Assembly: GCA_018266075.1 (NCBI GenBank)
Contig: JAFEBB010000024.1
Coordinates: 1 to 64,000 of the forward strand
Direction of reading: 5' to 3'
From: Deltaproteobacteria bacterium
GTDB lineage: Bacteria; Myxococcota; Myxococcia; Myxococcales; SZAS-1
DNA: 64,000 nt
In this document: in pieces, positions 1-64,000 of the stretch
How the letters are laid out: every line of letters begins with the position of its first letter
Numbering within the stretch: the stretch's first letter is position 1
The notes under the pieces: model-generated
Told to the model about the DNA's origin: nothing
Database searches by the model: none
Seen by the model: only the letters and a program-made list of their open reading frames with translations
Translations under genes and position numbers: made by a program

Positions 1-1
1 C

Positions 2-673
<672 letters not shown>

Positions 674-676
<3 letters not shown>

Positions 677-687
677 CCCAGTCGTTA
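674..687. repeat. 14-bp palindromic site TAAC-N6-GTTA (exact copy 1)
   Basis: The core is TAAC CCAGTC GTTA. Its first three bases are the groEL stop codon. One of seven exact copies in the window (see findings). The arms are too short to be a strong terminator alone, and a separate terminator lies just downstream. Confidence 0.6.
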
Positions 688-702
688 AGTCCCTGCTGAC
701 AG

Positions 703-736
703 CGAAGGCCCCCGCGCGCGAGCTCGGGGGCCTTCG
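703..736 (+). terminator. Intrinsic terminator after groEL
   Basis: A perfect 12-bp GC-rich stem pairs 703-714 with 725-736 around a 10-base loop, 27 bases after the groEL stop. The downstream side has only a short T-containing stretch, so it is strong as a hairpin but weak in U-tract. It may also face the convergent aminotransferase gene that ends at 801. Confidence 0.75.
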
Positions 737-800
737 TGCTTGCGGGGGGAGCACCGAGGTGGCCTGGAGAAATGGCGACCCGCATCGCCCGGTTCTGCGT

Positions 801-2024
801 TCACTGAGCGGCGTGCACACGCGCCGAGTCGGGCATCGCCGCGCGCACCACGCGCCCCAGCCGCTCCATGCCCAGCTCGATGAGCTCGCTCGGCCGGTTC
901 GAGAAGTTGAGCCGCAGCGTCTCGCGCTCGGGCTCCGCCGCGAAGAATGGGCTCCCGGGCACGAACGCCACCTTCTGCTCCACCGCGGGCACCAGCAGCT
1001 CCTCCGCGCGCAGCCCGCTCGGCAGCCGCACCCACACGAAGAGGCCGCCGTCGGGCCGCGTCCAGCGCGAGCCAGGCGGCAGGTGCTTCTCCAGCGCGCC
1101 CAGCATGGTCAGGCAGCGCTCGCCGTACACCGCGCGGATCTTCTCCACGTGCGCGTCGTAGTCGAACGTCTCGAGGAGCGTCGCGGCCGCGCGCTGGGCC
1201 AACGTCGCGCTGTGCAGATCCGCGGCCTGCTTGGCGGTGGTGCACGCGCGCACGAGCTGGGTGGAGCCCGCGAGCCAGCCGATGCGCATGCCGGGCGCGA
1301 GCGTCTTGGAGAACGTGCCCAGCTGCACGACCACCCCCGCCTCGTCGAGCGCCATCAGCGACGGCAGGCGCTCGCCGCGGAAGCGCAGCTCGCCGTACGG
1401 GTCGTCCTCGAGGATGGGGATCTGGTGCTTGGCCGCGAGCTTCACCAGCGCGAGCCGACGCTCCAGCGAGAGCGTGGTGCCCTTGGGGTTGTGGAAGTCC
1501 GCGACGATGTAGATGAGCTTGGGCTTGCGCCTGGCGATGAGCGCCTCCAGCTCGTCCACGCGCATGCCGGCGTCATCGCTGCCCACCACCTCGAAGCTGG
1601 CCTCGTAGCCGCTGAACACCTGGAGCGCGGCCAAGTAACTCGGGTTCTCCACGGCCACCACGTCGCCGGGATCGAGCAGCACCTTGGCCACCAGGTCGAT
1701 GCCCTGCTGCGAGCCCGTTGTAACCAGAATGTTATCGACGCCCACGGTGGTCCCGCGGCGCGCGAGGCGGTCGCTGATCCACGCGCGGAGCGGCGCGTAG
1801 CCCTCGGTGACGCTGTACTGCAGCGCTTGCTCGCCGGACCTGGCGAGCGTCTCCGCATGTGCGCGCGCGATGGCCTCCACCGGGAAGAGCTCCGGCGCCG
1901 GCAGCCCGCCCGCGAAGGAGAGGATGTCGGGTCGCTCGGCGACCTTCAGGATCTCGCGTACCGCCGAGACCTTCATCCGGGTCATGCGGCGGGCCAACGT
2001 GATCGTCGTTTCAACGGCGGGCAT
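801..2024 (-). CDS. PLP-dependent aminotransferase, class I/II (LysN/2-aminoadipate-type)
   Basis: A 407-residue fold-type I aminotransferase, cytoplasmic. It shows the PLP-binding landmarks in order: SQQGID near residues 105-110, the NP of DFHNPKG near 179, DDPY at 207-210, and the Schiff-base lysine K240 in TFSKTLAPGMRIGW. The sequence is most like the 2-aminoadipate/multisubstrate aminotransferases and the catalytic halves of MocR regulators, but it has no GntR domain. The start overlaps the upstream Lrp-family gene by 14 bases, so the two are probably cotranscribed and the regulator may sense an amino acid that this enzyme acts on. The amino-acid substrate cannot be read from sequence. 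The gene contains an exact TAAC-N6-GTTA site written with AT-rich codons. Confidence 0.9.
   Translation of the reverse strand: MPAVETTITLARRMTRMKVSAVREILKVAERPDILSFAGGLPAPELFPVEAIARAHAETLARSGEQALQYSVTEGYAPLRAWISDRLARRGTTVGVDNILVTTGSQQGIDLVAKVLLDPGDVVAVENPSYLAALQVFSGYEASFEVVGSDDAGMRVDELEALIARRKPKLIYIVADFHNPKGTTLSLERRLALVKLAAKHQIPILEDDPYGELRFRGERLPSLMALDEAGVVVQLGTFSKTLAPGMRIGWLAGSTQLVRACTTAKQAADLHSATLAQRAAATLLETFDYDAHVEKIRAVYGERCLTMLGALEKHLPPGSRWTRPDGGLFVWVRLPSGLRAEELLVPAVEQKVAFVPGSPFFAAEPERETLRLNFSNRPSELIELGMERLGRVVRAAMPDSARVHAAQ
1721..1734. repeat. 14-bp palindromic site TAAC-N6-GTTA (exact copy 2, inside the aminotransferase gene)
   Basis: The core is TAAC CAGAAT GTTA on the plus strand. 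On the coding (minus) strand it spells D-N-I-L-V-T using ATT, GTT and ACA, codons that are uncommon in the surrounding GC3-biased gene. Confidence 0.6.
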
Positions 2025-2505
2025 GGCGGACCTCCAGGGCTTCGGGCTCCAGGTGCACGTGGCTCGACTCTTTGATCGAGGAGAGCACGATGGTGGTGTG
2101 CGTCCGCGTCACGCCGGGGATGGTGCGCAGCCCATCCACCAGCAGCGTGTCGAGCGACGAGGTGTTCGCGGTCTTCACCTTGAGCAGGTACGAGTCGGTG
2201 CCGGCCACGCGGTGGCACTCGAGCACGTCGCGCAGGGCGAGCACGCGCTTGGCGAAGCCGTCGAAGAACTTGGGGTGCTCGATGCCCACCCCGATGAACG
2301 CGGTGATGTCCTTGCCCAGCCGGCTGGCGTCCACGCGCGCCGCGTAGCCGAGGATCACCCCGCGCTCCTCCAGCTTGCGGATGCGCTCGGCCACGGCGGG
2401 CTGGCTCAGGCCCACGGCCTTGGCGAGCTCCATCTGCGTGGCGCGGCCGTCGGCCTGGAGCATCTCCACGATGCGGCTGTCGACGGCGTCGAGCGGTTCG
2501 AACAT
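2011..2505 (-). CDS. Lrp/AsnC-family transcriptional regulator
   Basis: A 164-residue feast/famine regulator. The N-terminal winged helix-turn-helix (about residues 8-60; QMELAKAVGLSQPAVAERIRKLEERGVI) is textbook Lrp/AsnC. The RAM ligand-binding domain (about 68-150) has the usual beta-alpha-beta pattern and a GTDSYLLKV core. Proteins of this family form octamers, bind amino acids and often regulate themselves and a neighbouring amino-acid gene. The 3' end overlaps the aminotransferase start by 14 bases. A GAGG ribosome site lies 7 bases before the ATG, and a candidate promoter sits in the AT-rich gap upstream, a plausible place for autoregulation. The effector is unknown. Confidence 0.93.
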   Translation of the reverse strand: MFEPLDAVDSRIVEMLQADGRATQMELAKAVGLSQPAVAERIRKLEERGVILGYAARVDASRLGKDITAFIGVGIEHPKFFDGFAKRVLALRDVLECHRVAGTDSYLLKVKTANTSSLDTLLVDGLRTIPGVTRTHTTIVLSSIKESSHVHLEPEALEVRHARR

Positions 2506-2526
2506 CGGCTCACCTCGGCAGCACCA

Positions 2527-2555
2527 GATTTACTATCTGCCGAAATGCGTTGCAA
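2527..2555 (-). promoter_or_regulatory. Candidate sigma-70 promoter for the Lrp-aminotransferase unit
   Basis: On the minus strand there is TTGCAA (2550-2555), a 17-base spacer, then TAAATC (2527-2532), about 22 bases before the lrp start codon. The gap 2506-2610 is unusually AT-rich and separates divergent genes, so it probably also holds the control sites of the lipoprotein at 2611. Motif-level evidence only. Confidence 0.4.
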
Positions 2556-2610
2556 ATTATGGAATATAAGCACACCTGGTGCGCCGATGGGCCTGTGCTA
2601 GGAAGCCGCC

Positions 2611-2937
2611 ATGCTTCGACTTTCTCTCTGGGCGGCCGCGCTCACCGCGGCCCTGGCGTTGGCCGGCTGCGGCAGCAAGTGCGGCGGCGCGTGCTCCGTG
2701 CTCACCAACCCCGCGTGCCCGCACGTGCAGTTCAACGGCGCGGTGAACACCTCCACCAACGACCTCTGCAACTCGACGTGCGAGGCGAACAACAACTCGG
2801 TGTGCGCCGACAACAGCAACTCCGACATCAACGGCCAGGTGCTCGACTGCATCAACGCGGTCAGCTGTGACAGCGACGCCAGCCACGCGGAGCTCGCCAT
2901 CGAGCAATGCGTGGTGAGCTGTCCGACCCACCGGTAA
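2611..2937 (+). CDS. Small cysteine-rich lipoprotein
   Basis: A 108-residue protein with a signal peptide ending in the lipobox LAGC (Cys about residue 20), so it is predicted to be lipid-anchored in the envelope. After the anchor it has about ten cysteines in pairs (for example SKCGGAC, STCEANNNSVC), which suggests a disulfide-knotted periplasmic or surface domain. It resembles in style, but not clearly in sequence, the small lipoproteins at 21655 and 22054. No known domain is recognised. It is convergent with psuG, whose stop codon begins at the next base. Confidence 0.75.
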   Translation: MLRLSLWAAALTAALALAGCGSKCGGACSVLTNPACPHVQFNGAVNTSTNDLCNSTCEANNNSVCADNSNSDINGQVLDCINAVSCDSDASHAELAIEQCVVSCPTHR

Positions 2938-3849
<912 letters not shown>

Positions 3850-3869
3850 CGCGACAATCTAGCCGACCG

Positions 3870-5597
3870 TCAGGACGCCGTGCTCTCCGGCTCGCGTCCG
3901 CCCTCGGCGCCGCCTTCCGTGGTCCCGCGCTTGCGCGTGGTGCCCAGGCCGTACTCGGCGAGCTTCTTGTCCAGCGTAGGCCGGCTGATGCCCAGCAGCC
4001 GCGCGGCTTCGACTTTCTTTCCCGCGGCCTTGGTCATCGCCCGACTGATCGCCTCTCGCTCCACGGCTTCGACGAGCGAGCCCAGCGACTCCTCGCCCAC
4101 CGCCAGCCCCGCGCGGATCTCCGGCGGCAGGTGCTGGGGCAGCACTTCTTCGAGATCGAGCATGTCCAGGCGCTCGATGAGGCCGCTCACCTCGCTGATG
4201 TTCGCGGGGAACGCGTAGGCGGTGAGGCTGGCCTGCGTCTCCGGCGTGAGGCGAAGCGGCCGCGCGTTGGGCGCGCGCCGCGCGAGATCGGCGAAGTGCG
4301 CGAGCAGGAGCGGCAGGTCGCCGGGACGCTCGCGCAGCGGCGGTACTTCGACCTCCACGCCGGCCATGAGGTTCGCGACTTCGAACGGAATGTCGCCGCG
4401 CGCCGCGAGCCGAGCGGGCGGCTCGCGCGAAGTCGAATACAGGCGCACGTCGAAGCGCAGATCGCCGCCATCGGGGCCGGGCGCCTGGCCGCGCTGGAGC
4501 ACGTCCATGAGCCGCGTGGCCAGCGCGCGGTTCAAGGCCTCGAGCCCGAGCAGCAGCAGCGTGCCGCCGTCCGCGCGAGCAAACGCTGACGCGCGATTTC
4601 GCGCACCGAAGAGCAGCTCCTCCGCGCGCGGCGAGCGCAGGTCCACCACGCCGAGCGGCTGCATGGAGCGCGGGCCGCGGGCGATGGAGAAGCGCGCCAG
4701 CGTCTGCTTGCCGGTGCCGCGCTCGCCCACGAAGCACGCGGGCAGATCGCTGTAGGCAACTTTTCGCGCCAGCTCCAGGACGCGACGGAACGGGCGGCTC
4801 TGGCCCACCAGCATCGCGTCCGACTCGGCGTCCTCGTCGCGCTGGCGGAGCGCGGTCATGGCCTGGGCGGCGAGACGGGCCACGCTCGCAAGCAGCGAGA
4901 GCTCATCGCGGGCGAAGACCTCGTCGGTGCGCTGCACGAAGAGCAGGCCCAGCACCTCGCCGGTGCGCAGCGCGATGGGCGCCGACGCCGCTGGCCCGAG
5001 CCGCGCCACCTGGCGCTCCTCGATGCCCGCGCGCACCAGCCCGCGGGGCACGGCTGCCTCGCGCGCACCCTGCACCACCGCGGGCACGAGCGTGCCCTCT
5101 TGCAGAATCAGCGCGCTGACCACGTCGGCGCCGAGCGCGCGCGTCACCTCTTCGGCCACGCGCCGCGCCACCGCGCCTGCGCTGGAGGCGTTCAAGAGCT
5201 GCGCCGAGACGGCGAGCAGCACGCCCTCGTTGCCCGCGAAGGGCAGCAGATCTTCGGCGGCGTAGGTGATGTCCGGCTCGGGCTGCGGCCCTTCGGCGAC
5301 CTCGGCCGCGAGCGGCGGATCCACCACGAACGCGGTCGAGCCAATGGTCACGCGGTCGCCGGGCTCGAGCGCGCGTGCGCCTTCGATGCGCTCGCCGTTC
5401 ACGAACGTGCCGTTGCGCGAGCCGAGGTCGGTGATGTTGAGCTTGCCGGCCTGCACCTCGAGGCGCGCGTGGCGGCGCGAGGCGCGCGAGTCAGCCAGGG
5501 CGATCTCGCACGACGGCGAACGGCCGAGCGTGGCTTCGCCCTGCACGACGAAGCGGGAGCCCGAGAGCGGGCCGGTCGCGGCGACCAAAGACGGCAT
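3870..5597 (-). CDS. FHA-GAF-AAA-HTH protein, degenerate sigma-54 activator-like
   Basis: 575 residues. An FHA domain (about 1-92, with GRSPSCEIALADSRASRRH and GSRNGTF) reads phosphothreonine; a GAF-like domain follows (about 120-255); then an AAA+ module (265-490) and a Fis-type helix-turn-helix (505-552, with AARLLGISRPTLDKKL). The layout is that of myxobacterial FHA-linked enhancer-binding proteins. The motor is damaged: a P-loop like GERGTGK (291-297) remains, but the GAFTGA loop that touches sigma-54 is missing between LFG (329) and the Walker B strand, the Walker B Asp-Glu is replaced (GGTLLLLGL, 344-352), and the arginine fingers and sensor II Arg are gone. I infer a DNA-binding, phosphopeptide-responsive regulator that cannot open sigma-54 promoters. 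Confidence 0.85.
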   Translation of the reverse strand: MPSLVAATGPLSGSRFVVQGEATLGRSPSCEIALADSRASRRHARLEVQAGKLNITDLGSRNGTFVNGERIEGARALEPGDRVTIGSTAFVVDPPLAAEVAEGPQPEPDITYAAEDLLPFAGNEGVLLAVSAQLLNASSAGAVARRVAEEVTRALGADVVSALILQEGTLVPAVVQGAREAAVPRGLVRAGIEERQVARLGPAASAPIALRTGEVLGLLFVQRTDEVFARDELSLLASVARLAAQAMTALRQRDEDAESDAMLVGQSRPFRRVLELARKVAYSDLPACFVGERGTGKQTLARFSIARGPRSMQPLGVVDLRSPRAEELLFGARNRASAFARADGGTLLLLGLEALNRALATRLMDVLQRGQAPGPDGGDLRFDVRLYSTSREPPARLAARGDIPFEVANLMAGVEVEVPPLRERPGDLPLLLAHFADLARRAPNARPLRLTPETQASLTAYAFPANISEVSGLIERLDMLDLEEVLPQHLPPEIRAGLAVGEESLGSLVEAVEREAISRAMTKAAGKKVEAARLLGISRPTLDKKLAEYGLGTTRKRGTTEGGAEGGREPESTAS

Positions 5598-5639
5598 GGA
5601 TCGAGGTTACCCCGAGCGCCGCGGATTCCGAAGCGAGCC

Positions 5640-6254
5640 CTAGAGATATTTCTCGATCTGCTTGAACACCTCGATGCGATCCACGAGGTCGGAGAGATAG
5701 TCGAGCCGGTCGGTGGGAAGGGTGATCACCGGCGAGAGGTCGTAGCGGCTGAACCAGTCCTCGTAGAGGTCGTTCAGGCGCTTGAGGTACGCGGTGGGGA
5801 TGTCCTGCTCCATGGCCCGGCCGCGGCCGCGGATGCGTTCCTTGAGGGTCTTCACCGGGCAGCGCAGGTAGATCATCAAGTCCGGTGGCGCGAGCGCGCG
5901 GGAGACGATCTCGTAGAGCTCGCTGTAGGTCTTCCAATCGCGTGCGTCGATGGCCTTGGTGTGGTGCAGGTTGCGCGCGAAGATCTCCGCGTCTTCGTAG
6001 ATGGTGCGGTCCTGCAGCACGGTGCCCGGCTCCTTCTCGAGCTCGCGGTGCAGCCGGAACTTGTGGGTGAGGAAGTAGATCTGCGACTTGAAGGCGTAGC
6101 CCTTCATGTCGGCGTAGAAGTCTTCGAGGTACGGGTTGGTGTCGTTGGGCTCGAAGAACGGCTTCACCGGGTACTTCTTGCAGAGGAAGCTCACGAGCTC
6201 CGTCTTGCCTGCGCCGATGTTGCCGGCGACCGCGATGAAGCGCTTTCGCGACAT
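5640..6254 (-). CDS. Deoxynucleoside kinase (dNK/dCK-dGK family)
   Basis: 204 residues, the usual size for bacterial deoxyadenosine/deoxyguanosine/deoxycytidine kinases. It phosphorylates deoxynucleosides to 5'-monophosphates with ATP or another NTP in the cytoplasm, as part of DNA-precursor salvage. Visible landmarks are the P-loop GNIGAGKT (11-18), the substrate-site glutamate FFEP near 35, the catalytic DRTIYED stretch near 80-90, and the arginine-rich lid RIRGRGRAMEQ near 140. Which base it prefers cannot be told from sequence. It pairs functionally with the thymidine kinase at 55466. The promoter region upstream holds a heptamer repeat (6306-6345). Confidence 0.9.
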   Translation of the reverse strand: MSRKRFIAVAGNIGAGKTELVSFLCKKYPVKPFFEPNDTNPYLEDFYADMKGYAFKSQIYFLTHKFRLHRELEKEPGTVLQDRTIYEDAEIFARNLHHTKAIDARDWKTYSELYEIVSRALAPPDLMIYLRCPVKTLKERIRGRGRAMEQDIPTAYLKRLNDLYEDWFSRYDLSPVITLPTDRLDYLSDLVDRIEVFKQIEKYL

Positions 6255-6305
6255 GCATCCGATCTAGGCGAGATCGTCCAAGAGCCACAAGCAATATGGC
6301 GTCGT

Positions 6306-6345
6306 CGAACGGCCCACGACCCGCGACCCACGTCCCGCGATTGGG
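6306..6345. repeat. Heptamer-built intergenic element A
   Basis: A 40-base run of imperfect 7-bp units (on the minus strand: CCCAATC, GCGGGAC, GTGGGTC, GCGGGTC, GTGGGCC, then GTTCG). It matches element F (55425-55465) at 36 of 40 positions in opposite orientation. It lies between the terminator of the GIDE gene and the dNK start. Confidence 0.7.
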
Positions 6346-6385
6346 AAAAAAAACGGCGGGCACCCGATCGCTCGGGTACCCGCCG
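6346..6385 (-). terminator. Intrinsic terminator of the GIDE-domain gene
   Basis: Read on the minus strand, a 14-bp stem with one mismatch (6354-6367 paired with 6372-6385) and a 4-base loop is followed at once by eight T residues (6346-6353). This is the clearest rho-independent terminator in the window; it starts 40 bases after the stop codon. Confidence 0.9.
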
Positions 6386-6424
6386 CCACTTCCCCTCTCC
6401 AGGCGCTCCCGGAGCTCGCAAAAA

Positions 6425-7156
6425 TCAATGAACCAGATTGGCGACCACGCCCATCACCGCGCCGGCCGCGGTGGCGGCGCCGCCGCCCATCAGGAAGTAC
6501 TTGCTCTGCTTCACGCTGTGGCCGAGCAGGGCGTCGCGGTTCTTGTTCGAGAGGATGAGCGAGGCCCACTTGGGCGCCACCACGCTGGTGCCCTGCTCGG
6601 CCACGCGGCCGCACACGAAGAGCTTGTCCTGCGGCGCGAGGATGCGCTCCTCGACCTTGAACTTGGCGCCCAGCGGAACCGTCCGCGTGGTCACGCGCAG
6701 GTTGCCGAAGACGAGCTCGTCGCCCTTGATGGAGCCCACGAGGCCGGCCTTCTTCTCCTCGTTGAAGGAGGTGCTCATGTCGAAGTCGCCCTCCTCGCTG
6801 ATCTCCACCCGCACCGCGCCCGTGCCGTCGTCCACGAGGAGCGCCGAGCCGAGCCTGGACTCGTCGAGGACCTTCTCCACGCTGCTGTCGCCGTCCTTCC
6901 AGCTGGCGATGACCTTGTAGCTGTAGAAGTGACAGGGCTTGCCGGAGACCGGAGCCGTCAACAGGCCCGGCGCCTTCACCGAGCCCTCGAAGCTGATGGC
7001 GCCCTTCTCGCCGGCCACCGCGAGGCCCTGCTGGGCGGCGTCGCCGGTCTTCACGAACGGCGTCTTGGCGATGCGGCCCGCGCGGTACTTCTGCATGGCG
7101 CCCCAGATGCAGCCGACGATTCCCAGCGCCACCATCACGACAGCCAAGCCAGCCAT
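6425..7156 (-). CDS. Membrane protein with GIDE (MUL1-like) domain
   Basis: 243 residues with the start at 7156, where GGGGAG lies 7 bases upstream; a longer frame exists but lacks a ribosome site. A membrane segment sits at each end (about 2-20 and 220-240), with the conserved middle between them. That middle resembles the GIDE domain of the eukaryotic mitochondrial ligase MUL1/MAPL (features such as GKPCHFY near 80, a DDGTGAVRV strand, and AEQGTSVV later), but there is no RING finger. Bacterial members are of unknown function. It is divergent from plsC, so a role in envelope or lipid homeostasis is possible but only inferred. Own terminator at 6346-6385. Confidence 0.7.
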   Translation of the reverse strand: MAGLAVVMVALGIVGCIWGAMQKYRAGRIAKTPFVKTGDAAQQGLAVAGEKGAISFEGSVKAPGLLTAPVSGKPCHFYSYKVIASWKDGDSSVEKVLDESRLGSALLVDDGTGAVRVEISEEGDFDMSTSFNEEKKAGLVGSIKGDELVFGNLRVTTRTVPLGAKFKVEERILAPQDKLFVCGRVAEQGTSVVAPKWASLILSNKNRDALLGHSVKQSKYFLMGGGAATAAGAVMGVVANLVH

Positions 7157-7275
7157 GGTCGTCTCCCCGGTGTCTCGACGGAGCGGGCGAGCGCGCGGTC
7201 CGTCGGCGTATGCGAGTCCAACGGGGCGCCTTGACGCGCTGTGCAAGCTTTCTGCGCCCCGCTGCTCGGGCGGCG

Positions 7276-7304
7276 TTGGAAAGGGCGGAAGTTCGCGTTA
7301 CAAC
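7276..7304 (+). promoter_or_regulatory. Candidate sigma-70 promoter for plsC
   Basis: TTGGAA (7276-7281), a 17-base spacer and TACAAC (7299-7304), giving a predicted start near 7311, about 40 bases before the plsC ATG. Confidence 0.45.
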
Positions 7305-7350
7305 GCCCCGTTTCGAGAAGTGGGCCCCCCAGGGAGCCTGTTCCGCTGCC

Positions 7351-8154
7351 ATGTTCCTCACGCTCTTCGCGCTCATCTTCGTGGTGGTCTGGGACATCCC
7401 CTGGATGATCGTGGTGGGGCTCGCGCTGCTCTTCGTCCCGCGGCTGCGCGGCAGCGACTTTTCGTGCTCGATGGCGCGGCGCTATTGGGCGCCCGGGCTC
7501 TTCTGGGCGGGCGACCAGGAGTTCGTGCTCGAGGGCGCCGAGAACTGTCCGAAGACGTCGGCGGTGTACCTGTGCAACCACCAGGGCATCCCCGACATCC
7601 CCATGATCTACTGCCTGCCGGTGACGCTCCGGTTCGTGGCCAAGAGCACCATCAAGTACGTCCCGTTCCTGGGCTGGTACATGCTCGCCGACCGGCACAT
7701 CTTCATCGACCGTCACCGTCGGCAGGATGCGCTGCGCTCGCTGCAGCGGGCCGGCGAGCAGATCCGCAACGGCATCAACGTGGTGATGTTCCCCGAGGGC
7801 ACCCGCACCCGCGACGGCAAGATCCTGCCCTTCAAGAAGGGCCCGTTCCGCCTGGCCATCGAGGCGCAGGTGCCGGTGGTTCCGCTGGCGCTCGAGGGCG
7901 CGCGCAACGCCTGGGCCAAGGGCGAGCTGTGGATCCGCCCGGGCACGCTGCGGCTCAAGGTGGGCGAGCCCATCCCCACCGCGGGGCTCGGGCCGGGCGA
8001 CACGGAAGCGCTGATGGTGAAGGTGCGCCAGGCGATCATCGAGCTGCACAAAGAGATCGGCGGCGCCGGGGGCGATCTCGCCGACAACATCGCGCCCGTG
8101 GGCAAGCACTCGCCCGACGAAGCCGAGTCCGACGACGAAAGGAAGACGGCATGA
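7351..8154 (+). CDS. plsC: 1-acyl-sn-glycerol-3-phosphate acyltransferase (PlsC/LPLAT family)
   Basis: 267 residues from the ATG at 7351, which opens with a hydrophobic membrane helix. It transfers an acyl chain to lysophosphatidic acid to make phosphatidic acid on the inner membrane. The acyltransferase motifs are complete: NHQGIPD (the H-x4-D catalytic pair), FIDRHRR, FPEGTRTRDG (phosphate binding) and the VPLALEGARNAW block. AGGGAG upstream is rather distant (14 bases), so the start is less certain than the identity. The stop overlaps the next gene's ATG (ATGA), so the two are translationally coupled. Confidence 0.88.
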   Translation: MFLTLFALIFVVVWDIPWMIVVGLALLFVPRLRGSDFSCSMARRYWAPGLFWAGDQEFVLEGAENCPKTSAVYLCNHQGIPDIPMIYCLPVTLRFVAKSTIKYVPFLGWYMLADRHIFIDRHRRQDALRSLQRAGEQIRNGINVVMFPEGTRTRDGKILPFKKGPFRLAIEAQVPVVPLALEGARNAWAKGELWIRPGTLRLKVGEPIPTAGLGPGDTEALMVKVRQAIIELHKEIGGAGGDLADNIAPVGKHSPDEAESDDERKTA

Positions 8155-9524
8155 GCCGCGCGCTCGTTTGGCCGCTCGCTGCGCTGGTGTTCGCGGGGTG
8201 CGCGCACGGCAGCGCCGCCGGTGATGACTCCGCCGTCGACTCGGATCCGCTCGCCGCCGCCGAGAGCGCCAAGGCCGCCAACAAGCCCGACGAGGCCATC
8301 CACGATCTGCGTCAGGCGCTGAAGGCCGATCCGCACCGGCTCGACGCCTGGCGCTTGCTCGTGCAGGTGCACACCGAGGCCGGCCGGCTCGGCGAGCTGA
8401 CGAGCGACCTCAAGCAGAAGGCCGCCGCGCAGCCGAACGACGACGCGCTCCACTACGCGCTGGGCCTGGCCTACTTCGCCGAGAGCAAGACCGCCGGCGA
8501 CGCCGCGCTCACCGAGTTCCAGGCCGCGGAGAAGCTCAAGCCCACCGAGGCCGAGTATCCGTTCCGGCTCGGCGTGGCCTACTTCGAGCTCGAGCGCTGG
8601 GGCGACGCGCTGGCGCCGTTGCAGCGCGCGGTGCAGCTCGCGCCCAAGAACGCCAAGTACCACGTGCCGCTGGGGCTCGCGCTCGCCAAGCTGCAGAAGA
8701 AGCAGCAAGCGCTCGACGAGTTCCGCGCGCTGCTCGAGCTCTCGCCTTCGGGCAAGGACGTGAAGCTCGCCCAGCAGGCGCTCGAGCGGCTGGAAGACCC
8801 GCTGCGCGACATCCCCCAGGCGGAGGCCGACAACGTGCGCCGGGGCATCGACTGGCTGCACCAGGCCGACTCGCCGCAGCAGGCCATCGACCTCTTCCAG
8901 GACGTGCTCGACCGCTATCCGGACCTCGCGCCGGTGCACGTGCTGATTGGGCTCGCCTACGAGCGCCTCGACGACGCCGCGCCGGCCATCGAGCACCTCC
9001 AGCGCGCCATCGAGCTCGCGCCGGATGACGCGCAGGCCTACCTGTACCTGGGCGAGCTCTACTTCTCGAAGCAGAAGCCCGAGCGCGCCGTGGACTACTA
9101 CCAGAAGGCGCTCGCGCGGAACCCGCTGCTGGATCGCGCGTACGGCCGGCTCGGCGAGATCGCGGTGACCCGCAGCGACAGCACCGCGGCCATCGCCAAC
9201 TTCAAGATGCTCGTCGTTCTCAGCCCCGACGATCCGGGCGCGCACGTGGCCATGGCCCAGGCGTACGAGCTCGCCGGCCAGTACGACAGCGCCGAGCAAG
9301 AGCTGCGCGGCATCGTCGCGCGCGACCCGAAGAACCTCGACGCCGAGCTGAGGCTGGGCTTCCTCTGCGCCGCGCTGGCCAAGAAGGCGCCCACGTCGAC
9401 CGAGCGCGACATGCGGCAGAAGCAGGCCCAGGCCGCGTTCCAGAAGGTGCTCGACGTGCAGCCGGAGAACGTGGCCGCGAGCCGCGCTATCCAGGAGCTG
9501 CACGGCAGCGGCGTACCGCAGTGA
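8151..9524 (+). CDS. TPR-repeat lipoprotein
   Basis: 457 residues. The start is the ATG that overlaps the plsC stop in an ATGA junction. A signal peptide with lipobox VFAGC (Cys about residue 17) predicts a lipid anchor. The remainder is a near-continuous series of tetratricopeptide repeats, with units such as ALHYALGLAYFAESKT, PVHVLIGLAYERLDD and QAYLYLGELYFSKQK, which form a helical scaffold for protein-protein contacts. Coupling to plsC suggests the two products are needed together, perhaps in outer-membrane or lipid assembly, but no partner can be named. No catalytic domain is present. Confidence 0.85.
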   Translation: MSRALVWPLAALVFAGCAHGSAAGDDSAVDSDPLAAAESAKAANKPDEAIHDLRQALKADPHRLDAWRLLVQVHTEAGRLGELTSDLKQKAAAQPNDDALHYALGLAYFAESKTAGDAALTEFQAAEKLKPTEAEYPFRLGVAYFELERWGDALAPLQRAVQLAPKNAKYHVPLGLALAKLQKKQQALDEFRALLELSPSGKDVKLAQQALERLEDPLRDIPQAEADNVRRGIDWLHQADSPQQAIDLFQDVLDRYPDLAPVHVLIGLAYERLDDAAPAIEHLQRAIELAPDDAQAYLYLGELYFSKQKPERAVDYYQKALARNPLLDRAYGRLGEIAVTRSDSTAAIANFKMLVVLSPDDPGAHVAMAQAYELAGQYDSAEQELRGIVARDPKNLDAELRLGFLCAALAKKAPTSTERDMRQKQAQAAFQKVLDVQPENVAASRAIQELHGSGVPQ

Positions 9525-9527
9525 GAA

Positions 9528-9601
9528 TGGCTGGGGGACTAGGAATCGAACCTAGATAAGCAGATTCAAAGTCTGCCGTCCTGCCGTTAGACGATCCCCC
9601 A
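9528..9601 (-). tRNA. tRNA-Gln (anticodon UUG)
   Basis: Read on the minus strand, a 74-base cloverleaf including an encoded CCA end (complement of 9528-9530). The acceptor stem TGGGGGA pairs with TCCCCCA with discriminator G; the anticodon stem GCAGA/TCTGC encloses the loop CTTTGAA, giving anticodon TTG (glutamine). The T arm contains GGTTCGATTCC. The U1-A72 pair is typical of bacterial tRNA-Gln. It lies 40 bases downstream of gyrB on the same strand. Confidence 0.95.
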
Positions 9602-9641
9602 GCAGTGGGATCTCACCACGCGATTCCTGCCTGATGACGCG

Positions 9642-12166
<2,525 letters not shown>

Positions 12167-12319
12167 GCCTGTTTTGACGGGTTAATTCATCGAAATGACT
12201 GGATTTTTTTGCCATCGATCGGCGCCGGATCCCGGCCCGGCGAGCGGTCAACTATTTAATCTAATAAATGCTCGGTTTTCGACCGATCGAGCGAGCGATT
12301 TCTCGCTGCTTTCGAGGGG

Positions 12320-12838
12320 TCAGCCGAGCACCTGGAGCATGGCCTTTCCGAAGGCCGGCAGGTCGGCGGGCACGCGGGCAGAGACCAGATTTCCGTCGAT
12401 GAGCGACGGCGCGTCGATCCAGGTTGCGCCCGCGTTGGTGACGTCGTCGCGGATGCCCACGGTGCTCGTCAGCTTGCGGCCCTTCAGGATGCCCGCGCTG
12501 ATCAAGATCCACGGCCCGTGGCAGATCGTCGCCACCATCTTGCCGGCGGCGTGCACCTCGCGCACGCGCTCGAGCACCAGCTTGTCGCGGCGGATCTTGT
12601 CGGGCGCCCAGCCGCCGGGCGCCACGATCCCCGCGAGCGACGCGGCGGGAAAGTCCGCAATCGTCCCGTCGACCGGACACGGGTAGCCGTGCTTGCCCTT
12701 GTACGACGGCTCGCCGAGGCCAACGAGCCTCACCTGAAACCCGGCCTCCTCAAGTCGGAGCTTGGGGTACCAGACTTCGAGATCCTCGTACTCGGGCCCG
12801 ACCAGGATGGCGATGGTGCCGCGGCTCGCAGCGTGCAT
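12320..12838 (-). CDS. DJ-1/PfpI family protein (class I glutamine amidotransferase-like)
   Basis: 172 residues from the ATG at 12838, with GGAGG 5 bases upstream. It is a cytoplasmic alpha/beta hydrolase-like fold of the PfpI/YhbO group. The nucleophile elbow is ATICHGPWIL (Cys in CHG), and the acidic residue typical of the family lies early (GPEYEDLE). Members act as stress-response deglycases, proteases or chaperones; the claimed activities are debated, so I give only the family. It is divergent from the MYXO-CTERM gene at 12916 and has no operon partner. Confidence 0.85.
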   Translation of the reverse strand: MHAASRGTIAILVGPEYEDLEVWYPKLRLEEAGFQVRLVGLGEPSYKGKHGYPCPVDGTIADFPAASLAGIVAPGGWAPDKIRRDKLVLERVREVHAAGKMVATICHGPWILISAGILKGRKLTSTVGIRDDVTNAGATWIDAPSLIDGNLVSARVPADLPAFGKAMLQVLG

Positions 12839-12915
12839 GGGGCCTCCGAAAAATGAGCGAAACCTTCGTGCGCCGGTCTGGGACAATATGCGGCGGCCGC
12901 CTCCGTGGAGCGAAC

Positions 12916-14481
12916 ATGCGCGTCGTCATCTCGTTGTTGGTGATCGGCGTGGCTTCGCCGGCCTTTGCGCTGAGCCAGCCCGACGGCACGCAGATCCCTG
13001 CGCATCCGTCGCAGCACAACTTGTGGGACCTCTTCAGCGGACTCGGCGAGCCCATCGATCCCGTGGGCGACGCGGCCGACGTGCCGGAGACGTACACGCC
13101 GAGCTGTCAGCTCAACTTCACCCTGCTCTCGCGCGGCGGCGCGGGGTTCATGAACGCGTTCGGCTGGTACAACGTCGTCGACGGCGGGCCGCCGGCTCTC
13201 TCCGACTTGCACGTGCTGCTCGACTGCAACGCGCAGCCGCCCACCTCGGTGCCGCTCGCGATCCAGAGCTCGGGCGAGTTCGGCGGCGGGCAGATCGGCT
13301 TCTTCCTCATCACGCCGCAGGGCCAGAGCTCGACGTGCGCGAGCACCTCGAACGTGGGCGACGTGTACTACTCGCAGAAGGAATACAACCCCGACAACGG
13401 GCTCCAGGGCGGGCAGAGCTACATCCACCTGCTCACCTACGACTCCAAGCTCGCGCCCGCGACCTTCTATTTCGCCTGGGAAGACCTCTTCAACGGCGGG
13501 GATAACGAGTTCACCGACTTCGTGGCCAAGGTCGACGGCATCCGCTGCGCGGGCTCGGGCGGGGCGTGCAACACCGGCAAGCAGGGCATCTGCGCGCTGG
13601 GCACGTACCAGTGCGTGGACGGCGCGCTCACCTGCGTGCAGCAATTCCAGCCCCAGCCCGAGAGCTGCGACGGCATCGACACCGACTGCGACGGCGCGGC
13701 CGACAACGACGCCGGCTGTCCTTCAGGCCAGTACTGCGTCAGCGGCCAGTGCCAGCCGCCGTGCGGCTCGGGCGAGCTCGGCGGCGCCTGCCCCAGCGGC
13801 GAGACCTGTGACAACGGCCACTGCGTGGACACCGCGTGCCAGGGCGTCACCTGCCCCAGCGGCCAGACCTGCCGCGCGGGCCAGTGCCTGGATCCATGCG
13901 GCGGCGTGGTGTGTCCGCTGGGCCAGAGCTGCGCATTCGGGCGCTGCGTGGATCCGTGCAGCGTGGTCAGCTGCGGCCAGGGCGAGGTCTGCCAGGACGG
14001 CCTCTGTCGCGACAGCTGCCAGTGCGCCGGCTGCGACGCCTCGCTGGCGTGCGCCGCCGACGGCCGCTGCGTTCCCCAAGCGTGCGTGAGCACCGCCTGC
14101 AACCAGGGCACCTCGTGCGCGCCCGACGGCGGCTGCGTGGACGATTGCCTCGGCGCCGTTTGCCCCACCGGCCAGACGTGCAGCGCGGGCGTCTGCCGAG
14201 CGATCCCCGACGCCGGCCAGGGCTCGGGCAGCTCGGGCACGAGCGGCAGCACGGGCAGCGGCGGCACGAGCGGCAGCAGCGGACACGCGTCCGGCTCGAG
14301 CGGCACGAGCGGCACCGTGACCTTCCCCGACGGTGGCCATGGAAGCTCGACGGGCACGAAGTCGAGCGGCTGCGGCTGCGACGCGGTGGACGGCGGCTTT
14401 GCGTTGCTCGCGTTGTTCGCGGTGGCGCTGCGTCGGCGCCGCTCGAGTGCGATTGACCAACCCGACGCGAAAGATCCTTAA
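12916..14481 (+). CDS. Cysteine-rich surface protein with MYXO-CTERM tail
   Basis: 521 residues. The start at 12916 has GGAG 5 bases upstream and gives a clean signal peptide (MRVVISLLVIGVASPAFA). The N-terminal domain (about 20-205) has a DUF4114-like IGFFLITP strand. A short CDGIDTDCDG acidic motif, like the putative metal-binding repeat of MopE-type proteins, lies near 255. Then come about eight Cys-rich units of the form CPSGQTCRAGQC, a Gly/Ser/Thr linker, and a terminal tail of GCGC, a hydrophobic helix and RRRRS, the MYXO-CTERM pattern for sorting to the myxobacterial cell surface. The stop codon is shared with the convergent gene through a TTAA at 14478-14481. Confidence 0.85.
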   Translation: MRVVISLLVIGVASPAFALSQPDGTQIPAHPSQHNLWDLFSGLGEPIDPVGDAADVPETYTPSCQLNFTLLSRGGAGFMNAFGWYNVVDGGPPALSDLHVLLDCNAQPPTSVPLAIQSSGEFGGGQIGFFLITPQGQSSTCASTSNVGDVYYSQKEYNPDNGLQGGQSYIHLLTYDSKLAPATFYFAWEDLFNGGDNEFTDFVAKVDGIRCAGSGGACNTGKQGICALGTYQCVDGALTCVQQFQPQPESCDGIDTDCDGAADNDAGCPSGQYCVSGQCQPPCGSGELGGACPSGETCDNGHCVDTACQGVTCPSGQTCRAGQCLDPCGGVVCPLGQSCAFGRCVDPCSVVSCGQGEVCQDGLCRDSCQCAGCDASLACAADGRCVPQACVSTACNQGTSCAPDGGCVDDCLGAVCPTGQTCSAGVCRAIPDAGQGSGSSGTSGSTGSGGTSGSSGHASGSSGTSGTVTFPDGGHGSSTGTKSSGCGCDAVDGGFALLALFAVALRRRRSSAIDQPDAKDP

Positions 14482-15443
14482 CCAATCGGTTCAGTCGTGC
14501 GGACCACGTTCATGCCCTGCTCGCGCAGCTCGGCGATGCCGCGCTCGGCCAGCGCCGGGAAGTCGAGCTCCGGCGGAAGCGGCTCGAGCGGCGGCGGCGG
14601 GACGGGACTCATCGCGTCCTCGAGAACGTAGAGCTTCTTCAGCAGCGCGCGGTCCGTCTTCACGACGTGATCGCGCAAGTCGAGCAGCGTCGAGAGCACG
14701 CAGTGGCTCTTCGCCTGGCCGAACACGTACACGCGATCGTGCGACATGAGCTGCGCGAACAGCGACTGGTTGAAGGCGCCCAGCGTCCGGCCGGCCAGCT
14801 CCGTCACCTCGGGCGCAAGGACGCTGTAGCTCTCGGTGAGCGGCTCGGAGCCCTTGAGCGTGAACGTGGTGGGCGCCTCGCGCGCGATGGCGTGGAAGAG
14901 CGCGGCCTCGCGCAGCGCGGGCACCAGCGCGTGCGAAATCCCGCCCAGCAGCGCGTGGTACGGCCAGATGGTCAGCGCGTACTTGCCACCCTCTTCGAGC
15001 CGCCGCACGTACGCGCGCGCTGCCTCGGCTTCGAAGCGCGGCCGCCACTTCCCGCTCTCCACATCCGTGCGCGAGATGGGCGTGAACGGCGCGGGCGGCT
15101 TGCCTTCGGCGTCCTCCCACCAAGCGGGGTGAAAGATCTGCAGCGCCTGGTGCGTGTCCATCGAGAGCACCAGCGAGGTGATGCGATCCAGATTGCCGAA
15201 CATCCAGCGCAGGGTGCGGGCGGTGTCCTCCACGGCGCCGGGCACGAACAAGCTCGCGCCGGGCAGCGCGAACGCGATCTGCACGTCGATGCCGAAGGCG
15301 CAGATGCGCGGCTTGTCCTCGCGCGCGGGGCGAATCTCGTTCTCGCGCGCGTAGCTGCGCGCGGCGCTCGCCACCTCGGCCGCGCGCTCCAGGTAGAGCT
15401 CACCCGCGAGCGACGGATGGAAGAAGCTCGGCATGGGCAGCAT
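14478..15443 (-). CDS. Nicotinamidase-like cysteine hydrolase (isochorismatase fold)
   Basis: 321 residues if translation starts at the ATG at 15443, which has GAGG 6 bases upstream; an ATG four codons earlier is also possible. Nicotinamidase deamidates nicotinamide to nicotinate. The catalytic pieces are visible: Asp in FGIDVQIAF, the metal-binding D-x-H and H of MDTHQALQIFHP, Lys in TLKGSEPLTESYS, and the nucleophile Cys in FGQAKSHCV. It is longer than typical PncA (about 200) because of N- and C-terminal additions. It directly follows a nicotinate phosphoribosyltransferase gene (13 bases from stop to start), which strongly supports a role in NAD salvage. Confidence 0.85.
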   Translation of the reverse strand: MLPMPSFFHPSLAGELYLERAAEVASAARSYARENEIRPAREDKPRICAFGIDVQIAFALPGASLFVPGAVEDTARTLRWMFGNLDRITSLVLSMDTHQALQIFHPAWWEDAEGKPPAPFTPISRTDVESGKWRPRFEAEAARAYVRRLEEGGKYALTIWPYHALLGGISHALVPALREAALFHAIAREAPTTFTLKGSEPLTESYSVLAPEVTELAGRTLGAFNQSLFAQLMSHDRVYVFGQAKSHCVLSTLLDLRDHVVKTDRALLKKLYVLEDAMSPVPPPPLEPLPPELDFPALAERGIAELREQGMNVVRTTEPIG

Positions 15444-15456
15444 CGCTCGCCTCATT

Positions 15457-16893
15457 TCACGCGGAGTGAAGGTGGCCCGGCCCGCGGTACGGCGGGAAGT
15501 GCTTCGCCGTCAGCGACGCCTCCAGCGCCTTGGTCTCCGCGCTGTGCTCGACGCTCGCGTTGCGATCGAGCCCGCCCAGGTCCTGCGTCGCGCCGGTGAG
15601 CCGCACGTACCCAGCGGGCGGCGTCTCGCCGTTCTGGGCCACGATGCCGATCGGCCCCGAGCCGCTCACGCGCCGCCACACGACGGGACGCCCGGGCAGG
15701 CTCTGCTTTCCCGGCGAGTTGGCGAACTTCATGGTGGGCGTGTTCGCGGTCTCGCAGAGCTTCCAGATGGCGCCCACGCGATCGCGGGTGAGCTTGTGCT
15801 CCGACGGGCACGACACCAGCTCGCCGCCGAAGCCGTAGAAGAGCCGCTCCGGCGCGAGATGCAGTTCGCGTCGCACCTCCTCGAGCGCGCGGGTGCGCTC
15901 CAGGTTGAGCCCGTCTTCAATCACGTAGATCGGCTCGAGCCCGAGCGTGCGCGCCTTGGCATCCGCCACGCGGAGCTGCGCGGCCTTGTCGCCCGAGTCG
16001 AAGCGGATGGAGTCGCCGTGCTTGGGCTCCTCGAGCATCAAGTCGTACGCCGCGGGCAGCCCCTGGCCGAGCGTGTCGTAGGTGTCGAGCAGGTAGCTGG
16101 AGCGCTCGGGCCGCCGGTCGCGCATGGCGCGGAACGCGAGCGCATCCGAGCCGTAGCGCTGCACGTGCTCGTGACCCATCGTGCCCACGGGAGTCATTCC
16201 CAGCTTCTGCGCGCCGAAGACGTTGCTCGTCTTGGTGACGCCGCCCTGCTTGCAGCCCTCGAGCGCGAGCAGGTGCTGCTCGGGGCAGCTCGCAGAGCGC
16301 ATGCCCACCTCGAAGATCCGGCTGCCGTCGCCGACAGCGGCCACGAGCGCAGCCGCCGTCTCGCGCACGCGCGCCCGGTAGCCGTCGTCGATGCCCGGCG
16401 AGGGGACTGCAACCTTCGCGCGGTCGAGAACCTCGCGGATGAGCGTCCGCTCGGGCTCGCACGTCGCCGCGCCGAGCAGCGACGGCAGCTTCTCCGGCTC
16501 GAACTGCGCGACCGACGCGAGCTGGATGCGAAAGTGCAGCTGCAGCACCAGCGGCTCGAGCCAGGACACCAGCGCGCTGGGGCCCGTCACGCTGAACGCA
16601 GGCTCGCCGGGATAGAAGATGGCGCCTGCAGGGATCGCGTCGACGCGGATGAGCTCCGTCTTCCCGATGGCCCCGCGAAATCCGGCGCCCATCGGGTAGC
16701 CGTGCGCGGCCAGGTAGTCGTAGTCGGCCTCGGTGGCCGCGGGGAGCAGCGTGCGCACGTGCGCCGCGACGTCGAGCGGCATCACCGCGGGGCCACCTTG
16801 CCGGAAGCCGAAGTAGAACGTCTCGCGGCGGAGCGGCCAGCCGGCCTCGGCCATGCTCAGCTTGTAGCCGTCGGTCTCCAGCACCGAGCGCAT
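15457..16893 (-). CDS. pncB: Nicotinate phosphoribosyltransferase
   Basis: 478 residues. It converts nicotinate and PRPP (with ATP) to nicotinate mononucleotide, the rate-limiting step of the Preiss-Handler pathway. Family features are TDGYKLSM near the N terminus, the VGMRSASCPEQH strand, GTMGHEHVQRYG, and RFDSGDKAA for phosphate binding. An ATG at 16893 has GGGAGG 6 bases upstream; the ATG two codons earlier overlaps that site and is less likely. It forms a two-gene unit with the nicotinamidase-like gene downstream, so nicotinamide is taken through nicotinate to NAD. Confidence 0.93.
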   Translation of the reverse strand: MRSVLETDGYKLSMAEAGWPLRRETFYFGFRQGGPAVMPLDVAAHVRTLLPAATEADYDYLAAHGYPMGAGFRGAIGKTELIRVDAIPAGAIFYPGEPAFSVTGPSALVSWLEPLVLQLHFRIQLASVAQFEPEKLPSLLGAATCEPERTLIREVLDRAKVAVPSPGIDDGYRARVRETAAALVAAVGDGSRIFEVGMRSASCPEQHLLALEGCKQGGVTKTSNVFGAQKLGMTPVGTMGHEHVQRYGSDALAFRAMRDRRPERSSYLLDTYDTLGQGLPAAYDLMLEEPKHGDSIRFDSGDKAAQLRVADAKARTLGLEPIYVIEDGLNLERTRALEEVRRELHLAPERLFYGFGGELVSCPSEHKLTRDRVGAIWKLCETANTPTMKFANSPGKQSLPGRPVVWRRVSGSGPIGIVAQNGETPPAGYVRLTGATQDLGGLDRNASVEHSAETKALEASLTAKHFPPYRGPGHLHSA

Positions 16894-16926
16894 CGGCATC
16901 CTCCCAAACTCACAAGTTGGCGACGC

Positions 16927-17688
16927 TCACGGCTTGCGGCGGAAGAGCGCGGCGGTGGTGTCGTCAGCGAGCCGGCCCGCGCGCTCCGAAAGGTAACGTC
17001 CGAGCGCCCGCTCGTCGCGCGCGAAGACATCGCCCGTCCAGAGCTGCGCGAGCTCGTCGGCCTTGGCCTCGCCCTCGCCCGGGACCAGCGAGAGCAGCCC
17101 GTCGCTCGCGATGAGCAGCGAGTCGAGCTCCTCGGCCGGCGCGTGGTGCATGAGCTGCGGCCGCAGCGGCCCCGGGTCGCGCTCCAGCACGGGGCGGATG
17201 AGCTCGTACGACAGGTAGGGCGGCGCGCCGCCGGGCCCGGGGTCCATCACGGTGATCGTCCCGTTCACCGCGCAGACGCCGTCGCCCAGGCCGAAGCAGA
17301 GCGCGCGCTCCGCGTCGACCAGGCCCACGAGGAAGGTGAAGAGGAAGAGCTCCTGGATGGTCTTGGCGCGGTCGCGCTTCTGCGGCTGCAGGCCATCGAC
17401 GGCCGCGGTGAGGTACTCGAGCAGCCCGGCGCGCGCCTGGTCGACGAGCGCGTGCGGATCGCGCTCGTAGCGCAGGTACGTGGGCACCCAGCTCGCCAGC
17501 CAGCGCGCGCCCAACGCCGCGCCCGCCTCGGCACGGGGCGAGCTGGAGCAACCGTCGGCGATCACGGCCACGAGCAGGTCGGGCTCGGTGTGGACGGCGA
17601 CGGCGTCCTGGTTGTTGCGGCTTCGCTCGCGGTGGGAGGAGCCCGTCACCGAGGCCGTGGAGAGCAAGAAGGGCAGCGCCGTGGACAC
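16927..17688 (-). CDS. PP2C-type protein phosphatase
   Basis: 253 residues, a soluble metal-dependent Ser/Thr phosphatase domain without a membrane anchor. The PPM motifs are in order: RSRNNQDAV (N-terminal Arg and Asp), [14 protein letters not shown] (metal-binding Asp; the usual DGMGG is replaced by DGCSS), GLGDG, SDGLLSL (metal-binding Asp) and ADDTTAALF at the end. It probably reverses phosphorylation by Hanks-type kinases such as those at 36434 and 38448, although it is not next to them. Its start is near the dacB promoter, on the opposite strand. Confidence 0.85.
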
Positions 17689-17784
17689 CCGCGCATTCTG
17701 CCCGGGGATGCGGTCTGGCGGGAAACGTTCAGGTGCTGCCCAGGATGCCGTCCTGCGTCGGACGGGCGGGCTTGCCCACGCGCG

Positions 17785-17812
17785 TTGTCAGCCCCTTCAA
17801 GCTCTCTATACT
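17785..17812 (+). promoter_or_regulatory. Strong sigma-70-like promoter for the DacB-type gene
   Basis: TTGTCA (17785-17790), a 16-base spacer and TATACT (17807-17812): the best consensus match noted in the window. The predicted start near 17819 would leave a leader of about 20 bases without a clear Shine-Dalgarno site. Confidence 0.6.
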
Positions 17813-17837
17813 CAGGTCCTCGCCCCGCGCCTTCCCC

Positions 17838-20111
17838 ATGACCGCCCGCCACGACCTCTCGCGACTCGCCATCGGGGCGTTCACATTTTTGTTATGCGCG
17901 TCGGCTGCGGCCGCTCCGCTCAGCGACAAGGACGCCGCGGCGCTGCGCTCGGCCTGCGAGGACGTGGTGGCGCGCACCACCCTGCAGCGCGCACGCGCCG
18001 GCATCCTGGTCGCGACCGAGGACGGCAAGGTCGTCTACCAGCACGACGCCGACGAGCTCTTGAACCCCGCCTCGAACGTGAAGCTCTTCTCGAGCGCGGC
18101 GGCGCTGGTGCGGCTCGGGCCGGACTACCGCTGGGAGACGGACTTCCTGCTCCGCGATCCCATCAAGTCGAACGGCGAGGTGAAGGATCTCTACGTGCGC
18201 GGCAACGGCGATCCCACGCTGGGCACGCAGCAGCTCTACGAGATCGTGGCCGAGCTCTACCACCAGGGCCTGCGCACCATCACCGGCACCATCTATTTGG
18301 ACGACAGCTACTTCGACGGCGACCGCGTGGGCCCCGGCTTCGACCAGGAGACGAGCGACCGCGCGTACATGGCGCCCACCGGCGCGCTCTCGCTGAACGC
18401 GAACGCGGTGGAGATCAACGTCTTCCCGGGCGCGGGCTCGGGCGCGCCGGCGCGCGTGGAGCTGGAGCCCGCGAGCGACTACTTCAACGTCACCAGCAAC
18501 GCGGTCACGGTGCGCTCGAGCGACCTGGGCCGCGTGCAGGTGAAGCTCAGCGTCGACGGCGAGAAGCAGAAGCTGGAGGTGAAGGGCCGCGTGCCCTTCG
18601 ACAAGCCGGGCACGGTGCTCTACCGCAAGGTGGACAGGCCCGACCTCTACTTCGGCGCGACGCTGAAGCAGCTCCTGAAGGACCGCGGCATCAAGTTCAG
18701 GGGGAAGATCAAGCACGCCCAGACACCGCAGGACGCGAAGATCTTCTACGGCTACGAGAGCGATCCGCTCGCCGTCGCCGTGCGGAGAATGAACAAGACC
18801 AGCTCGAACTTCATCGCCGAGCAGCTGGTGAAGACGCTGGGCGCCAACCAGAAGGGCCCGCCGGGCAGCTGGACGAACGGCGTCGAGGCCATCGAGGACT
18901 TCCTCGAGCAAGAGGTCGGCATCCCGCGCGGCACGTACGTGATGAAGAACGGCTCGGGCTTGAACGACACCAACCGCTTCTCCGCGTCACAGATCGTGAA
19001 ACTTCTTGGTTACATGGAGAAGCGCTTCCAGACCGCGCCGGAGTACCTCACCAGCCTGGGCATCGCCGGCAAGGACGGCACCGTGCGCGGCCGCATGGAA
19101 GGCACGGACGCCGCGGGCCGCCTGCGCGCGAAGACCGGCACGCTGGACGGCGTGACCTCGCTGTCGGGCATTGTCGAGAGCGTGGGCGGGCAAAAGTTCC
19201 TCTTCGCCATGGTGGTGAACGACTACCCGGGCAAGCACGCGCAGGTGAACGCGGCGATGGACGACCTCGGCGTCGCCATCGCCGAAGCGGGCGGCGCGGT
19301 GAGCCCCGACCAAGCGGCGCGGCAGATGGTGGCGAACTCGGTGCCTGTGCCCTCGCCGATGGCGGAGCTGCGGCAGCGGGTGACGACGTTTGGATCGCTG
19401 GGCAAGCTCCACGACAAGCGCAACCTGCCCTTCCTGCGCACGGCCCTGCGGACGGAGCGCGATCCGGCCGTTCGCGCGGTGGTGGCCGAGGCGATGTTCG
19501 CGAGCGATCCCAGCGACTCGTCGAACAGCCGCGCGGTGCTCGACAACTGGAGCGCGACGCCCGAGGTCTTCGGCCGGCTGCAGGCGGTGGGTCGCGATCT
19601 GGGCACGCCCATGCCGGTGATCGGCGCGCTGCTGGACATCGCCGCCGACGGCAGCCCCGAAGCGCTCGGCCACGTGGTGGAGTGCGCGCCGCTGTCGGCG
19701 AACGACGCGCCGCTGAGCCAGATGCTCTCCGACGGCCTGGAACAGATCTCGCGCAACGCCCCGGACGAGCTGCTGGTGGCGATGCACCTCGCGCCCGCGG
19801 ACACCTCGCGGTCGGCGCTGGATCTCCTGGTGCGCGGCATCGCCGCCTCGACGGATCCGAGCGAGAACCCGTTCCCGCGCGCCATCGCCGAGGCCGAGGC
19901 CGGCAAGGACCCGGATCTCGCGTTGTACGCGCACGCCCTGCAGTCGGAGTTCCAGACCAAGCTCGCGCTCGCGCGCGCGGCCCCCAAGGTGAACGCGCCC
20001 ACGCCGACGAACACGGCCACGCCGAACGGCACGATCATCCCGGCCAAGGACAAAGAGCCTGGCAAGACCGGCAAGGTCGAGCCGGCCACGTCGCCCATGC
20101 CGAAAGGCTGA
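17838..20111 (+). CDS. dacB: D-alanyl-D-alanine carboxypeptidase/endopeptidase (PBP4/DacB, family S13) with C-terminal extension
   Basis: 757 residues with a signal peptide (hydrophobic run about 8-26). It trims or opens peptidoglycan cross-links in the periplasm. The three penicillin-binding motifs are present: SNVK (79-82), SSN in [11 protein letters not shown] (about 318) and KTG in RAKTGTLDG (about 434). The S13 domain ends near residue 480, the usual length of the family. The remaining 280 residues are an added alpha-helical region with HEAT-like character ([22 protein letters not shown]) and a Pro/Thr/Lys-rich tail. The function of the extension is unknown. The gene contains a one-mismatch palindrome at 17881 and another at 18999. 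Confidence 0.9.
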
Positions 20112-20116
20112 GAAGC

Positions 20117-20137
20117 CGTGGCTGGTGGCTGGCGTCG
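20117..20137. repeat. Heptamer-built intergenic element B (short)
   Basis: CGTGGCT followed by GGTGGCT and a decayed third unit between dacB and proA. The units are reverse complements of the AGCCACG/AGCCACC units of elements C and D. Confidence 0.5.
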
Positions 20138-20221
20138 GGAATTGAGGCGCTTCGTCGTCGGAGGCGAATCAGCTCCGGAACGCATTTGACACCCAGCCAC
20201 CGCGCGCGCGACCTTCGCGCC

Positions 20222-21484
20222 ATGTCCACGACCGCCCGCTCCCTCGCCGAAAACGCACGCGCCGCCAGCGCTGTGCTCGCCCGCGCGCCGTCGACGGCCA
20301 AGGACGCGGCACTGCGGTCGATGGCCGACGCCCTCTTGAAGCGCGAGTCCGCCATCCTCGCCGCCAATGCGGAAGACCTGCGCGCGGCGGAAGACTCCGG
20401 CATGTCGGGCGCGATGCTCGACCGCCTCAAGCTCGATTCGAAGCGACTCGCGGGCATGGCCCAGAGCCTGCGCGAGGTCGTCGCGTTGCCGGATCCCGTC
20501 GGTGAGGTCGGCGAGGTGCGGCTGCGCCCCAACGGCGTGCGCGTGGAGAAGGTGCGCATCCCGCTGGGGACGGTTCTGATGATCTACGAGGCGCGTCCGA
20601 ACGCGACGGCCGAGGCCGCAGCGCTCTGCGTGAAGAGCGGGAACGCGGTGATCCTCCGCGGAGGCAAAGAGGCGCTGCGCTCGAACACGGCCATCGCCTC
20701 GGCGCTCGCGGCCGGCCTCGAAGCTGCCGGCTTGCCTCAGGGCGCGGTCCAGCTCGTACCCACCGCGGATCGCGAGCTGCTTCAGGAATTGCTCCAGCTC
20801 GATGCCTTCATCGATCTCTGCATCCCGCGCGGCGGCAAGGGGCTCATCGAGTTCGTGGGCGAGCACGCGCGCATGCCGGTGGTGAAGCACGCCGAGGGCG
20901 TATGCCACGTGTACGTGCATGCGTCGGCGGATCTGGAGATGGCCACGCGCATCGCGGTGAACTCGAAGGCGCAGCGCCCCGGCGTGTGCAACGCGGCCGA
21001 GTGTCTCCTCGTGGATCGCGACATCGCCGACAAGGCGCTGCCGCGGCTGGGGCGCGCGCTCGCGGATGCGAAGGTGGAGCTGCGCGCGGATCCGGTGAGC
21101 TTCTCGGTGCTGGAGCGCGCGGGCGTGCCCGTGCGCGAGGCCAAGCCCGAGGACTTCGGCAAGGAGTTCCTGGACCTGGTGATGGCCGTGCGCGTGGTGA
21201 AGGACCTCGACGGCGCCATGGAGCACATCGCCAAGTACGGCACGGGGCACACCGAGGCCATCGTCACCAGCGACTACGCGGCGGCCCGGCGCTTCGCGCG
21301 CGAGGTGATCGCCAGCGGCGTCATCGTGAACGCATCCACGCGCCTCAACGACGGCGGCCAGCTCGGCCTCGGCGCGGAGATCGGCATCTCCACCTCGCGG
21401 CTGCATGCGTATGGACCGATGGGCCTGCGCGAGCTGACCACGCAGAAGTACATGGTGCTCGGCGACGGGCAGATCCGCTCGTAG
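20222..21484 (+). CDS. proA: Gamma-glutamyl phosphate reductase
   Basis: 420 residues, full family length, starting at the ATG at 20222. It reduces gamma-glutamyl phosphate to glutamate semialdehyde with NADPH, the second step of proline biosynthesis. The aldehyde-dehydrogenase-like fold shows [16 protein letters not shown], the nucleotide-binding [23 protein letters not shown], the catalytic Cys in [13 protein letters not shown], and the C-terminal [26 protein letters not shown]. proB (glutamate 5-kinase) is not adjacent. TTGACA at 20186 could be a -35, but no -10 fits well. Confidence 0.97.
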
Positions 21485-21535
21485 CCCCGCTTGGGCGGCA
21501 GGTGGAAATCCTCGAAATTCCCTTCTGCTGAATCC

Positions 21536-21564
21536 TTGGACCTGTAGCGTGAGCGTGCTAACAA
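21536..21564 (+). promoter_or_regulatory. Candidate promoter of the small-lipoprotein gene at 21655
   Basis: TTGGAC (21536-21541), a 17-base spacer and TAACAA (21559-21564). The predicted start near 21571 produces a leader of about 84 bases that folds into successive hairpins. Confidence 0.5.
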
Positions 21565-21570
21565 TCGCCA

Positions 21571-21654
21571 CGCCAAGCTCCGTCCGGAGGGGACGGACCG
21601 GCCGACGCCGGGGAAACCCGATGTCGGAAACCAACTCAAATTGAGGGTACCAAC
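21571..21654 (+). promoter_or_regulatory. Structured 5' leader with a possible SD-masking hairpin
   Basis: Three hairpins follow one another. First, 21579-21585 pairs perfectly with 21591-21597 (7 bp, 5-base loop). Second, 21602-21606 pairs with 21623-21627 and 21609-21612 with 21617-21620, closing a GAAA tetraloop with a 2x2 internal loop. Third, CTCAA (21635-21639) faces TTGAG (21641-21645), which overlaps the GAGGG ribosome site before the GTG start. The arrangement looks like a translational control leader; I could not match it to a known riboswitch class. Confidence 0.45.
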
Positions 21655-21981
21655 GTGAATATCCGCAACCTGTTCGTGGGTGTGTTCGCCGTGGCGTCGC
21701 TGGCACTTGCCGGCTGTGGCGGTGGTTTCTCGTGTTCTGACAAGGGCAAGTGCTCGAACGACGTGGCGCCCACCCAGACGGCGATCGACGCGTGCAACAA
21801 GGCGATCAATGACTCCGCCTGCGGCAGCAAGGCCAAGGACGTGGCTTCGTGCGCCGAGAGCAACGCGACCTGCGACGCAAACGGCAACTCCACCACCGAC
21901 TTGAGCAAGTGCGCCACCCAGACCAGCGCGCTGCTCTCCTGCTGCCAGTCGAACCCGACCTCGGCTGCCTGCGGCGGCTAA
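21655..21981 (+). CDS. Small cysteine-rich lipoprotein (paralogue 1)
   Basis: 108 residues from a GTG start, with GAGGG 7 bases upstream. Signal peptide with lipobox LAGC, then GGGFSC and a domain with regularly spaced cysteines (ACNKAINDSACGS, ASCAESNATCD, SKCATQTSALLSCC). The spacing matches the protein encoded at 22054 closely, so the two arose by duplication. Envelope-anchored and probably disulfide-bonded; no known domain recognised. It has its own promoter and structured leader, and an intrinsic terminator (22007-22042) separates it from the paralogue. Confidence 0.8.
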   Translation: MNIRNLFVGVFAVASLALAGCGGGFSCSDKGKCSNDVAPTQTAIDACNKAINDSACGSKAKDVASCAESNATCDANGNSTTDLSKCATQTSALLSCCQSNPTSAACGG

Positions 21982-22006
21982 GTCGTTCCGGTTCTGGTTT
22001 CATCCG

Positions 22007-22042
22007 GCCCGGTCCGCGCGAGTGGACCGGGTCGTTGTTTTT
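22007..22042 (+). terminator. Intrinsic terminator between the two lipoprotein paralogues
   Basis: CCCGGTCC (22008-22015) pairs perfectly with GGACCGGG (22024-22031) and is followed by a T-rich run (TCGTTGTTTTT, 22032-22042). Confidence 0.85.
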
Positions 22043-22053
22043 CCGGAGGCCGC

Positions 22054-22344
22054 ATGCGAGCCGCTCGCGTCGCCGCGCTCACCGCCTTGCTGACCGGGTG
22101 CGGCGGCGGCTTCGACTGCACCGAGTCCAGCAGCTGCGCCGCAGATCCGCCGGCCAGCGCCACGCAGATCACGGCCTGCAAGAACGCTCTCGCCGACAGC
22201 AAGTGCGGCTCAACGTACGAGCGCTTCGCGCAGTGCTTCCACGACCAGGCCGCGTGCGCGCCCGACGGCACCACGGACACGAAGACCACCTCGAGCACCT
22301 GCGCGTCGCAGCTCGAGGCGTACACCGCATGCACGCAGGGCTAG
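22054..22344 (+). CDS. Small cysteine-rich lipoprotein (paralogue 2)
   Basis: 96 residues; GGAGG lies 5 bases before the ATG. A short signal peptide ends in the lipobox LLTGC, followed by GGGFDC. The cysteine framework (ACKNALADSKCGS, AQCFHDQAACAPDG, STCASQLEAYTAC) aligns with the protein at 21655. It sits just after the terminator of paralogue 1 and so needs its own promoter or read-through. Predicted lipid-anchored, disulfide-rich; function unknown. Confidence 0.78.
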   Translation: MRAARVAALTALLTGCGGGFDCTESSSCAADPPASATQITACKNALADSKCGSTYERFAQCFHDQAACAPDGTTDTKTTSSTCASQLEAYTACTQG

Positions 22345-22447
22345 GCAACCGCTGACGAATTGGCGGTCGCAAGATCTCCGCAAGACCTCGCGCGCACCCA
22401 CGGGTTGCCGGGCCGACCGGCGATGAACCCAACCTCTGGAGTGCCTC

Positions 22448-22681
22448 ATGGCAGTGAAGCGCAATCTCAACAGCAGCTCCTCCTCGCTGACCTTGGCCAG
22501 CCTGGCCTTGCTCGGGCTGCTCGGACTCGCCGGCTGCGGCGCCGACGGCTCGCTGATCTCCGCGGACACCTCGGCGAGCGCGCTCACCACCGACACCGAC
22601 GGCGGCGCGTCCGCGAGCTCGAGCTCGACCGGAACCAGCGGCTCCGCGGGCGGACAGCAGCAGCCGCCCTGCAAGCGCTGA
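22448..22681 (+). CDS. Short Ser/Gly-rich lipoprotein
   Basis: 77 residues. A 30-residue signal peptide with a long leucine-rich core ends in the lipobox LAGC. The mature part is only about 48 residues of Ala/Ser/Thr/Gly with few acidic residues and a C-terminal PPCKR, so it is a low-complexity, probably unfolded surface peptide. The ribosome site GGAG lies before the ATG. Third lipoprotein in the row; no clear homology to the first two. It ends four bases before the convergent rhomboid gene stop. Confidence 0.6.
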   Translation: MAVKRNLNSSSSSLTLASLALLGLLGLAGCGADGSLISADTSASALTTDTDGGASASSSSTGTSGSAGGQQQPPCKR

Positions 22682-22685
22682 GCGC

Positions 22686-23417
22686 CTACCAGCCGTAGCG
22701 ACGTCGCGCGAAGCGGGGCGCGTCGACGTAGGCAGGGCGCGCGCGCTTCGGCAGCAAGAACGCGAGCAGCACGCCGCAGATGAAGCCGCCCAGGTGCGCG
22801 AACCAGGCGATGCCGCCCGCCCCTTCCACCGCGTGCCGCGTGGCGTGGGTGATCTGCGCGGTGCCGCTGAGCACCTGCATCACGAACCAGAGCCCGAGGT
22901 AGATCGGCGCGGGCACCTCGATGAAGGTGACGTAGAAGAAGATCGGCACCAGCGTCACCACGCGCGCGCGCGGGTACATCACCAGGTATGCGCCCAGGAC
23001 GCCGGCGATCGCGCCGGAGGCGCCGACGGTCGGCAGCGCGCTGCCCGCGTTGAAGACCACGTGCGCCGCCGCCGCCGCGATGCCGCACGCGAAGTAGAAG
23101 ACGATGTAGAGCCCGTGCCCGAGCGCGTCCTCGACGTTGTCGCCGAAGATCCACAGGTAGAGCATGTTGCCGCCGAGGTGCAGCCAGCCGCCGTGCAGGA
23201 ACATGCTTGCGATCGTCCAGATACCGACCGCGAGGAAGTCACCCTCCGCGAGCGCCGCGTGCACGTGCGTGGGCACCAGTCCGAAGCTGCGAATGAACGC
23301 GTCGAGATCGCTCCCCAGCGAGAGCTCGAAGAGGAACGCGAGCACGTTGAGCACGATCAACGTCGTGTTCACGACGGGTCGCGTGTGCGTGGGGATTGTG
23401 TCGCGGATGGGGATCAC
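22686..23417 (-). CDS. Rhomboid-family intramembrane serine protease
   Basis: 243 residues with about six transmembrane helices. Rhomboids cut substrate helices inside the membrane. The active site is complete: the nucleophile Ser in GASGAIAGVLGAY (helix 4) and the His in WFAHLGGFICG (helix 6). The L1 region has an HGGWLHLGGNMLYLWIFGDNVED pattern (in two parts, HGGWLHLGGNM and LYLWIFGDNVED) typical of the YqgP/GlpG superfamily. The start is a GTG without a clear ribosome site. Neighbouring small lipoproteins could be substrates, but this is a guess. Confidence 0.92.
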   Translation of the reverse strand: MIPIRDTIPTHTRPVVNTTLIVLNVLAFLFELSLGSDLDAFIRSFGLVPTHVHAALAEGDFLAVGIWTIASMFLHGGWLHLGGNMLYLWIFGDNVEDALGHGLYIVFYFACGIAAAAAHVVFNAGSALPTVGASGAIAGVLGAYLVMYPRARVVTLVPIFFYVTFIEVPAPIYLGLWFVMQVLSGTAQITHATRHAVEGAGGIAWFAHLGGFICGVLLAFLLPKRARPAYVDAPRFARRRYGW

Positions 23418-23514
23418 GTTTCAAAGCTAACCGCGGAACCCGAGCGGGCAATCCCGGCGCTTGAGAACGCGCGCGAGTTCTGGTCGGATGCGCGGCCTCA
23501 GCCCGGAGAATCGC

Positions 23515-23961
23515 GTGGCCAAGCTCGCCGAGATGCTGCTCAAGCCCGACGTCCGCCCCAACCTCATTCGCGACTGCGCCACCGTCATCGATCAGGAAGT
23601 GGGCGACAAGGGCGGCCTCTCCGGCCTGGCCATCAAGGCCGCGTACAAGGTCGTGAAGGGCGTGAAGCCGAGCATCATCACCGAGTCCGTCGACGGCATG
23701 ATCGACGACATGATCGGCAACCTCGAGGGCTTCTGGTCCGAGTACGAGGCGAGCGGGAAGAGCCAGCCGTTCGATCAGTACGCCGGCTCGCGGCGCGCCG
23801 TGGTGGCCGACGCGCTGCTCAAGGTGAGCGACGACCGCGCCGCCAAGACGCGCCACGGCACGCTCAAGAGCGCGTACGAGAAGCTGCGCCCCACCGGCAA
23901 GAAGAACGTGGAAGAGGCCGTGCCGCGCGTGGCCGCGCTGGTGGCGAAGTACGCGAAGTAG
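23515..23961 (+). CDS. DUF6918-like small helical protein
   Basis: 148 residues if it starts at the GTG at 23515, which has GGAG 6 bases upstream; in-frame starts at 23461 (TTG) and 23488 (ATG) are possible. The sequence (VIDQEVGDKGGLSGLAIKAAYKVVK, seen in pieces DQEVGDKGGLSG and AIKAAYKVVK) resembles a conserved family of unknown function annotated in actinobacteria and myxobacteria. It is acidic/basic, helical and soluble, with no signal peptide. It ends one base before the convergent rpe stop codon. No role can be assigned. Confidence 0.65.
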   Translation: MAKLAEMLLKPDVRPNLIRDCATVIDQEVGDKGGLSGLAIKAAYKVVKGVKPSIITESVDGMIDDMIGNLEGFWSEYEASGKSQPFDQYAGSRRAVVADALLKVSDDRAAKTRHGTLKSAYEKLRPTGKKNVEEAVPRVAALVAKYAK

Positions 23962-24639
23962 TCAGCGCGCCTTGCAACCGGCTTCGGCCTCTTTGCGGAT
24001 CGCCGCGATCGCCGCGGCGTAGTCGGGCTGCTCGAAGATCGCGCTTCCGGCCACGAGCACGTCGGCGCCATCGCGGCACACTCGGCCGGCGTTGGCGGCC
24101 TTGATGCCGCCGTCGATCTCGATGAGGAAGTTCAGTCGGCGCTCAGCGCGCAGCCGGTTGAGCTCGCGGACCTTCTCGTGCGCGCGCGGGATGAACGACT
24201 GTCCGCCGAAGCCGGGGTTCACGCTCATCACCAAGACATGGTGCACGTCGTCGAGCACATCTTCGACATGCGACACCGGCGTTCCGGGGTTGAGCACGAC
24301 ACCCGGCTTCACGCCCTTGGACGCGATGTGCTGAAGCGCGCGATGCACGTGCACCGTCGCCTCCACATGAACCGATATCCACGACGCACCCGCATTTGCG
24401 AACGCGTCGATGTACTTCTCCGGCTCGACGATCATCAGGTGGCAGTCGAGCGGCTTGGTGGCGTGCTTCTTCATCGCGGCAACGACCGGCGGACCGATCG
24501 TGAGGTTGGGCACGAAGCGGCCGTCCATGACGTCGACGTGGAGCACGTCGGCGCCGGCCTTCTCGATGGCGATGATCTCTTCCTTCAGCCGGGAGAAGTC
24601 GCAGGAGAGCAGCGAGGGCGCGATGAGCGGCGAGGCCAT
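23962..24639 (-). CDS. rpe: Ribulose-phosphate 3-epimerase
   Basis: 225 residues, full-length TIM barrel. It interconverts ribulose 5-phosphate and xylulose 5-phosphate in the pentose phosphate pathway, using a bound metal. Signatures are APSLLSCDF at the N terminus, DVMDGRFVPN (catalytic Asp and metal ligands), DCHLMI, MSVNPGFGGQSFI and IDGGI near the C terminus. It is the last gene of a leftward run, 31 bases after rsmB, and is convergent with the gene ending at 23961. Confidence 0.97.
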   Translation of the reverse strand: MASPLIAPSLLSCDFSRLKEEIIAIEKAGADVLHVDVMDGRFVPNLTIGPPVVAAMKKHATKPLDCHLMIVEPEKYIDAFANAGASWISVHVEATVHVHRALQHIASKGVKPGVVLNPGTPVSHVEDVLDDVHHVLVMSVNPGFGGQSFIPRAHEKVRELNRLRAERRLNFLIEIDGGIKAANAGRVCRDGADVLVAGSAIFEQPDYAAAIAAIRKEAEAGCKAR

Positions 24640-24670
24640 GCGCTGACGATGGCCGCGGCCGGGCGCGCCG

Positions 24671-26017
24671 TCAATCTCGCCGCAGCGTGGCGGCCCAGAA
24701 GCCGTCGGCCTCGTGACGGTGCGGCCACGTGGACAGCTGGCCCTTCTCGTCGACGAGCGGCTTCACCGACGCGGGCAAGTCCTCGCCGCCGACGCGCGAG
24801 AAGCCCTTCGCCTCCGCGAGGAACTTCTCGATCTGCTGCGAACCCTCTTCCGGCGTCACCGAGCAGACGGCGTACGTGAGCAGCCCGCCCGGTGCGACGT
24901 GGGTGGCCACATTTCGCAAGATCGACGCCTGCAACTCGGCGAGCCGCGCGATGTCCTGCGGCTCGCGTCGATAGCGCAGCTCGGGATGTCGGCGAAGCGT
25001 GCCCAGGCCGGTACACGGCGCGTCGATGAGCACGCGATCGAACTTCGGCGAGCCCGCGAGCGGCGTGGTGAGATCGTGCGCGCGCAACTCGAGTGAGTCC
25101 GCGAGGCCGAGCCGCTGCGCCTCCGCGTGGATCTTGCCGAGCTTGTTCTGGTGCAGGTCGACCGCGAGCAGCTTGGCGCCGGCATCCATGCGCTCGAGCA
25201 GGTGACACGCCTTTCCGCCCGGCGCTGCACAGCCATCGAGCAGCCGCGCGCCGCCAGCGGGACGCGCGAGGAAGCCCACGCACTGCGCGGCCTCGTCCTG
25301 CACCTGCCAGAGCCCGCGCTTGTAGCTCGCGAGCTTCTCCAGCGGCCCGGGATCCACGAGCGTCATGCCCACCGGCGAGTGCGTGGTGGGCGTCGCCGTG
25401 ACACCGTCGTCCTTCAACGCCTGCAGCACCTCGTCGCGATTCGCGCGCTTCACGTTCGCGCGCACCTGGATGGCGGGCGCCTTGTTGTGCGCCACGAGCA
25501 GCGCTTCGGTTTCGGTCGGCCCGAGCTGCGCCAGGAATCGCTCGACGAGCCACCGCGGATGCGACTCGCGGATCGAGAGGTGCCGCGCGAAGTCCTTCTG
25601 CGCGTCGGGCAAGGGCACGGTGCGCTCACGCGAGATGGCGCGGAGGATCGCGTTCACGAATCCGGCCGCGCGCGGACGCTCCTTCTTCACGAGCTCCACG
25701 GTCGCGGCCACGGCAGCGCGCTCGGGCACGCGGTCGAGATAGAGCAGCTGGTACGCGCCCAGTCGCAGCGCAGCGAGCACCACGGCCTCGAGCTTCTGCA
25801 GCGAGCGATCCGCGTGCGCAGCGATCGCGGCGTCGAGCGCCAGCAAGCGCCGGTACACGCCGTAGCAGAGCTCGGTGGCCAGGGCGGCGTCTCGACGATC
25901 GATGTCACCGGCGGTATCGAGCACCGACGCCAGCGTCAGATTCAAATACGCCTGCTGCCGCTCCACGCGGAGCAGCACTTGGAGCGCGAGGGCGCGGGCA
26001 TCTGCAGAGCGCGGCAT
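24671..26017 (-). CDS. rsmB: 16S rRNA m5C967 methyltransferase (RsmB/Sun)
   Basis: 448 residues: an N-terminal NusB-like RNA-binding domain (about 1-140) and a C-terminal SAM-dependent methyltransferase. The paired cysteines of the m5C-RNA methyltransferase family are visible: Cys in DAPCTGLGTLRRHPE (general role) and the nucleophile Cys in YAVCSVTPEEG. The SAM-binding DGCAAPGGKACHLLE loop is intact. As in many bacteria it sits in the same transcription unit as fmt, here with one gene between them. Confidence 0.96.
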   Translation of the reverse strand: MPRSADARALALQVLLRVERQQAYLNLTLASVLDTAGDIDRRDAALATELCYGVYRRLLALDAAIAAHADRSLQKLEAVVLAALRLGAYQLLYLDRVPERAAVAATVELVKKERPRAAGFVNAILRAISRERTVPLPDAQKDFARHLSIRESHPRWLVERFLAQLGPTETEALLVAHNKAPAIQVRANVKRANRDEVLQALKDDGVTATPTTHSPVGMTLVDPGPLEKLASYKRGLWQVQDEAAQCVGFLARPAGGARLLDGCAAPGGKACHLLERMDAGAKLLAVDLHQNKLGKIHAEAQRLGLADSLELRAHDLTTPLAGSPKFDRVLIDAPCTGLGTLRRHPELRYRREPQDIARLAELQASILRNVATHVAPGGLLTYAVCSVTPEEGSQQIEKFLAEAKGFSRVGGEDLPASVKPLVDEKGQLSTWPHRHEADGFWAATLRRD

Positions 26018-26058
26018 GCGCGGCGTTTAGCTGGGCGGGACGCACTTGGCAACGTGCC

Positions 26059-26086
26059 AGCCACCAGCCACGAGCCACCAGCCACG
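26059..26086. repeat. Heptamer-built intergenic element C
   Basis: Four perfect 7-bp steps: AGCCACC, AGCCACG, AGCCACC, AGCCACG, in the 74-base gap between rsmB and the AroQ-like gene. Same unit as element D. Confidence 0.75.
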
Positions 26087-26091
26087 GGCTT

Positions 26092-26973
26092 TCAGCCCAT
26101 TCGGGCCATCCACTCCAGGAGCTCCGGCTCGCTCAAGGTCGCGCCGGGCACGCTCGAGAGCGCGAGCGCCTGCAGCGCTTCCGACAGCAACTCGCGCTGG
26201 CCCGACTCGGTGGCCGCGCCGCGCTCGACGGCCAGCCACTGCTCGCGGCCCCACACCGCCAGCTCCGCGGAGGTGATGCGTCGCGCGAGGCGATTGGAGA
26301 TCTGCGCCTTCACCAGCGCGCGCGTGATGCCCGCTGCGCTGCGCACCGGAGCGGCCTCGGCGGCCTTCGGCGGCGAGCGGCCGATCGTCTTCTGCACGCG
26401 ACCCTGGGAGGCGACCTCGTTGCGCACCTTGCGACCGACCTCCTTGGTCACCGGCGGCGGCAGTCGCGGCCCGGCCGAGGGTTCGACCTTCGCCGACGCG
26501 ACCTTGACCGCGCTCGCGAGCGCTTCCGTGGCCGCGCGGTTGAACTTGGCCTTGAGCAGCTTCTCGGCGGTCTCGATGTACACGGCCGGTGCATTGCCGC
26601 GCTTCTGCAGCTCCGCGCCCTCGCGCAGCACCGAGCGCCGCGCGTGATCGGCCGCGCCCGGGAAGGCGTCGAGGAAGAGCTCGGCGTAGGGCAGCTTGGC
26701 GAGCGCGAGCGCCTCGCGGAGGACGTACGCCGTGGGCGCGAGCGCGCCCGGGCTGACGAGCACGTGCGTGGCCCAGTCCCGATTTCGATGCAGCGCGGCC
26801 ACCAGCTCGGCCTCGCTGTTGCCCTGTGCGCTGCGCACGCCGGCGACGCCCACACTCGCGGCCAATTCGAGCGCGCGATCGATGTCGCCGAGCGCCGGCT
26901 GATCCGCGAGCGGCGCTTCGCCGAGCAGGTCGTGGTGCGGACCGTGGAGCACGAGGAGGTGAGCGAGTCGCAT
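26092..26973 (-). CDS. AroQ-like (type II dehydroquinase fold) protein with unknown C-terminal domain
   Basis: 293 residues. Residues 1-115 follow type II 3-dehydroquinate dehydratase: VLHGPHHDLLGE for NGPNLNLLG, GNSEAELVAAL for SNSEGELI, and VSPGALAPTAYVLREAL for NPGAYTHTSVALRDAL. The catalytic tyrosine loop and the catalytic histidine are both replaced (for example the T-H-T position reads A-P-T), so dehydroquinase activity is unlikely. Residues 140-293 are a basic, helical region I do not recognise. It lies between fmt and rsmB in the same direction and may belong to that translation-related unit. A binding or regulatory role is inferred, not shown. Confidence 0.6.
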   Translation of the reverse strand: MRLAHLLVLHGPHHDLLGEAPLADQPALGDIDRALELAASVGVAGVRSAQGNSEAELVAALHRNRDWATHVLVSPGALAPTAYVLREALALAKLPYAELFLDAFPGAADHARRSVLREGAELQKRGNAPAVYIETAEKLLKAKFNRAATEALASAVKVASAKVEPSAGPRLPPPVTKEVGRKVRNEVASQGRVQKTIGRSPPKAAEAAPVRSAAGITRALVKAQISNRLARRITSAELAVWGREQWLAVERGAATESGQRELLSEALQALALSSVPGATLSEPELLEWMARMG

Positions 26974-27003
26974 GCGCGAATCCTAGCCCTTGCTGACGCT
27001 TGT

Positions 27004-27930
27004 TTACGTCCCCAGCTTCTTCCCCATTTCAACCTTGAACCCCGCGAGAAAGTCCGCGGCGCGCATGCGCTTGCGGCCCTCGAGCTGCAACTCCTCCACG
27101 GCCAGCGCGCCCTGCCCACACGCAACGACCAGCCCTTCCGCGCCCGCCCGAAGCACCGTCCCCGGGGCGCCCGAGCCGTCGACAACCCGCGCCTTGAGCA
27201 CCTTGAGCAGCTTCCCATCCACGCGCGTGAACGTGCCCGGCCAGGGATCGAACGCGCGCACCCGACGCTCGAGCTCGATCGCCGGCTTGGTGAAGTCGAG
27301 CTCGCCGTTCGACTTCTCGATGATCGGCGCCAGCGTGTGCTTCGCGTGATCTTGCGGCACAGGCGTGAGCTCGCCCTTCAGGAATCGGGGCAGCTCCGCG
27401 ACGAGCAGCTCGCGTCCGAGCACGGAGAGCTTGTCGAAGAGCGAGCCGCCGGTCTCGTCGGCTGCGATCGGAATCGCGCGGCGCGCGAGCACGGCGCCGG
27501 TGTCGAGGCCTTCGTCCATCTGCATCAGGCACACGCCGGTCTCGGACTCGCCGTTCGCGATCGCCCACTGAATCGGCGCGGCGCCACGCAGCTTTGGCAA
27601 CAACGACGCGTGCACGTTCACGCAACCCAAGCGCGGCGCGTCGAGCACGCCCTTGGGCAGGATGCGCCCGTACGCGGCAACGACCGCGACGTCCGGCTGC
27701 ACCGCGCGCAGCTGCGCCTCGAACTCGCCGGTCTTGATCTTCACCGGCTGCCACACGGGAATGCCGTGCGCGAGCGCCCACTCCTTCACCGGCGGCGCGG
27801 CGAGCTCGTTGCCGCGGCCCTTGGGCTTGTCGGGCTGGGTGACCACGGCCACCAGCTCGCCGAGCGTGCTCGCGGCCTCGACGAGCGGCACGGCGAAGTC
27901 GGGCGTCCCCATGAAGACGATGCGCGCCAT
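27004..27930 (-). CDS. fmt: Methionyl-tRNA formyltransferase
   Basis: 308 residues, typical length. It formylates Met-tRNAfMet using 10-formyl-tetrahydrofolate. The N-terminal Rossmann-like domain starts IVFMGTPDFAVPLVE, the folate-site block is NVHASLLPKLRGAAPIQWAI, and the C-terminal OB-fold (about 205-308) contains RRVRAFDPWPGTFTRV. Usually def (deformylase) is nearby; here the upstream neighbour, 9 bases away, is a glycerate kinase instead. Confidence 0.97.
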   Translation of the reverse strand: MARIVFMGTPDFAVPLVEAASTLGELVAVVTQPDKPKGRGNELAAPPVKEWALAHGIPVWQPVKIKTGEFEAQLRAVQPDVAVVAAYGRILPKGVLDAPRLGCVNVHASLLPKLRGAAPIQWAIANGESETGVCLMQMDEGLDTGAVLARRAIPIAADETGGSLFDKLSVLGRELLVAELPRFLKGELTPVPQDHAKHTLAPIIEKSNGELDFTKPAIELERRVRAFDPWPGTFTRVDGKLLKVLKARVVDGSGAPGTVLRAGAEGLVVACGQGALAVEELQLEGRKRMRAADFLAGFKVEMGKKLGT

Positions 27931-27939
27931 GCGATTCCC

Positions 27940-29181
27940 TCAATTCTTCGCGAGCAGCACGAGGTCCGTGAGATTCGTGGGCGAGTCGAACGCCGGGATC
28001 TGCGCGTTGAGCGCGCGGCAGAGCGTGGCCGAGTCGAACGTCGCCAGCCGGTGATCCGGATCCAAGCCGCGCTCGATGGCGCGCGCCCAGCTCTTGCCGT
28101 CGAGGAGCGCGCCCGCTGCATCGGTCGTGTAGTCGTGTCCGTCGCTTCCGGCCACAAGGATCTCCACCGGCTCGCCCATGAGCTCGCGCGCGAGCGTCAG
28201 CGCCAGGTGCTGCGCGCGCCCGCCCTGCCCTGGACCGCCCGCGCGAAGCGTGACCTCACCCGCTGTGACCAGCACCTGGCCCGGCCTGAGCGTCCGCGCC
28301 GCGCGAGCGAGCTCGGGCGCGACTTCGCTGAGCGGACCCTGCAATTCCGGCGCGCGCACCGGCAGGAGCTTCGCGCGTTGGACTTCTTGCGCCGCGCGCT
28401 CCGCCAGCGACGCCACGCCAGCCAGCAGGTGCACCTCGAGCCCGCGCAGCCGCGAATCGCCGAGCTTGGGCGTCTCCGGGATCTCGCCGCGCAGGCCGCG
28501 CCCGAGCACCTCGAGCACCGCGGCATCGATCGGCAAGTCGCGCGCGCGGAAGGCCTCGAGCGCATCGTCGAACGTGGTCGTGTCGGGAACTGCGGGACCG
28601 GATCCGACGGCGTCCACGGCGTCGCCGACCACGTCGCTGAGCACGTACGCGTGCCGCACCGCCGCCGGACACGCGGCGGCGAGCTGCCCGCCCTTGATCT
28701 GAGAGAGGTGCTTGCGCACGGCGTTCATGGCCTGCACTGGCGCGCCGCCGAGCATCAGCGCCTCGGTCGACTTCGCCAGCCGCGCCAGATCCAGCGGCTC
28801 GACGGGGAGCTCGCAGAGCGCGCTCGCACCGCCGCCGACCAGAAACAGCGCGCCGCCGTTGGGCCGCGCCGCCGCGGCGAGCTCCAGCGCGCGCCGCCCT
28901 GCAGCCAGCGAGCGCGTGCCCGGCACGGGGTGGTCGCCCACGATGAGCTCGAAGCCCGGCGGCACGGGCGAGTCGGCAGCCGCGATCACCAACCCGCGCG
29001 CGTGCGGCAACACCCGCGCGGCGCCTCGAGCGAGGGCCGGCGCGGCCTTGCCCAGGGCGATGACGCAGACCTCGGGAACGGCCATGAGCTCGGCGCCGGT
29101 GTGGGCCAGCTCGGCGACGACGAGCGGCTCGGGCGAGAGCGCGTCCACGGTGCGGCGGAAGATGGCGGCGAGGTCGGCCAT
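27940..29181 (-). CDS. Glycerate 2-kinase (GckA/TtuD type, DUF4147-MOFRL)
   Basis: 413 residues from the ATG at 29181. It phosphorylates glycerate to 2-phosphoglycerate, in the serine cycle, glyoxylate or tartronate routes. The N-terminal DUF4147 half has VIALGKAAPALARGA and the GGGASALCELPVEP loop, then KHLSQIKGGQLA, VLSDVVGD and GSGPAVPD; the C-terminal MOFRL domain has GGPGQGGRAQHLALTLA and AGSDGHDYTTDAAGA. The ribosome site is weak. First gene of the leftward unit gckA-fmt-AroQ-like-rsmB-rpe. Confidence 0.9.
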   Translation of the reverse strand: MADLAAIFRRTVDALSPEPLVVAELAHTGAELMAVPEVCVIALGKAAPALARGAARVLPHARGLVIAAADSPVPPGFELIVGDHPVPGTRSLAAGRRALELAAAARPNGGALFLVGGGASALCELPVEPLDLARLAKSTEALMLGGAPVQAMNAVRKHLSQIKGGQLAAACPAAVRHAYVLSDVVGDAVDAVGSGPAVPDTTTFDDALEAFRARDLPIDAAVLEVLGRGLRGEIPETPKLGDSRLRGLEVHLLAGVASLAERAAQEVQRAKLLPVRAPELQGPLSEVAPELARAARTLRPGQVLVTAGEVTLRAGGPGQGGRAQHLALTLARELMGEPVEILVAGSDGHDYTTDAAGALLDGKSWARAIERGLDPDHRLATFDSATLCRALNAQIPAFDSPTNLTDLVLLAKN

Positions 29182-29344
29182 GGTTTGATTCCGAAGACCC
29201 CGCCGGTGACGATGCCGCCGCAGGCGGCGCGGCTCGGAGACCGGGTTTTCGGACGGGTCACTTATAGCCTGGCGCCCTTCTGGGCGCGCGCGCTGTCCCG
29301 TGCCAAGATGCAGCTCAGGACGTGACTTGTTGCGCGAGGTCCGC

Positions 29345-29983
29345 ATGAGCAGCCCCGCTGCCGTTCAGCCCCAGTACAAGCGAAGGATGTACCTCGTCGA
29401 CCGGGGCTTTCAGCTCAAGTACACCGCCATCTTGATGGTCGTGGGCGCGGCGATCACCGCGCTCTTCGGCACCATGATGTACCAGGCGCACGTGGCGGCC
29501 ACGGAGATGATGGGCCTGCCCGACAAGTTCAAGAACGTCGTCACCCAGAGCTACGACGACCGCCTGCTCTACATGGTCGCGGGCATCGCCGTGGTGATGA
29601 CGCTCTCGCTCGCGCTCTTCGGCGTGCTCATCACCCACCGCGTGGCCGGGCCGCTGTACATCATCGGCAAGTACGTCCGCATCCTGGGCGACGGCCAGTT
29701 CCCCGAGCTGCGCCCGCTGCGCAAGAACGACGAGCTCAAGGACTTCTTCGGCGCCTTCCAGGAGGCCGTGGAGCACATGCGCAGCCGCGACGCGGCCGAT
29801 CTCGCGGCGCTCGATCAAGCCGTCGAGCAGCTCGAGCGGCACTGCGCTGCGAACGCCGAGGCCGCGCAGTCGTTGAGCGCGGCGCTGGTGAGCCTCAAGG
29901 GTCTGCGCGATCGCAAGCGCGTGGCGCACGCGCCTGCGCAGCCGGCTCCCGCTCCTGCAGCAGCCTCGGGTGCGGCGGCGTAA
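29345..29983 (+). CDS. Membrane protein with HAMP domain
   Basis: 212 residues, start at 29345 with GAGG 5 bases upstream. Two transmembrane helices (about 26-48 and 74-96) flank a short periplasmic loop, followed by a HAMP linker (HRVAGPLYIIGKYVRIL, GDGQFPELRPLRKNDEL) and a short coiled coil; the tail is Ala/Pro-rich. There is no kinase, methyl-accepting or cyclase output domain, so it is a HAMP-only signal protein whose partner is unknown. The 3' end overlaps the next gene's GTG start by 14 bases, implying cotranslation with the TonB-like protein. Confidence 0.8.
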   Translation: MSSPAAVQPQYKRRMYLVDRGFQLKYTAILMVVGAAITALFGTMMYQAHVAATEMMGLPDKFKNVVTQSYDDRLLYMVAGIAVVMTLSLALFGVLITHRVAGPLYIIGKYVRILGDGQFPELRPLRKNDELKDFFGAFQEAVEHMRSRDAADLAALDQAVEQLERHCAANAEAAQSLSAALVSLKGLRDRKRVAHAPAQPAPAPAAASGAAA

Positions 29984-30680
29984 CGGCAGCATCTGGGCCA
30001 TTGCCCTGGGCGCGTCGGCGCTCGTGCACCTCGTGCTCTGGCGCGGCGTGCCCTGGCGCGAAGAGGTCATCCCGCCGCCGCCCGCAATCCAAACGACGCT
30101 CATCGACTTCATCCCCGAGCGGCCGCGCCCGCCGACGCCGACGCCACCCGCGCCGACGCCCGCTGCGCCAGCGGTTCCCAATCGCCCAGCGGCGCGCGCA
30201 CCCGCACGCGCGAGCGCGCCCAGGGCGGCCGCACGTTCCGAACCGGTCGTCGAAGCGGCCGCGCCCACGCCAGCGTCTGCTCCGCCTGCCGGACCGGGTC
30301 CCGCGATCGAGACTGCTCACGGATCCGGATCCGCGACGCCGGCGGTGGCAGCAATTGGTCCCGCGCCTTCGGGTGCGCCGATCGGAGCCGCGCCCACGCC
30401 TGCGCCGGGTGGCGATGACGGCCTCGGCGCGCTTCAGTCGCTCCTCGCCAGCCGCACGCGCGGCTGCTATCCGCCGGCCGCTGCACGGCTCGGCTTGCAC
30501 GGAACGGCGAAGGTCCGCTTCTGCGTGGCGAGCGGCGTGGCGACGCAGGTCTCGGTGGAGTCGGGCTCCGGCGAGTCTCTGCTGGATCGCGCGGCGGCCG
30601 AGTGCGTGGTTCGCCCCGGCGCGCCGCTTCCCGGCGGCGACCGGTGCGCGGTGCTGCCGGTGGAGTTCAAGCTGCGTTAA
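29970..30680 (+). CDS. TonB-like energy-transducing protein
   Basis: 236 residues from a GTG. An N-terminal transmembrane anchor (about 8-25) is followed by a long Pro/Ala-rich stalk (about 35-150) meant to span the periplasm, then a C-terminal domain (about 160-236) with RGCYPPAAARLGLHGTAKVRF (seen as CYPPAAARLGLHG and KVRFCV), the TonB_C pattern. An extra Cys pair in the C-terminal domain (GCYPP, RFCV, ECV, RCAVL) is unusual and may be disulfide-bonded. No exbB/exbD nearby. It overlaps the HAMP protein gene, and its stop codon lies in a palindrome shared with the convergent gene. Confidence 0.75.
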   Translation: MRRRNGSIWAIALGASALVHLVLWRGVPWREEVIPPPPAIQTTLIDFIPERPRPPTPTPPAPTPAAPAVPNRPAARAPARASAPRAAARSEPVVEAAAPTPASAPPAGPGPAIETAHGSGSATPAVAAIGPAPSGAPIGAAPTPAPGGDDGLGALQSLLASRTRGCYPPAAARLGLHGTAKVRFCVASGVATQVSVESGSGESLLDRAAAECVVRPGAPLPGGDRCAVLPVEFKLR

Positions 30681-30691
30681 CCGGACGGTTA
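30678..30691. repeat. 14-bp palindromic site TAAC-N6-GTTA (exact copy 3, holds two stop codons)
   Basis: TAAC CGGACG GTTA. Its left TAA is the stop codon of the plus-strand TonB-like gene, and its right TTA is the reverse complement of the TAA stop of the minus-strand gene at 30689. One palindrome therefore ends both convergent genes. Confidence 0.65.
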
Positions 30692-31087
30692 CATCTTCAG
30701 CTTCTTGAGCGACACGTGCGCCGTGACCTCGTACTTCCCGGGGTCCGTCATGATCGGCGCGTTGATCAGCACGCTGCGCGCGCAGGTGGCGATGTCGTCG
30801 GGCGCGCCGCCTTGCTTGGGCGAGCCGTCGACGACCAGCCTGTTGGCTTCGGTGATCGTGCCGCGGAAAAAGGGCGCGTAGCTGTGCCGCTTGGGGCTCG
30901 GGTCGAGGCGGCAGCCCGTGGTGCCGCGCTCCGTGAACTTGATCGTCTTGGGGTCGCCCACCGCGCTGCCGTCGTCGGCGAGCTTCTGCACGCTCACCTT
31001 CTCGATGGTGATCTCGTACATCCCGCCGTCGGCGCGCGCCTCGCCGCTCACCGCCATCACCAGCATCGCCGCCATGAGGATTCGCAT
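30689..31087 (-). CDS. Secreted protein of unknown function
   Basis: 132 residues with a cleavable signal peptide (MRILMAAMLVMAVSGEARA). The mature part is about 112 residues of predicted beta strands (MYEITIEKVSVQKL, KYEVTAHVSLKKLKM) with two cysteines (GCRLD, TCARS) that could pair. I do not recognise a family. It is convergent with the TonB-like gene, sharing the palindrome that carries both stops, and lies 12 bases from the end of the PhnD-like gene upstream, so the two minus-strand genes may be cotranscribed. Confidence 0.7.
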   Translation of the reverse strand: MRILMAAMLVMAVSGEARADGGMYEITIEKVSVQKLADDGSAVGDPKTIKFTERGTTGCRLDPSPKRHSYAPFFRGTITEANRLVVDGSPKQGGAPDDIATCARSVLINAPIMTDPGKYEVTAHVSLKKLKM

Positions 31088-31099
31088 GGGCGCACCGTA

Positions 31100-31936
31100 T
31101 CAACCGCTGCGCGCGCTGCGAAAGACCCGCTGGAGCCCGCGTGCCGTCGGCGCACGGCCCGGCAGCGCCGCCAGGAGCAGCGCGTAGATCTCGCGATAGC
31201 TCGCCTCCGGCGCCAGCTCGAACCGCTCCGCCTCGAAGAGCCGCTCCAGCAATCGGCGCGCGCGCGTCACGTGGTGCAGCCCCAGCACCGCGCGTCGCAC
31301 CGACTCGAGCTGCGCCTCACCGAGCCGCGGGCCCGCGACGATGCCGTCGTTCGCACAGGCGCCGCTGAGCGCGAGCACGTCGAGGCCCGGGCCCGCTTGC
31401 AGCTCCACCTCGCGGCGCGCCGCGGCCACCGTTCCGGCGTGCACCGGCGCGCTGCAAAGATCCGCGCTTCCGTCCATGACCGCGTCGAAGGCCGCGCGAT
31501 AGCTGCCCACGAAGCGCTCTTCGGCGAAGACCTCCCAGCCGCGCAGGCCGCGATCGCGCAGCACCACCTGTGGCAGCACGAAGCCGGCCACCGACTCGCG
31601 ATCCACCCACGCCGCGCGCAGCCCCGCCCCCGCGCGCAGCTCCACGCCCGAGCCGCGCCGCAGCAGGAGCGCGCTCCGATACGCCGCCGAGCCGTTGCGG
31701 ATGGCGCGCGCGAGCAGCCTGCCGCCGTAGGCCTCGACACGCGCGTACACCAGCGGGGGCGCCCAGCCCAGGTGCGCGGTGCCGGCGAGCAGCTCGCGCT
31801 CCATGTCGTCGTAGCGGGCGCTCTCGCGGACGTTCAGCGCCATCCCGAGCGCCGCGGGCAGCTCCGTGAGCAGCGCACGCGCATCCGGCCGGGCCGCGAG
31901 CGGCGAAGCCGGGACCAAGAGCTGGAGCGCGTTCAT
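31100..31936 (-). CDS. PhnD-like substrate-binding domain protein without signal peptide
   Basis: 278 residues from the ATG at 31936, which has GGGAGG 7 bases upstream. The sequence follows the phosphate/phosphonate periplasmic binding fold (PF12974-like): LGMALNVRESARYDDMERELLAG for the usual ARYEDLVEAL pattern, HLGWAPPLVYAR for the xGWLSPxxY motif, and a later CSAPVHAGTVAAAR. Unusually there is no signal peptide or lipobox and no permease or ATPase gene beside it. I infer a cytoplasmic ligand-binding protein or a sensor-like stand-alone domain. Identification rests on motifs only. Confidence 0.65.
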   Translation of the reverse strand: MNALQLLVPASPLAARPDARALLTELPAALGMALNVRESARYDDMERELLAGTAHLGWAPPLVYARVEAYGGRLLARAIRNGSAAYRSALLLRRGSGVELRAGAGLRAAWVDRESVAGFVLPQVVLRDRGLRGWEVFAEERFVGSYRAAFDAVMDGSADLCSAPVHAGTVAAARREVELQAGPGLDVLALSGACANDGIVAGPRLGEAQLESVRRAVLGLHHVTRARRLLERLFEAERFELAPEASYREIYALLLAALPGRAPTARGLQRVFRSARSG

Positions 31937-32024
31937 CACCAACCTCCCACCCCGCTCCTGTTCTAGGCGCGCGCGTGTGGAGGATCCGTGACGATCCGTG
32001 AACATTCGCAGCGATCCGGCTTGT

Positions 32025-32297
32025 TCAGGTGCCGCCGTCCGGGAAGAGGCAGACCTCGATCGCCAGCGCGGGACACGCTTGATCCGGCTCGCAGAAGATC
32101 CCCGTGGCGCGGCACGCCATGCCCGCGGGGCAGTCGCCGCCGTCGCCGAGCGCGTTGCAGCCCTTGGCGCACACGCCGCCGCTCACGCAGGAGAGGCCGC
32201 CGTCGCAGGCGTGGGCGTTGTCGCACTGGCCGACGAGCTTGCTGCCGCAGCCGACGGCCAGCGCGAGCACGACGAGCACGGCGATCCGCGAACGCAT
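32025..32297 (-). CDS. Small cysteine-rich lipoprotein
   Basis: 90 residues. The signal peptide ends in lipobox LAVGC. The mature part has Cys-rich units with DGG and CPAGMACRATG spacing, like the repeats of larger myxobacterial lipoproteins, and ends FPDGGT. Predicted outer-membrane-anchored. It begins three bases from the end of the FHA-TPR gene upstream on the same strand, so it is probably the last gene of that unit. Confidence 0.7.
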   Translation of the reverse strand: MRSRIAVLVVLALAVGCGSKLVGQCDNAHACDGGLSCVSGGVCAKGCNALGDGGDCPAGMACRATGIFCEPDQACPALAIEVCLFPDGGT

Positions 32298-32300
32298 CGG

Positions 32301-34382
32301 CTAGTTGTCCGGATGCTCGAGCCGCTTCTTCGCCTTCTGGTACAGCTCCTCGCTCGGCGAGGTCATGTCCATCACCGCGTGGTACAGCTTGCGCGCGCTC
32401 TCCGCATCGCGGGCCTCTTCTTCGTACGCTTGCAGGTACACGTCCTGCGCGCGCGCGTGCAGGCTCGTGAGGCCCTCCTTCGCAGTGGGCTCGCCCGGCT
32501 TGATCTGCAGCGCCTTGTTGAAGGCCTTGGCCGCGAGCGCGTAGTCCTGCCGCGCCGCCGCGTTGCGGCCCTTGATCACCAGCCCGCGCACCATGCGGTT
32601 CTTGATGCGGCTCATCAGCGGGCCCGTGGGCTCGATGTCCTCGAGCGCGGAGAGCGCCTTGTCGAGCGGCGCCACCTCGGCCTCGTAGTTCTGGTCGTTG
32701 TCGAGGCCGTCGGCGTCCTCCATGTTCTTGGAGAACGAGCGCACCTTGCCGGCGAGATCGCGGGCGCGCGTCCTCACCGCGGGGTTGTTGGTGCTCTCGG
32801 AGATGCGCTGGAACTCGTTGGCCGCGCGGTCGAAGCCGCCGGGCGAGTTGGCCTCCTGGAACTTGCGGAAGCCCGACGCCAGCTCCTGGCGCGTGGACTC
32901 GTCGGCCTTGCGCTTCTTGAGCTCCTTCATCATCCGCTCGCGCTGCTTCTTGTTCTTGATGTTCTTGAGCGCGGCGTTGTCGATGGCCGACTGCCGGTCG
33001 GAGATCAGCTTCTGCACCTGGTCGGCCTTGCCGGTGTCCATGGACTGCAGCTTGGGCAAGAGCGCGCGGGCGCCGTCGAGGTCGCCCGACTGCACCTTGA
33101 GCGCGGCCTGCCCGGCCAGGTAGTCGCTCTGCTGCTTGTCGAGGTTCTTGAGCTCGTCGGCGGCCTTGTCACCCACCAGCACGGAGTCGGTCCAGACCGC
33201 CTTCAGCTTGTCGCGGGCGTCGTCGTAGCGGTGCTCGGCGATCATGCCCTCGGCGGCCATGAAGTTCTCCTTGGCCTCCTTCTCCTTCTTGGTGCGCTCG
33301 CGCAGGTCGGACACGTCGCTGTTGGTGGGATCGAGCTTGGTGAGCTCGTCCCAGTCGGCGTTGGCCTTGTCGAAGTCGGCGGCCTGGAGCGCCGCCTTGC
33401 CGTCCTTCATGAGATCCGCGAGCTGCGTGTCGCTGGGCTGCGGCGCCAGCGGCTTGGCCGGTCCCGGAGGACGCAAGAGCATCACCAGCACGCCGCCGAG
33501 CACCAGCGCCACCGCCACGATGGCGAAGATGATGATCCCGCCGCCGCGCTTCTGGCCGGCGTTGGTGTGCATGTCGATCGACACCGCGCCGGTGGGTCCG
33601 TCGCGACGCGGCGGGGCTCCGCGCCGGGGCGGCGGCGCCTCGTCGTCGATGGGCTCTTCTTCGTCCGCGGGCTCGACGTCGGGCGGCGGCTCGGGCTGCT
33701 TGGGCCGGCGGCGCTCCTCGAGCGCGGCGATCTCGTCGATCACCTTGAGGATGGTGGTGCCGACCATGATCTCGTCGCCGTGGCCCACCTGCGCCTCGTC
33801 GATCTTCTGGCCGTTGACCTTGGTGCCGTTGCCGCTGCCCAGGTCGCGCACGATCGACCCGGACATGCCCACGATGATCTCCAGATGCCGCCGCGAGCTG
33901 GCGGTGTCGCGCAGCTTGAGGTCGCAGCCGTCGCCGCGGCCCACCACCATGCGGCCGCCGCGGACGCGCTTCTTGCGGCCGGCGTCGGCGCCCTCGATGA
34001 CCTCGATGGTGATGGGCGGGCCGGCGTGGGTGGCCTCGTTGTCGGGCGGGCCTTCGTTCTCGCCTTCGACGGAGTCGTCGTCAGCGCCGCTCGTATCGAG
34101 CATGCGGGTGTGGCCGACCTCGGGATCCTCGTCGCTCGCGGGACGCTGGCGAACGCCGGGGCGACTGGAGAGAGCGGAGCGGCTGGCGGGGCGGGCCTGG
34201 GCGCTGGAGCGCGAGCCCGGTCGGGCGCCGCTCACCACGCGGAGGTTGGAGCGGCTCGGACGCGGCAGCTCGTCCTCGGGAATTTCAGATTCGGCGGTGC
34301 CGGGGTGCTCGTCGGGTGGATCTTCGTCCGCCGGGCGCATCGCGCCACGCCGGGACCTCCCGCTGATGGGCCGGTCACTCAT
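32301..34382 (-). CDS. FHA domain membrane protein with TPR-like C terminus
   Basis: 693 residues. A disordered, acidic and Arg/Ser/Pro-rich N terminus (1-120), an FHA domain (122-217; VVGRGDGCDLKLRD, SSRRH, DLGSGNGTKVNG are the phosphothreonine-binding loops), a Pro-rich linker, one transmembrane helix (282-303), then about 390 residues of helical TPR-like repeats on the far side of the membrane. It is likely to recruit phosphorylated partners in the cytoplasm and hold a periplasmic scaffold. Partner kinases could be those at 36434 and 38448. The ATG lies near 34382. Confidence 0.88.
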   Translation of the reverse strand: MSDRPISGRSRRGAMRPADEDPPDEHPGTAESEIPEDELPRPSRSNLRVVSGARPGSRSSAQARPASRSALSSRPGVRQRPASDEDPEVGHTRMLDTSGADDDSVEGENEGPPDNEATHAGPPITIEVIEGADAGRKKRVRGGRMVVGRGDGCDLKLRDTASSRRHLEIIVGMSGSIVRDLGSGNGTKVNGQKIDEAQVGHGDEIMVGTTILKVIDEIAALEERRRPKQPEPPPDVEPADEEEPIDDEAPPPRRGAPPRRDGPTGAVSIDMHTNAGQKRGGGIIIFAIVAVALVLGGVLVMLLRPPGPAKPLAPQPSDTQLADLMKDGKAALQAADFDKANADWDELTKLDPTNSDVSDLRERTKKEKEAKENFMAAEGMIAEHRYDDARDKLKAVWTDSVLVGDKAADELKNLDKQQSDYLAGQAALKVQSGDLDGARALLPKLQSMDTGKADQVQKLISDRQSAIDNAALKNIKNKKQRERMMKELKKRKADESTRQELASGFRKFQEANSPGGFDRAANEFQRISESTNNPAVRTRARDLAGKVRSFSKNMEDADGLDNDQNYEAEVAPLDKALSALEDIEPTGPLMSRIKNRMVRGLVIKGRNAAARQDYALAAKAFNKALQIKPGEPTAKEGLTSLHARAQDVYLQAYEEEARDAESARKLYHAVMDMTSPSEELYQKAKKRLEHPDN

Positions 34383-34523
34383 CCTGCACTTTCAGCAAGC
34401 CGAGAAGCGATCGTAAGGCTCAGAAACCCCAGGGTCAATCCGACGATTGGGCCGCGGAAAGCATCCACTTTGCGCGGGTTTCCCCGAGGCGCTCCGACGC
34501 GCGCGTGCTTGGGGAACGGTACA

Positions 34524-34551
34524 GGTGATCGGTGTGCGGTGATCGGCAGAC
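34524..34551. repeat. Heptamer-phased intergenic element G
   Basis: GGTGATC, GGTGTGC, GGTGATC, GGCAGAC: four 7-bp steps, with the first and third identical (14-base period). It lies in the 297-base gap between the FHA-TPR gene and the small gene at 34680. The rest of that gap holds a 7-bp hairpin (34634-34653 region) and no gene I can support. Confidence 0.5.
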
Positions 34552-34679
34552 GCGCGTCGAGGGCGGGATCCGCCTTCGCGCCGTTCTTTCCTGACGCATC
34601 GCGGCTTGGCGCCGATCTCCGACTTCGCTACATGGGCGCCCGATTTTTGGGCGCCGGAGCCGCGGGAGGGCCGGAGCAC

Positions 34680-34883
34680 ATGGAAACAATCAGGAAAGGT
34701 GTGCCACGCGTGCCGGTGCTCGTCAGCGTGCCCCGCCGCAACACCCCGGTGCGCATGGAGGCGGTCCCCGCCCCGCGCGCCAACAAGGTCTACGTGTGGC
34801 GCTCGCTGGTGCTGCGCCCGGACGAGTTCGAGGACATCGTCGCCGCCGGCCGCCGCCGGCCCCCGCTCAACCGGGGAAGGTGA
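34680..34883 (+). CDS. Small protein of unknown function
   Basis: 67 residues from the ATG at 34680, with GGAG close upstream. After the first seven codons nearly every codon ends in G or C, as in real genes here, which is why I accept it. The sequence is basic and Pro/Val-rich (VPRVPVLVSVPRRN), with a more structured end (KVYVWRSLVLRPDEFEDIV). No signal peptide or transmembrane helix. Its last 17 bases overlap the 3' end of the convergent outer-membrane protein gene. Unknown family; a conservation check would settle it. Confidence 0.5.
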   Translation: METIRKGVPRVPVLVSVPRRNTPVRMEAVPAPRANKVYVWRSLVLRPDEFEDIVAAGRRRPPLNRGR

Positions 34884-35550
34884 AGCCCACCTCGAGCCGC
34901 GGCAGCGCGGGCGAGTCGCCCTCGCGGAAGTGCAGGTCCAGCCCCACCAGCCCGTAGGCGTGCACCAGCGAGGAGCTGGAGTTGAGCTCCCCGCCCACGT
35001 AGAGCCCCAGGTTCGTGCCCCAGCTGTCGATCGAGCCGCCCGTGAGCGGCCCCGAGAGCTCCGGCTCCGTGGCGTAGGTGAACTGCACCTGGGCCACGCC
35101 AAAGATCGATCCCGATCGGCCGCGGCTGGAGACGATCGCCGACGGCTGCAGGCCCCAGTCGCGCAGGCCGGTGATGTGACGCGCGCCCGAGCCGCTCTCC
35201 GCGAAGGCCGGGTTGCGAAAGCCCGTCCACTGGCCCTGCAGCGAGAGCGCGAACGCCAGCGACTGGTCGCCCGCCACCCGGAGCTTGGGCCCGACGCCGA
35301 GCTGGGTGGCCGCGCCGTAGAGGGTGTCCACGTTGAAGTCGACGTCCATCGCGCGGGTCAACCCCACGCCGGCCATGCCCTGCACGTACGGAAAGCCCGC
35401 GGCCAGCGCGAAGCGCACCGAGCCCGGCCCCATGGCCTGGGCGTCGAAGAGGGAGTTGGTGGGCAGGTCGACCTGGCGCTTCACGGCGTCGCCAAACGCC
35501 GCGGGCACGGCGAGCACGAGCACCAGCGCGGTGGCGACGGCGCGAACCAT
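34867..35550 (-). CDS. Predicted outer-membrane beta-barrel protein
   Basis: 227 residues from the ATG at 35550, which gives a clean signal peptide (MVRAVATALVLVLAVPAAFG). The mature part alternates hydrophobic and polar residues in short strands (SVRFALAAGFPYVQG, LRVAGDQSLAFALSLQG, LGLYVGGELNSSSSL) and ends LPRLEVGFTFPG, with a near-terminal aromatic as in barrel proteins. No cysteines are evident in the mature part. The family is not recognised. It is divergent from the zinc-ribbon membrane protein gene at 35663. Confidence 0.65.
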   Translation of the reverse strand: MVRAVATALVLVLAVPAAFGDAVKRQVDLPTNSLFDAQAMGPGSVRFALAAGFPYVQGMAGVGLTRAMDVDFNVDTLYGAATQLGVGPKLRVAGDQSLAFALSLQGQWTGFRNPAFAESGSGARHITGLRDWGLQPSAIVSSRGRSGSIFGVAQVQFTYATEPELSGPLTGGSIDSWGTNLGLYVGGELNSSSSLVHAYGLVGLDLHFREGDSPALPRLEVGFTFPG

Positions 35551-35662
35551 GGCGCGCACTCTACCCCGGCCCGTGCGGCCAAGTGGAGCGGGCGCGGGCG
35601 CAACGTCTGGCGGTCCGCCGCCTTGACTCGCGACGAAAGCCCTTCTCATCATCGAGGTCCTC

Positions 35663-36415
35663 ATGCGGCCGTCCTACTGTGCGGAGTGCAACGGGCACCT
35701 CGACCCGTACCTGCCCGATTGCCCCCACTGCGGCGCGCACATCGAGCAGCACGACCGCGACGCGCACCACGACAAGGACATCCGCGTCCAGCGCGACGCG
35801 GGCGGCCGCGCCGTGGAGGTGCACCGCAAGTGGAAGGTGCACGTGCCCTGGGGCCTCTTCCTGCTGCTCGGGCTGTACTCGGCGGCGGCCTACGCCTACG
35901 TGCAGTACAGCGACCAGACCTCACCGCAGACCATCGCCGCGCAGCACCTCGCCGCCGCCGAGCAGATCCTGGGCAGCGACAACGGCGAGACCGCCAAGGC
36001 CGAGTCGCTCCAGCGCGCGTACGCGCACCTCATCGAGGCGCTCACCTTGACGCCCGAGGACAGCTGGGGCCAGCAGGAGCTGGAGAAGGTCACCTGGGCC
36101 ATGGCCCGCCGGGGCACCAAGCCGCCCGCGGAGCTCAAGCGCCGCGCCGACTTCATCGCCGCCTCGTGGCAGTCGATTCAGGCCGGCAAGCAGAGCCAGC
36201 TCCCCGAGAGCGCCAACGAGCGCTTCGGCTTCGACGCCATCGAGAGCAAGGCCGTGCGCCTGCAGCGCTACCTCTCCCTGGGCGGGGTGGTGATCTTTCT
36301 CCTGTGGATCTACCGCGAGTTCCAGGACTACAAATTCCTGCACAAGCGCGACGACGAGCACGAGCTCCTCCGCCGCGACGAGCTGCACGAGCTCGACGTT
36401 CATCGCCGCCGCTAG
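35663..36415 (+). CDS. Zinc-ribbon membrane protein
   Basis: 250 residues; GAGG lies 5 bases before the ATG. An N-terminal zinc ribbon (CAEC at 6-9 and CPHCG at 20-24) precedes a charged stretch, a transmembrane helix (about 62-80), a helical domain of about 115 residues and a second transmembrane helix (about 206-222), ending in a His/Asp/Arg-rich cytoplasmic tail (KRDDEHELLRRDELHEL). It is the first gene of a rightward trio with two Ser/Thr kinases (18 and 4 bases apart). The role is unknown; sensing or scaffolding for the kinases is inferred from position. Confidence 0.75.
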   Translation: MRPSYCAECNGHLDPYLPDCPHCGAHIEQHDRDAHHDKDIRVQRDAGGRAVEVHRKWKVHVPWGLFLLLGLYSAAAYAYVQYSDQTSPQTIAAQHLAAAEQILGSDNGETAKAESLQRAYAHLIEALTLTPEDSWGQQELEKVTWAMARRGTKPPAELKRRADFIAASWQSIQAGKQSQLPESANERFGFDAIESKAVRLQRYLSLGGVVIFLLWIYREFQDYKFLHKRDDEHELLRRDELHELDVHRRR

Positions 36416-36433
36416 AGAAAACGGAACGCCACC

Positions 36434-38443
<2,010 letters not shown>

Positions 38444-38447
38444 CGCC

Positions 38448-39983
38448 ATGGCCGACGAGCGGCTCCAGGTGGCGTCGCGCCCGGCCGAGGGTGGCACGTG
38501 CCCGGGCTGCGGCCAGACCGTGGACGGCGCGCGCTGCGCCTGGTGCGGCGTCGCGACATCACCGAATGGTTACGTCGTCGAGAAGGTGATCGCCCGCGGT
38601 CCGCACGGCCGCGTGTACCTCGCGCGCGACGCCGAGGGCCGAGCGGTGGCGCTCAAGGAGCTGCAGTTCGCGCAGGTGCCGACCACCGCCGAGATCGACG
38701 CGTTCGAGCGCGAAGCGGCCACGCTCGCGCAGCTCTCGCATCCGCGCATCCCGAAGTTTCTGCGGAGCTTCACGGAGGGCGTCGGCGTGGGGCTGCGGCT
38801 CTACCTTGCCGCTGAGCACGTGGCCGGCGAGCCGCTGTCCGCGCGCATCGCCCGAGCGCCGCTGACGGAAGCCGAAGCGCGCGACGTCGCCAAGCAGGTG
38901 CTGGAGGTGCTCGCGTTCCTGCACGGCCAGCGGCCCGCGCTCGTGCACCGCGACGTGAAGCCCGACAACCTGATCCTCCGCCCCGACGGTGGCGTGGCGC
39001 TGGTGGACTTCGGCACCGCGCGGGCGCTGAGCGGCACGCGCACCTTCGGATCGACGCTCGTGGGAACGTTCGGGTACATGCCGCCGGAGCAGCTCGGTGG
39101 AACCGTGGACCCGTCGAGCGATCTCTACGCGCTCGGCGCCACGCTGCTCCACGCGCTCTCCGGCAAGCCGCCCGGCGAGCTGCTGCGGCCGGATCTCGCG
39201 CTGGAGCTGCCCGCAAACGTGCCCGCGTCGCTGCGGCCGTTTCTGCTCGGGCTGCTCGAGCGTGATCCCAAGCTGCGCCTTCGCTCCGCGCAGGCCGCCC
39301 TGGACGTGCTCGAGGGCCGCAGCGTGCGCGCGCAGAAGCCGAAGGCCACGCGGCCGATCTTTCTCCTCTTTGGCGTCGCGGCGGTGGCGCTGGGAATCTC
39401 CGTCCTGGGCCTCAGCCTGGCGATCCGGCCGATGAACCTGGTGACGCTGCCCGTGCCGAGCCCGGACACGCGCGGGCTCCCGTACGGCAGCGACGCCGCC
39501 AAGCGCTGGTTCACGCAGCAGAAGCCGCGCTGCAACGCGCTCGAGGTCACCCAGGCCATTCGCCAGAGCCCGCCGCCACCAGGCTGGGACGGCGCGGGCT
39601 ACGCGGCCAGCTGCTACGCCCTCGCGGGGCGCGTGGATGACGCGCGGCGCACCCTCGCGCAGGTCGATCCGCGCGCGCAGCCCAACGCCGCCGCCATCCT
39701 CTTCGAGCTCGGCCATCCCATCGCCGACTCCGGCGACGATCTCTCCGCCGCGCAGATGATGAACCTGGTGCTCGAGTTCTGGCCGCAGAACTACCAGGCG
39801 CGCTACCACGCGGGCATGAGCGACTACGCGCTCGGGCACACCGAGCAGGCACGCGCAAACCTCGAGCGCTTCCTGCGCGAGTACCACCAGAACGACGGCT
39901 TCACCCGCGCCGCGCGCGAGGTCCTGAGCCGCATCCAGAATGGGCAAGCCTCCGACGGTGTGCGACGCGGTCCGCAAGAGTAG
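38448..39983 (+). CDS. Ser/Thr protein kinase with N-terminal zinc ribbon
   Basis: 511 residues. A zinc ribbon (CPGC at 18-21, CAWC at 30-33) precedes a complete kinase domain (about 42-300): Lys70 in VALKEL, HRDVKPDN, VDFGTARA and a GTFGYMPPEQ substrate loop. A transmembrane helix (about 308-328) follows, then an extracytoplasmic region of about 180 residues with TPR-like helices. The start is 4 bases after the previous gene, so the kinases are cotranscribed, and the same zinc-ribbon theme as the gene at 35663 suggests the ribbon mediates contacts inside this trio. A one-mismatch palindrome lies at 38559. Confidence 0.92.
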   Translation: MADERLQVASRPAEGGTCPGCGQTVDGARCAWCGVATSPNGYVVEKVIARGPHGRVYLARDAEGRAVALKELQFAQVPTTAEIDAFEREAATLAQLSHPRIPKFLRSFTEGVGVGLRLYLAAEHVAGEPLSARIARAPLTEAEARDVAKQVLEVLAFLHGQRPALVHRDVKPDNLILRPDGGVALVDFGTARALSGTRTFGSTLVGTFGYMPPEQLGGTVDPSSDLYALGATLLHALSGKPPGELLRPDLALELPANVPASLRPFLLGLLERDPKLRLRSAQAALDVLEGRSVRAQKPKATRPIFLLFGVAAVALGISVLGLSLAIRPMNLVTLPVPSPDTRGLPYGSDAAKRWFTQQKPRCNALEVTQAIRQSPPPPGWDGAGYAASCYALAGRVDDARRTLAQVDPRAQPNAAAILFELGHPIADSGDDLSAAQMMNLVLEFWPQNYQARYHAGMSDYALGHTEQARANLERFLREYHQNDGFTRAAREVLSRIQNGQASDGVRRGPQE

Positions 39984-40123
39984 GAGCGCAAGCCCTGCGC
40001 GCAGCCACGCCCCTCGACAGCGATCGGCGCAACCCCATCGCGCTTGGGCAACCCTCCTCTGCTGGCGCGAACATTGCTGATCCGCCTGCCCAGGCTGCAG
40101 TCCACCGCTTCGAGAACCGACAC

Positions 40124-41269
40124 ATGTCCAATCCGGATTCGCGCTCAACCCATGCACTCGCCGCGCTGCAGTCCGCGCTTCATGACGTGCGGCAGTCGCT
40201 GGCGCGTGGCGAGCTGGCGTCCGCGCTCGCCGAGCCCGAGCTGCGCGCCCTCGCGCAAGCGCTGGCCGACGAGTCTCACGCGCTGGGCGCCGAGCTGCAC
40301 GGCGCCCTCCTTCGCGAAGGATCCGCCACGCCGACGCCGGCTGCCAGACCCGGGGCGATCAGCGTGCTCGCCGTGGATGACGACCCCGTGGCCCTGGCGG
40401 CGCTCGCCGAGGTGCTCGCGCCCGAGTTCGAGGTCACCACCACCACCGACCCGTACCAGGCGCTTCACCTCGCCCGCGAGCGCGCGCCCGAGGCGATCCT
40501 CTGCGACCTGCGCATGCCCGGCCTCGACGGGCTGGCCCTGGTGCGCACCCTGCACGGCGACCCAACCACCCGCTCCATTCCGGTGCTGCTGGTCTCTGCC
40601 GAATCGGACATCCCCGAGAAGCTCCTCGCCTTCGAGGCGGGCGCCATCGACTACCTCACCAAGCCCGTCTCGGTGGACGAGCTCGCCGCCCGCCTGCGCT
40701 CCGCGGTGCAGCGGGGGCGCGAGCTGCGCCATGGCCGCGAGCTTCAGGAGACCGACGAGCTCACCGGGCTCACCAATCGCCGCGGGTTCCGCACGTTCCT
40801 CTCGGAGGCCATCCGCAGCGCCGTCGAGGGTGGGCGACCGCTGGCGGTGGCCATGCTCGACCAGGACGGACTCAAGGCCATCAACGACACGCTGGGGCAC
40901 GCCGCCGGCGACGCGGCGCTGCGGCTCCTGGCGAGCACCCTCCGGAAGGTGAAGCGCGACGCCGACTGCGCTTGCCGCCTGGGAGGCGATGAGTTCGCGC
41001 TGGTGATGCCGGGCGCCGATCTCGCCGGTGCCAGCCGCGCTCTGGAGCGCCTGGAGCGTGAGCTCGCCGCCACGCCGCTCGCGCTCGAGAACGAGGCGCG
41101 CATCCTCCTGCGCGCGAGCGTGGGCATCGCCCAGCTCGACGCCTTCGATGACCTGCGGGGTGACTCGCTCCTGGGTCGCGCCGATGCAGCGCTCTACGAG
41201 ATGAAGCGCCGCCACCACGGCGAGGCGCCGCGGCCGCGGACCGGCGAGCTCCAGCGCGTCGGCAGTTGA
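40124..41269 (+). CDS. Response regulator diguanylate cyclase (REC-GGDEF)
   Basis: 381 residues. A helical N-terminal segment (1-75), an REC domain (79-200; DDD at 85-87, phosphoacceptor D128 in LCDLRMPGLDG, Lys in YLTKPV) and a GGDEF domain (about 212-370). The active site CRLGGDEFALVM is intact, and RDAD lies five residues before it, matching the RxxD product-inhibition I-site. Phosphorylation should therefore control c-di-GMP synthesis from two GTP. No histidine kinase is adjacent. Together with the cyclase at 53000 and the PilZ protein at 44365 it forms the c-di-GMP theme. Confidence 0.93.
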   Translation: MSNPDSRSTHALAALQSALHDVRQSLARGELASALAEPELRALAQALADESHALGAELHGALLREGSATPTPAARPGAISVLAVDDDPVALAALAEVLAPEFEVTTTTDPYQALHLARERAPEAILCDLRMPGLDGLALVRTLHGDPTTRSIPVLLVSAESDIPEKLLAFEAGAIDYLTKPVSVDELAARLRSAVQRGRELRHGRELQETDELTGLTNRRGFRTFLSEAIRSAVEGGRPLAVAMLDQDGLKAINDTLGHAAGDAALRLLASTLRKVKRDADCACRLGGDEFALVMPGADLAGASRALERLERELAATPLALENEARILLRASVGIAQLDAFDDLRGDSLLGRADAALYEMKRRHHGEAPRPRTGELQRVGS

Positions 41270-41352
41270 GCGAGCCGACAGGTCGGCTTGCGAAGCCAAG
41301 CCAGGCCCGGAATTCCGTGCTAGAGAGCCGCGCGTTCGCAACGGAGGCGCGC

Positions 41353-42168
41353 GTGCTGCTCCAGGGCAAGAAGATCCTCATCACCGGCGTGCTCACCCCG
41401 CAGTCGATCGCGTTTGCGGTTGCGGAGCTGTGCATCAAGGAAGGCGCCGAGGTGGTGCTCACAGGCTTCGGCCGCGGCAAGAGCCTCACCGAGCGCAGCG
41501 CCAAGCGGCTCTCGCCGGCGCCCGAGGTGCTCGAGCTGGACGTCACCAAGAGCGACGACTTCAAGGCGCTCACCGACTCGCTCACCAAGAAGTGGGGCAA
41601 GCTCGACGGCGTGCTGCACGCGGTGGCCTTCGCGCCCGAGGACGCGCTCGGCGGCAACTTCCTCAACACGCCGTGGGAGAGCGTGCAGACGGCGATGCGC
41701 GTGTCGGCGTTCTCGCTCAAGGAGCTCGCGGTGGCGTGCAAGCCGCTCATGAAGGACGGCGGCTCGATCGTCGCGATCGACTTCGACAACCAGAGCGTGG
41801 CCTGGCCCATCTACGACTGGATGGGCGTGTGCAAGGCCGCGCTCTGCGCCGTGGTGCGCTACCTCGCGCGCGATCTCGGCCCGAGCAAGATCCGCGTGAA
41901 CGCCGTGGCCGCAGGGCCGCTCTCGACGGTGGCCGCGAAGGGTATCCCCGGGTTCAAGGCGCTCGAGGCCGGCTGGGGCAAGCAGGCGCCGCTGGGCTGG
42001 AGCAGCAAGGATCAGGACGCGGTCGCGCGGACCATTGCAGCCGTCCTCAGCGACCTCATGCCTTCCACGACTGGCGAGATCATCCACGTGGACGGCGGCT
42101 ACCACGCGATTGGCGCGCCGCCCGTGGACACCGCGGCGGAGAAGGCCGCCGATCCGGCAGCGACGTAA
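41353..42168 (+). CDS. fabI: Enoyl-[acyl-carrier-protein] reductase (FabI/InhA-like)
   Basis: 271 residues from a GTG at 41353, which has GGAGG 5 bases upstream; a longer frame reaches into the previous gene but lacks support. It reduces trans-2-enoyl-ACP with NADH, the last step of fatty-acid elongation. The SDR features are KILITGVLTPQSIAF (cofactor loop), VAFAPEDALGG and catalytic Tyr/Lys in YDWMGVCK. The opening and the LTGFGR stretch look closer to mycobacterial InhA than to E. coli FabI. The TAA stop starts a TAAC-N6-GTTA palindrome. Confidence 0.9.
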   Translation: MLLQGKKILITGVLTPQSIAFAVAELCIKEGAEVVLTGFGRGKSLTERSAKRLSPAPEVLELDVTKSDDFKALTDSLTKKWGKLDGVLHAVAFAPEDALGGNFLNTPWESVQTAMRVSAFSLKELAVACKPLMKDGGSIVAIDFDNQSVAWPIYDWMGVCKAALCAVVRYLARDLGPSKIRVNAVAAGPLSTVAAKGIPGFKALEAGWGKQAPLGWSSKDQDAVARTIAAVLSDLMPSTTGEIIHVDGGYHAIGAPPVDTAAEKAADPAAT

Positions 42169-42179
42169 CCGAAGCGTTA
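42166..42179. repeat. 14-bp palindromic site TAAC-N6-GTTA (exact copy 5)
   Basis: TAAC CGAAGC GTTA; the first three bases are the fabI stop codon. A second copy with one mismatch (TCAC CGAACG GTTA, 42182-42195) follows two bases later and lies just after the stop codon of the convergent gene at 42197. Confidence 0.65.
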
Positions 42180-42196
42180 CATCACCGAACGGTTAA

Positions 42197-42406
42197 CTAG
42201 ACGCGCTCCACGCTGCGGTGCAGCGCCGTCTCCTTCACCATTCGACGGAGCGTGAGCACCACGCGGTTCTGCACCAGGCGCATGTCGCGCTGGGCGTCGC
42301 ACTCTTCGCAGAGGTGCGCGCGCCAGCCGCGCAGATCATGGGGCTCCTGGAGGATCCACGTCGAGGTCTGGCCCACCGTCCGACTGCCACAACCCGTGCA
42401 CATCAT
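42197..42406 (-). CDS. Small zinc-ribbon protein (1)
   Basis: 69 residues from the ATG at 42406 with GGAGG 5 bases upstream. Two CxxC knuckles, CTGC near the N terminus and CEEC near residue 32, can hold one zinc. The C-terminal half is helical and basic (LVQNRVVLTLRRMVKETALH). No known family recognised; such mini-proteins often bind nucleic acid or protein partners. Same direction as the second zinc-ribbon gene, 60 bases downstream of it. Confidence 0.65.
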   Translation of the reverse strand: MMCTGCGSRTVGQTSTWILQEPHDLRGWRAHLCEECDAQRDMRLVQNRVVLTLRRMVKETALHRSVERV

Positions 42407-42466
42407 GGCTGCCTCCTCGTTCCCCTCGTCGATCAGTGTCAACGTCCGAGCCAGGAATTCGGCCTG

Positions 42467-42637
42467 TCACACGAAGCGGATCCGGAACCGGAACGGATCG
42501 CCCCAGAGGATGCGCTCATCCTTCGCGCGCTGCGGCGTCACGCGCACCCCACATCCGGCGCAGGTGTAGACGCCTCCATCCACCTGGAACTTCGTGGTCT
42601 TGTTGCAGCGTGTGCAGTAGCGATTCAACGTGGCCAT
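42467..42637 (-). CDS. Small zinc-ribbon protein (2)
   Basis: 56 residues from the ATG at 42637, with GGAGG 6 bases upstream; a much longer in-frame extension (to 42904) lacks a ribosome site and has unusual composition, so I reject it. The two knuckles YCTRC and YTCAGC form a zinc ribbon, followed by a basic and aromatic tail (RILWGDPFRFRIRFV). Probably cotranscribed with the gene at 42197. Function unknown. Confidence 0.65.
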   Translation of the reverse strand: MATLNRYCTRCNKTTKFQVDGGVYTCAGCGVRVTPQRAKDERILWGDPFRFRIRFV

Positions 42638-42957
42638 GGCGGCCTCCATCTGTTCATCGTGGGTACGCACCACGCGCCCGTTCGATTCAACGCCCACCCC
42701 ACCCGACCTCGCCCACCACCGTCGCGTTCCCTGCCGGGTGACAAAGCATTGGGCGTGCCCACGCCTGCCCGCTCGGCAAGGGCGCGAGAAGACGCACGGC
42801 CGCCTGGTTGGCGGCTCTGGCAAGTGCGTCATGCGCTTCCCGGTGGTGTGTAAAAACTGCGGTCGCGCAGTGACGAGAAACGGCAGCGCCGTGAGCCCCA
42901 TCACTGCGGGAATTTACGTGCCGGGCTGGAGGTCTTGCTGCCTGCGGTGGAGGTGCG
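42638..42957. other. 320-base intergenic region, no gene seen
   Basis: This gap separates the leftward zinc-ribbon pair from the rightward phosphoesterase gene and must hold both promoters. I see no convincing gene, repeat or tRNA. There is a locally AT-rich patch at about 42848-42860 (TGTGTAAAAACTG). Confidence 0.5.
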
Positions 42958-43746
42958 ATGAGCATTCGATTGCGACGTCGTGACGATCCGCGTCGGGTGC
43001 GCGGCCTGCACTGCACCGAGCTCGAGCTCGCAGCGCCACATGTCTTGGCCGCGCACGACGGCCTCACCATCGCGCACCTCTCGGATCTGCACGTGGCGCC
43101 GCGCCGGGCCCCGCGCGCGCTGCACCACGCGGTGCGGCTCGCGAACGCGGCGCGCCCGGATCTCGTGGCGCTCACCGGCGACTACGTGTGCTTCTCGGCC
43201 AAGCGCCTCGACGCGCTCCGCCGCGCGCTCGAGCCGCTCGAGGGTCCGGTGGTGGCGGTGCTGGGCAACCACGATCACTGGACCGATCCGGACGCGGTGC
43301 AGCGCGTGCTCGAGGATCTGGGCATCACCGTGCTGCGCAACGCGCACCGCACGCTGCACCTGCGCGGCGAGCCGCTGCACGTGGTGGGGCTCGATGACAA
43401 CGTCACCCGACACGCCGACGTCGCGCGTGCGTTCGCGCAGGTGCCCGCGCGCGGGACGCGGCTGGTGCTCTCGCACGATCCCAACGCGGCCGATGCGCTC
43501 ACCGATCGCGACGCGGCGCTGGTGCTCTCCGGGCACACCCACGGCGGCCAGGTGCGGCTGCCGGGGATCACCAAGCTGCTCGCGAAGCGCGCCGGGCTGC
43601 GCTACCTCGCCGGCCTCTACGACGTGAAGGGCCTGCCGCTCTACGTGAGCCGCGGGCTGGGCCAGTCGCTGCCCTTGCGCATCGGGGCCCGGCCGGAGCT
43701 GGGCCTGTTCCGCTTGCGGCGGGCCCACCTGCGCCTGGCGATCTGA
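42958..43746 (+). CDS. Metallophosphoesterase (calcineurin-like, YkuE type)
   Basis: 262 residues, start ATG with GGAGG 5 bases upstream. The dinuclear metal site is complete: HLSDLHVAP (Asp, His), LTGDYV (Asp), GNHDHW (Asn, His), SHDP and GHTHGGQVRLP. This arrangement is typical of the YkuE/LpxH-like branch that hydrolyses phosphodiesters or phosphomonoesters, sometimes in lipid or UDP-sugar metabolism. There is no signal peptide; the substrate is unknown. Confidence 0.9.
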   Translation: MSIRLRRRDDPRRVRGLHCTELELAAPHVLAAHDGLTIAHLSDLHVAPRRAPRALHHAVRLANAARPDLVALTGDYVCFSAKRLDALRRALEPLEGPVVAVLGNHDHWTDPDAVQRVLEDLGITVLRNAHRTLHLRGEPLHVVGLDDNVTRHADVARAFAQVPARGTRLVLSHDPNAADALTDRDAALVLSGHTHGGQVRLPGITKLLAKRAGLRYLAGLYDVKGLPLYVSRGLGQSLPLRIGARPELGLFRLRRAHLRLAI

Positions 43747-43816
43747 TTGCGCGAATTTGCGGGTGGACGCGCGCCGCCTCGATTAGAACCCGCGTCGCGG
43801 GCTCATCGGAGGCGTC

Positions 43817-44290
43817 ATGTTCGAGGTGCTCAAGCTTTTGCACGTGCTGGGCTGGGCGTCGTGGCTGGGGTTGGCGATTGCCGAGGCCAGCACCGGCGCG
43901 CAGGTGCGTCGCTCCACCGACGCCGGCGGCAAGCTCGCGCTCGCCAAGCTCTGGGCGCGCGTGGGCCGCATCCAGCTCATGACCATGGGCATGGCCGTGC
44001 TCTTCGGCCTGGCGCTCTTCGGCTACGACCTCAGCATGAGCCCGACCGGTGCGCAGGGCTTCATGCGGCAGAAGGCGTACCTCTTCGTGCACATCATGCT
44101 CGCGCTGGGGATCCTCGCTGCGGTGCTGGCGCTGCTCGCGGCCAAGGCGCGCGGCGAAGCGGTGGCCGCGCTCGAGGCGCAGAACGCCGACGGCTTCCTC
44201 GCCCGCTACAAGCGCGCAGCCATGTTCAGCGGAATGATGGCGCTCTGCCTGGTGGCGACGGTGGTCGAGGTGTACCTGCGCTCGATGTGA
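43817..44290 (+). CDS. Four-helix integral membrane protein (CopD/DUF2269-like)
   Basis: 157 residues, almost all membrane: helices at about 3-25, 52-70, 86-110 and 135-155. The opening LKLLHVLGWASWLG resembles the heme/copper-related CopD/DUF2269 helical family, which often has a His in the first helix (here LLHVLG). No other conserved metal residues are obvious. Function unknown. It lies 74 bases upstream of the PilZ gene and in the same direction. Confidence 0.65.
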   Translation: MFEVLKLLHVLGWASWLGLAIAEASTGAQVRRSTDAGGKLALAKLWARVGRIQLMTMGMAVLFGLALFGYDLSMSPTGAQGFMRQKAYLFVHIMLALGILAAVLALLAAKARGEAVAALEAQNADGFLARYKRAAMFSGMMALCLVATVVEVYLRSM

Positions 44291-44364
44291 AAAGCGCAGG
44301 TCGAAAAATTGCGCTCGAAAAATCCTGCTGCATGCTGGTCGCACCCTGTAGCTCGGAGGCGATC

Positions 44365-44697
44365 ATGAATCAGCTCCCGCAGCAGACGACCTCGCAGCCG
44401 ACGCGCCAGCACCCGCGCGTGGCGGCGGACTTCGCGGTCCGGCTCTTCGACGGCTCCAGCTCGGTGCTGGCCCGCGCCCGCGATCTCTCCATGGCTGGCC
44501 TGTCGGTGCACGATCCCGCCGGGATGATCGGCCTGCGCATCGACCGCGTGTCGCTGCACATCCCTGGCGAGCCGTGGGAGCTGGTGCTGCGCGTGCGGCT
44601 CACCCGGCGCGTGGGCGAGACCGTCGCGGTGGCGTTCTCGGACATCGACTGGGACGACATGTTCACGCTGGCCCGCTACCTCTCGCCCCGCTTGTAG
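44365..44697 (+). CDS. PilZ domain protein
   Basis: 110 residues; GGAGG lies 5 bases before the ATG. A single PilZ domain with both c-di-GMP binding motifs: RQHPR (RxxxR) near residue 14 and DLSMAG (DxSxxG) near 43. Such proteins bind c-di-GMP and change partner activity in motility, polysaccharide export or transcription. No output domain is attached, so it acts as an adaptor. The cyclases at 40124 and 53000 could supply the signal. The stop codon is in the loop of a 7-bp hairpin (44688-44704). Confidence 0.92.
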   Translation: MNQLPQQTTSQPTRQHPRVAADFAVRLFDGSSSVLARARDLSMAGLSVHDPAGMIGLRIDRVSLHIPGEPWELVLRVRLTRRVGETVAVAFSDIDWDDMFTLARYLSPRL

Positions 44698-44704
44698 CAA
44701 GCGG
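44688..44704. repeat. Hairpin with stop codon in its loop (end of PilZ gene)
   Basis: CCGCTTG pairs perfectly with CAAGCGG around TAG, the PilZ stop codon. It could act as a weak terminator or slow ribosome release; no U-tract follows. Confidence 0.4.
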
Positions 44705-44787
44705 CCGAGCGCCCGGTTCTCGGGTGCGCGCGCGTCGCGTGCGAGCGTTGGTCGGCGCGCGGCGCTCTGCAATCCGCGCGGCCCCTC

Positions 44788-46167
44788 GTGTCCGCGCCTG
44801 CGCTCAGCGATCCGCATCCCTTCGAGCCGCCGCTCCGGGCGCGCCGGGTTTCCCCACTTCGAGAGACGCTGCGACTCTCCTCCGCCGAGGGGATGCTCGC
44901 GGACCTCTTCACCGCCTGCACCGGCAGCGCCATGCTCACCGCGTGGGGGCTGGCGCTGCACTGCGGGCCGCTGCTCTTCGCGGTGGTGGGCGCGCTTCCG
45001 TCGCTGGCCCAGCTCGCGCAACTTCCGGCCGCCTGGCTCGTGACGCGACGCGGAGCGCGGCACACCACCGTGGCGGCCGTCACCATCGCGCGATTCCTGC
45101 CGCTGCTCCTCGCGCCGCTGCCGTTTCTTCCTGTCGCGCCAGCCACGCAGAAAGCGATCTTCGTCTGCATCGTGGCGGTCTCGGCGATCCTGGCCGTCGT
45201 CGGCAACAACGGCTGGGCGACGTGGATGGGCGAGCTCGTGCCCACGCGGCTGCGCGGGCGCTACTTCGGGCGCCGCACGGCGCTCTGCACGCTCGCGGGC
45301 ACGCTGGGCGCGCTGGGGACGGGGCTCTTCGTCGACGCCGCGCGACGCCGCGGGCTGGAGTCGCACGCGCTCTCCGCGCTCGCGCTGGTGGCGTGCGCGC
45401 TCGGCGTCGGGACCACTTCGCTTCTACGCCGCCAGGTCGACGCGAACGTGGAGCGCGCGATTCCGCGCTGGGCGCAGCTCGTGGAGCCGTGGCGCGATCC
45501 ATCGATGCGGCGCGCGCTGCGCTTCAACCTCGGCTGGAACGCGGCGGTCGGGCTCGCGGCGACGCTCTTCCAGGTGCACATGGTGCGCAACCTGGGCCTG
45601 GGCATGCTCACGGTGTCGATCTACGTGGCCGCGTACGCGCTCGCGCGCATGCTCACCGCGCCGCTGTGGGGTGCGGCGATCGATCGCGTGGGATGCAAGC
45701 CGGTGGTCTTGCTCTGCGCCATGGGCATCGCGGTGGATCCAGCGATCTGGCTGTTCGCGTCGCCGAGCGTGCACTGGCCGCTCCTCGCGGACGTGCTCAT
45801 CGGCGGCACGCTCTGGGCCGGGCTGAACCAGGCCTTGTTTCAGCTCCCGCTGCGCATCGCCCCGCGCCGCGGACGCGCGTTTCACCTCGCGGCGTTCGCG
45901 GCTGCAGGCGGGCTGGCGTTCGCGCTCGCGTCCGCAGTGGGAGGCTCGCTCGCGCAGACGCTTCCCACGCAGGTCGTCGTGCACGGACACGCCCTCTCGA
46001 GCTTCGAGGTGGTCTTCGTGATCTCGACGGCGGCGCGCTGCGCGGCGCTGATGCTCGCGGCGAAGCTCGACGAGCCCGGCGCGCGCGAGGTAGAGGCGCT
46101 GCTCCGATTCGCGGCGGCTCAGGGCCGCGTGCTGCGGCTGAGGGTGCCCGCGCGCACCGCGAAGTAG
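44788..46167 (+). CDS. Major facilitator superfamily transporter
   Basis: 459 residues from a GTG, with about 12 hydrophobic helices. The helix 4-5 loop MGELVPTRLRGRYFGRR is like the domain of MFS proteins formerly annotated as major facilitator MFS_1, and a GAAIDRVGCKPVV loop resembles the second copy of the MFS signature. The substrate cannot be predicted. Its last 49 bases overlap the 3' end of recF on the opposite strand, which is unusual; a shorter 3' end is impossible because both stops are fixed. Confidence 0.8.
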   Translation: MSAPALSDPHPFEPPLRARRVSPLRETLRLSSAEGMLADLFTACTGSAMLTAWGLALHCGPLLFAVVGALPSLAQLAQLPAAWLVTRRGARHTTVAAVTIARFLPLLLAPLPFLPVAPATQKAIFVCIVAVSAILAVVGNNGWATWMGELVPTRLRGRYFGRRTALCTLAGTLGALGTGLFVDAARRRGLESHALSALALVACALGVGTTSLLRRQVDANVERAIPRWAQLVEPWRDPSMRRALRFNLGWNAAVGLAATLFQVHMVRNLGLGMLTVSIYVAAYALARMLTAPLWGAAIDRVGCKPVVLLCAMGIAVDPAIWLFASPSVHWPLLADVLIGGTLWAGLNQALFQLPLRIAPRRGRAFHLAAFAAAGGLAFALASAVGGSLAQTLPTQVVVHGHALSSFEVVFVISTAARCAALMLAAKLDEPGAREVEALLRFAAAQGRVLRLRVPARTAK

Positions 46168-47249
46168 ACCGCGTCGTCGCCGGCGCCCTCGGAGACCAGG
46201 CGCGGATCCGTCGTCGTCAGGAGCGCCTGCCCAGGCCGCGCGCGCAGCGTGTGCATGAGGTGTGCGTTCTTTTGCGGATCGAGCTCGCTGGAGACGTCGT
46301 CGAGGAGCAGCAGCGGCGGACGACCGAGCGCGTCGGCGAGGTTGTCGATCTCGGCGAGCTTGAGCGCGAGCACGATGGCGCGTTGTTGGCCCTGGCTCGC
46401 GTACGCGCGCGCGGGGCGGTCCGCGTGGCGCAGCTCGAGGTCGTCGGCGTGCGGACCGACCGAGGTGAAGCCGCGATCACGATCGCGCGGGAGCCGTTCC
46501 TCCAGGAGGGCGAGCAGCTCCTTCGCCAGCGTGGCTTCGTCGCTCTCGCCCAGGCGCTCCTTGCCCGTCACGCGATAGCCCACCGCGAGCTTGGCGCGCT
46601 CCGTCTCGCCGTCGGCCGTCGAAATCTCGTTGAAGGCCTTCGACGCGCGCGGGGCCAGCTCGGCGAGCAGCGCGCGGCGGCGCGTCCAGAGGCGCGCGCC
46701 CGCAGCGGCGAGCGGCGAGTCGAACGCAGCGATGAGCGCCGGCGCCGCCTGCTCGCGCAGGAGCTTGTTGCGACTGCGTAACGCGCGTCCGTAGGCGCGG
46801 CTCTCTTGCAGGTACGCGGGGAAGCGGTTGAAGACCGCGCGATCCAGGAAGCGCCGGCGCGCCTCGGGGCCTTCCTTCACCAGCGCGAGGTCGTCGGGCG
46901 TGAAGGCCACCACCGACACGCCGCCGAAGTAGGACTCCAGGCTGGGCGCTGGCTTGCCGTCGACGAACGCGCGCCGCTCGCCCTTCTCGACCTCGACCGC
47001 GATGACGCGCGTCGCGCCCTGCAGCGTGAACGTGCCCTCCACCCGGGCCTTGCCCTGGCCGAAGCGCACCAGCTCCGCCAACCGCGCGGCGCGCAGGGGC
47101 TTCAAGGTCGCAAGGAAGTAGAGCGCCTCGAGGAGGTTGGTCTTGCCCTGGCCGTTCTCGCCGGAGATGACGGTCGCGCGCGGGCCGAGGGTGAGCTCCA
47201 CCTCGGCGAGGTTGCGCAGGTCGCGCACGCGGAGCGTGGAGAGGTACAT
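46119..47249 (-). CDS. recF: DNA replication and repair protein RecF
   Basis: 376 residues from the ATG at 47249. RecF is an ABC-type ATPase that helps load RecA at gaps. The Walker A is GENGQGKTN, the ABC signature lies in YASQGQQRAIVLALKLAE, and the Walker B is LLLLDDVSSELD. The N-terminal RVRDLRNLAEVEL stretch is also typical. In most bacteria recF lies between dnaN and gyrB; here it is flanked by an MFS transporter and an ADP-ribosylglycohydrolase, and gyrB is 34 kb away. It overlaps the MFS gene tail to tail by 49 bases. Confidence 0.95.
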   Translation of the reverse strand: MYLSTLRVRDLRNLAEVELTLGPRATVISGENGQGKTNLLEALYFLATLKPLRAARLAELVRFGQGKARVEGTFTLQGATRVIAVEVEKGERRAFVDGKPAPSLESYFGGVSVVAFTPDDLALVKEGPEARRRFLDRAVFNRFPAYLQESRAYGRALRSRNKLLREQAAPALIAAFDSPLAAAGARLWTRRRALLAELAPRASKAFNEISTADGETERAKLAVGYRVTGKERLGESDEATLAKELLALLEERLPRDRDRGFTSVGPHADDLELRHADRPARAYASQGQQRAIVLALKLAEIDNLADALGRPPLLLLDDVSSELDPQKNAHLMHTLRARPGQALLTTTDPRLVSEGAGDDAVYFAVRAGTLSRSTRP

Positions 47250-47316
47250 GCCGCGCGAACCGTAGCGCGGAACGGGACGGCGTGCGCGTGCGGGTGCAAG
47301 CGAGCATGATCGACCG

Positions 47317-48210
47317 ATGTCTTGCTCTTCGGATCCCAACGCCCGACTCGCGCGAGCGCTTCGCTCGCTCGATGGTCTCTCGGTGGGCGACGCGTTCGGC
47401 GAGCGCTTCTTCGGCAATGACGGTCGTGAGCGGGCGCTCGCGCGCGACCTGCCCGCTGGCACCTGGCGAACGACGGACGACACCGAGATGGCCGTCGCCA
47501 TCGTGGACGTGCTCGAGCGAGCGCAGCGCATCGACGCCGATCGTCTGGCGCGTGCCTTCGCGGCTCGCTTTGGCTTCGACTCTGCTCGAGGGTACGGAGC
47601 TGGCGCCTATCAGCTCCTCTCGGGGTTGCGCATGGGCGTGCCCTGGCGGATCGCGTCGGAGTCGCTCTTCGACGGCCAGGGCTCGCACGGAAACGGCGCG
47701 GCGATGCGCGTGGCACCACTTGGCGCCTACTTTGCGGATGACCTCGACGCGGTGGTGCGCGAAGCACAGCGCTCCGCGCACGTGACACACGCGCACCCCG
47801 ACGGCGCAGCCGGTGCCATCGCGGTCGCCGTGGCCGCGGCGTGGGTCGCCAATCCCGAGCTACAGCGCGTCCCGATGTTGGAGCTGGCCATCGCCCGCAC
47901 GCCTGCGGGCGACACGCGCCACGGCTTGTTTCGCGCACAATCGCTGCCAGCGAGTTCGAGCGCAGAGCTCGCCGCGAGCGTGCTCGGGTCGGGTCAGGAG
48001 GTGCTCTCCAGCGACACGGTGCCCTTCGTGCTCTGGGCGGCCTCGCGACACGTCGGTGAGTTCGAAGAAGCGATGTGGAACACCCTGAGCGGCCTCGGCG
48101 ATCGCGACACCACCTGTGCGATGGTGGGTGGCATCCTCGCGACCGGGACGACAGTGCCTTCCGCGTGGCTCGCGCGCCGGGAGCCGCTGCGCCGAGACCC
48201 TTCGGTTTGA
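47317..48210 (+). CDS. ADP-ribosylglycohydrolase family protein
   Basis: 297 residues. These Mg-dependent hydrolases remove ADP-ribose from proteins or dinitrogenase reductase. The metal-binding motifs are present: TDDTEMAVA near 56, HGNGAAMRVAPLG, HAHPDGAAGAIAVA and a C-terminal GLGDRDTTCAMVGGILA (the usual GGDxD pattern has L and R substitutions, but the Asp pair is kept). The target is unknown. It is divergent from recF and has no visible ADP-ribosyltransferase partner. Confidence 0.88.
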   Translation: MSCSSDPNARLARALRSLDGLSVGDAFGERFFGNDGRERALARDLPAGTWRTTDDTEMAVAIVDVLERAQRIDADRLARAFAARFGFDSARGYGAGAYQLLSGLRMGVPWRIASESLFDGQGSHGNGAAMRVAPLGAYFADDLDAVVREAQRSAHVTHAHPDGAAGAIAVAVAAAWVANPELQRVPMLELAIARTPAGDTRHGLFRAQSLPASSSAELAASVLGSGQEVLSSDTVPFVLWAASRHVGEFEEAMWNTLSGLGDRDTTCAMVGGILATGTTVPSAWLARREPLRRDPSV

Positions 48211-48252
48211 AGCCCGCTGGCGCCCAGGTCGCAGAGCGCCGAGAATCGTCCC

Positions 48253-49188
48253 ATGCGACGGATGCTCCTCCTGCCCGCGCTCATCGCGCTCGGCTGCACC
48301 AAGCCGCCGCCTCCGCCGCCCGCGGAGGTGGCGCCCGACGGCGCCGACATCACCTTCGCCTCCACGCCGCCCGGTGCCGCCGTGGAGCTCGACGGCGCCC
48401 CGCTCGACGGGGTCACGCCCTTCACCAAGCACCTCCCCGCCGGCGGCGGCACGCGCAAGGCCCACTTCACCCTCTCGGGCTACGAGCCCACCTCTTCGGA
48501 GTTCATGGTGCCGCTCGCGCCGTACACGGTGAGCGTGACCATGGCCGACGCCGCGAAGGTCGCGGTGACCACCGACCCGCCCGGCGCGCAGGTCACGCTC
48601 GACCGCAAGGTCGCGATCGCCAAGACCCCGGGCCAGCTCCCGCTGCCGTCCGGTGCCCACGAGGTGCTCATCGAGCTCGCCGGCTACGTGCCCCAGAAGC
48701 TGCAGCTCACGCCCGCCCAGCGCGCGCCCTTGAAGCTCAAGCTCCAGCCCGCGGCCATGCTCTCCGTGGACTCGAACCCCAGCGGCGGCCGCATCTACGT
48801 CGACGGCGTGGACACCGGCTTCACCACGCCCTCCACCGATCTGGTGATCGCCGCGAACAAGGCGCACCAGGTGGAGGTGCGGCTGGAGAAGCTCCGCAAC
48901 GCGCCCAAGACCGTGGCCAAGCTCAAGCCGGGCGCGCACACCAGCGTGAAGGTCAAGCTCGCCGACCTGGGCAAGAAGGATCTGTTCAAGCGCCGCGACC
49001 AGCTCAAGAAGCAGCTCGCGGCGCTCGAGGTGCAGCAGAAGTCCTACGAGAAGAAGACCTCCAAGTTCGTCATCTCCGACGCGCACGCCGAGAAGCGAGA
49101 CGAGGAGCACCTCGAGCTTCTGGGCAGCGAGATCGAGCAGCTCTCCTCCGAGCTGTCCGACGTCAACGAGCAGATCGAGAACTACTGA
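48253..49188 (+). CDS. PEGA-repeat lipoprotein with coiled-coil tail
   Basis: 311 residues. A short signal peptide with lipobox IALGC, a Pro-rich linker (PPPPPP), three PEGA-type beta repeats (about 30-100, 100-165, 165-230; for example STPPGAAVELDGAPL, TDPPGAQVTLDRK and SNPSGGRIYVDGV) and a C-terminal coiled coil (about 236-311; RRDQLKKQLAALEVQQKSYEKK). PEGA domains are common on myxobacterial surface proteins and are thought to mediate binding. Probably an outer-membrane lipoprotein whose coiled coil oligomerises. Confidence 0.88.
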   Translation: MRRMLLLPALIALGCTKPPPPPPAEVAPDGADITFASTPPGAAVELDGAPLDGVTPFTKHLPAGGGTRKAHFTLSGYEPTSSEFMVPLAPYTVSVTMADAAKVAVTTDPPGAQVTLDRKVAIAKTPGQLPLPSGAHEVLIELAGYVPQKLQLTPAQRAPLKLKLQPAAMLSVDSNPSGGRIYVDGVDTGFTTPSTDLVIAANKAHQVEVRLEKLRNAPKTVAKLKPGAHTSVKVKLADLGKKDLFKRRDQLKKQLAALEVQQKSYEKKTSKFVISDAHAEKRDEEHLELLGSEIEQLSSELSDVNEQIENY

Positions 49189-49194
49189 TTCGCG

Positions 49195-51120
49195 CTACGG
49201 CGCCGCGCTGCACACCAGCACGCTGGGGATGCAGCCGCGGGTGTAGATGCAGTCCTTGTGCTGCTCGCAGCGGGTGAAGTCGGGGCACTGGCCGCCGATG
49301 ATGTAGCCGCCGCCGTCGACCAGCTCATCCTGGCTGCAGCCGCAGCTCTGCGGCCCGCCGCCGTCCGGGTAGATGTTGCAGTGGCCGAGCGTGCTCACCC
49401 CGCCGTCGGGGTAGTTCTCGTCGCAGTCGGTGTCCTGGCTGCAGCGCGCCTGCACGCCGCCGAACTGCCAGTTGCGCGGGCACTCCGTCGCGTACTGCGC
49501 GGCGATCACGCAGTCGTTCACCGGGTTGCCCGACGAGTCCTGTGCGTAGGGGATGCACATGTTGGGCGAGCCGAGCACGTCGAAGTTGGGGATGCCGAAG
49601 TCCGCGCTGCACGTGTAGAAGTCGAGGATCACTGGGCCGCCGTCGGGGAAGTTGGCGTTGCCCGTCTGGCAGCCGGTGTTGCAGAACGGCGGATCCGGCG
49701 CGAGGTAGAACTCGCCCGCGTCCACGCCGCCCGGGCACACGTTGGGCAGGTGGGTGAGGTCGGCGAAGCCCGAGTCCGGGTTGTAGCCGGTGTGATCGCG
49801 GTCCTCGCCGCAGCAGAGCTGATCCGTGGCGCCGTGGCTGGCGCCGCCGCGCTCCACGCAGTTCTTCTCGATGCACGCGTTGCTCACGCACTTGTACGAG
49901 GTGGACGAGCCCGAGGGCGGCTGGCAGTCGTGGTCGCCGTAGGGCTTGCCGGTGAGCGGGTTGGTGCCGTCGCGGCAGTCGTACTGGCAATCGAAGCTGT
50001 AGATGGCGCAGTAGCCCGCGTAGACGCCGCCGTCCGAGGTGCGCGGACACTCCACGTCGTCCATGCAGCCGCCGCCGTCGGGCTGCGACACCGGCCGGCA
50101 GCGGTGCTCGCCCGAGCGCTCCTGCACGCACGCGAAGGTGAGGCCGTCCTGGGCGCCGAGCGCAGCGCAGTCCACGCCGCCCGCGGCATCGCACGGCCGG
50201 CCACACGTTCCCACGCCGTAGCGCGCCAGGCCCGCGTCGGGGAGCACGTCGGCGGGGATGACGTTGCACACGTCGCCGGGCGGGCAGTTGTTGCTCTGGC
50301 CCTGGAGGTAGTCGAAGGTGCAGAACTGCTTGCACACGCCGCTGCTCGCGTCGCAGTAGTAGCCGGGGCCGATGGTCTGCAGGCAGTCGCCGTCGGAGGC
50401 GCAGGGCGCGAAGTTCACGCAGGTGCCGGTGGGCGGCTGGCAGGTGCCGCTGTTCGGATCCGCGACGTAGCCGAACGGGCAGCCCTGGCTCGACGCGTTC
50501 CGCAAGCAGAACGAGCCCGCGTCGCCCACCTGCGCACACTGCGCGGGGTACACGTAGTTCGACGGGTTGCAGTCGCCGGAGCCCTCGGGGCACGGGTTGC
50601 ACTCCGAGGAGTTGTCGCAGGGCGCGCAGGTCTGGCGCACGCGGCGGCACACGCCCGGGCCCCGGCCGCCGTCGCTGGTGGTGCAGCGGCAGCGGCTGCC
50701 GAGGTCGTTGCAGTAGCCGCCGTCCTCGACGCTGTCGTTGCAGGCATCGACGGGCGAGGCGACCACGGAGTCGTCGCAGTCCTTCGCGGTCACGCAGTGG
50801 CCGCTCGCCTCGTCGCAGCGCAGGCCCGCGGCACAGAGGTCGTCGTAGAGGCAGGGCGCGTCGCAGAAGCCGCTGCCGCCCGGCTGCGCGTTGCAGACCT
50901 GGGGCGCGGTGCACTGGAGATCGGTGGTGCACGGCGTGGGGCCGGCGTCGCCCGTGCTGCCGGTGCTGCCCGTGCTGGTGCCCGTGGACGCGGTGGTGCC
51001 CGTGGTCGAGCCGCTCCCCGTGGAGCCGGTGCTGCTCGAGGAGCTGCTGCTCTTGCCCTTGCAGCCGGCGGCGAAGGCGAGCACGGCGAGGCTGGCGAGC
51101 AGGAAGGCGGAAGAACGCAT
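49195..51120 (-). CDS. Large cysteine-rich lipoprotein
   Basis: 641 residues from the ATG at 51120 (GAGGA 4 bases upstream). Signal peptide with lipobox FAAGC, a Ser/Gly/Thr linker (about 24-60), then about 580 residues with some 60 cysteines in irregular disulfide-rich modules (CTTDLQCTAPQVCNAQPGG, CASDGDCLQTIG, CSQDTDCDENYPDGG) of a kind common in myxobacterial surface lipoproteins. Repeated D-G-G and C-x-x-D elements could bind Ca. No enzyme domain. The convergent PEGA gene ends six bases before its stop. Confidence 0.8.
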   Translation of the reverse strand: MRSSAFLLASLAVLAFAAGCKGKSSSSSSSTGSTGSGSTTGTTASTGTSTGSTGSTGDAGPTPCTTDLQCTAPQVCNAQPGGSGFCDAPCLYDDLCAAGLRCDEASGHCVTAKDCDDSVVASPVDACNDSVEDGGYCNDLGSRCRCTTSDGGRGPGVCRRVRQTCAPCDNSSECNPCPEGSGDCNPSNYVYPAQCAQVGDAGSFCLRNASSQGCPFGYVADPNSGTCQPPTGTCVNFAPCASDGDCLQTIGPGYYCDASSGVCKQFCTFDYLQGQSNNCPPGDVCNVIPADVLPDAGLARYGVGTCGRPCDAAGGVDCAALGAQDGLTFACVQERSGEHRCRPVSQPDGGGCMDDVECPRTSDGGVYAGYCAIYSFDCQYDCRDGTNPLTGKPYGDHDCQPPSGSSTSYKCVSNACIEKNCVERGGASHGATDQLCCGEDRDHTGYNPDSGFADLTHLPNVCPGGVDAGEFYLAPDPPFCNTGCQTGNANFPDGGPVILDFYTCSADFGIPNFDVLGSPNMCIPYAQDSSGNPVNDCVIAAQYATECPRNWQFGGVQARCSQDTDCDENYPDGGVSTLGHCNIYPDGGGPQSCGCSQDELVDGGGYIIGGQCPDFTRCEQHKDCIYTRGCIPSVLVCSAAP

Positions 51121-51245
51121 ATCGTCCTCGGGGCGGGCGAGCGAGCGCGCACCTTGCCACAAACGACCAAGATCGTGAACCGGACGCGAACCCCACTCCC
51201 CGCTTCGTCTCCGTCGCACGCGGAGAGGAGGGCCCAGTTGGTCAT

Positions 51246-51259
51246 TAACTTTTTGATTA
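51246..51259. repeat. Palindromic site, one mismatch (TAAC-N6-ATTA)
   Basis: TAAC TTTTTG ATTA in the divergent gap between the cysteine-rich lipoprotein (51120) and moaX (51339). It differs from the consensus TAAC-N6-GTTA at one base and lies in the most AT-rich part of this 218-base gap. Confidence 0.35.
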
Positions 51260-51338
51260 CAGATCACACTCCCCTTCCCCGCGTAGGACGGGCTGCGAAG
51301 CGTCCCCTCCACGGGAGAAGGGGTCGGGGGGATGGAGT

Positions 51339-52001
51339 TTGTTGATCTCACTCCGCTACTTCGCCGCCGCCCGCGAGCGCACCGGCCTGAACCGCGAGCA
51401 GCTCGAGCTCGCGTCGAACGCGACCGTTGCCAACCTCCTCGACGTGCTCGCGGCGCGGCACCCTGCCCTCGCGCCGCTGCTCCCGAGATTGCGCGTGGCC
51501 GTGAACCAGGAGTTCGCGCAGCCCGAGACCACCATCCCCGATGGCGCTGAAGTCGCGCTCATCCCGCCCGTCGCCGGCGGCGTGGAGCTGCCACGCGTGC
51601 GCGTGACGAGCGAGAAGCTTTCCCTCGATGCGGTGGTCGACGCCGTCCGCGGTCCAGGCCAGGGCGGCATCGTCACCTTCACCGGCAGCGTTCGCGAGCA
51701 GAGCCGGGGCAAGACCGTCCTGCGGCTGGAGTACGAGGCCTACGCCGACATGGCCGAGAAGGTGCTCGCGCGCATCGTGGAGCAAGCGCGCGAGCGCTTT
51801 GGCGCCAGCGTGGCCATCCACCACCGCACGGGGGCGCTGGAGATCGGCGATGTCGCCGTGGTCATCGCTGCCGCAGCCGCGCATCGGGCCGAGGCGTTCG
51901 ACGCCTGCCGCTTCGCGATCGAGGAGCTGAAGAAGGACGTGCCCATCTGGAAGAAGGAATTCACCACCGACGGCGACGTCTGGGTGGGGCTCGGGCCTTG
52001 A
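51339..52001 (+). CDS. moaX: Molybdopterin synthase, MoaD-MoaE fusion
   Basis: 220 residues. The first 81 form a complete MoaD ubiquitin-like domain ending in VALIPPVAGG with the double Gly at 80-81; the rest (about 88-220) is MoaE with FTGSVREQSRGK, RTGALEIGDVAV and the active-site Lys stretch ELKKDVPIWKKEF. MoaD must end in a free GG to carry the thiocarboxylate that donates sulfur to precursor Z. Here it is internal, as in mycobacterial MoaX, which is cut after the GG. The start is TTG (51339 or 51342; GGAG is just upstream), so exact start is uncertain. Confidence 0.88.
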   Translation: MLISLRYFAAARERTGLNREQLELASNATVANLLDVLAARHPALAPLLPRLRVAVNQEFAQPETTIPDGAEVALIPPVAGGVELPRVRVTSEKLSLDAVVDAVRGPGQGGIVTFTGSVREQSRGKTVLRLEYEAYADMAEKVLARIVEQARERFGASVAIHHRTGALEIGDVAVVIAAAAAHRAEAFDACRFAIEELKKDVPIWKKEFTTDGDVWVGLGP

Positions 52002-52031
52002 AGCGAGCGACGCCCGCATCGGCCGAACGAG

Positions 52032-52059
52032 AGCCACGAGCCACGAGCCACGAGCCACG
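52032..52059. repeat. Heptamer-built intergenic element D
   Basis: Four perfect AGCCACG units in tandem between moaX and the peroxiredoxin gene, preceded by CGAACGAG. The flanking GAAC/CGTTCG end resembles the ends of elements A and F. Confidence 0.8.
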
Positions 52060-52156
52060 GCACCGCACATTCGGTTGACGCAGTGTGGCGAAGAAGCGGT
52101 CGCCTCGATTATCTTCCCGCTCGCACCAAACCTGACCCGATCAAGGAGCGACACAC

Positions 52157-52786
52157 ATGGCGCTGCGCCTGGGCGATACCGCCCCCGATTTCTCCGCTGA
52201 CACGACCTCTGGCCCCATCAAGTTCCACGAGTGGATGGGCAACAACTGGGCGGTGCTCTTCTCGCACCCCAAGGACTTCACGCCGGTTTGCACCACCGAG
52301 CTGGGCCGGGTGGCCAAGCTGAAGAGCGAGTTCGACAAGCGCGGGGTGAAGGTCATCGGCCTCTCGGTCGATCCGGTCGACTCGCACGCCAAGTGGGCCA
52401 AGGACATCGAGGAGACGCAGGGCACCGCGCTCAACTTCCCGGTCATCGCCGACGGGAACAAGAACGTGGCCACGCTCTACGACATGATCCACCCCAACGC
52501 CTCGGACACCCTTCCGGTGCGCTCGGTCTTCGTGATTGGCCCGGACAAGAAGGTGAAGCTGATGATCACCTACCCCGCCAGCACGGGCCGCAACTTCGAC
52601 GAGCTCCTGCGGGTGATCGACTCGCTGCAGCTCACGGCCAAGCACCGCGTGGCCACGCCGGCCGACTGGAAGCAGGGCCAGGACGTGATCATCAGCGGCG
52701 CCGTGAACGACGAAGAGGCCCAGAAGATCTTCCCGGGCTATAAGACGCTCAAGCCGTACCTGCGCGTCACGCCGCAGCCCAAGTAA
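52157..52786 (+). CDS. 1-Cys peroxiredoxin (Prx6 type)
   Basis: 209 residues; AAGGAG lies 8 bases before the ATG. It reduces H2O2 and alkyl hydroperoxides. The peroxidatic Cys45 is in DFTPVCTTELG, with the catalytic Thr two positions before and a conserved Arg in LPVRSVF near 120. The long C-terminal part (from about residue 165, RVATPADWKQGQDVII) is the dimerisation region of the Prx6 subfamily, which uses one cysteine and an external reductant. Intrinsic terminator at 52815-52845. Confidence 0.95.
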   Translation: MALRLGDTAPDFSADTTSGPIKFHEWMGNNWAVLFSHPKDFTPVCTTELGRVAKLKSEFDKRGVKVIGLSVDPVDSHAKWAKDIEETQGTALNFPVIADGNKNVATLYDMIHPNASDTLPVRSVFVIGPDKKVKLMITYPASTGRNFDELLRVIDSLQLTAKHRVATPADWKQGQDVIISGAVNDEEAQKIFPGYKTLKPYLRVTPQPK

Positions 52787-52797
52787 CCAAACGGTTA
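52784..52797. repeat. 14-bp palindromic site TAAC-N6-GTTA (exact copy 6)
   Basis: TAAC CAAACG GTTA; the first three bases are the stop codon of the peroxiredoxin gene. Confidence 0.65.
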
Positions 52798-52814
52798 TTT
52801 CGAGCATCATCACG

Positions 52815-52850
52815 AAGAGCCGATCCAGAAATGGGTCGGCTCTTTCGTCT
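52815..52850 (+). terminator. Intrinsic terminator of the peroxiredoxin gene
   Basis: AGAGCCGATCCA (52816-52827) pairs with TGGGTCGGCTCT (52832-52843) with one G-U pair around a GAAA loop, followed by TTCGTCTTTCG. Confidence 0.85.
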
Positions 52851-52871
52851 TTCGAAGTTCAATCGGGCAAC

Positions 52872-52980
52872 AGCTCTGGGGCTGGGGGCTCGGGGCTGGG
52901 GCCTGGTAACGGGTGCTCGTCGGCCATGAGCTCTTGGCCGTCCGGCCAAGCCCAAGCCCCCAGCCCCCAGCCCCACAGCT
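52872..52980. repeat. Heptamer-built inverted repeat element E
   Basis: A 35-base left arm (52872-52906: AGCTCTGGGGCTGGGGGCTC and onward) and a 35-base right arm (52946-52980) are inverted with 31 of 35 matches, separated by 39 bases. Both arms are built of 7-bp G/C-rich steps (GGGGCTG, GGGGCTC, GGGGCTG, GGGCCTG on the left). It fills most of the gap between the convergent peroxiredoxin and cyclase genes and could form a large cruciform or RNA hairpin. Confidence 0.75.
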
Positions 52981-52999
52981 TTTCTCGCTCTGTTCCGGC

Positions 53000-54010
53000 T
53001 CAGCCCTGAATGACCCGGTTCCGACCCGAGCCCTTGGCCGCGTACAGCGCCTCATCCGCGCGCCGGAGCAGCTCGTCATCGGGCTCGTTCTCGCGCACCT
53101 GCGCCACGCCGAACGATGCCGTGACCTTCAGCTTCTGATCACTCCACGGCAGCGACAGGCCCTGCACCGCCGCGCGCACGCGCTCCGCGGTCTGCACCGC
53201 GCCGGCCAGCGCGGTCTTGGGCAAGAGCACCAGGAACTCTTCGCCGCCGTACCGCACCAGGCCATCGACCTCGCGCACGGTCGCCTGGGCCACGCGCACG
53301 ACTTCCTTCAGCACGAAGTCGCCGGCGGGGTGGCCGTGCTTGTCGTTCAAGGCCTTGAAGTGATCGAGGTCGAAGAGCACCAGCGAGAACGGATCGCCGT
53401 AGCGCCGCGCGCGATCGATCTCCTCGGGCAGGCGCTGGTACAGGTACTGCCGGTTGTAGGCCTTGGTCAGCGAGTCGGTGATCGAGAGTCGGTAGAGCCG
53501 CGCGTTCTCGATGTCTTTCACAATTGACCCGCCGAGGTACGCGAGCAGCTCCTGGTGATCGCTGGCGAACGCGTCGTGGCGCGCGCTGGTCACGGTGATG
53601 ACGCCGATGACACCGTCGCGCGTGGCCAGCGGCACCGCAAGCAGGCTCTCGATGTTGGCGGCCTGGCCGTCGAGCTTCTTGAAGCGCGCGTCGGCGGACA
53701 CGTCGGTGATGAGCGCGGGCGCGCCGTGCTCCGCCACCCAGCCCGCCACGCCCTCGCCCACCTTGAAGCGGATCTCCGCCTCGTCCTCCGCGGGCAGGCC
53801 ATGGCTGGCCTTGCAGAGCAGCTCCTGACGGGCGTCGTCGAGGAGCATGATCGAGCACGCATCCGCGCCGACGAGGTCCACGGCGCTGGTCGCCACGGCG
53901 CGCAAGAGATCCGGGAGCGCGGCGCCCGAGTTCACCAGCTTGGTGAGCTGGAAGAGCACGCCGAAGATGCGCTTGTACCGCCCCTGGCTGAACTCGGGCA
54001 TCTCGGCCAT
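53000..54010 (-). CDS. GAF-GGDEF diguanylate cyclase
   Basis: 336 residues. A GAF domain (about 20-170; ADACSIMLLDDARQELL, VGEGVAGWVAE) precedes a GGDEF domain (about 175-335). The active site is GGEEF in RYGGEEFLVLLPK, and REVD lies five residues earlier as an I-site. It makes c-di-GMP, probably in response to a ligand or oxidation of the GAF domain. No transmembrane helix, so it is cytoplasmic. Downstream in the same direction, starting 9 bases after its upstream neighbour hpt. Confidence 0.93.
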   Translation of the reverse strand: MAEMPEFSQGRYKRIFGVLFQLTKLVNSGAALPDLLRAVATSAVDLVGADACSIMLLDDARQELLCKASHGLPAEDEAEIRFKVGEGVAGWVAEHGAPALITDVSADARFKKLDGQAANIESLLAVPLATRDGVIGVITVTSARHDAFASDHQELLAYLGGSIVKDIENARLYRLSITDSLTKAYNRQYLYQRLPEEIDRARRYGDPFSLVLFDLDHFKALNDKHGHPAGDFVLKEVVRVAQATVREVDGLVRYGGEEFLVLLPKTALAGAVQTAERVRAAVQGLSLPWSDQKLKVTASFGVAQVRENEPDDELLRRADEALYAAKGSGRNRVIQG

Positions 54011-54019
54011 GGGTCGACT

Positions 54020-54562
54020 CTACCGCCGCATCACGCCGATGAACGGCAGGTTGCGGAACTTCTCGTCGAAGTCGAGGCCGTAGCCGACCACGAACTCGTC
54101 GGGGATCACGAAGCCCTTGTAGCCGATCGGGATCTTCACCTTCGCGCGCGAGGGCTTCTCGAGCAGCGTGCAGATCTTCACCGACGCCGGCTTGCGCGTC
54201 TTCAAGTTCTCGAGGAGGAACTGCATGGTGAGCCCGGTGTCGACGATGTCCTCGACCACCAGCACGTGCGCTCCTTCAATGGGCCGCGAGAGGTCACTGG
54301 TGATGCGCACCACGCCGCTCGACTCCGTGCCCGAGCCGTAGGAGCTCAGCCCGAGAAAGTCGATGGAGAGCGGCAGGTCGATCTGGCGGACGAGGTCGGA
54401 GAAAAAGAGCACCGAGCCCTTGAGCACGCCGACGACCACGAGATTCTGGCCCTTGTAGTCGCGGGTGATCTCGGCGCCGAGCTCTCGGAGGCGAGCCTGG
54501 AGCTTCGCCTCGTCGAACATCACGTTGACCTGGTTGTCGTAAAAAGCCATCGCGCGATCCAA
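54020..54562 (-). CDS. hpt: Hypoxanthine phosphoribosyltransferase
   Basis: 180 residues, full length. It makes IMP (and GMP) from hypoxanthine (guanine) and PRPP. The PRPP-binding motif VLVVEDIVDTGLT lies near residue 100, the purine-binding GYGLDFDEKFRNLPFIGVM at the end, and SSYGSGTESSG in the flexible loop. Its start codon is directly next to the upp-like stop (54562/54563), and the cyclase gene follows after 9 bases, so it belongs to a nucleobase-salvage transcription unit. Confidence 0.95.
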   Translation of the reverse strand: MDRAMAFYDNQVNVMFDEAKLQARLRELGAEITRDYKGQNLVVVGVLKGSVLFFSDLVRQIDLPLSIDFLGLSSYGSGTESSGVVRITSDLSRPIEGAHVLVVEDIVDTGLTMQFLLENLKTRKPASVKICTLLEKPSRAKVKIPIGYKGFVIPDEFVVGYGLDFDEKFRNLPFIGVMRR

Positions 54563-55378
54563 TCAGACGTAGGCGTTGTTCATGATCTCCCCGAAGCCGC
54601 CGCCGCCGGGGACGATGTACTGCTTGTCGGAGAGCCCGCGCTCCTTGTCCCAGTGCGTGCCGGGGATGGTGCTGAAGATCTCCGGCGGCGAGAGGCCGCG
54701 GTCGATGCGGATGGCGTACACGAGCACGTCGGGGTGCTCGGTGGTGATCCGCTTCAGGTACTCGGGTGTAACAATCATGTTAATACATACGAACTTGCGC
54801 GCGGTGCCCTGGACCTTGTCCTTGTAGGTCTTGATGGCCGTGGACAGCGAGCCACCCGTGGCGCCCATGGGATCCGGGAAGAGGACGAAGGCGTCGTCGA
54901 TGTCGCCGCCGATCTTGGCGCCGCCGATGCCCGCGCCCACCACCTGCTCGCTCTCGCCCAGCAGCCGGCTCATGATGATGTGGTCCTGCCGCACCAGCCG
55001 CGGATCGAGGATGCCGTTGAGCAGGTCGTAGGTGACCTGCGAGGGCAGCGTGCCGGCGCGGGCGATGTTCACCACCACGGCGCGCGTGTTCTTGGCGATG
55101 AGCTGGCCGTGGAAGATGCCCTGCGGCGTGTGGTCCACCATGCGCGTGGGCACGGACACCTCGACGCGCGGGAAGGCGTGGCTCACCACCAGCCGCGCGA
55201 GCTCGCCGTACAGCGCGCCCACCAGCCGGTTGATCTCCGGCTGGATGGTCTCCTTCGCGCAGAGCGACGCGAGCTGGGTGAGCATGAACGGATCGGCCAC
55301 GATGTGGACGTTCGGTCCGTACTTGTGCTCGAGCTCGGTGAGGCGGAACGGCACCTGGTCGTAGACGTGATCGCGCAT
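54563..55378 (-). CDS. upp: Uracil phosphoribosyltransferase-like protein
   Basis: 271 residues from the ATG at 55378, longer than typical Upp (about 208). It should form UMP from uracil and PRPP. The phosphate-binding loop PDPMGATGGSLSTAIKT matches the Upp DPMLATGGS signature, and NIARAGTLPS with a downstream NGILDPRLVRQDHIIM fits the family. The C terminus is extended and ends VPGGGGFGEIMNNAYV. Together with hpt and tdk it covers pyrimidine and purine base salvage. An exact TAAC-N6-GTTA site (54769-54782) lies inside the gene. Confidence 0.8.
   Translation of the reverse strand: MRDHVYDQVPFRLTELEHKYGPNVHIVADPFMLTQLASLCAKETIQPEINRLVGALYGELARLVVSHAFPRVEVSVPTRMVDHTPQGIFHGQLIAKNTRAVVVNIARAGTLPSQVTYDLLNGILDPRLVRQDHIIMSRLLGESEQVVGAGIGGAKIGGDIDDAFVLFPDPMGATGGSLSTAIKTYKDKVQGTARKFVCINMIVTPEYLKRITTEHPDVLVYAIRIDRGLSPPEIFSTIPGTHWDKERGLSDKQYIVPGGGGFGEIMNNAYV
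54769..54782. repeat. 14-bp palindromic site TAAC-N6-GTTA (exact copy 7, inside the upp-like gene)
   Basis: TAAC AATCAT GTTA on the plus strand. On the coding strand it spells I-N-M-I-V-T using ATT, ATT, GTT and ACA codons, again uncommon for this gene. Confidence 0.6.
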
Positions 55379-55424
55379 GGGTGTGCGCCAGTTAGCACGG
55401 ACGCGTGTGGGTGATCCACGGCTC

Positions 55425-55465
55425 CCCAATCGCGGGCCGTGGGTCGTGGGCCGTGGGTCGTTCGG
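55425..55465. repeat. Heptamer-built intergenic element F
   Basis: CCCAATC, GCGGGCC, GTGGGTC, GTGGGCC, GTGGGTC, then GTTCGG. It matches element A in reverse orientation at 36 of 40 bases and abuts the tdk stop codon. Confidence 0.75.
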
Positions 55466-56062
55466 CTACAGCAGATCGAGGGTCTGCGGCGGCGCGCCTT
55501 CCACCGGCTCCGCCACGTGGCACTTGCGGCAGCGCGCCTCGTAGTCGCCGGCGGCGCCCACCACCACGCGCGCGGTGTCGCTCACGATGCGCTGCGAGCG
55601 GTTCGCCGGGTTCCCGCACACCATGCAGATGGCGAGCTCCTTGGTGATGTACTCGGAGATCGCGAGCAGCTGCGGCATGGGCTCGAACGGCTTGCCACGG
55701 AAGTCCTGGTCGAGGCCGGCGCAGAGCACGCGCAGGCCCTTCTTCGCCAGCGCCTCCACCACCGGAATCAGCTCCATGCCGAAGAACTGCACCTCGTCGA
55801 TGCCTACGACCTCCGTCGCGGGATCGAGGTTCTGCAGGATCTCCTCGGCGCGCTCGATGGGCCGCGAGTCAATCGTCTGCGACGAGTGCGAGACGACCTT
55901 CACCTCGTCGTAGCGCTTGTCGATCTTGGGCTTGAAGACCTGCACGTTCTTCTTGGCGATCTGCGCGCGCTTGAGCCGGCGAATGAGCTCCTCGGTCTTG
56001 CCCGAGAACATCGAGCCGCAGATGACCTCGATCCAGCCGGTGTCGCGCGGGAAGGCGTGCAT
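55466..56062 (-). CDS. tdk: Thymidine kinase
   Basis: 198 residues, type II thymidine kinase. It makes dTMP from thymidine and ATP. Signatures: GSMFSGKTEEL (P-loop), VGIDEVQFF (Walker B), GLDQDFRG and a zinc site of CMVCG and CRKC near the C terminus. It reads toward the upp-like gene after element F, so the salvage run is tdk, (element F), upp, hpt, then the cyclase. Confidence 0.95.
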   Translation of the reverse strand: MHAFPRDTGWIEVICGSMFSGKTEELIRRLKRAQIAKKNVQVFKPKIDKRYDEVKVVSHSSQTIDSRPIERAEEILQNLDPATEVVGIDEVQFFGMELIPVVEALAKKGLRVLCAGLDQDFRGKPFEPMPQLLAISEYITKELAICMVCGNPANRSQRIVSDTARVVVGAAGDYEARCRKCHVAEPVEGAPPQTLDLL

Positions 56063-56101
56063 GCGGTTCGCACTATCCGGATTTCGACCGAACAGATCAA
56101 C

Positions 56102-58045
56102 TCAGTGCGCCCGAAAGACCACCGGATCGTTGAGCGCCTTCTGGTACGCGGCCTCGTCGAGGTCGCCGCGCTCGCGCAGCTTGTCGATGAGGTGCGCCAT
56201 GTGCTCGTCCCAGTTCTTCGAGGTGGCGCCCTTGCGGAAGTACACGCCGAACTTGATGGGGTTGGGGATGATCGTGGCCAGGAACACGGCCTGCTTGGGC
56301 GTGAGGCGCCGCGCGTCCACGCCGAAGTAGTAGTGCGCGGCCTGGTTGATTCCGTAGATGCCCGGGCCCCACTCGATGATGTTGAGATATATCTCGAGGA
56401 TCCGCTGCTTGGGGAGCGCCGCTTCGAGCTCCAGCGTGAGGAGCGCCTCGCGGAGCTTCCGGGAGAGCGTCCGCTCGCGGCTCAGGTAGAGGTTCTTCAC
56501 GAGCTGCTGGGTGAGCGTGGAGCCGCCGCGCAGGCGCTGGCCTTCGGCGGCGGTGGCGATGCTGTCGCGGATCTCTTCGAAATCGAAGCCGTTGTGGCTG
56601 AAGAAGTTGCCGTCCTCGCTGGTGATCACGGCCGCGGGCACAATCGCCGGCAGCTCGTTCAACGGCACGAAGTCGGGGCTCTTCTCGCTCACCAGCACGC
56701 TGTGCTCCACGCCATTCACATCGCGCGGCTTGTAGGTGAACGCGTCGCGGAGGGCGAAGTCTTCGGCGCGCGCCTTCTCTTTCAAGTCCTTGGTGTCGAG
56801 GCGCACGCCCACGCTCCACTCGTCTGGATGGCGCACCGGCCCCGACGCGCGAAGCTCCGCGCGCAGCGTGCCGTCCACGTGCGGCGGCGCCATCAGCAAG
56901 CGACCTGAGCCATTGGCGTCGGCGTCGCGCGACTCGCCCTGCGGCGGCGCGAGCTGCGGCGGCAATGCAGCCGCGAGCGTCTGGAGCTGCACCGGGCCCA
57001 CGCGCGCGTCGACATCGAACGCGAGCTCCGGCCGCAGCTCCACGCTGGCCTCGAAGGGAATCTCCACACGCGGCGCGCCGAGGACGAGCTTGGCGTCGGT
57101 GGTGGTGAGCTGCGCCTGCGCGCGATCCAGCTTCACCGTGCCCGTGAACGCGCCCATCGCCGGACCCACGGGCACAGCGGCGATGCGCGGGCTCTGGATC
57201 ACGAGCTCGGCGATCTGCGCGTCGACCTGCGCGTCGACCTCGTCGGCGCCCGGCTTGGCCTCGAGCTCGAACTTTCCCGAGAGCAATCCGCCTCGCACCT
57301 CGACGGCAGATCCGCTCGGCAAGAGGTCGTGCAGCGGAAGGTCGTCGGCTTTGACATCGAGGTGGAAGCCGTCGCCGTCGAGCGCGCCCTGGATGTACGC
57401 GCTGCCCTTCCCTGCCCAGATCCAGGCCTCGACGCTGCGCGCCTTCGCGTCGCGGCCGAGCTTCACCTGCGCGTCCACCGGCCCAACTTGAAGCGGAAGC
57501 CGCTCGGGATCCGCGCGATCGATGACGACGCGCGCGCCGTTGATGATCACCGTCGGCGGCGCGGCGCCCTGCTCGTGATCGGCCGACTTGTTCTGCGACT
57601 TCGAGTGCGGACGCCGCGCGTCGTACGCCCGAAGCCGCTCGCCCTTCTCGTCCACGCGCACGGTGATGCCGGAGAGCGTCACCTTCGACGGCTCCACGTT
57701 CCCGCGCAGCAAGCTCAAGATCGACGCGCGCACGGCCACTTGATCGACGGACAGCAGCGGCGGCTCGCCCGGGCCTCCGGGCACCGCGAGCGGGCCCACG
57801 CGCGCCTCGCCGAACCAGGAGACGAACACGTCGCTGCCGAGCGCGATCGGCCCGAGCCGCTGCTCCAATTTGGCGCGGGCCTTGTCGCGCACGTACAGCT
57901 TCATGCCATCGCCGTTGAGCACCAGGTGCGCAACGAAGAGCAGCAGCAGGAATGCGCCGAAGAGCGACGAGAGGACGATGACGCGCTTCCGGCTCAAGTA
58001 GAGCCAGGTGCGCAGCGGCGTCACCCTCTCGGTGAGGTGGTTCAT
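56102..58045 (-). CDS. GT51 peptidoglycan glycosyltransferase with long N-terminal AsmA-like region
   Basis: 647 residues. A transmembrane helix (about 22-44) anchors a long periplasmic beta-rich region (about 45-430) with AsmA-like strands (repeated short VRVDEKGER, ARVVIDRAD and VKLDRAQA blocks), followed by a GT51 lysozyme-like glycosyltransferase (about 460-640): ITSEDGNFFSHNGFD with the catalytic Glu, RGGSTLTQQLVKNLYLSRERTL and KLREALLTLELE. No transpeptidase domain follows, so it is monofunctional (MtgA-like) and polymerises lipid II. The N-terminal fusion is the odd point. Confidence 0.85.
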   Translation of the reverse strand: MNHLTERVTPLRTWLYLSRKRVIVLSSLFGAFLLLLFVAHLVLNGDGMKLYVRDKARAKLEQRLGPIALGSDVFVSWFGEARVGPLAVPGGPGEPPLLSVDQVAVRASILSLLRGNVEPSKVTLSGITVRVDEKGERLRAYDARRPHSKSQNKSADHEQGAAPPTVIINGARVVIDRADPERLPLQVGPVDAQVKLGRDAKARSVEAWIWAGKGSAYIQGALDGDGFHLDVKADDLPLHDLLPSGSAVEVRGGLLSGKFELEAKPGADEVDAQVDAQIAELVIQSPRIAAVPVGPAMGAFTGTVKLDRAQAQLTTTDAKLVLGAPRVEIPFEASVELRPELAFDVDARVGPVQLQTLAAALPPQLAPPQGESRDADANGSGRLLMAPPHVDGTLRAELRASGPVRHPDEWSVGVRLDTKDLKEKARAEDFALRDAFTYKPRDVNGVEHSVLVSEKSPDFVPLNELPAIVPAAVITSEDGNFFSHNGFDFEEIRDSIATAAEGQRLRGGSTLTQQLVKNLYLSRERTLSRKLREALLTLELEAALPKQRILEIYLNIIEWGPGIYGINQAAHYYFGVDARRLTPKQAVFLATIIPNPIKFGVYFRKGATSKNWDEHMAHLIDKLRERGDLDEAAYQKALNDPVVFRAH

Positions 58046-58060
58046 GCGAAGGAGCGAAGC

Positions 58061-59998
58061 CTACTTCTTCAAAGCCAGCTTCCCCTCCTCGACCAATTTC
58101 AGGAACTCGTGCTCGCCGAGCACGGAGATCTGCGCGCCGTCGGCGTTGTACTTCTCGGCCTTGGCGCGCTTGCCCGTGGGCTTGCCCTCCATCTCGTCGC
58201 CGCCCACCACGAGGATCGAGAGGTCCTTCGTCACGCCGCTCGGTGTGGTGCCGCCGAGCTCGGTGACCAGCTTCTGCGCCTGGCGTCGATCGAGCTGCTC
58301 CATCTTGCCGGTGAAGACCACGCTCTTGCCCGCGAGCGGACTGCCCGAGAAGTCCTCGGCGCTGGCCACCGTCGTGGTCACGAACTCCGTGAGCCGCTGA
58401 ATCAGCGCGCGGTTCTGATGAAGGCCCTCCACCACGCGGGCCGCGGTCTGCTCGCCCACGCCGTGGTGCGCCCCGAGCTCTTCGGCCGAGAGCGCGAGCA
58501 CCTTGTCCAGCGAGCCAAAGCGCGCGAGCACGCCCGACATGTGCTGTCCGAGCTCGTCGATGCCCAGCGCGCGCAGGAAGGTCGCGAGGGGCACCTTCCG
58601 CGAGGCCTGGATGTTCGCGACGATCTTCTTCGACGACACCTCGCCCATGCGCTCCAGACCCTGCAGCTGCTCCGGGGTGAGCGTGTAGAGGTCGGGCAGG
58701 TCCTTCAAGAGCCCGGCTTGCAGCGCGGCGCGCACGAGCTTCTCGCCCATGCCTTCAATCTCCAGCACGGCCAGGTAGTGAATGAAGCGCCCGGCGATCG
58801 CCGCGGGACACGTCGGCGGATCCTGGCAGAAGAGAAAGTCGCCCTCGAGCTTCGGCGGCCGGCCGCACGACGGACACTTCTCGGGAATGCCAGCCGGCTT
58901 CGGCCCGTGCTCGAGCACCTGTTCGAGGTTTGGGATCACGCCGCCGCGGCGCATGACGATGACCTTCGCGCCCACGCTCACGCCGAGCTTCTGCACCATG
59001 CCCGCGTTGTGGAGCGAGCAGCGGCTCACCGTCGCGCCCGAGAGCTGCACCGGCTCGATGATGCCCACCGGCGTGATCGCGCCCGTGCGCGAGACGCTCC
59101 ACTCGATCTCCCGGACCGTGGTCGTCGCGTCGTCGCCCTGGAACTTGTACGCAATCGAGTAGCGCGGGTGGTGCGCGGTGTTTCCCAGGCGCGCGCGCTC
59201 GCTCACCTTGTTCGCGCGGTACACGACGCCATCGACTTCGTAGTCGCGCTGCGGGCGGATCCGGTGCTGCTCCTCGTAGGCCGTCTGCAGCTCCGCGCGC
59301 GGCCGGATCTCGTGTTCCGCCGGCGTGAAGCCCTGCTCCTTGAGCCACGCGAACTTCTCTGCCTCGGTGGCGAACTCGCGGCCGAGCACGTCGTAGGCAA
59401 AGAAGCGCACCGGGTAGAGCTGGTCTTCGGGCAGCTCCTTCATCTTGATGGCGCCCGCGGCCAGGTTGCGCGGGTTGGCGAAGATGGCGGCGTAGTCCTT
59501 GAAGTCGGACAGCCGCATGTACACCTCGCCGCGCACCTCCGATGCGCGCGCGCCGTCGTGCAGCCGCTTGGGCACGTCCTGCAAGCGGACGACGTTCGCG
59601 GTGATGTCTTCACCCGCCTTGCCGTCGCCGCGCGTGGCCGCGACGGTGAGCTTGCCGCTCGCGTCGTAGGAGATGGAGCAGGCGGCGCCGTCGATCTTGG
59701 GCATCACCAGGAAGTCGCCCTGCACGTTCGACGCCCAGTTCTCGAGCTCCGCCGGCTCGTAGCACTTGTCCAGGGAGAGCATGGGCTCCTTGTGGACCAC
59801 CTTCTTGCCCAGCGTGCCCTCGCTGATCTCGTCGAGGGCGCTGCTCCCGGGCCGGAGCTTGCGCAGCCGCCGCGTGAGCCGGTCGAACTCGTAGTCGGAG
59901 ATCTCCGGCTTGTTCAGCCGGAAGTAGCGATCGTTGTGGTACCGCACGCGCTCTTCGAGCTCGTCGGCGGAGAGGCTGTCGATCTGGGCGTCGTCCAT
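58061..59998 (-). CDS. ligA: NAD-dependent DNA ligase
   Basis: 645 residues from the ATG at 59998. It seals nicks using NAD. The catalytic Lys101 is in MPKIDG, then come the adenylation and OB domains, a C4 zinc finger (KCPSCGRPP and CQDPPTCPAA, about 395-425), helix-hairpin-helix repeats, and a C-terminal BRCT domain (about 555-645; LAGKSVVFTGKMEQLDRRQA). All ligase domains are present; it is slightly shorter than the usual 660-690. No strong ribosome site for the start. Confidence 0.97.
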   Translation of the reverse strand: MDDAQIDSLSADELEERVRYHNDRYFRLNKPEISDYEFDRLTRRLRKLRPGSSALDEISEGTLGKKVVHKEPMLSLDKCYEPAELENWASNVQGDFLVMPKIDGAACSISYDASGKLTVAATRGDGKAGEDITANVVRLQDVPKRLHDGARASEVRGEVYMRLSDFKDYAAIFANPRNLAAGAIKMKELPEDQLYPVRFFAYDVLGREFATEAEKFAWLKEQGFTPAEHEIRPRAELQTAYEEQHRIRPQRDYEVDGVVYRANKVSERARLGNTAHHPRYSIAYKFQGDDATTTVREIEWSVSRTGAITPVGIIEPVQLSGATVSRCSLHNAGMVQKLGVSVGAKVIVMRRGGVIPNLEQVLEHGPKPAGIPEKCPSCGRPPKLEGDFLFCQDPPTCPAAIAGRFIHYLAVLEIEGMGEKLVRAALQAGLLKDLPDLYTLTPEQLQGLERMGEVSSKKIVANIQASRKVPLATFLRALGIDELGQHMSGVLARFGSLDKVLALSAEELGAHHGVGEQTAARVVEGLHQNRALIQRLTEFVTTTVASAEDFSGSPLAGKSVVFTGKMEQLDRRQAQKLVTELGGTTPSGVTKDLSILVVGGDEMEGKPTGKRAKAEKYNADGAQISVLGEHEFLKLVEEGKLALKK

Positions 59999-60226
59999 GC
60001 GGCGCCGGAGTGTAGTGCGCACAGACCCGCAAATCAGCCCGCTTCCTGCCCTGGGCGGGGCCTACATGGCCCTTTCTGGGCGCCCGAAAGGAACCGACGA
60101 AACGTTGCTGCATGCCCCCAGGCGGGCTGCTGCGCGCCGACCGTGAACGGCGGGACGCTGTGTCGGTCTACGATCACCGCCCGTCCGCTCTGCTCGCGCG
60201 TTGCCCACGCGCCCACGAGGTTTCGA

Positions 60227-63200
60227 ATGCCCAGCCGTGCCCTGAGGCTTCTCGGTCCAGCGCTGCTCCTGGCGCTGCTCGCCGGCTGCGGCGGCAAGAA
60301 GTCCAGCACCACCTCCACGTCCGGCACCACGAGCGCGGCGGCCTCGGGGAGCACCGGCGGCACGGCGGCCAGCACGGGCGGCACAGCCGGGTCGACGGGA
60401 GGCACCACGGCCAGCACCAGCGCCACCACGGGTTCCACCAACGCGTCCACGGGCGGATCTTCCGGCGGCACCACCGGCGGGAGCTGTACCAGCTCCAGCC
60501 AGTGCCCCAGCGGCGACGCCTGCCAGAACGGCCACTGCGTCGCGGCCTGCACCGGCGGCGCATCGAGCTGCCCCTCGGGCTGCGCCGACCTCACCAGCGA
60601 TCCCGAGAACTGCGGCGGCTGCGGCCACGCCTGCCCCTCGAGCCAGGTGTGCAGCCACGGCAGCTGCAAGGCGAGCTGCCCCACCGGCCAGCAGACCTGC
60701 TCCGGCTCCTGCGTGGACACCACCAGCGACGGCAAGAACTGCGGCAGCTGCGGCCACGCCTGCGCGTCGGGCCAGGTGTGCAGCAACGGCACGTGCAGTG
60801 CGGCCTGCCCCTCGGGTGAGAACCGCTGCGGCTCCGCCTGCGTCAACGAGGCGAGCGATCCCTCGCACTGCGGCAGCTGCACCACCGCCTGCCCCTCGGG
60901 CGACGTCTGCAGCCAGGGCCTGTGCCAGAGCGCCTGCACCACCGGCGAGACCGAGTGCTCCGGCTCCTGCGTGAACACCAGCTCCGACGCCAAGAACTGC
61001 GGCAGCTGCGGCCATGCCTGCGCCAGCGGCAAGAGCTGCACCAACGGCACCTGCGCCTCGGGCTGCCCCACCGGCGAGACCAGCTGCAACGGCGCCTGCG
61101 CGAACACCAAGACCGACGCCAACAACTGCGGCGCCTGCGGCCACGCCTGCGCCACCGGCCAGAGCTGCAGCAACGGCGCGTGCACCTCGAGCTGCGCCTC
61201 ACCCAAGACCCAGTGCGGCTCGGCGTGCGTCGACACCAACACCAACCACTCCAACTGCGGCGCCTGCGGCAACGCCTGCGCCGCGAACCAGACCTGCACC
61301 AACGGCGCCTGCACCGCGGGCACCACCTGCTCCTCGGGCAAGACCAACTGCTCCGGCGCCTGCGTGAACCTCCAGACCGACGCCACCCACTGCGGCAACT
61401 GCGCCACCGACTGCGCGGGCGGCACCTGCTCCAACGGCGTCTGCTCGGTGCCCGATGGCGGCAGCAACTGCAACGCGCCCAACGCGCTCTGCGCCGGCAA
61501 GTGCGTGAACACCCAGACCAACCACGCCGACTGCGGCAGCTGCGGCACCGTCTGCGCGTCGAACCAGACCTGCCAGGCGGGCTCGTGCACCGCGGGCACC
61601 ACCTGTCCCACCGGCCAGTCCAACTGCGCCGGCGGCTGCACCGACAAGAAGACCGACCCCGCCAACTGCGGCACCTGCGGCACGGTGTGCGCGAGCGGCG
61701 TGTGCACCAACGGCGTCTGCCAGGCGGGCGGCACGGGCTGCGGTACGGGTCAAGTCAGCTGCAGCGGCTCCTGCACCGACACCACCAAGGACCCGGCGAA
61801 CTGCGGCGCCTGCGGCCACTCCTGCGCGCCCAACAACTGCAGCAACGGCGTCTGCACCCAGGGCTGCCCGGTCGGTGAGCAGAGCTGCGGCGGCTCCTGC
61901 GTGAACCTCCAGAGCAACGGCTCGAACTGCGGCGCGTGCGGCAAGATCTGCAACGGCGGCCAGACCTGCCAGAGCGGCGTCTGCACCAGCGCCACCTGCG
62001 CCACCGGCACCGTGAGCTGCAACGGCGGCTGCGTGAACACCAAGACCGACGCCCAGAACTGCGGCGCCTGCAACCACCCCTGCGCGTCCGGTCAGACCTG
62101 CACCAACGGGGTGTGCAAGACCACCTGCACCAGCGGCGAGACGCTCTGCGGCACCACCTGCGTCAACGAGCAGGGTGACCACCAGAACTGCGGCAGCTGC
62201 GGCCACGCCTGCGCCACCAACCAGGTCTGCAACGGCGGCGTCTGCCAGATCAGCTGCACCGGCGGCCAGACCGCCTGCGGCAACAGCTGCGTGAACCTCC
62301 AGACCAGCAAGAGCAACTGCGGCGCCTGCGGCACCGCCTGCACCAGCACCGAGGTCTGCAACGCCGGCACGTGCACCGCGAGCACCACCACGCCCGACGG
62401 CGGCTCTTCCGGCTGCGGCACGCTCAAGAGCTGCTCCGGCTCCTGCGTGAACACCCAGACCGACGACCAGAACTGCGGCACCTGCGGCCACGCCTGCACC
62501 AGCCCGCAGACCTGCACCAACGGCACCTGCAAGGTGCCCTGCGCCAGCCCGAACACGCTCTGCGGCACCTCGACCTGCACCAACACCCAGACCGACGCCA
62601 AGAACTGCGGCTCCTGCAACCACGCCTGCCCCACCGGCCAGACCTGCCAGGCCGGCACCTGCAAGGCCGCCGCGGGCGGCTGCTCGGGAAGTCAGACGCT
62701 CTGCTCCGGCACCTGCGTGGACATGCAGACCGACATCAACCACTGCGGCAGCTGCACCAAGAAGTGCGCCTCGGGCCAGACCTGCCAGGCCGGCGCGTGC
62801 AAGACCCAGTGCGCCGCGCCCAACACCCAGTGCGGCAACAGCTGCGTGAACACCCAGTCGGACAAGAACAACTGCGGCGCGTGCAGCAACGCCTGCAGCT
62901 CCGGCGAGGTCTGCAAGAACGGCAGCTGCACCTCGACCACGCCGAGCGACGGCGGCTCGGGCTCGGCCGACGCCGGCGGCGACGCGTGCGCCCCCGACAC
63001 CGACTGCAGCGGCGACTGCGTCGATCTCCAGAGCGACATCGCCAACTGCGGCGCCTGCGGCACCGCCTGCGACACCGGCGAGATCTGCGACGCCGGCAGC
63101 TGCGCCGCCGACACCGGCAACTGCACCACGGATCCCTTCACCACCGACTGCAGCGGCGACTGCGTGGACACCACCAGCGACGACAACAACTGCGGCGACT

Positions 63201-64000
63201 GCGGCACCACCTGCGACACCGACCAGACCTGCACCGACTCCGCGTGCGCCTGCACCGACTCCACCGAGACCCTCTGCACCGACGACTCCACCGGCACCTC
63301 CACCTGCACCAACACCGACACCGATCCCCTGAACTGCGGCAGCTGCGGCACCGCCTGCGGCAGCGGCGCCACCTGCGAGAGCGGCGCCTGCGCCTGCGCC
63401 GACGGCTCGGCGAGCTGCTCCGACGGCTCCTGCCCCGACACCACCAGCGACCCGGCGAACTGCGGCGGCTGCGGCGTCGACGACCCGAGCTTCATCTGCG
63501 GCACCGGCCTCACCTGCACCGACGCCACCTGTACGTGCTCGGACGGCTCGCCCGCCTGCGACGACGGCGCCGGCAACCTCACCTGCCCCGACCTGACCAG
63601 CGACCAGCAGAACTGCGGCGCTTGCGGCAACGACTGCGGCACCGACGCCTGCATCGACGGCAGCTGCCAGACCTGCGACGCCCCCAGCCAGATGTGCGAC
63701 GACGGCACGGGCAACATGGTCTGCACCGACACCTCCACCGACGACGCCAACTGCGGCGGCTGCGGCATCGCCTGCCCCGGTTCGCAGACCTGCACCGACT
63801 CCACCTGCTCCTGCCCCGACGGCACCCAGGACTGCCAAGGCGACGGGAGCTGCATCGACCTCAACAGCGACGACACCAACTGCGGCAGCTGCGGCAACGA
63901 CTGCACCGCGAACGGCCAGGTCTGCGACGGCAGCGGCAACTGCACCGACAACTGCGCCGCCGGGGAGATCTCCTGCAACGGCACCTGCGTGTCGTCGACG
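60227..64000 (+). CDS. Giant cysteine-rich repeat lipoprotein (3' end outside window)
   Basis: At least 1258 residues, still open at the right edge. Signal peptide with lipobox LLAGC, then a low-complexity Ser/Thr/Gly linker (about 22-90). The rest is about 25 repeats of roughly 45 residues built on a core such as NCGSCGHACASGQVCSNGTC, with spacer CSGSCVDTTSD. Early repeats are Ser/Gly/Thr/Lys-rich; from about base 63000 they become Asp-rich (for example DDNNCGDCGTTCDTDQTC), so the character shifts toward acidic, possibly Ca-binding. Probably a disulfide-rigid surface filament. The legacy automatic name tryptophan synthase alpha chain, sometimes seen for such repeats, has no basis here. Confidence 0.85.
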   Translation, partial: MPSRALRLLGPALLLALLAGCGGKKSSTTSTSGTTSAAASGSTGGTAASTGGTAGSTGGTTASTSATTGSTNASTGGSSGGTTGGSCTSSSQCPSGDACQNGHCVAACTGGASSCPSGCADLTSDPENCGGCGHACPSSQVCSHGSCKASCPTGQQTCSGSCVDTTSDGKNCGSCGHACASGQVCSNGTCSAACPSGENRCGSACVNEASDPSHCGSCTTACPSGDVCSQGLCQSACTTGETECSGSCVNTSSDAKNCGSCGHACASGKSCTNGTCASGCPTGETSCNGACANTKTDANNCGACGHACATGQSCSNGACTSSCASPKTQCGSACVDTNTNHSNCGACGNACAANQTCTNGACTAGTTCSSGKTNCSGACVNLQTDATHCGNCATDCAGGTCSNGVCSVPDGGSNCNAPNALCAGKCVNTQTNHADCGSCGTVCASNQTCQAGSCTAGTTCPTGQSNCAGGCTDKKTDPANCGTCGTVCASGVCTNGVCQAGGTGCGTGQVSCSGSCTDTTKDPANCGACGHSCAPNNCSNGVCTQGCPVGEQSCGGSCVNLQSNGSNCGACGKICNGGQTCQSGVCTSATCATGTVSCNGGCVNTKTDAQNCGACNHPCASGQTCTNGVCKTTCTSGETLCGTTCVNEQGDHQNCGSCGHACATNQVCNGGVCQISCTGGQTACGNSCVNLQTSKSNCGACGTACTSTEVCNAGTCTASTTTPDGGSSGCGTLKSCSGSCVNTQTDDQNCGTCGHACTSPQTCTNGTCKVPCASPNTLCGTSTCTNTQTDAKNCGSCNHACPTGQTCQAGTCKAAAGGCSGSQTLCSGTCVDMQTDINHCGSCTKKCASGQTCQAGACKTQCAAPNTQCGNSCVNTQSDKNNCGACSNACSSGEVCKNGSCTSTTPSDGGSGSADAGGDACAPDTDCSGDCVDLQSDIANCGACGTACDTGEICDAGSCAADTGNCTTDPFTTDCSGDCVDTTSDDNNCGDCGTTCDTDQTCTDSACACTDSTETLCTDDSTGTSTCTNTDTDPLNCGSCGTACGSGATCESGACACADGSASCSDGSCPDTTSDPANCGGCGVDDPSFICGTGLTCTDATCTCSDGSPACDDGAGNLTCPDLTSDQQNCGACGNDCGTDACIDGSCQTCDAPSQMCDDGTGNMVCTDTSTDDANCGGCGIACPGSQTCTDSTCSCPDGTQDCQGDGSCIDLNSDDTNCGSCGNDCTANGQVCDGSGNCTDNCAAGEISCNGTCVSST

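Follow-up and report, generated by a model that had tools for sequence, protein, structure and literature searches.

An FHA-bearing, sigma-54 activator-like protein family of Myxococcaceae without most of the motor motifs

Introduction

Work on sigma-54 and on Ser/Thr-kinase signalling uses Myxococcus xanthus as a model, and 53 EBPs are attributed to this species. Loss of the GAFTGA motif together with sigma-54 independence is already known as a kind of change: VpsR, DhaR, TyrR, HupR and some NtrC proteins (R. capsulatus, Caulobacter) have lost the motif and are reported or inferred to be sigma-54-independent, TyrR, HupR and these NtrC proteins being described as sigma-70-type regulators (PMC3162934, PMC10274813). 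VpsR of Vibrio cholerae, whose structure is solved (7v2b), has a deleted L1 loop, LLLNDI at Walker B and FNEELYHYI at the arginine fingers, and keeps Walker A. In DhaR of E. coli, L1 is deleted, Walker B is degenerate (FLEKIE) and the fingers are lost. TyrR is degenerate at L1 only: it retains Walker B and the fingers, and its sensory domain is other than FHA-GAF. HupR and the NtrC proteins, compared here by literature description, lack GAFTGA and likewise carry other sensory domains.

We analysed a 64,000-nucleotide stretch of a Deltaproteobacteria bacterium genome (contig JAFEBB010000024.1; hereafter the window). In it, an initial annotation had described one gene as coding for a sigma-54 activator-like protein that has lost its motor and kept its FHA and HTH domains.

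Anatomy of the window gene

Pfam and an alignment with 41 EBPs bear out this description, and the frame is open over the proposed 575 residues, at exactly 3870-5597 (Table 1). The initial annotation missed the GAF domain between FHA and AAA+, the intact Walker A and the age of the family. The Sigma54_activat match (PF00158) is weak, about 38 bits (37.6 / 39) over residues 263-392.

Table 1. Features of the regulator gene and its immediate neighbours, in window coordinates.
Feature	Coordinates	Strand	Basis and remarks
Motor-dead EBP-like regulator, FHA-GAF-AAA+-lid-HTH	3870..5597	-	575 aa, ATG start; ORF and Pfam
FHA domain, residues 23-86	5340..5531	-	Pfam, 70 bits
GAF domain, residues 142-247	4857..5174	-	Pfam, 31.6 bits against a cut-off of 22.4
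Degenerate AAA+ domain, residues 263-421	4335..4811	-	Pfam, AlphaFold2 model, fold match
Walker A GERGTGK, residues 291-297, intact	4707..4727	-	Alignment
Site of deleted L1/GAFTGA loop, about residues 330-335	4593..4610	-	Gap in alignment
LLLLGL in place of Walker B LFLDE[IV], residues 347-352	4542..4559	-	Alignment
IPFEVANLM in place of arginine fingers FREDLYYRL, residues 403-411	4365..4391	-	Alignment
AAA+ lid, residues 422-497	4107..4334	-	Pfam AAA_lid_14
Sensor II segment FPANISEV (usual WPGNVREL), residues 463-470, Ser468 for Arg	4188..4211	-	Alignment
Fis-type HTH, residues 509-549	3951..4073	-	Pfam HTH_8
Deoxynucleoside kinase (dNK), upstream neighbour	5640..6254	-	Pfam dNK
Pseudouridine-5'-phosphate glycosidase-like (psuG, Indigoidine_A), downstream neighbour	2938..3849	-	Pfam PF04227
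Candidate sigma-70-type promoter TTCGGA-N17-TAACCT, 6 bases before ATG	5604..5632	-	Weak, by eye

The GAFTGA loop is deleted; L350 and G351 stand at the Walker B acidic pair, P404 and L410 at the arginine fingers, and S468 at the sensor II Arg. These four losses had all been claimed, and the alignment upholds each of them for the window protein. The broader statement that every functional motif is gone fails at Walker A, and the sensor II loss does not extend to the family, since 54 of the 76 orthologues described below have Arg there. Judged by descent (N-terminal FHA, central AAA+, Fis-type HTH and its place in the tree) the protein is an FHA-EBP; judged by the motifs tested it does not qualify as a functional bEBP, although an AAA+ fold with Walker A is recognised by Pfam and in the model. 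The sigma-54-independent EBP relatives, too, have an EBP fold that lacks the GAFTGA loop.

An AlphaFold2 model of the protein (mean pLDDT 85.7) has an ordered EBP AAA+ fold, which fits FlrC, NtrX, LuxO and FleQ at Z of about 26 and VpsR (7v2b) at 24.5; the modelled FHA domain resembles GarA/OdhI in its fold match. With the fold intact in the model and the catalytic residues gone, the AAA+ domain seems to have been retained as a folded part minus the residues of catalysis. The FleQ-type c-di-GMP site has the motif LFRS; by eye, it is absent from the stretch preceding Walker A (AESDAMLVGQS), and such a site was rejected.

A search of the same genome with PF00158 gave 52 matches, and 41 other EBPs (165-255 bits) were aligned with the window protein; the low-scoring match L182, with none of the EBP motifs, was left out. 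None of the 41 lacks the Walker A Lys, the DE of Walker B, the sensor II Arg or the second arginine finger, and 39 have the first finger. The GAFTGA loop has its Phe and its Thr/Ser in every one, several proteins carrying a small variant such as GSFTGA or GAFTDA. Walker A excepted, the window protein is the sole EBP-like protein without the motor motifs among those recovered from this genome.

Orthologues, descent and selection

Nearly every member of family f3 and a single f2 genome hold one full-length match each, at 38-46 % identity; the named loci include those of Myxococcus (M. xanthus, L064), Corallococcus, Archangium, Hyalangium, Pyxidicoccus and Citreicoccus. The initial annotation had proposed a search for orthologues with the same losses; our set comprises 76 distinct sequences, mostly from Myxococcaceae and three of them partial, all without GAFTGA, the Walker B pair and the fingers. 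The L1 loop is gapped in 76/76, and in many f3 orthologues a short conserved stretch containing PGxPP takes its place, which the window copy lacks as well. A DE pair occurs in 0/76, the D and E being replaced everywhere, most often by Q/R/L and by H. Both arginine fingers are replaced throughout, and the alignment has sensor I and the switch Asn likewise altered. Strings resembling GAFTGA or DE that might have been displaced were sought in the 76 sequences by regular expression and alignment, and none was found in place. Displacement by misalignment is very unlikely, because the gap is universal, no DE pair occurs and the AlphaFold2 model fits the EBP fold.

Walker A has its Lys in 54 of the 76 orthologues and Arg in 21. 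Of 75 orthologues, 52 retain both the Walker A Lys and the sensor II Arg, 19 have neither and four depart from this pattern (Fisher p 1e-13, uncorrected for relatedness, so that few events may underlie it); in 71 of 75 the two residues share their fate, as though nucleotide binding went as a unit. The window copy alone pairs the Lys with a Ser at sensor II. The FHA-site residues R26, S40, R41, H43, N62, G63 and N67, those conserved in phosphothreonine-binding FHA domains, do not vary among the 73 orthologues that span them, and of the domains the HTH, with its recognition helix GISRPTLDKK, is the best conserved.

In an IQ-TREE tree of 70 proteins, whose bootstrap is not fully settled, the dead family forms a single clade (100/100) nested within motor-intact FHA-GAF EBPs (96/90) and separate from the genome's other EBPs; in the alignment with FHA-EBPs that had been advised, the losses stand. 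The stem branch of the clade is long (0.61), and so is the end branch of the window copy (0.65). Two divergent f9 proteins (L031, L033) show the same losses, with psuG directly downstream of both. On the simplest reading of the tree the motor was lost once, before f1, f2, f3 and f9 split. Eleven orthologue pairs, drawn from relatives as the window copy has no close relative for testing, give dN/dS values of 0.02-0.24 for the AAA+ region, which resemble those of its companion domains: in these relatives, purifying selection acts on the dead AAA+ domain. By the sequence evidence this is an ancient motor-dead family as opposed to a single decayed gene, and the new role that had been argued from the open frame gains support from conservation and purifying selection.

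The motor-intact myxobacterial FHA-EBPs (e.g. L036) are nearest in the tree and share the domain order and an HTH reading GISRPTLD[KR]K; they retain GAFTGA, Walker B DE and fingers, whereas the dead family is without all three. VpsR (28 % identity) differs in its receiver-type N-terminus and c-di-GMP ligand, with no FHA-GAF, and in a milder Walker B change; DhaR (29 % identity over 299 residues) has no FHA. DhaR (PRK11388) is the best NCBIfam profile match of the window protein, but at 104.9 bits it lies far under the curated cut-off of 551, and membership of the DhaR family was rejected. So was identity with MXAN_4899, which has 459 aa, the M. xanthus orthologue (L064, 10001-11701) having 566 aa. 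By anatomy the dead family falls in the sigma-54-independent class, as what appears to be a separate FHA-bearing lineage with losses wider than those of VpsR or DhaR. In the literature searched, which did not include Jelsbak et al. 2005 on M. xanthus FHA-EBPs, we found no description of the family, which does not establish that there is none.

Proposed function

We consider it probable that the family represents a sigma-54-independent, non-hydrolysing transcription factor, gated through FHA or GAF and descended from an FHA-GAF sigma-54 activator. The dead version is conserved under selection in nearly all examined Myxococcaceae, which points to what is probably a DNA-binding switch without a motor. 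Since the Walker B acids, the fingers and the GAFTGA loop are absent, ATP-driven remodelling of the sigma-54 polymerase is not expected; the AAA+ domain would neither hydrolyse ATP nor engage sigma-54, and would persist as a folded scaffold that probably serves self-association. A scaffold AAA+ with FHA/GAF inputs is to be expected given that DhaR and VpsR degenerate at the same places and TyrR at L1. Binding of ATP through Walker A may persist in most species, and some nucleotide-dependent function may remain, given how often orthologues keep the Walker A Lys together with the sensor II Arg.

As for the inputs, FHA might dock a partner bearing phosphothreonine, GAF might bind a small ligand, or both. 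The invariant FHA-site residues make phosphothreonine gating plausible, and GAF is a possible second input. Either signal could change the assembly and, through it, DNA binding by the Fis-type HTH, perhaps near a sigma-70-type promoter, with repression or recruitment of polymerase as the output; between repression and sigma-70-type activation the sequence cannot tell. A bolder version is rather doubtful, if worth stating: across Myxococcaceae, a Ser/Thr-kinase signal through FHA, perhaps with a ligand through GAF, would switch the AAA+ scaffold on sigma-70-type promoters in place of a power stroke, or else the family would dampen the cell's true sigma-54 activators.

Other roles have been weighed against this motor-free switch. 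That the dead protein poisons competent EBPs in hetero-oligomers, or competes for shared DNA sites, and so tunes them down, is unlikely, if the foremost among the rivals: M. xanthus EBPs are reported as hetero-oligomers (the title of Volz et al. 2012, as cited in PMC4880591), and some genomes carry intact FHA-GAF EBPs with the closely similar recognition helix GISRPTLDRK, but such an intact sister occurs in only a subset of the genomes holding the dead protein. Somewhat less likely still is a role outside transcription, in which FHA and GAF would form a signalling scaffold and the HTH serve merely for dimerisation. The invariant FHA site and the metabolic enzymes encoded next door would suit it, but the recognition helix, better conserved than any other part of the protein, is hard to reconcile with it.

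That the protein still works as a sigma-54 activator, its motifs displaced or substituted, is highly improbable: the intact Walker A in the window copy and most orthologues, the sensor II Arg in most of them and the preserved fold would speak for it, yet the gapped L1, the missing DE pair and fingers and the changed sensor I and switch Asn oppose it, and no GAFTGA string occurs elsewhere in the orthologue sequences. Decay into a pseudogene is the least credible reading, and is already refuted for the family. The long end branch of the window copy and its unique Walker A Lys and sensor II Ser combination would agree with decay, but its 575 codons are open and it aligns over its full length with dozens of orthologues. 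The conserved gene order and the purifying selection seen among relatives argue against chance as well as against a pseudogene.

From these sequences, it is very unlikely that this EBP-like gene of nearly all Myxococcaceae acts as a motor-driven activator, so counts of EBPs need a motif filter. The orthologues that jointly kept or lost the Walker A Lys and the sensor II Arg form a natural series, with which the role of an AAA+ scaffold after the end of catalysis can be probed, and phosphothreonine-gated DNA binding becomes directly testable in M. xanthus.

Genomic neighbourhood

The gene order dNK-(DUF4026/2314 gene, in f3)-regulator-psuG is conserved: in 41 of 42 loci a same-strand dNK precedes the regulator, and in 39 of 41 psuG follows it. 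In many Myxococcus-type loci the regulator and psuG are about 1 kb apart, and in M. xanthus an opposing EamA gene lies between them. The gene between dNK and regulator, found in f3 and absent from the window, has weak DUF4026_C and DUF2314 matches (L064, 8656-9945, + strand). This synteny suggests a regulator acting on nucleoside salvage, and a regulatory link with the neighbouring salvage genes is possible. The link may be loose, because genus g11 has dropped the regulator and left the cluster undisturbed: in four genomes (L185-L188; G069, G010, G073, G079) dNK, the DUF4026/2314 gene and psuG sit side by side, with 22-31 bases separating the DUF-gene and psuG matches, which by sequence is a clean lineage-specific loss. 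As psuG is also present in families without the regulator, it was rejected as an obligate partner.

The initial annotation had proposed looking for a conserved DNA target. Palindromes with 5-base arms were sought upstream of dNK, regulator and psuG, with 100 shuffles as the null, and revealed no target (best counts 1-3, null maxima 2-4); the lone excess, a weak one, is CGCGC with a gap of 10, seen ahead of the regulator in 3 of 20 loci against a null maximum of 2. With one strict pattern, no sigma-54 consensus was found upstream of the three genes. Upstream of the M. xanthus regulator, TTGCCC-N16-TAGGCT is seen by eye 9 bases before the ATG. Also by eye, several genera (L059-L080) have a sigma-70-like -35/-10 pair ending 6-9 bases before the ATG; a pair so close would yield a leaderless or nearly leaderless transcript.

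Two smaller observations concern the surrounding records. The L060 record, titled Comamonas sp. KCTC 72670, has a Myxococcus-type locus, and its label looks wrong. In the window, the protein encoded at 6425-7246 (- strand) has a weak match, 27.8 bits against a cut-off of 23.6, to the GIDE domain, whose name comes from a eukaryotic E3 ubiquitin ligase.

What the first reader, a model, noticed from the sequence alone, without database searches (positions are those of the whole stretch)
35663..39983. Kinase trio with two zinc ribbons
A zinc-ribbon membrane protein, a TPR-tailed Ser/Thr kinase with HRDFNPDN and a zinc-ribbon kinase with HRDVKPDN are packed with 18- and 4-base gaps. The repeat of N-terminal zinc ribbons suggests they mediate assembly of a membrane kinase complex that detects envelope state through the TPR-like outer domains.
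Basis: partly seen in the sequence, partly recalled or inferred. Interest (0 to 1): 0.5.

Follow-up and report, generated by a model that had tools for sequence, protein, structure and literature searches.

The report
Three unrelated signalling genes side by side
Three tightly packed genes of a myxobacterium-like bacterium encode a small zinc-ribbon membrane protein and two unrelated protein kinases; in the relatives examined these genes lie apart, and the small membrane protein mostly sits beside cell-wall recycling genes, which is the real lead.

Summary
The three genes, the 18- and 4-base gaps, both zinc ribbons and the HRDFNPDN and HRDVKPDN motifs are there. The trio as a conserved unit is not: in no relative's locus examined are these three families together, and G094, which has all three, carries them on three contigs. 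P0002 belongs to an old HRDF(T/N)P(D/S)N kinase clade found without the other two. P0003 belongs to a distant zinc-ribbon kinase clade that keeps its four Cys whatever lies next door. Asn for Lys is ordinary: 18 of 32 readable kinase motifs sampled in this genome lack that Lys. P0001 belongs to a family with no solid Pfam or NCBIfam match; in 21 of 23 relatives' loci it lies next to an LD-carboxypeptidase (muropeptide recycling), then a beta-lactamase-fold hydrolase and, wherever the contig goes on, Mpl. In one relative (G001) a different kinase follows it. Best reading: a genome-specific, probably co-transcribed cluster of three old, independent genes, in which a membrane protein tied by descent to peptidoglycan recycling may work with two transmembrane kinases that have predicted outer TPR-type domains. 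The zinc ribbons look intrinsic to each protein, not assembly tags. No interaction or function was tested.

The parts
35663..36415 (+). P0001, 250 aa: zinc ribbon, TM, about 110-residue helical loop, TM, charged tail; member of a Myxococcota family without a solid Pfam or NCBIfam match
35678..35731 (+). P0001 zinc ribbon C6-x2-C9 ... C20-x2-C23
   Evidence: sequence; shared with L045, L046, L141
35852..35902 (+). P0001 TM segment 1 (residues 64-80)
35924..36181 (+). P0001 four-helix region between the TMs (residues 88-173; model pLDDT mostly 85-94, 77 at its end); TPR-like only by my reading of helix lengths
36260..36310 (+). P0001 TM segment 2 (residues 200-216)
36434..38443 (+). P0002, 669 aa transmembrane Ser/Thr kinase with TPR tail, GTG start
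36458..37264 (+). P0002 kinase domain
36863..36886 (+). HRDFNPDN catalytic loop of P0002 (residues 144-151)
   Evidence: sequence
37562..37618 (+). P0002 TM (residues 377-395)
37637..38440 (+). P0002 TPR region (residues 402-669), predicted outside by inference from the single TM
38448..39983 (+). P0003, 511 aa zinc-ribbon Ser/Thr kinase with TM and C-terminal helical domain
38499..38546 (+). P0003 zinc ribbon, C18, C21, C30, C33; invariant in the 11 rows of A4
38571..39296 (+). P0003 kinase domain
38946..38969 (+). HRDVKPDN catalytic loop of P0003 (residues 167-174)
   Evidence: sequence
39357..39413 (+). P0003 TM (residues 304-322)
39492..39938 (+). P0003 C-terminal helical (TPR-like) domain, residues 349-497, shared by the full-length orthologues
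34867..35664 (-). P0004, divergent neighbour, no family match; the listed ATG overlaps P0001's start by 2 bp; a start at 35550 before a signal-like segment is more likely

Best explanation
The trio is a genome-specific, probably co-transcribed cluster of three old genes of separate descent. P0002 and P0003 are active-looking transmembrane Ser/Thr kinases from two distant lineages, each with a predicted outer TPR-type domain. P0001 is a two-TM protein of a Myxococcota family whose usual neighbours are muropeptide-recycling genes (ldcA, a beta-lactamase-fold hydrolase, mpl); here it lies apart from them. Most likely mechanism: P0001 and the outer TPR domains bind envelope or peptidoglycan-linked ligands, and the kinases turn this into phosphorylation in the cytoplasm; each zinc ribbon works within its own protein (for P0003 by analogy with the rubredoxin-like domain of PknG, which limits access to the kinase's substrate site). 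Shown: anatomy, family membership, neighbours in relatives, absence of the trio in the loci examined. Inferred: co-transcription, topology, ligand, any cooperation.
For: Tight spacing on one strand. P0002 lies in a 17-row clade with HRDF(T/N)P(D/S)N (99/92), P0003 in a 13-row zinc-ribbon clade (100/100), far apart in a tree of 83 rows (the bootstrap had not fully settled). P0001's family is in 27 of 195 phylum genomes, its own included; LdcA is the next gene in 21 of 23 loci examined. G001's LdcA and hydrolase and G052's Mpl are over the Pfam cut-offs for Peptidase_S66, Beta-lactamase and Mur ligase domains. In this genome the best LdcA and Mpl matches lie on other contigs, C10 and C3. The five other full-length or nearly full-length P0003 orthologues show no P0001 or P0002 relative beside them, nor do 16 P0002-family loci show P0001 or a zinc-ribbon kinase.
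Against: No expression or interaction data. Adjacency in one genome can be chance. P0003's TPR evidence is weak (TPR_19 27 bits against a cut-off of 25, TPR_6 below its cut-off). The link of P0001 to recycling rests on neighbours only, and two relatives with the zinc ribbon (L046, L049) do not have it. G001's LdcA and G052's Mpl stay below NCBIfam's equivalog cut-offs (136 against 378, 371 against 389 bits). P0001's model, from one sequence, has no significant fold match.
Confidence: 0.55

Rival explanations
1. A true membrane kinase complex, assembled through the zinc ribbons.
For: Tight gaps; two proteins with N-terminal ribbons; in G001 the P0001 homologue is also followed by a kinase gene, about 119 bp downstream if its ATG is right.
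Against: The G001 kinase is a different one (cNMP-binding domain plus kinase; Pfam shows no TPR or ribbon at E 1e-5). The ribbons persist without the partners. No trio in the loci examined. G094 has all three families on different contigs.
Confidence: 0.12
2. Chance neighbours: kinases are so many in this genome (116 domain places) that one or two land beside any gene; each protein works alone.
For: Kinase pairs are within the range of random placement. A kinase is next to a P0001-family gene in only 1 of 23 relatives' loci. The two kinases are of distant lineages.
Against: 4- and 18-base gaps on one strand favour co-transcription, which usually implies some shared use.
Confidence: 0.28
3. P0003 is a PknG-type kinase (metal-binding domain, kinase, TPR) and P0001 its GlnX-like membrane partner, working in nutrient sensing.
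For: Same domain order; Foldseek alignments to PknG 2PZI span 607 and 570 columns, gaps included; PknG is reported to work with the membrane protein GlnX from the same operon (passages of PMC8546545 and PMC6069109).
Against: P0003 has a TM between kinase and TPR, and PknG is reported to have none. Its kinase domain is nearest to PknA, StkP and PknB among bacterial solved chains. The TM-score to PknG (0.39) is no better than to kinase-only chains and the rmsd is 26-29, so only the order of domains agrees. No solute-binding lipoprotein in the trio; P0001 has no GlnX-like Pfam match.
Confidence: 0.05

Closest known systems
PknG with GlnX and GlnH of Actinobacteria
   Same: Order metal-binding CxxC pair, kinase, TPR; membrane protein gene in the same gene cluster (passages)
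   Different: P0003 carries a TM so its TPR would be outside; kinase domain nearer PknA/PknB; no GlnH; P0001 not recognisably GlnX
Transmembrane TPR Ser/Thr kinases of bacteria
   Same: P0002 has kinase, TM and TPR; TPR is named first among the domains most often tethered to prokaryotic kinases (passage of PMC2877116)
   Different: P0002 belongs to a distinct HRDF(T/N)P(D/S)N clade of myxobacteria
ldcA / beta-lactamase-fold hydrolase / mpl clusters of Myxococcota (found here)
   Same: Home of most P0001-family genes (21 of 23 loci)
   Different: P0001 of the window lies elsewhere, beside kinases

Membership tests
Hanks-type Ser/Thr kinase (PF00069) | Kinase domain over Pfam cut-off with HRD Asp/Asn and DFG | tested here: met
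   127 and 130 bits against 31.7 for P0002 and P0003; HRD..P.N and DFG read
Hanks-type Ser/Thr kinase (PF00069) | Kinase activity | not testable with these tools
   needs an assay
Zinc-ribbon kinase clade of Myxococcota (defined here) | Four Cys before the kinase domain and common descent of the kinase | tested here: met
   4 Cys invariant in the 11 rows chosen for A4 and a ribbon in 16 of 17 distinct loci read (L051 lacks its N-terminus, L123 read by eye as its spacing is longer, L063 and L064 gave no reading); clade of 13 rows 100/100
PknG | Metal-binding CxxC pair before kinase and TPR after it | tested here: met
   sequence; TPR_19 just over cut-off; helices in the model
PknG | No transmembrane segment | tested here: not met
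   TM 304-322, hydropathy 2.61
PknG | Kinase domain nearest to PknG | tested here: not met
   best solved relatives by sequence are PknA and StkP, PknG not among the 60 shown; PknG at rank 12 by Foldseek
GlnX | Periplasmic 4HB_MCP-type bundles | tested here: inconclusive
   no such Pfam match in P0001; one short region between two TMs
LdcA-linked membrane protein family (defined here) | Sequence relation to the A1/A3 family | tested here: met
   36% to G001 over residues 2-250, E 7.1e-39; profile search
LdcA-linked membrane protein family (defined here) | LdcA next door | tested here: not met
   the best LdcA match of this genome is on contig C10, not C24

The most novel reading that the evidence does not exclude
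P0001's family is an undescribed inner-membrane reader of peptidoglycan turnover, kept beside ldcA, a beta-lactamase-fold hydrolase and mpl in Myxococcota, and it has twice been coupled to Ser/Thr kinases (here to a TPR kinase and a zinc-ribbon kinase, in G001 to a cyclic-nucleotide-binding kinase), linking muropeptide recycling to kinase signalling.
Probability: 0.15. Interest if true: 0.6.

Novelty: new member of a known kind. Interest (0 to 1): 0.33.

Why it matters
The trio itself is an ordinary, lineage-specific grouping in a genome full of kinases. What could matter is the unnamed P0001 family: a small membrane protein kept beside muropeptide-recycling genes in two orders of one class is a testable candidate for a step or a sensor in peptidoglycan recycling, and its place before kinases in two genomes suggests a route by which cell-wall turnover could reach the large kinase networks of these bacteria.

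Tried and rejected
Conserved trio: rejected for the loci examined. P0002 and P0003 as recent duplicates of each other: rejected by the tree. HRDFNPDN as a rare or dead kinase: rejected as rare (K 14, S 16, N 2 in the 32 readable motifs of 37 places, picked by hand down the ranking of 116, not at random), and the clade's other members read HRDFTPDN or HRDFNPSN; activity itself is untested. Fold of P0001 by structure: single-sequence model, best PDB match E 0.21. P0001 by sequence in PDB: one chance match, E 1.2. P0001 family by profile libraries: weak matches only, DUF4381 in 5 of 23 members (best E 1.7e-4) and GspM/XpsM in 3 of 23 (best E 9e-5), P0001 itself none at E 0.01; not followed up. 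PknG was not among the 50 entries of the VIA list for P0003, which proves nothing. Papers: only search listings with the starts of abstracts; passages by 'find' in PMC2877116, PMC8546545 and PMC6069109. 'Zinc ribbon' with 'Hanks-type' found no paper, with 'myxococc' and 'protein kinase' one, on conflict systems. I saw no paper on P0001's family, but only the searches came near it.

Full report
What is there. The window is contig C24 of a 7.84 Mb, 166-contig genome at about 70% GC. The three best named matches to P0003 are two MAGs titled Myxococcaceae and one titled Deltaproteobacteria; two weaker ones are from other phyla. Two of these contigs have the same lengths as contigs of G149 and G150, both of family f3, which I therefore call Myxococcaceae. 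The three genes lie at 35663-36415, 36434-38443 and 38448-39983 with gaps of 18 and 4 bases. P0001 has a zinc ribbon and two hydrophobic segments; P0002 is kinase-TM-TPR; P0003 is zinc ribbon-kinase-TM-helical domain. A promoter-like match at 35623-35652 precedes P0001 (1 found, 0.2 expected), and the two terminator-like sites found are on the other strand and no more than chance gives; such scans are weak evidence in a GC-rich genome.

Is it more than chance? The genes are real. Two kinases in a row are not unusual: 116 kinase-domain places give 6 same-strand pairs within 2.5 kb, this pair included and two of them inside one frame, against a mean of 2.8 and a maximum of 10 in random placements.

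Gene order elsewhere. Among 60 relatives of the order P0001 is found in 6 by the tool's tally, its own genome apparently counted; with a family profile it is found in 27 of 195 genomes of the phylum, its own included. I fetched 23 of the other 26 loci. A kinase lies next to the P0001 homologue in 1 of 23, G001 (L045): it starts about 119 bp downstream and has a cNMP-binding domain plus kinase, HRDVKPAN. L142 has a kinase about 6 kb away. Of 16 P0002-family loci (L073-L088) none shows a P0001 or zinc-ribbon kinase relative; many have another kinase, HRDLKPAN, some 5 kb on. Of the five other genomes with a full-length or nearly full-length P0003 (G013, G026, G094, G149, G150) none shows P0001 or P0002 relatives beside it. 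G094 has all three families, on contigs C117, C132 and C64. The 60 relatives hold no second genome of the window's own family, so conservation at short range is untested.

The kinases. A tree of 83 kinase domains puts P0002 with G008's HRDFNPSN kinase and 15 HRDFTPDN kinases of f3 (99/92), and P0003 with L050 and L051 (100/98) inside a 13-row zinc-ribbon clade (100/100); the bootstrap had not quite settled. The ribbon is present in 16 of 17 distinct loci of this kinase group that could be read, and its four Cys are invariant in the 11 rows aligned, while C-termini differ. At the Lys position of HRDxK, 37 of 116 places sampled by hand gave 32 readable motifs: K 14, S 16, N 2. So the Asn in P0002 is an ordinary feature here. 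In G008 the P0002 orthologue follows a TPR protein gene by 12 bases, another partner again.

P0001. It has no family match over threshold; across the 23-row family only weak matches appear (DUF4381 in 5, GspM/XpsM in 3), and there is no PDB relative. The alignment shows P-W/Y-G-L before the first TM, a conserved L-G segment after it and a W in the second TM. The zinc ribbon occurs in 4 of 23 rows (P0001, L045, L046, and L141 of another order) and in L049 outside the alignment, but in none of the 18 rows of f3; presence in two orders suggests that it is ancestral and was lost. The neighbours are the surprise: in 21 of 23 loci the next gene is an LD-carboxypeptidase, within about 100 bp by my gene starts (about 300 in L045), with a beta-lactamase-fold hydrolase beyond it in all 21, and Mpl in the 17 whose contig goes on past the hydrolase. 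The names rest on Pfam for one member of each (NCBIfam scores stay under its equivalog cut-offs), the rest on tblastn. In f3 and G001 ldcA is divergent; in L141 and L142, of another order, it is co-directional, about 45-70 bases upstream. L046 and L049 have another gene there, a folylpolyglutamate-synthase-like one by my reading, untested. In the window's genome the best LdcA match is on C10 and the best Mpl match on C3, so P0001, found once, lies outside that setting.

Mechanism. I think the three genes are co-transcribed, that P0001 is tied by descent to peptidoglycan turnover, and that the outer domains of the two kinases read something in the periplasm. Zinc ribbons most likely act within each protein. 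For P0003 the nearest model is PknG, where the rubredoxin-like domain limits substrate access and a membrane protein of the same operon is proposed to pass on the signal (passages of PMC8546545 and PMC6069109). Foldseek aligns P0003's model to PknG across 607 and 570 columns, gaps included, but with rmsd 26-29 and a TM-score no better than to kinase-only chains, and P0003 has a TM that PknG lacks. It may work in part like PknG; it is not a member.

Verdict. Observation confirmed; interpretation partly supported. The trio is a genome-specific grouping of known kinds of gene. The lead worth keeping is P0001's family beside muropeptide-recycling genes.

Noticed in passing
L045, L047, L048, L127-L144: P0001-family gene beside ldcA and a beta-lactamase-fold hydrolase in 21 of 23 loci, and mpl in 17; an undescribed candidate in peptidoglycan recycling.
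   Followed up: partly
L045:4506-4730 (+) and L046:7536-7856 (-): A small conserved protein with one hydrophobic segment and the motif SLRGGF lies convergent to, or just beyond, the P0001 homologue in G001 and G009; no match to the motif in the window.
   Followed up: no
L123:9818-11602 (+): A kinase of the zinc-ribbon group whose N-terminus looks, by eye, like an anti-sigma zinc finger, with a possible sigma-factor gene just upstream at 9171-9821.
   Followed up: no
L242:7692-10028 (+), own genome contig C3: A further kinase with an N-terminal CxxC pair, two genes from mpl, in the window's own genome, so this architecture recurs in the genome.
   Followed up: no
32301-34382 (-): Protein with an FHA domain over cut-off, a TM and a weak TPR match, second gene upstream of the trio on the other strand; a possible phosphothreonine reader, link untested.
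   Followed up: no
34867-35664 (-): The listed start overlaps P0001's start by 2 bp; a signal-like segment starts at the ATG at 35550, leaving about 110 bp for divergent promoters.
   Followed up: partly
40124-41269 (+): Response regulator receiver plus GGDEF protein 140 bp downstream of the trio.
   Followed up: no
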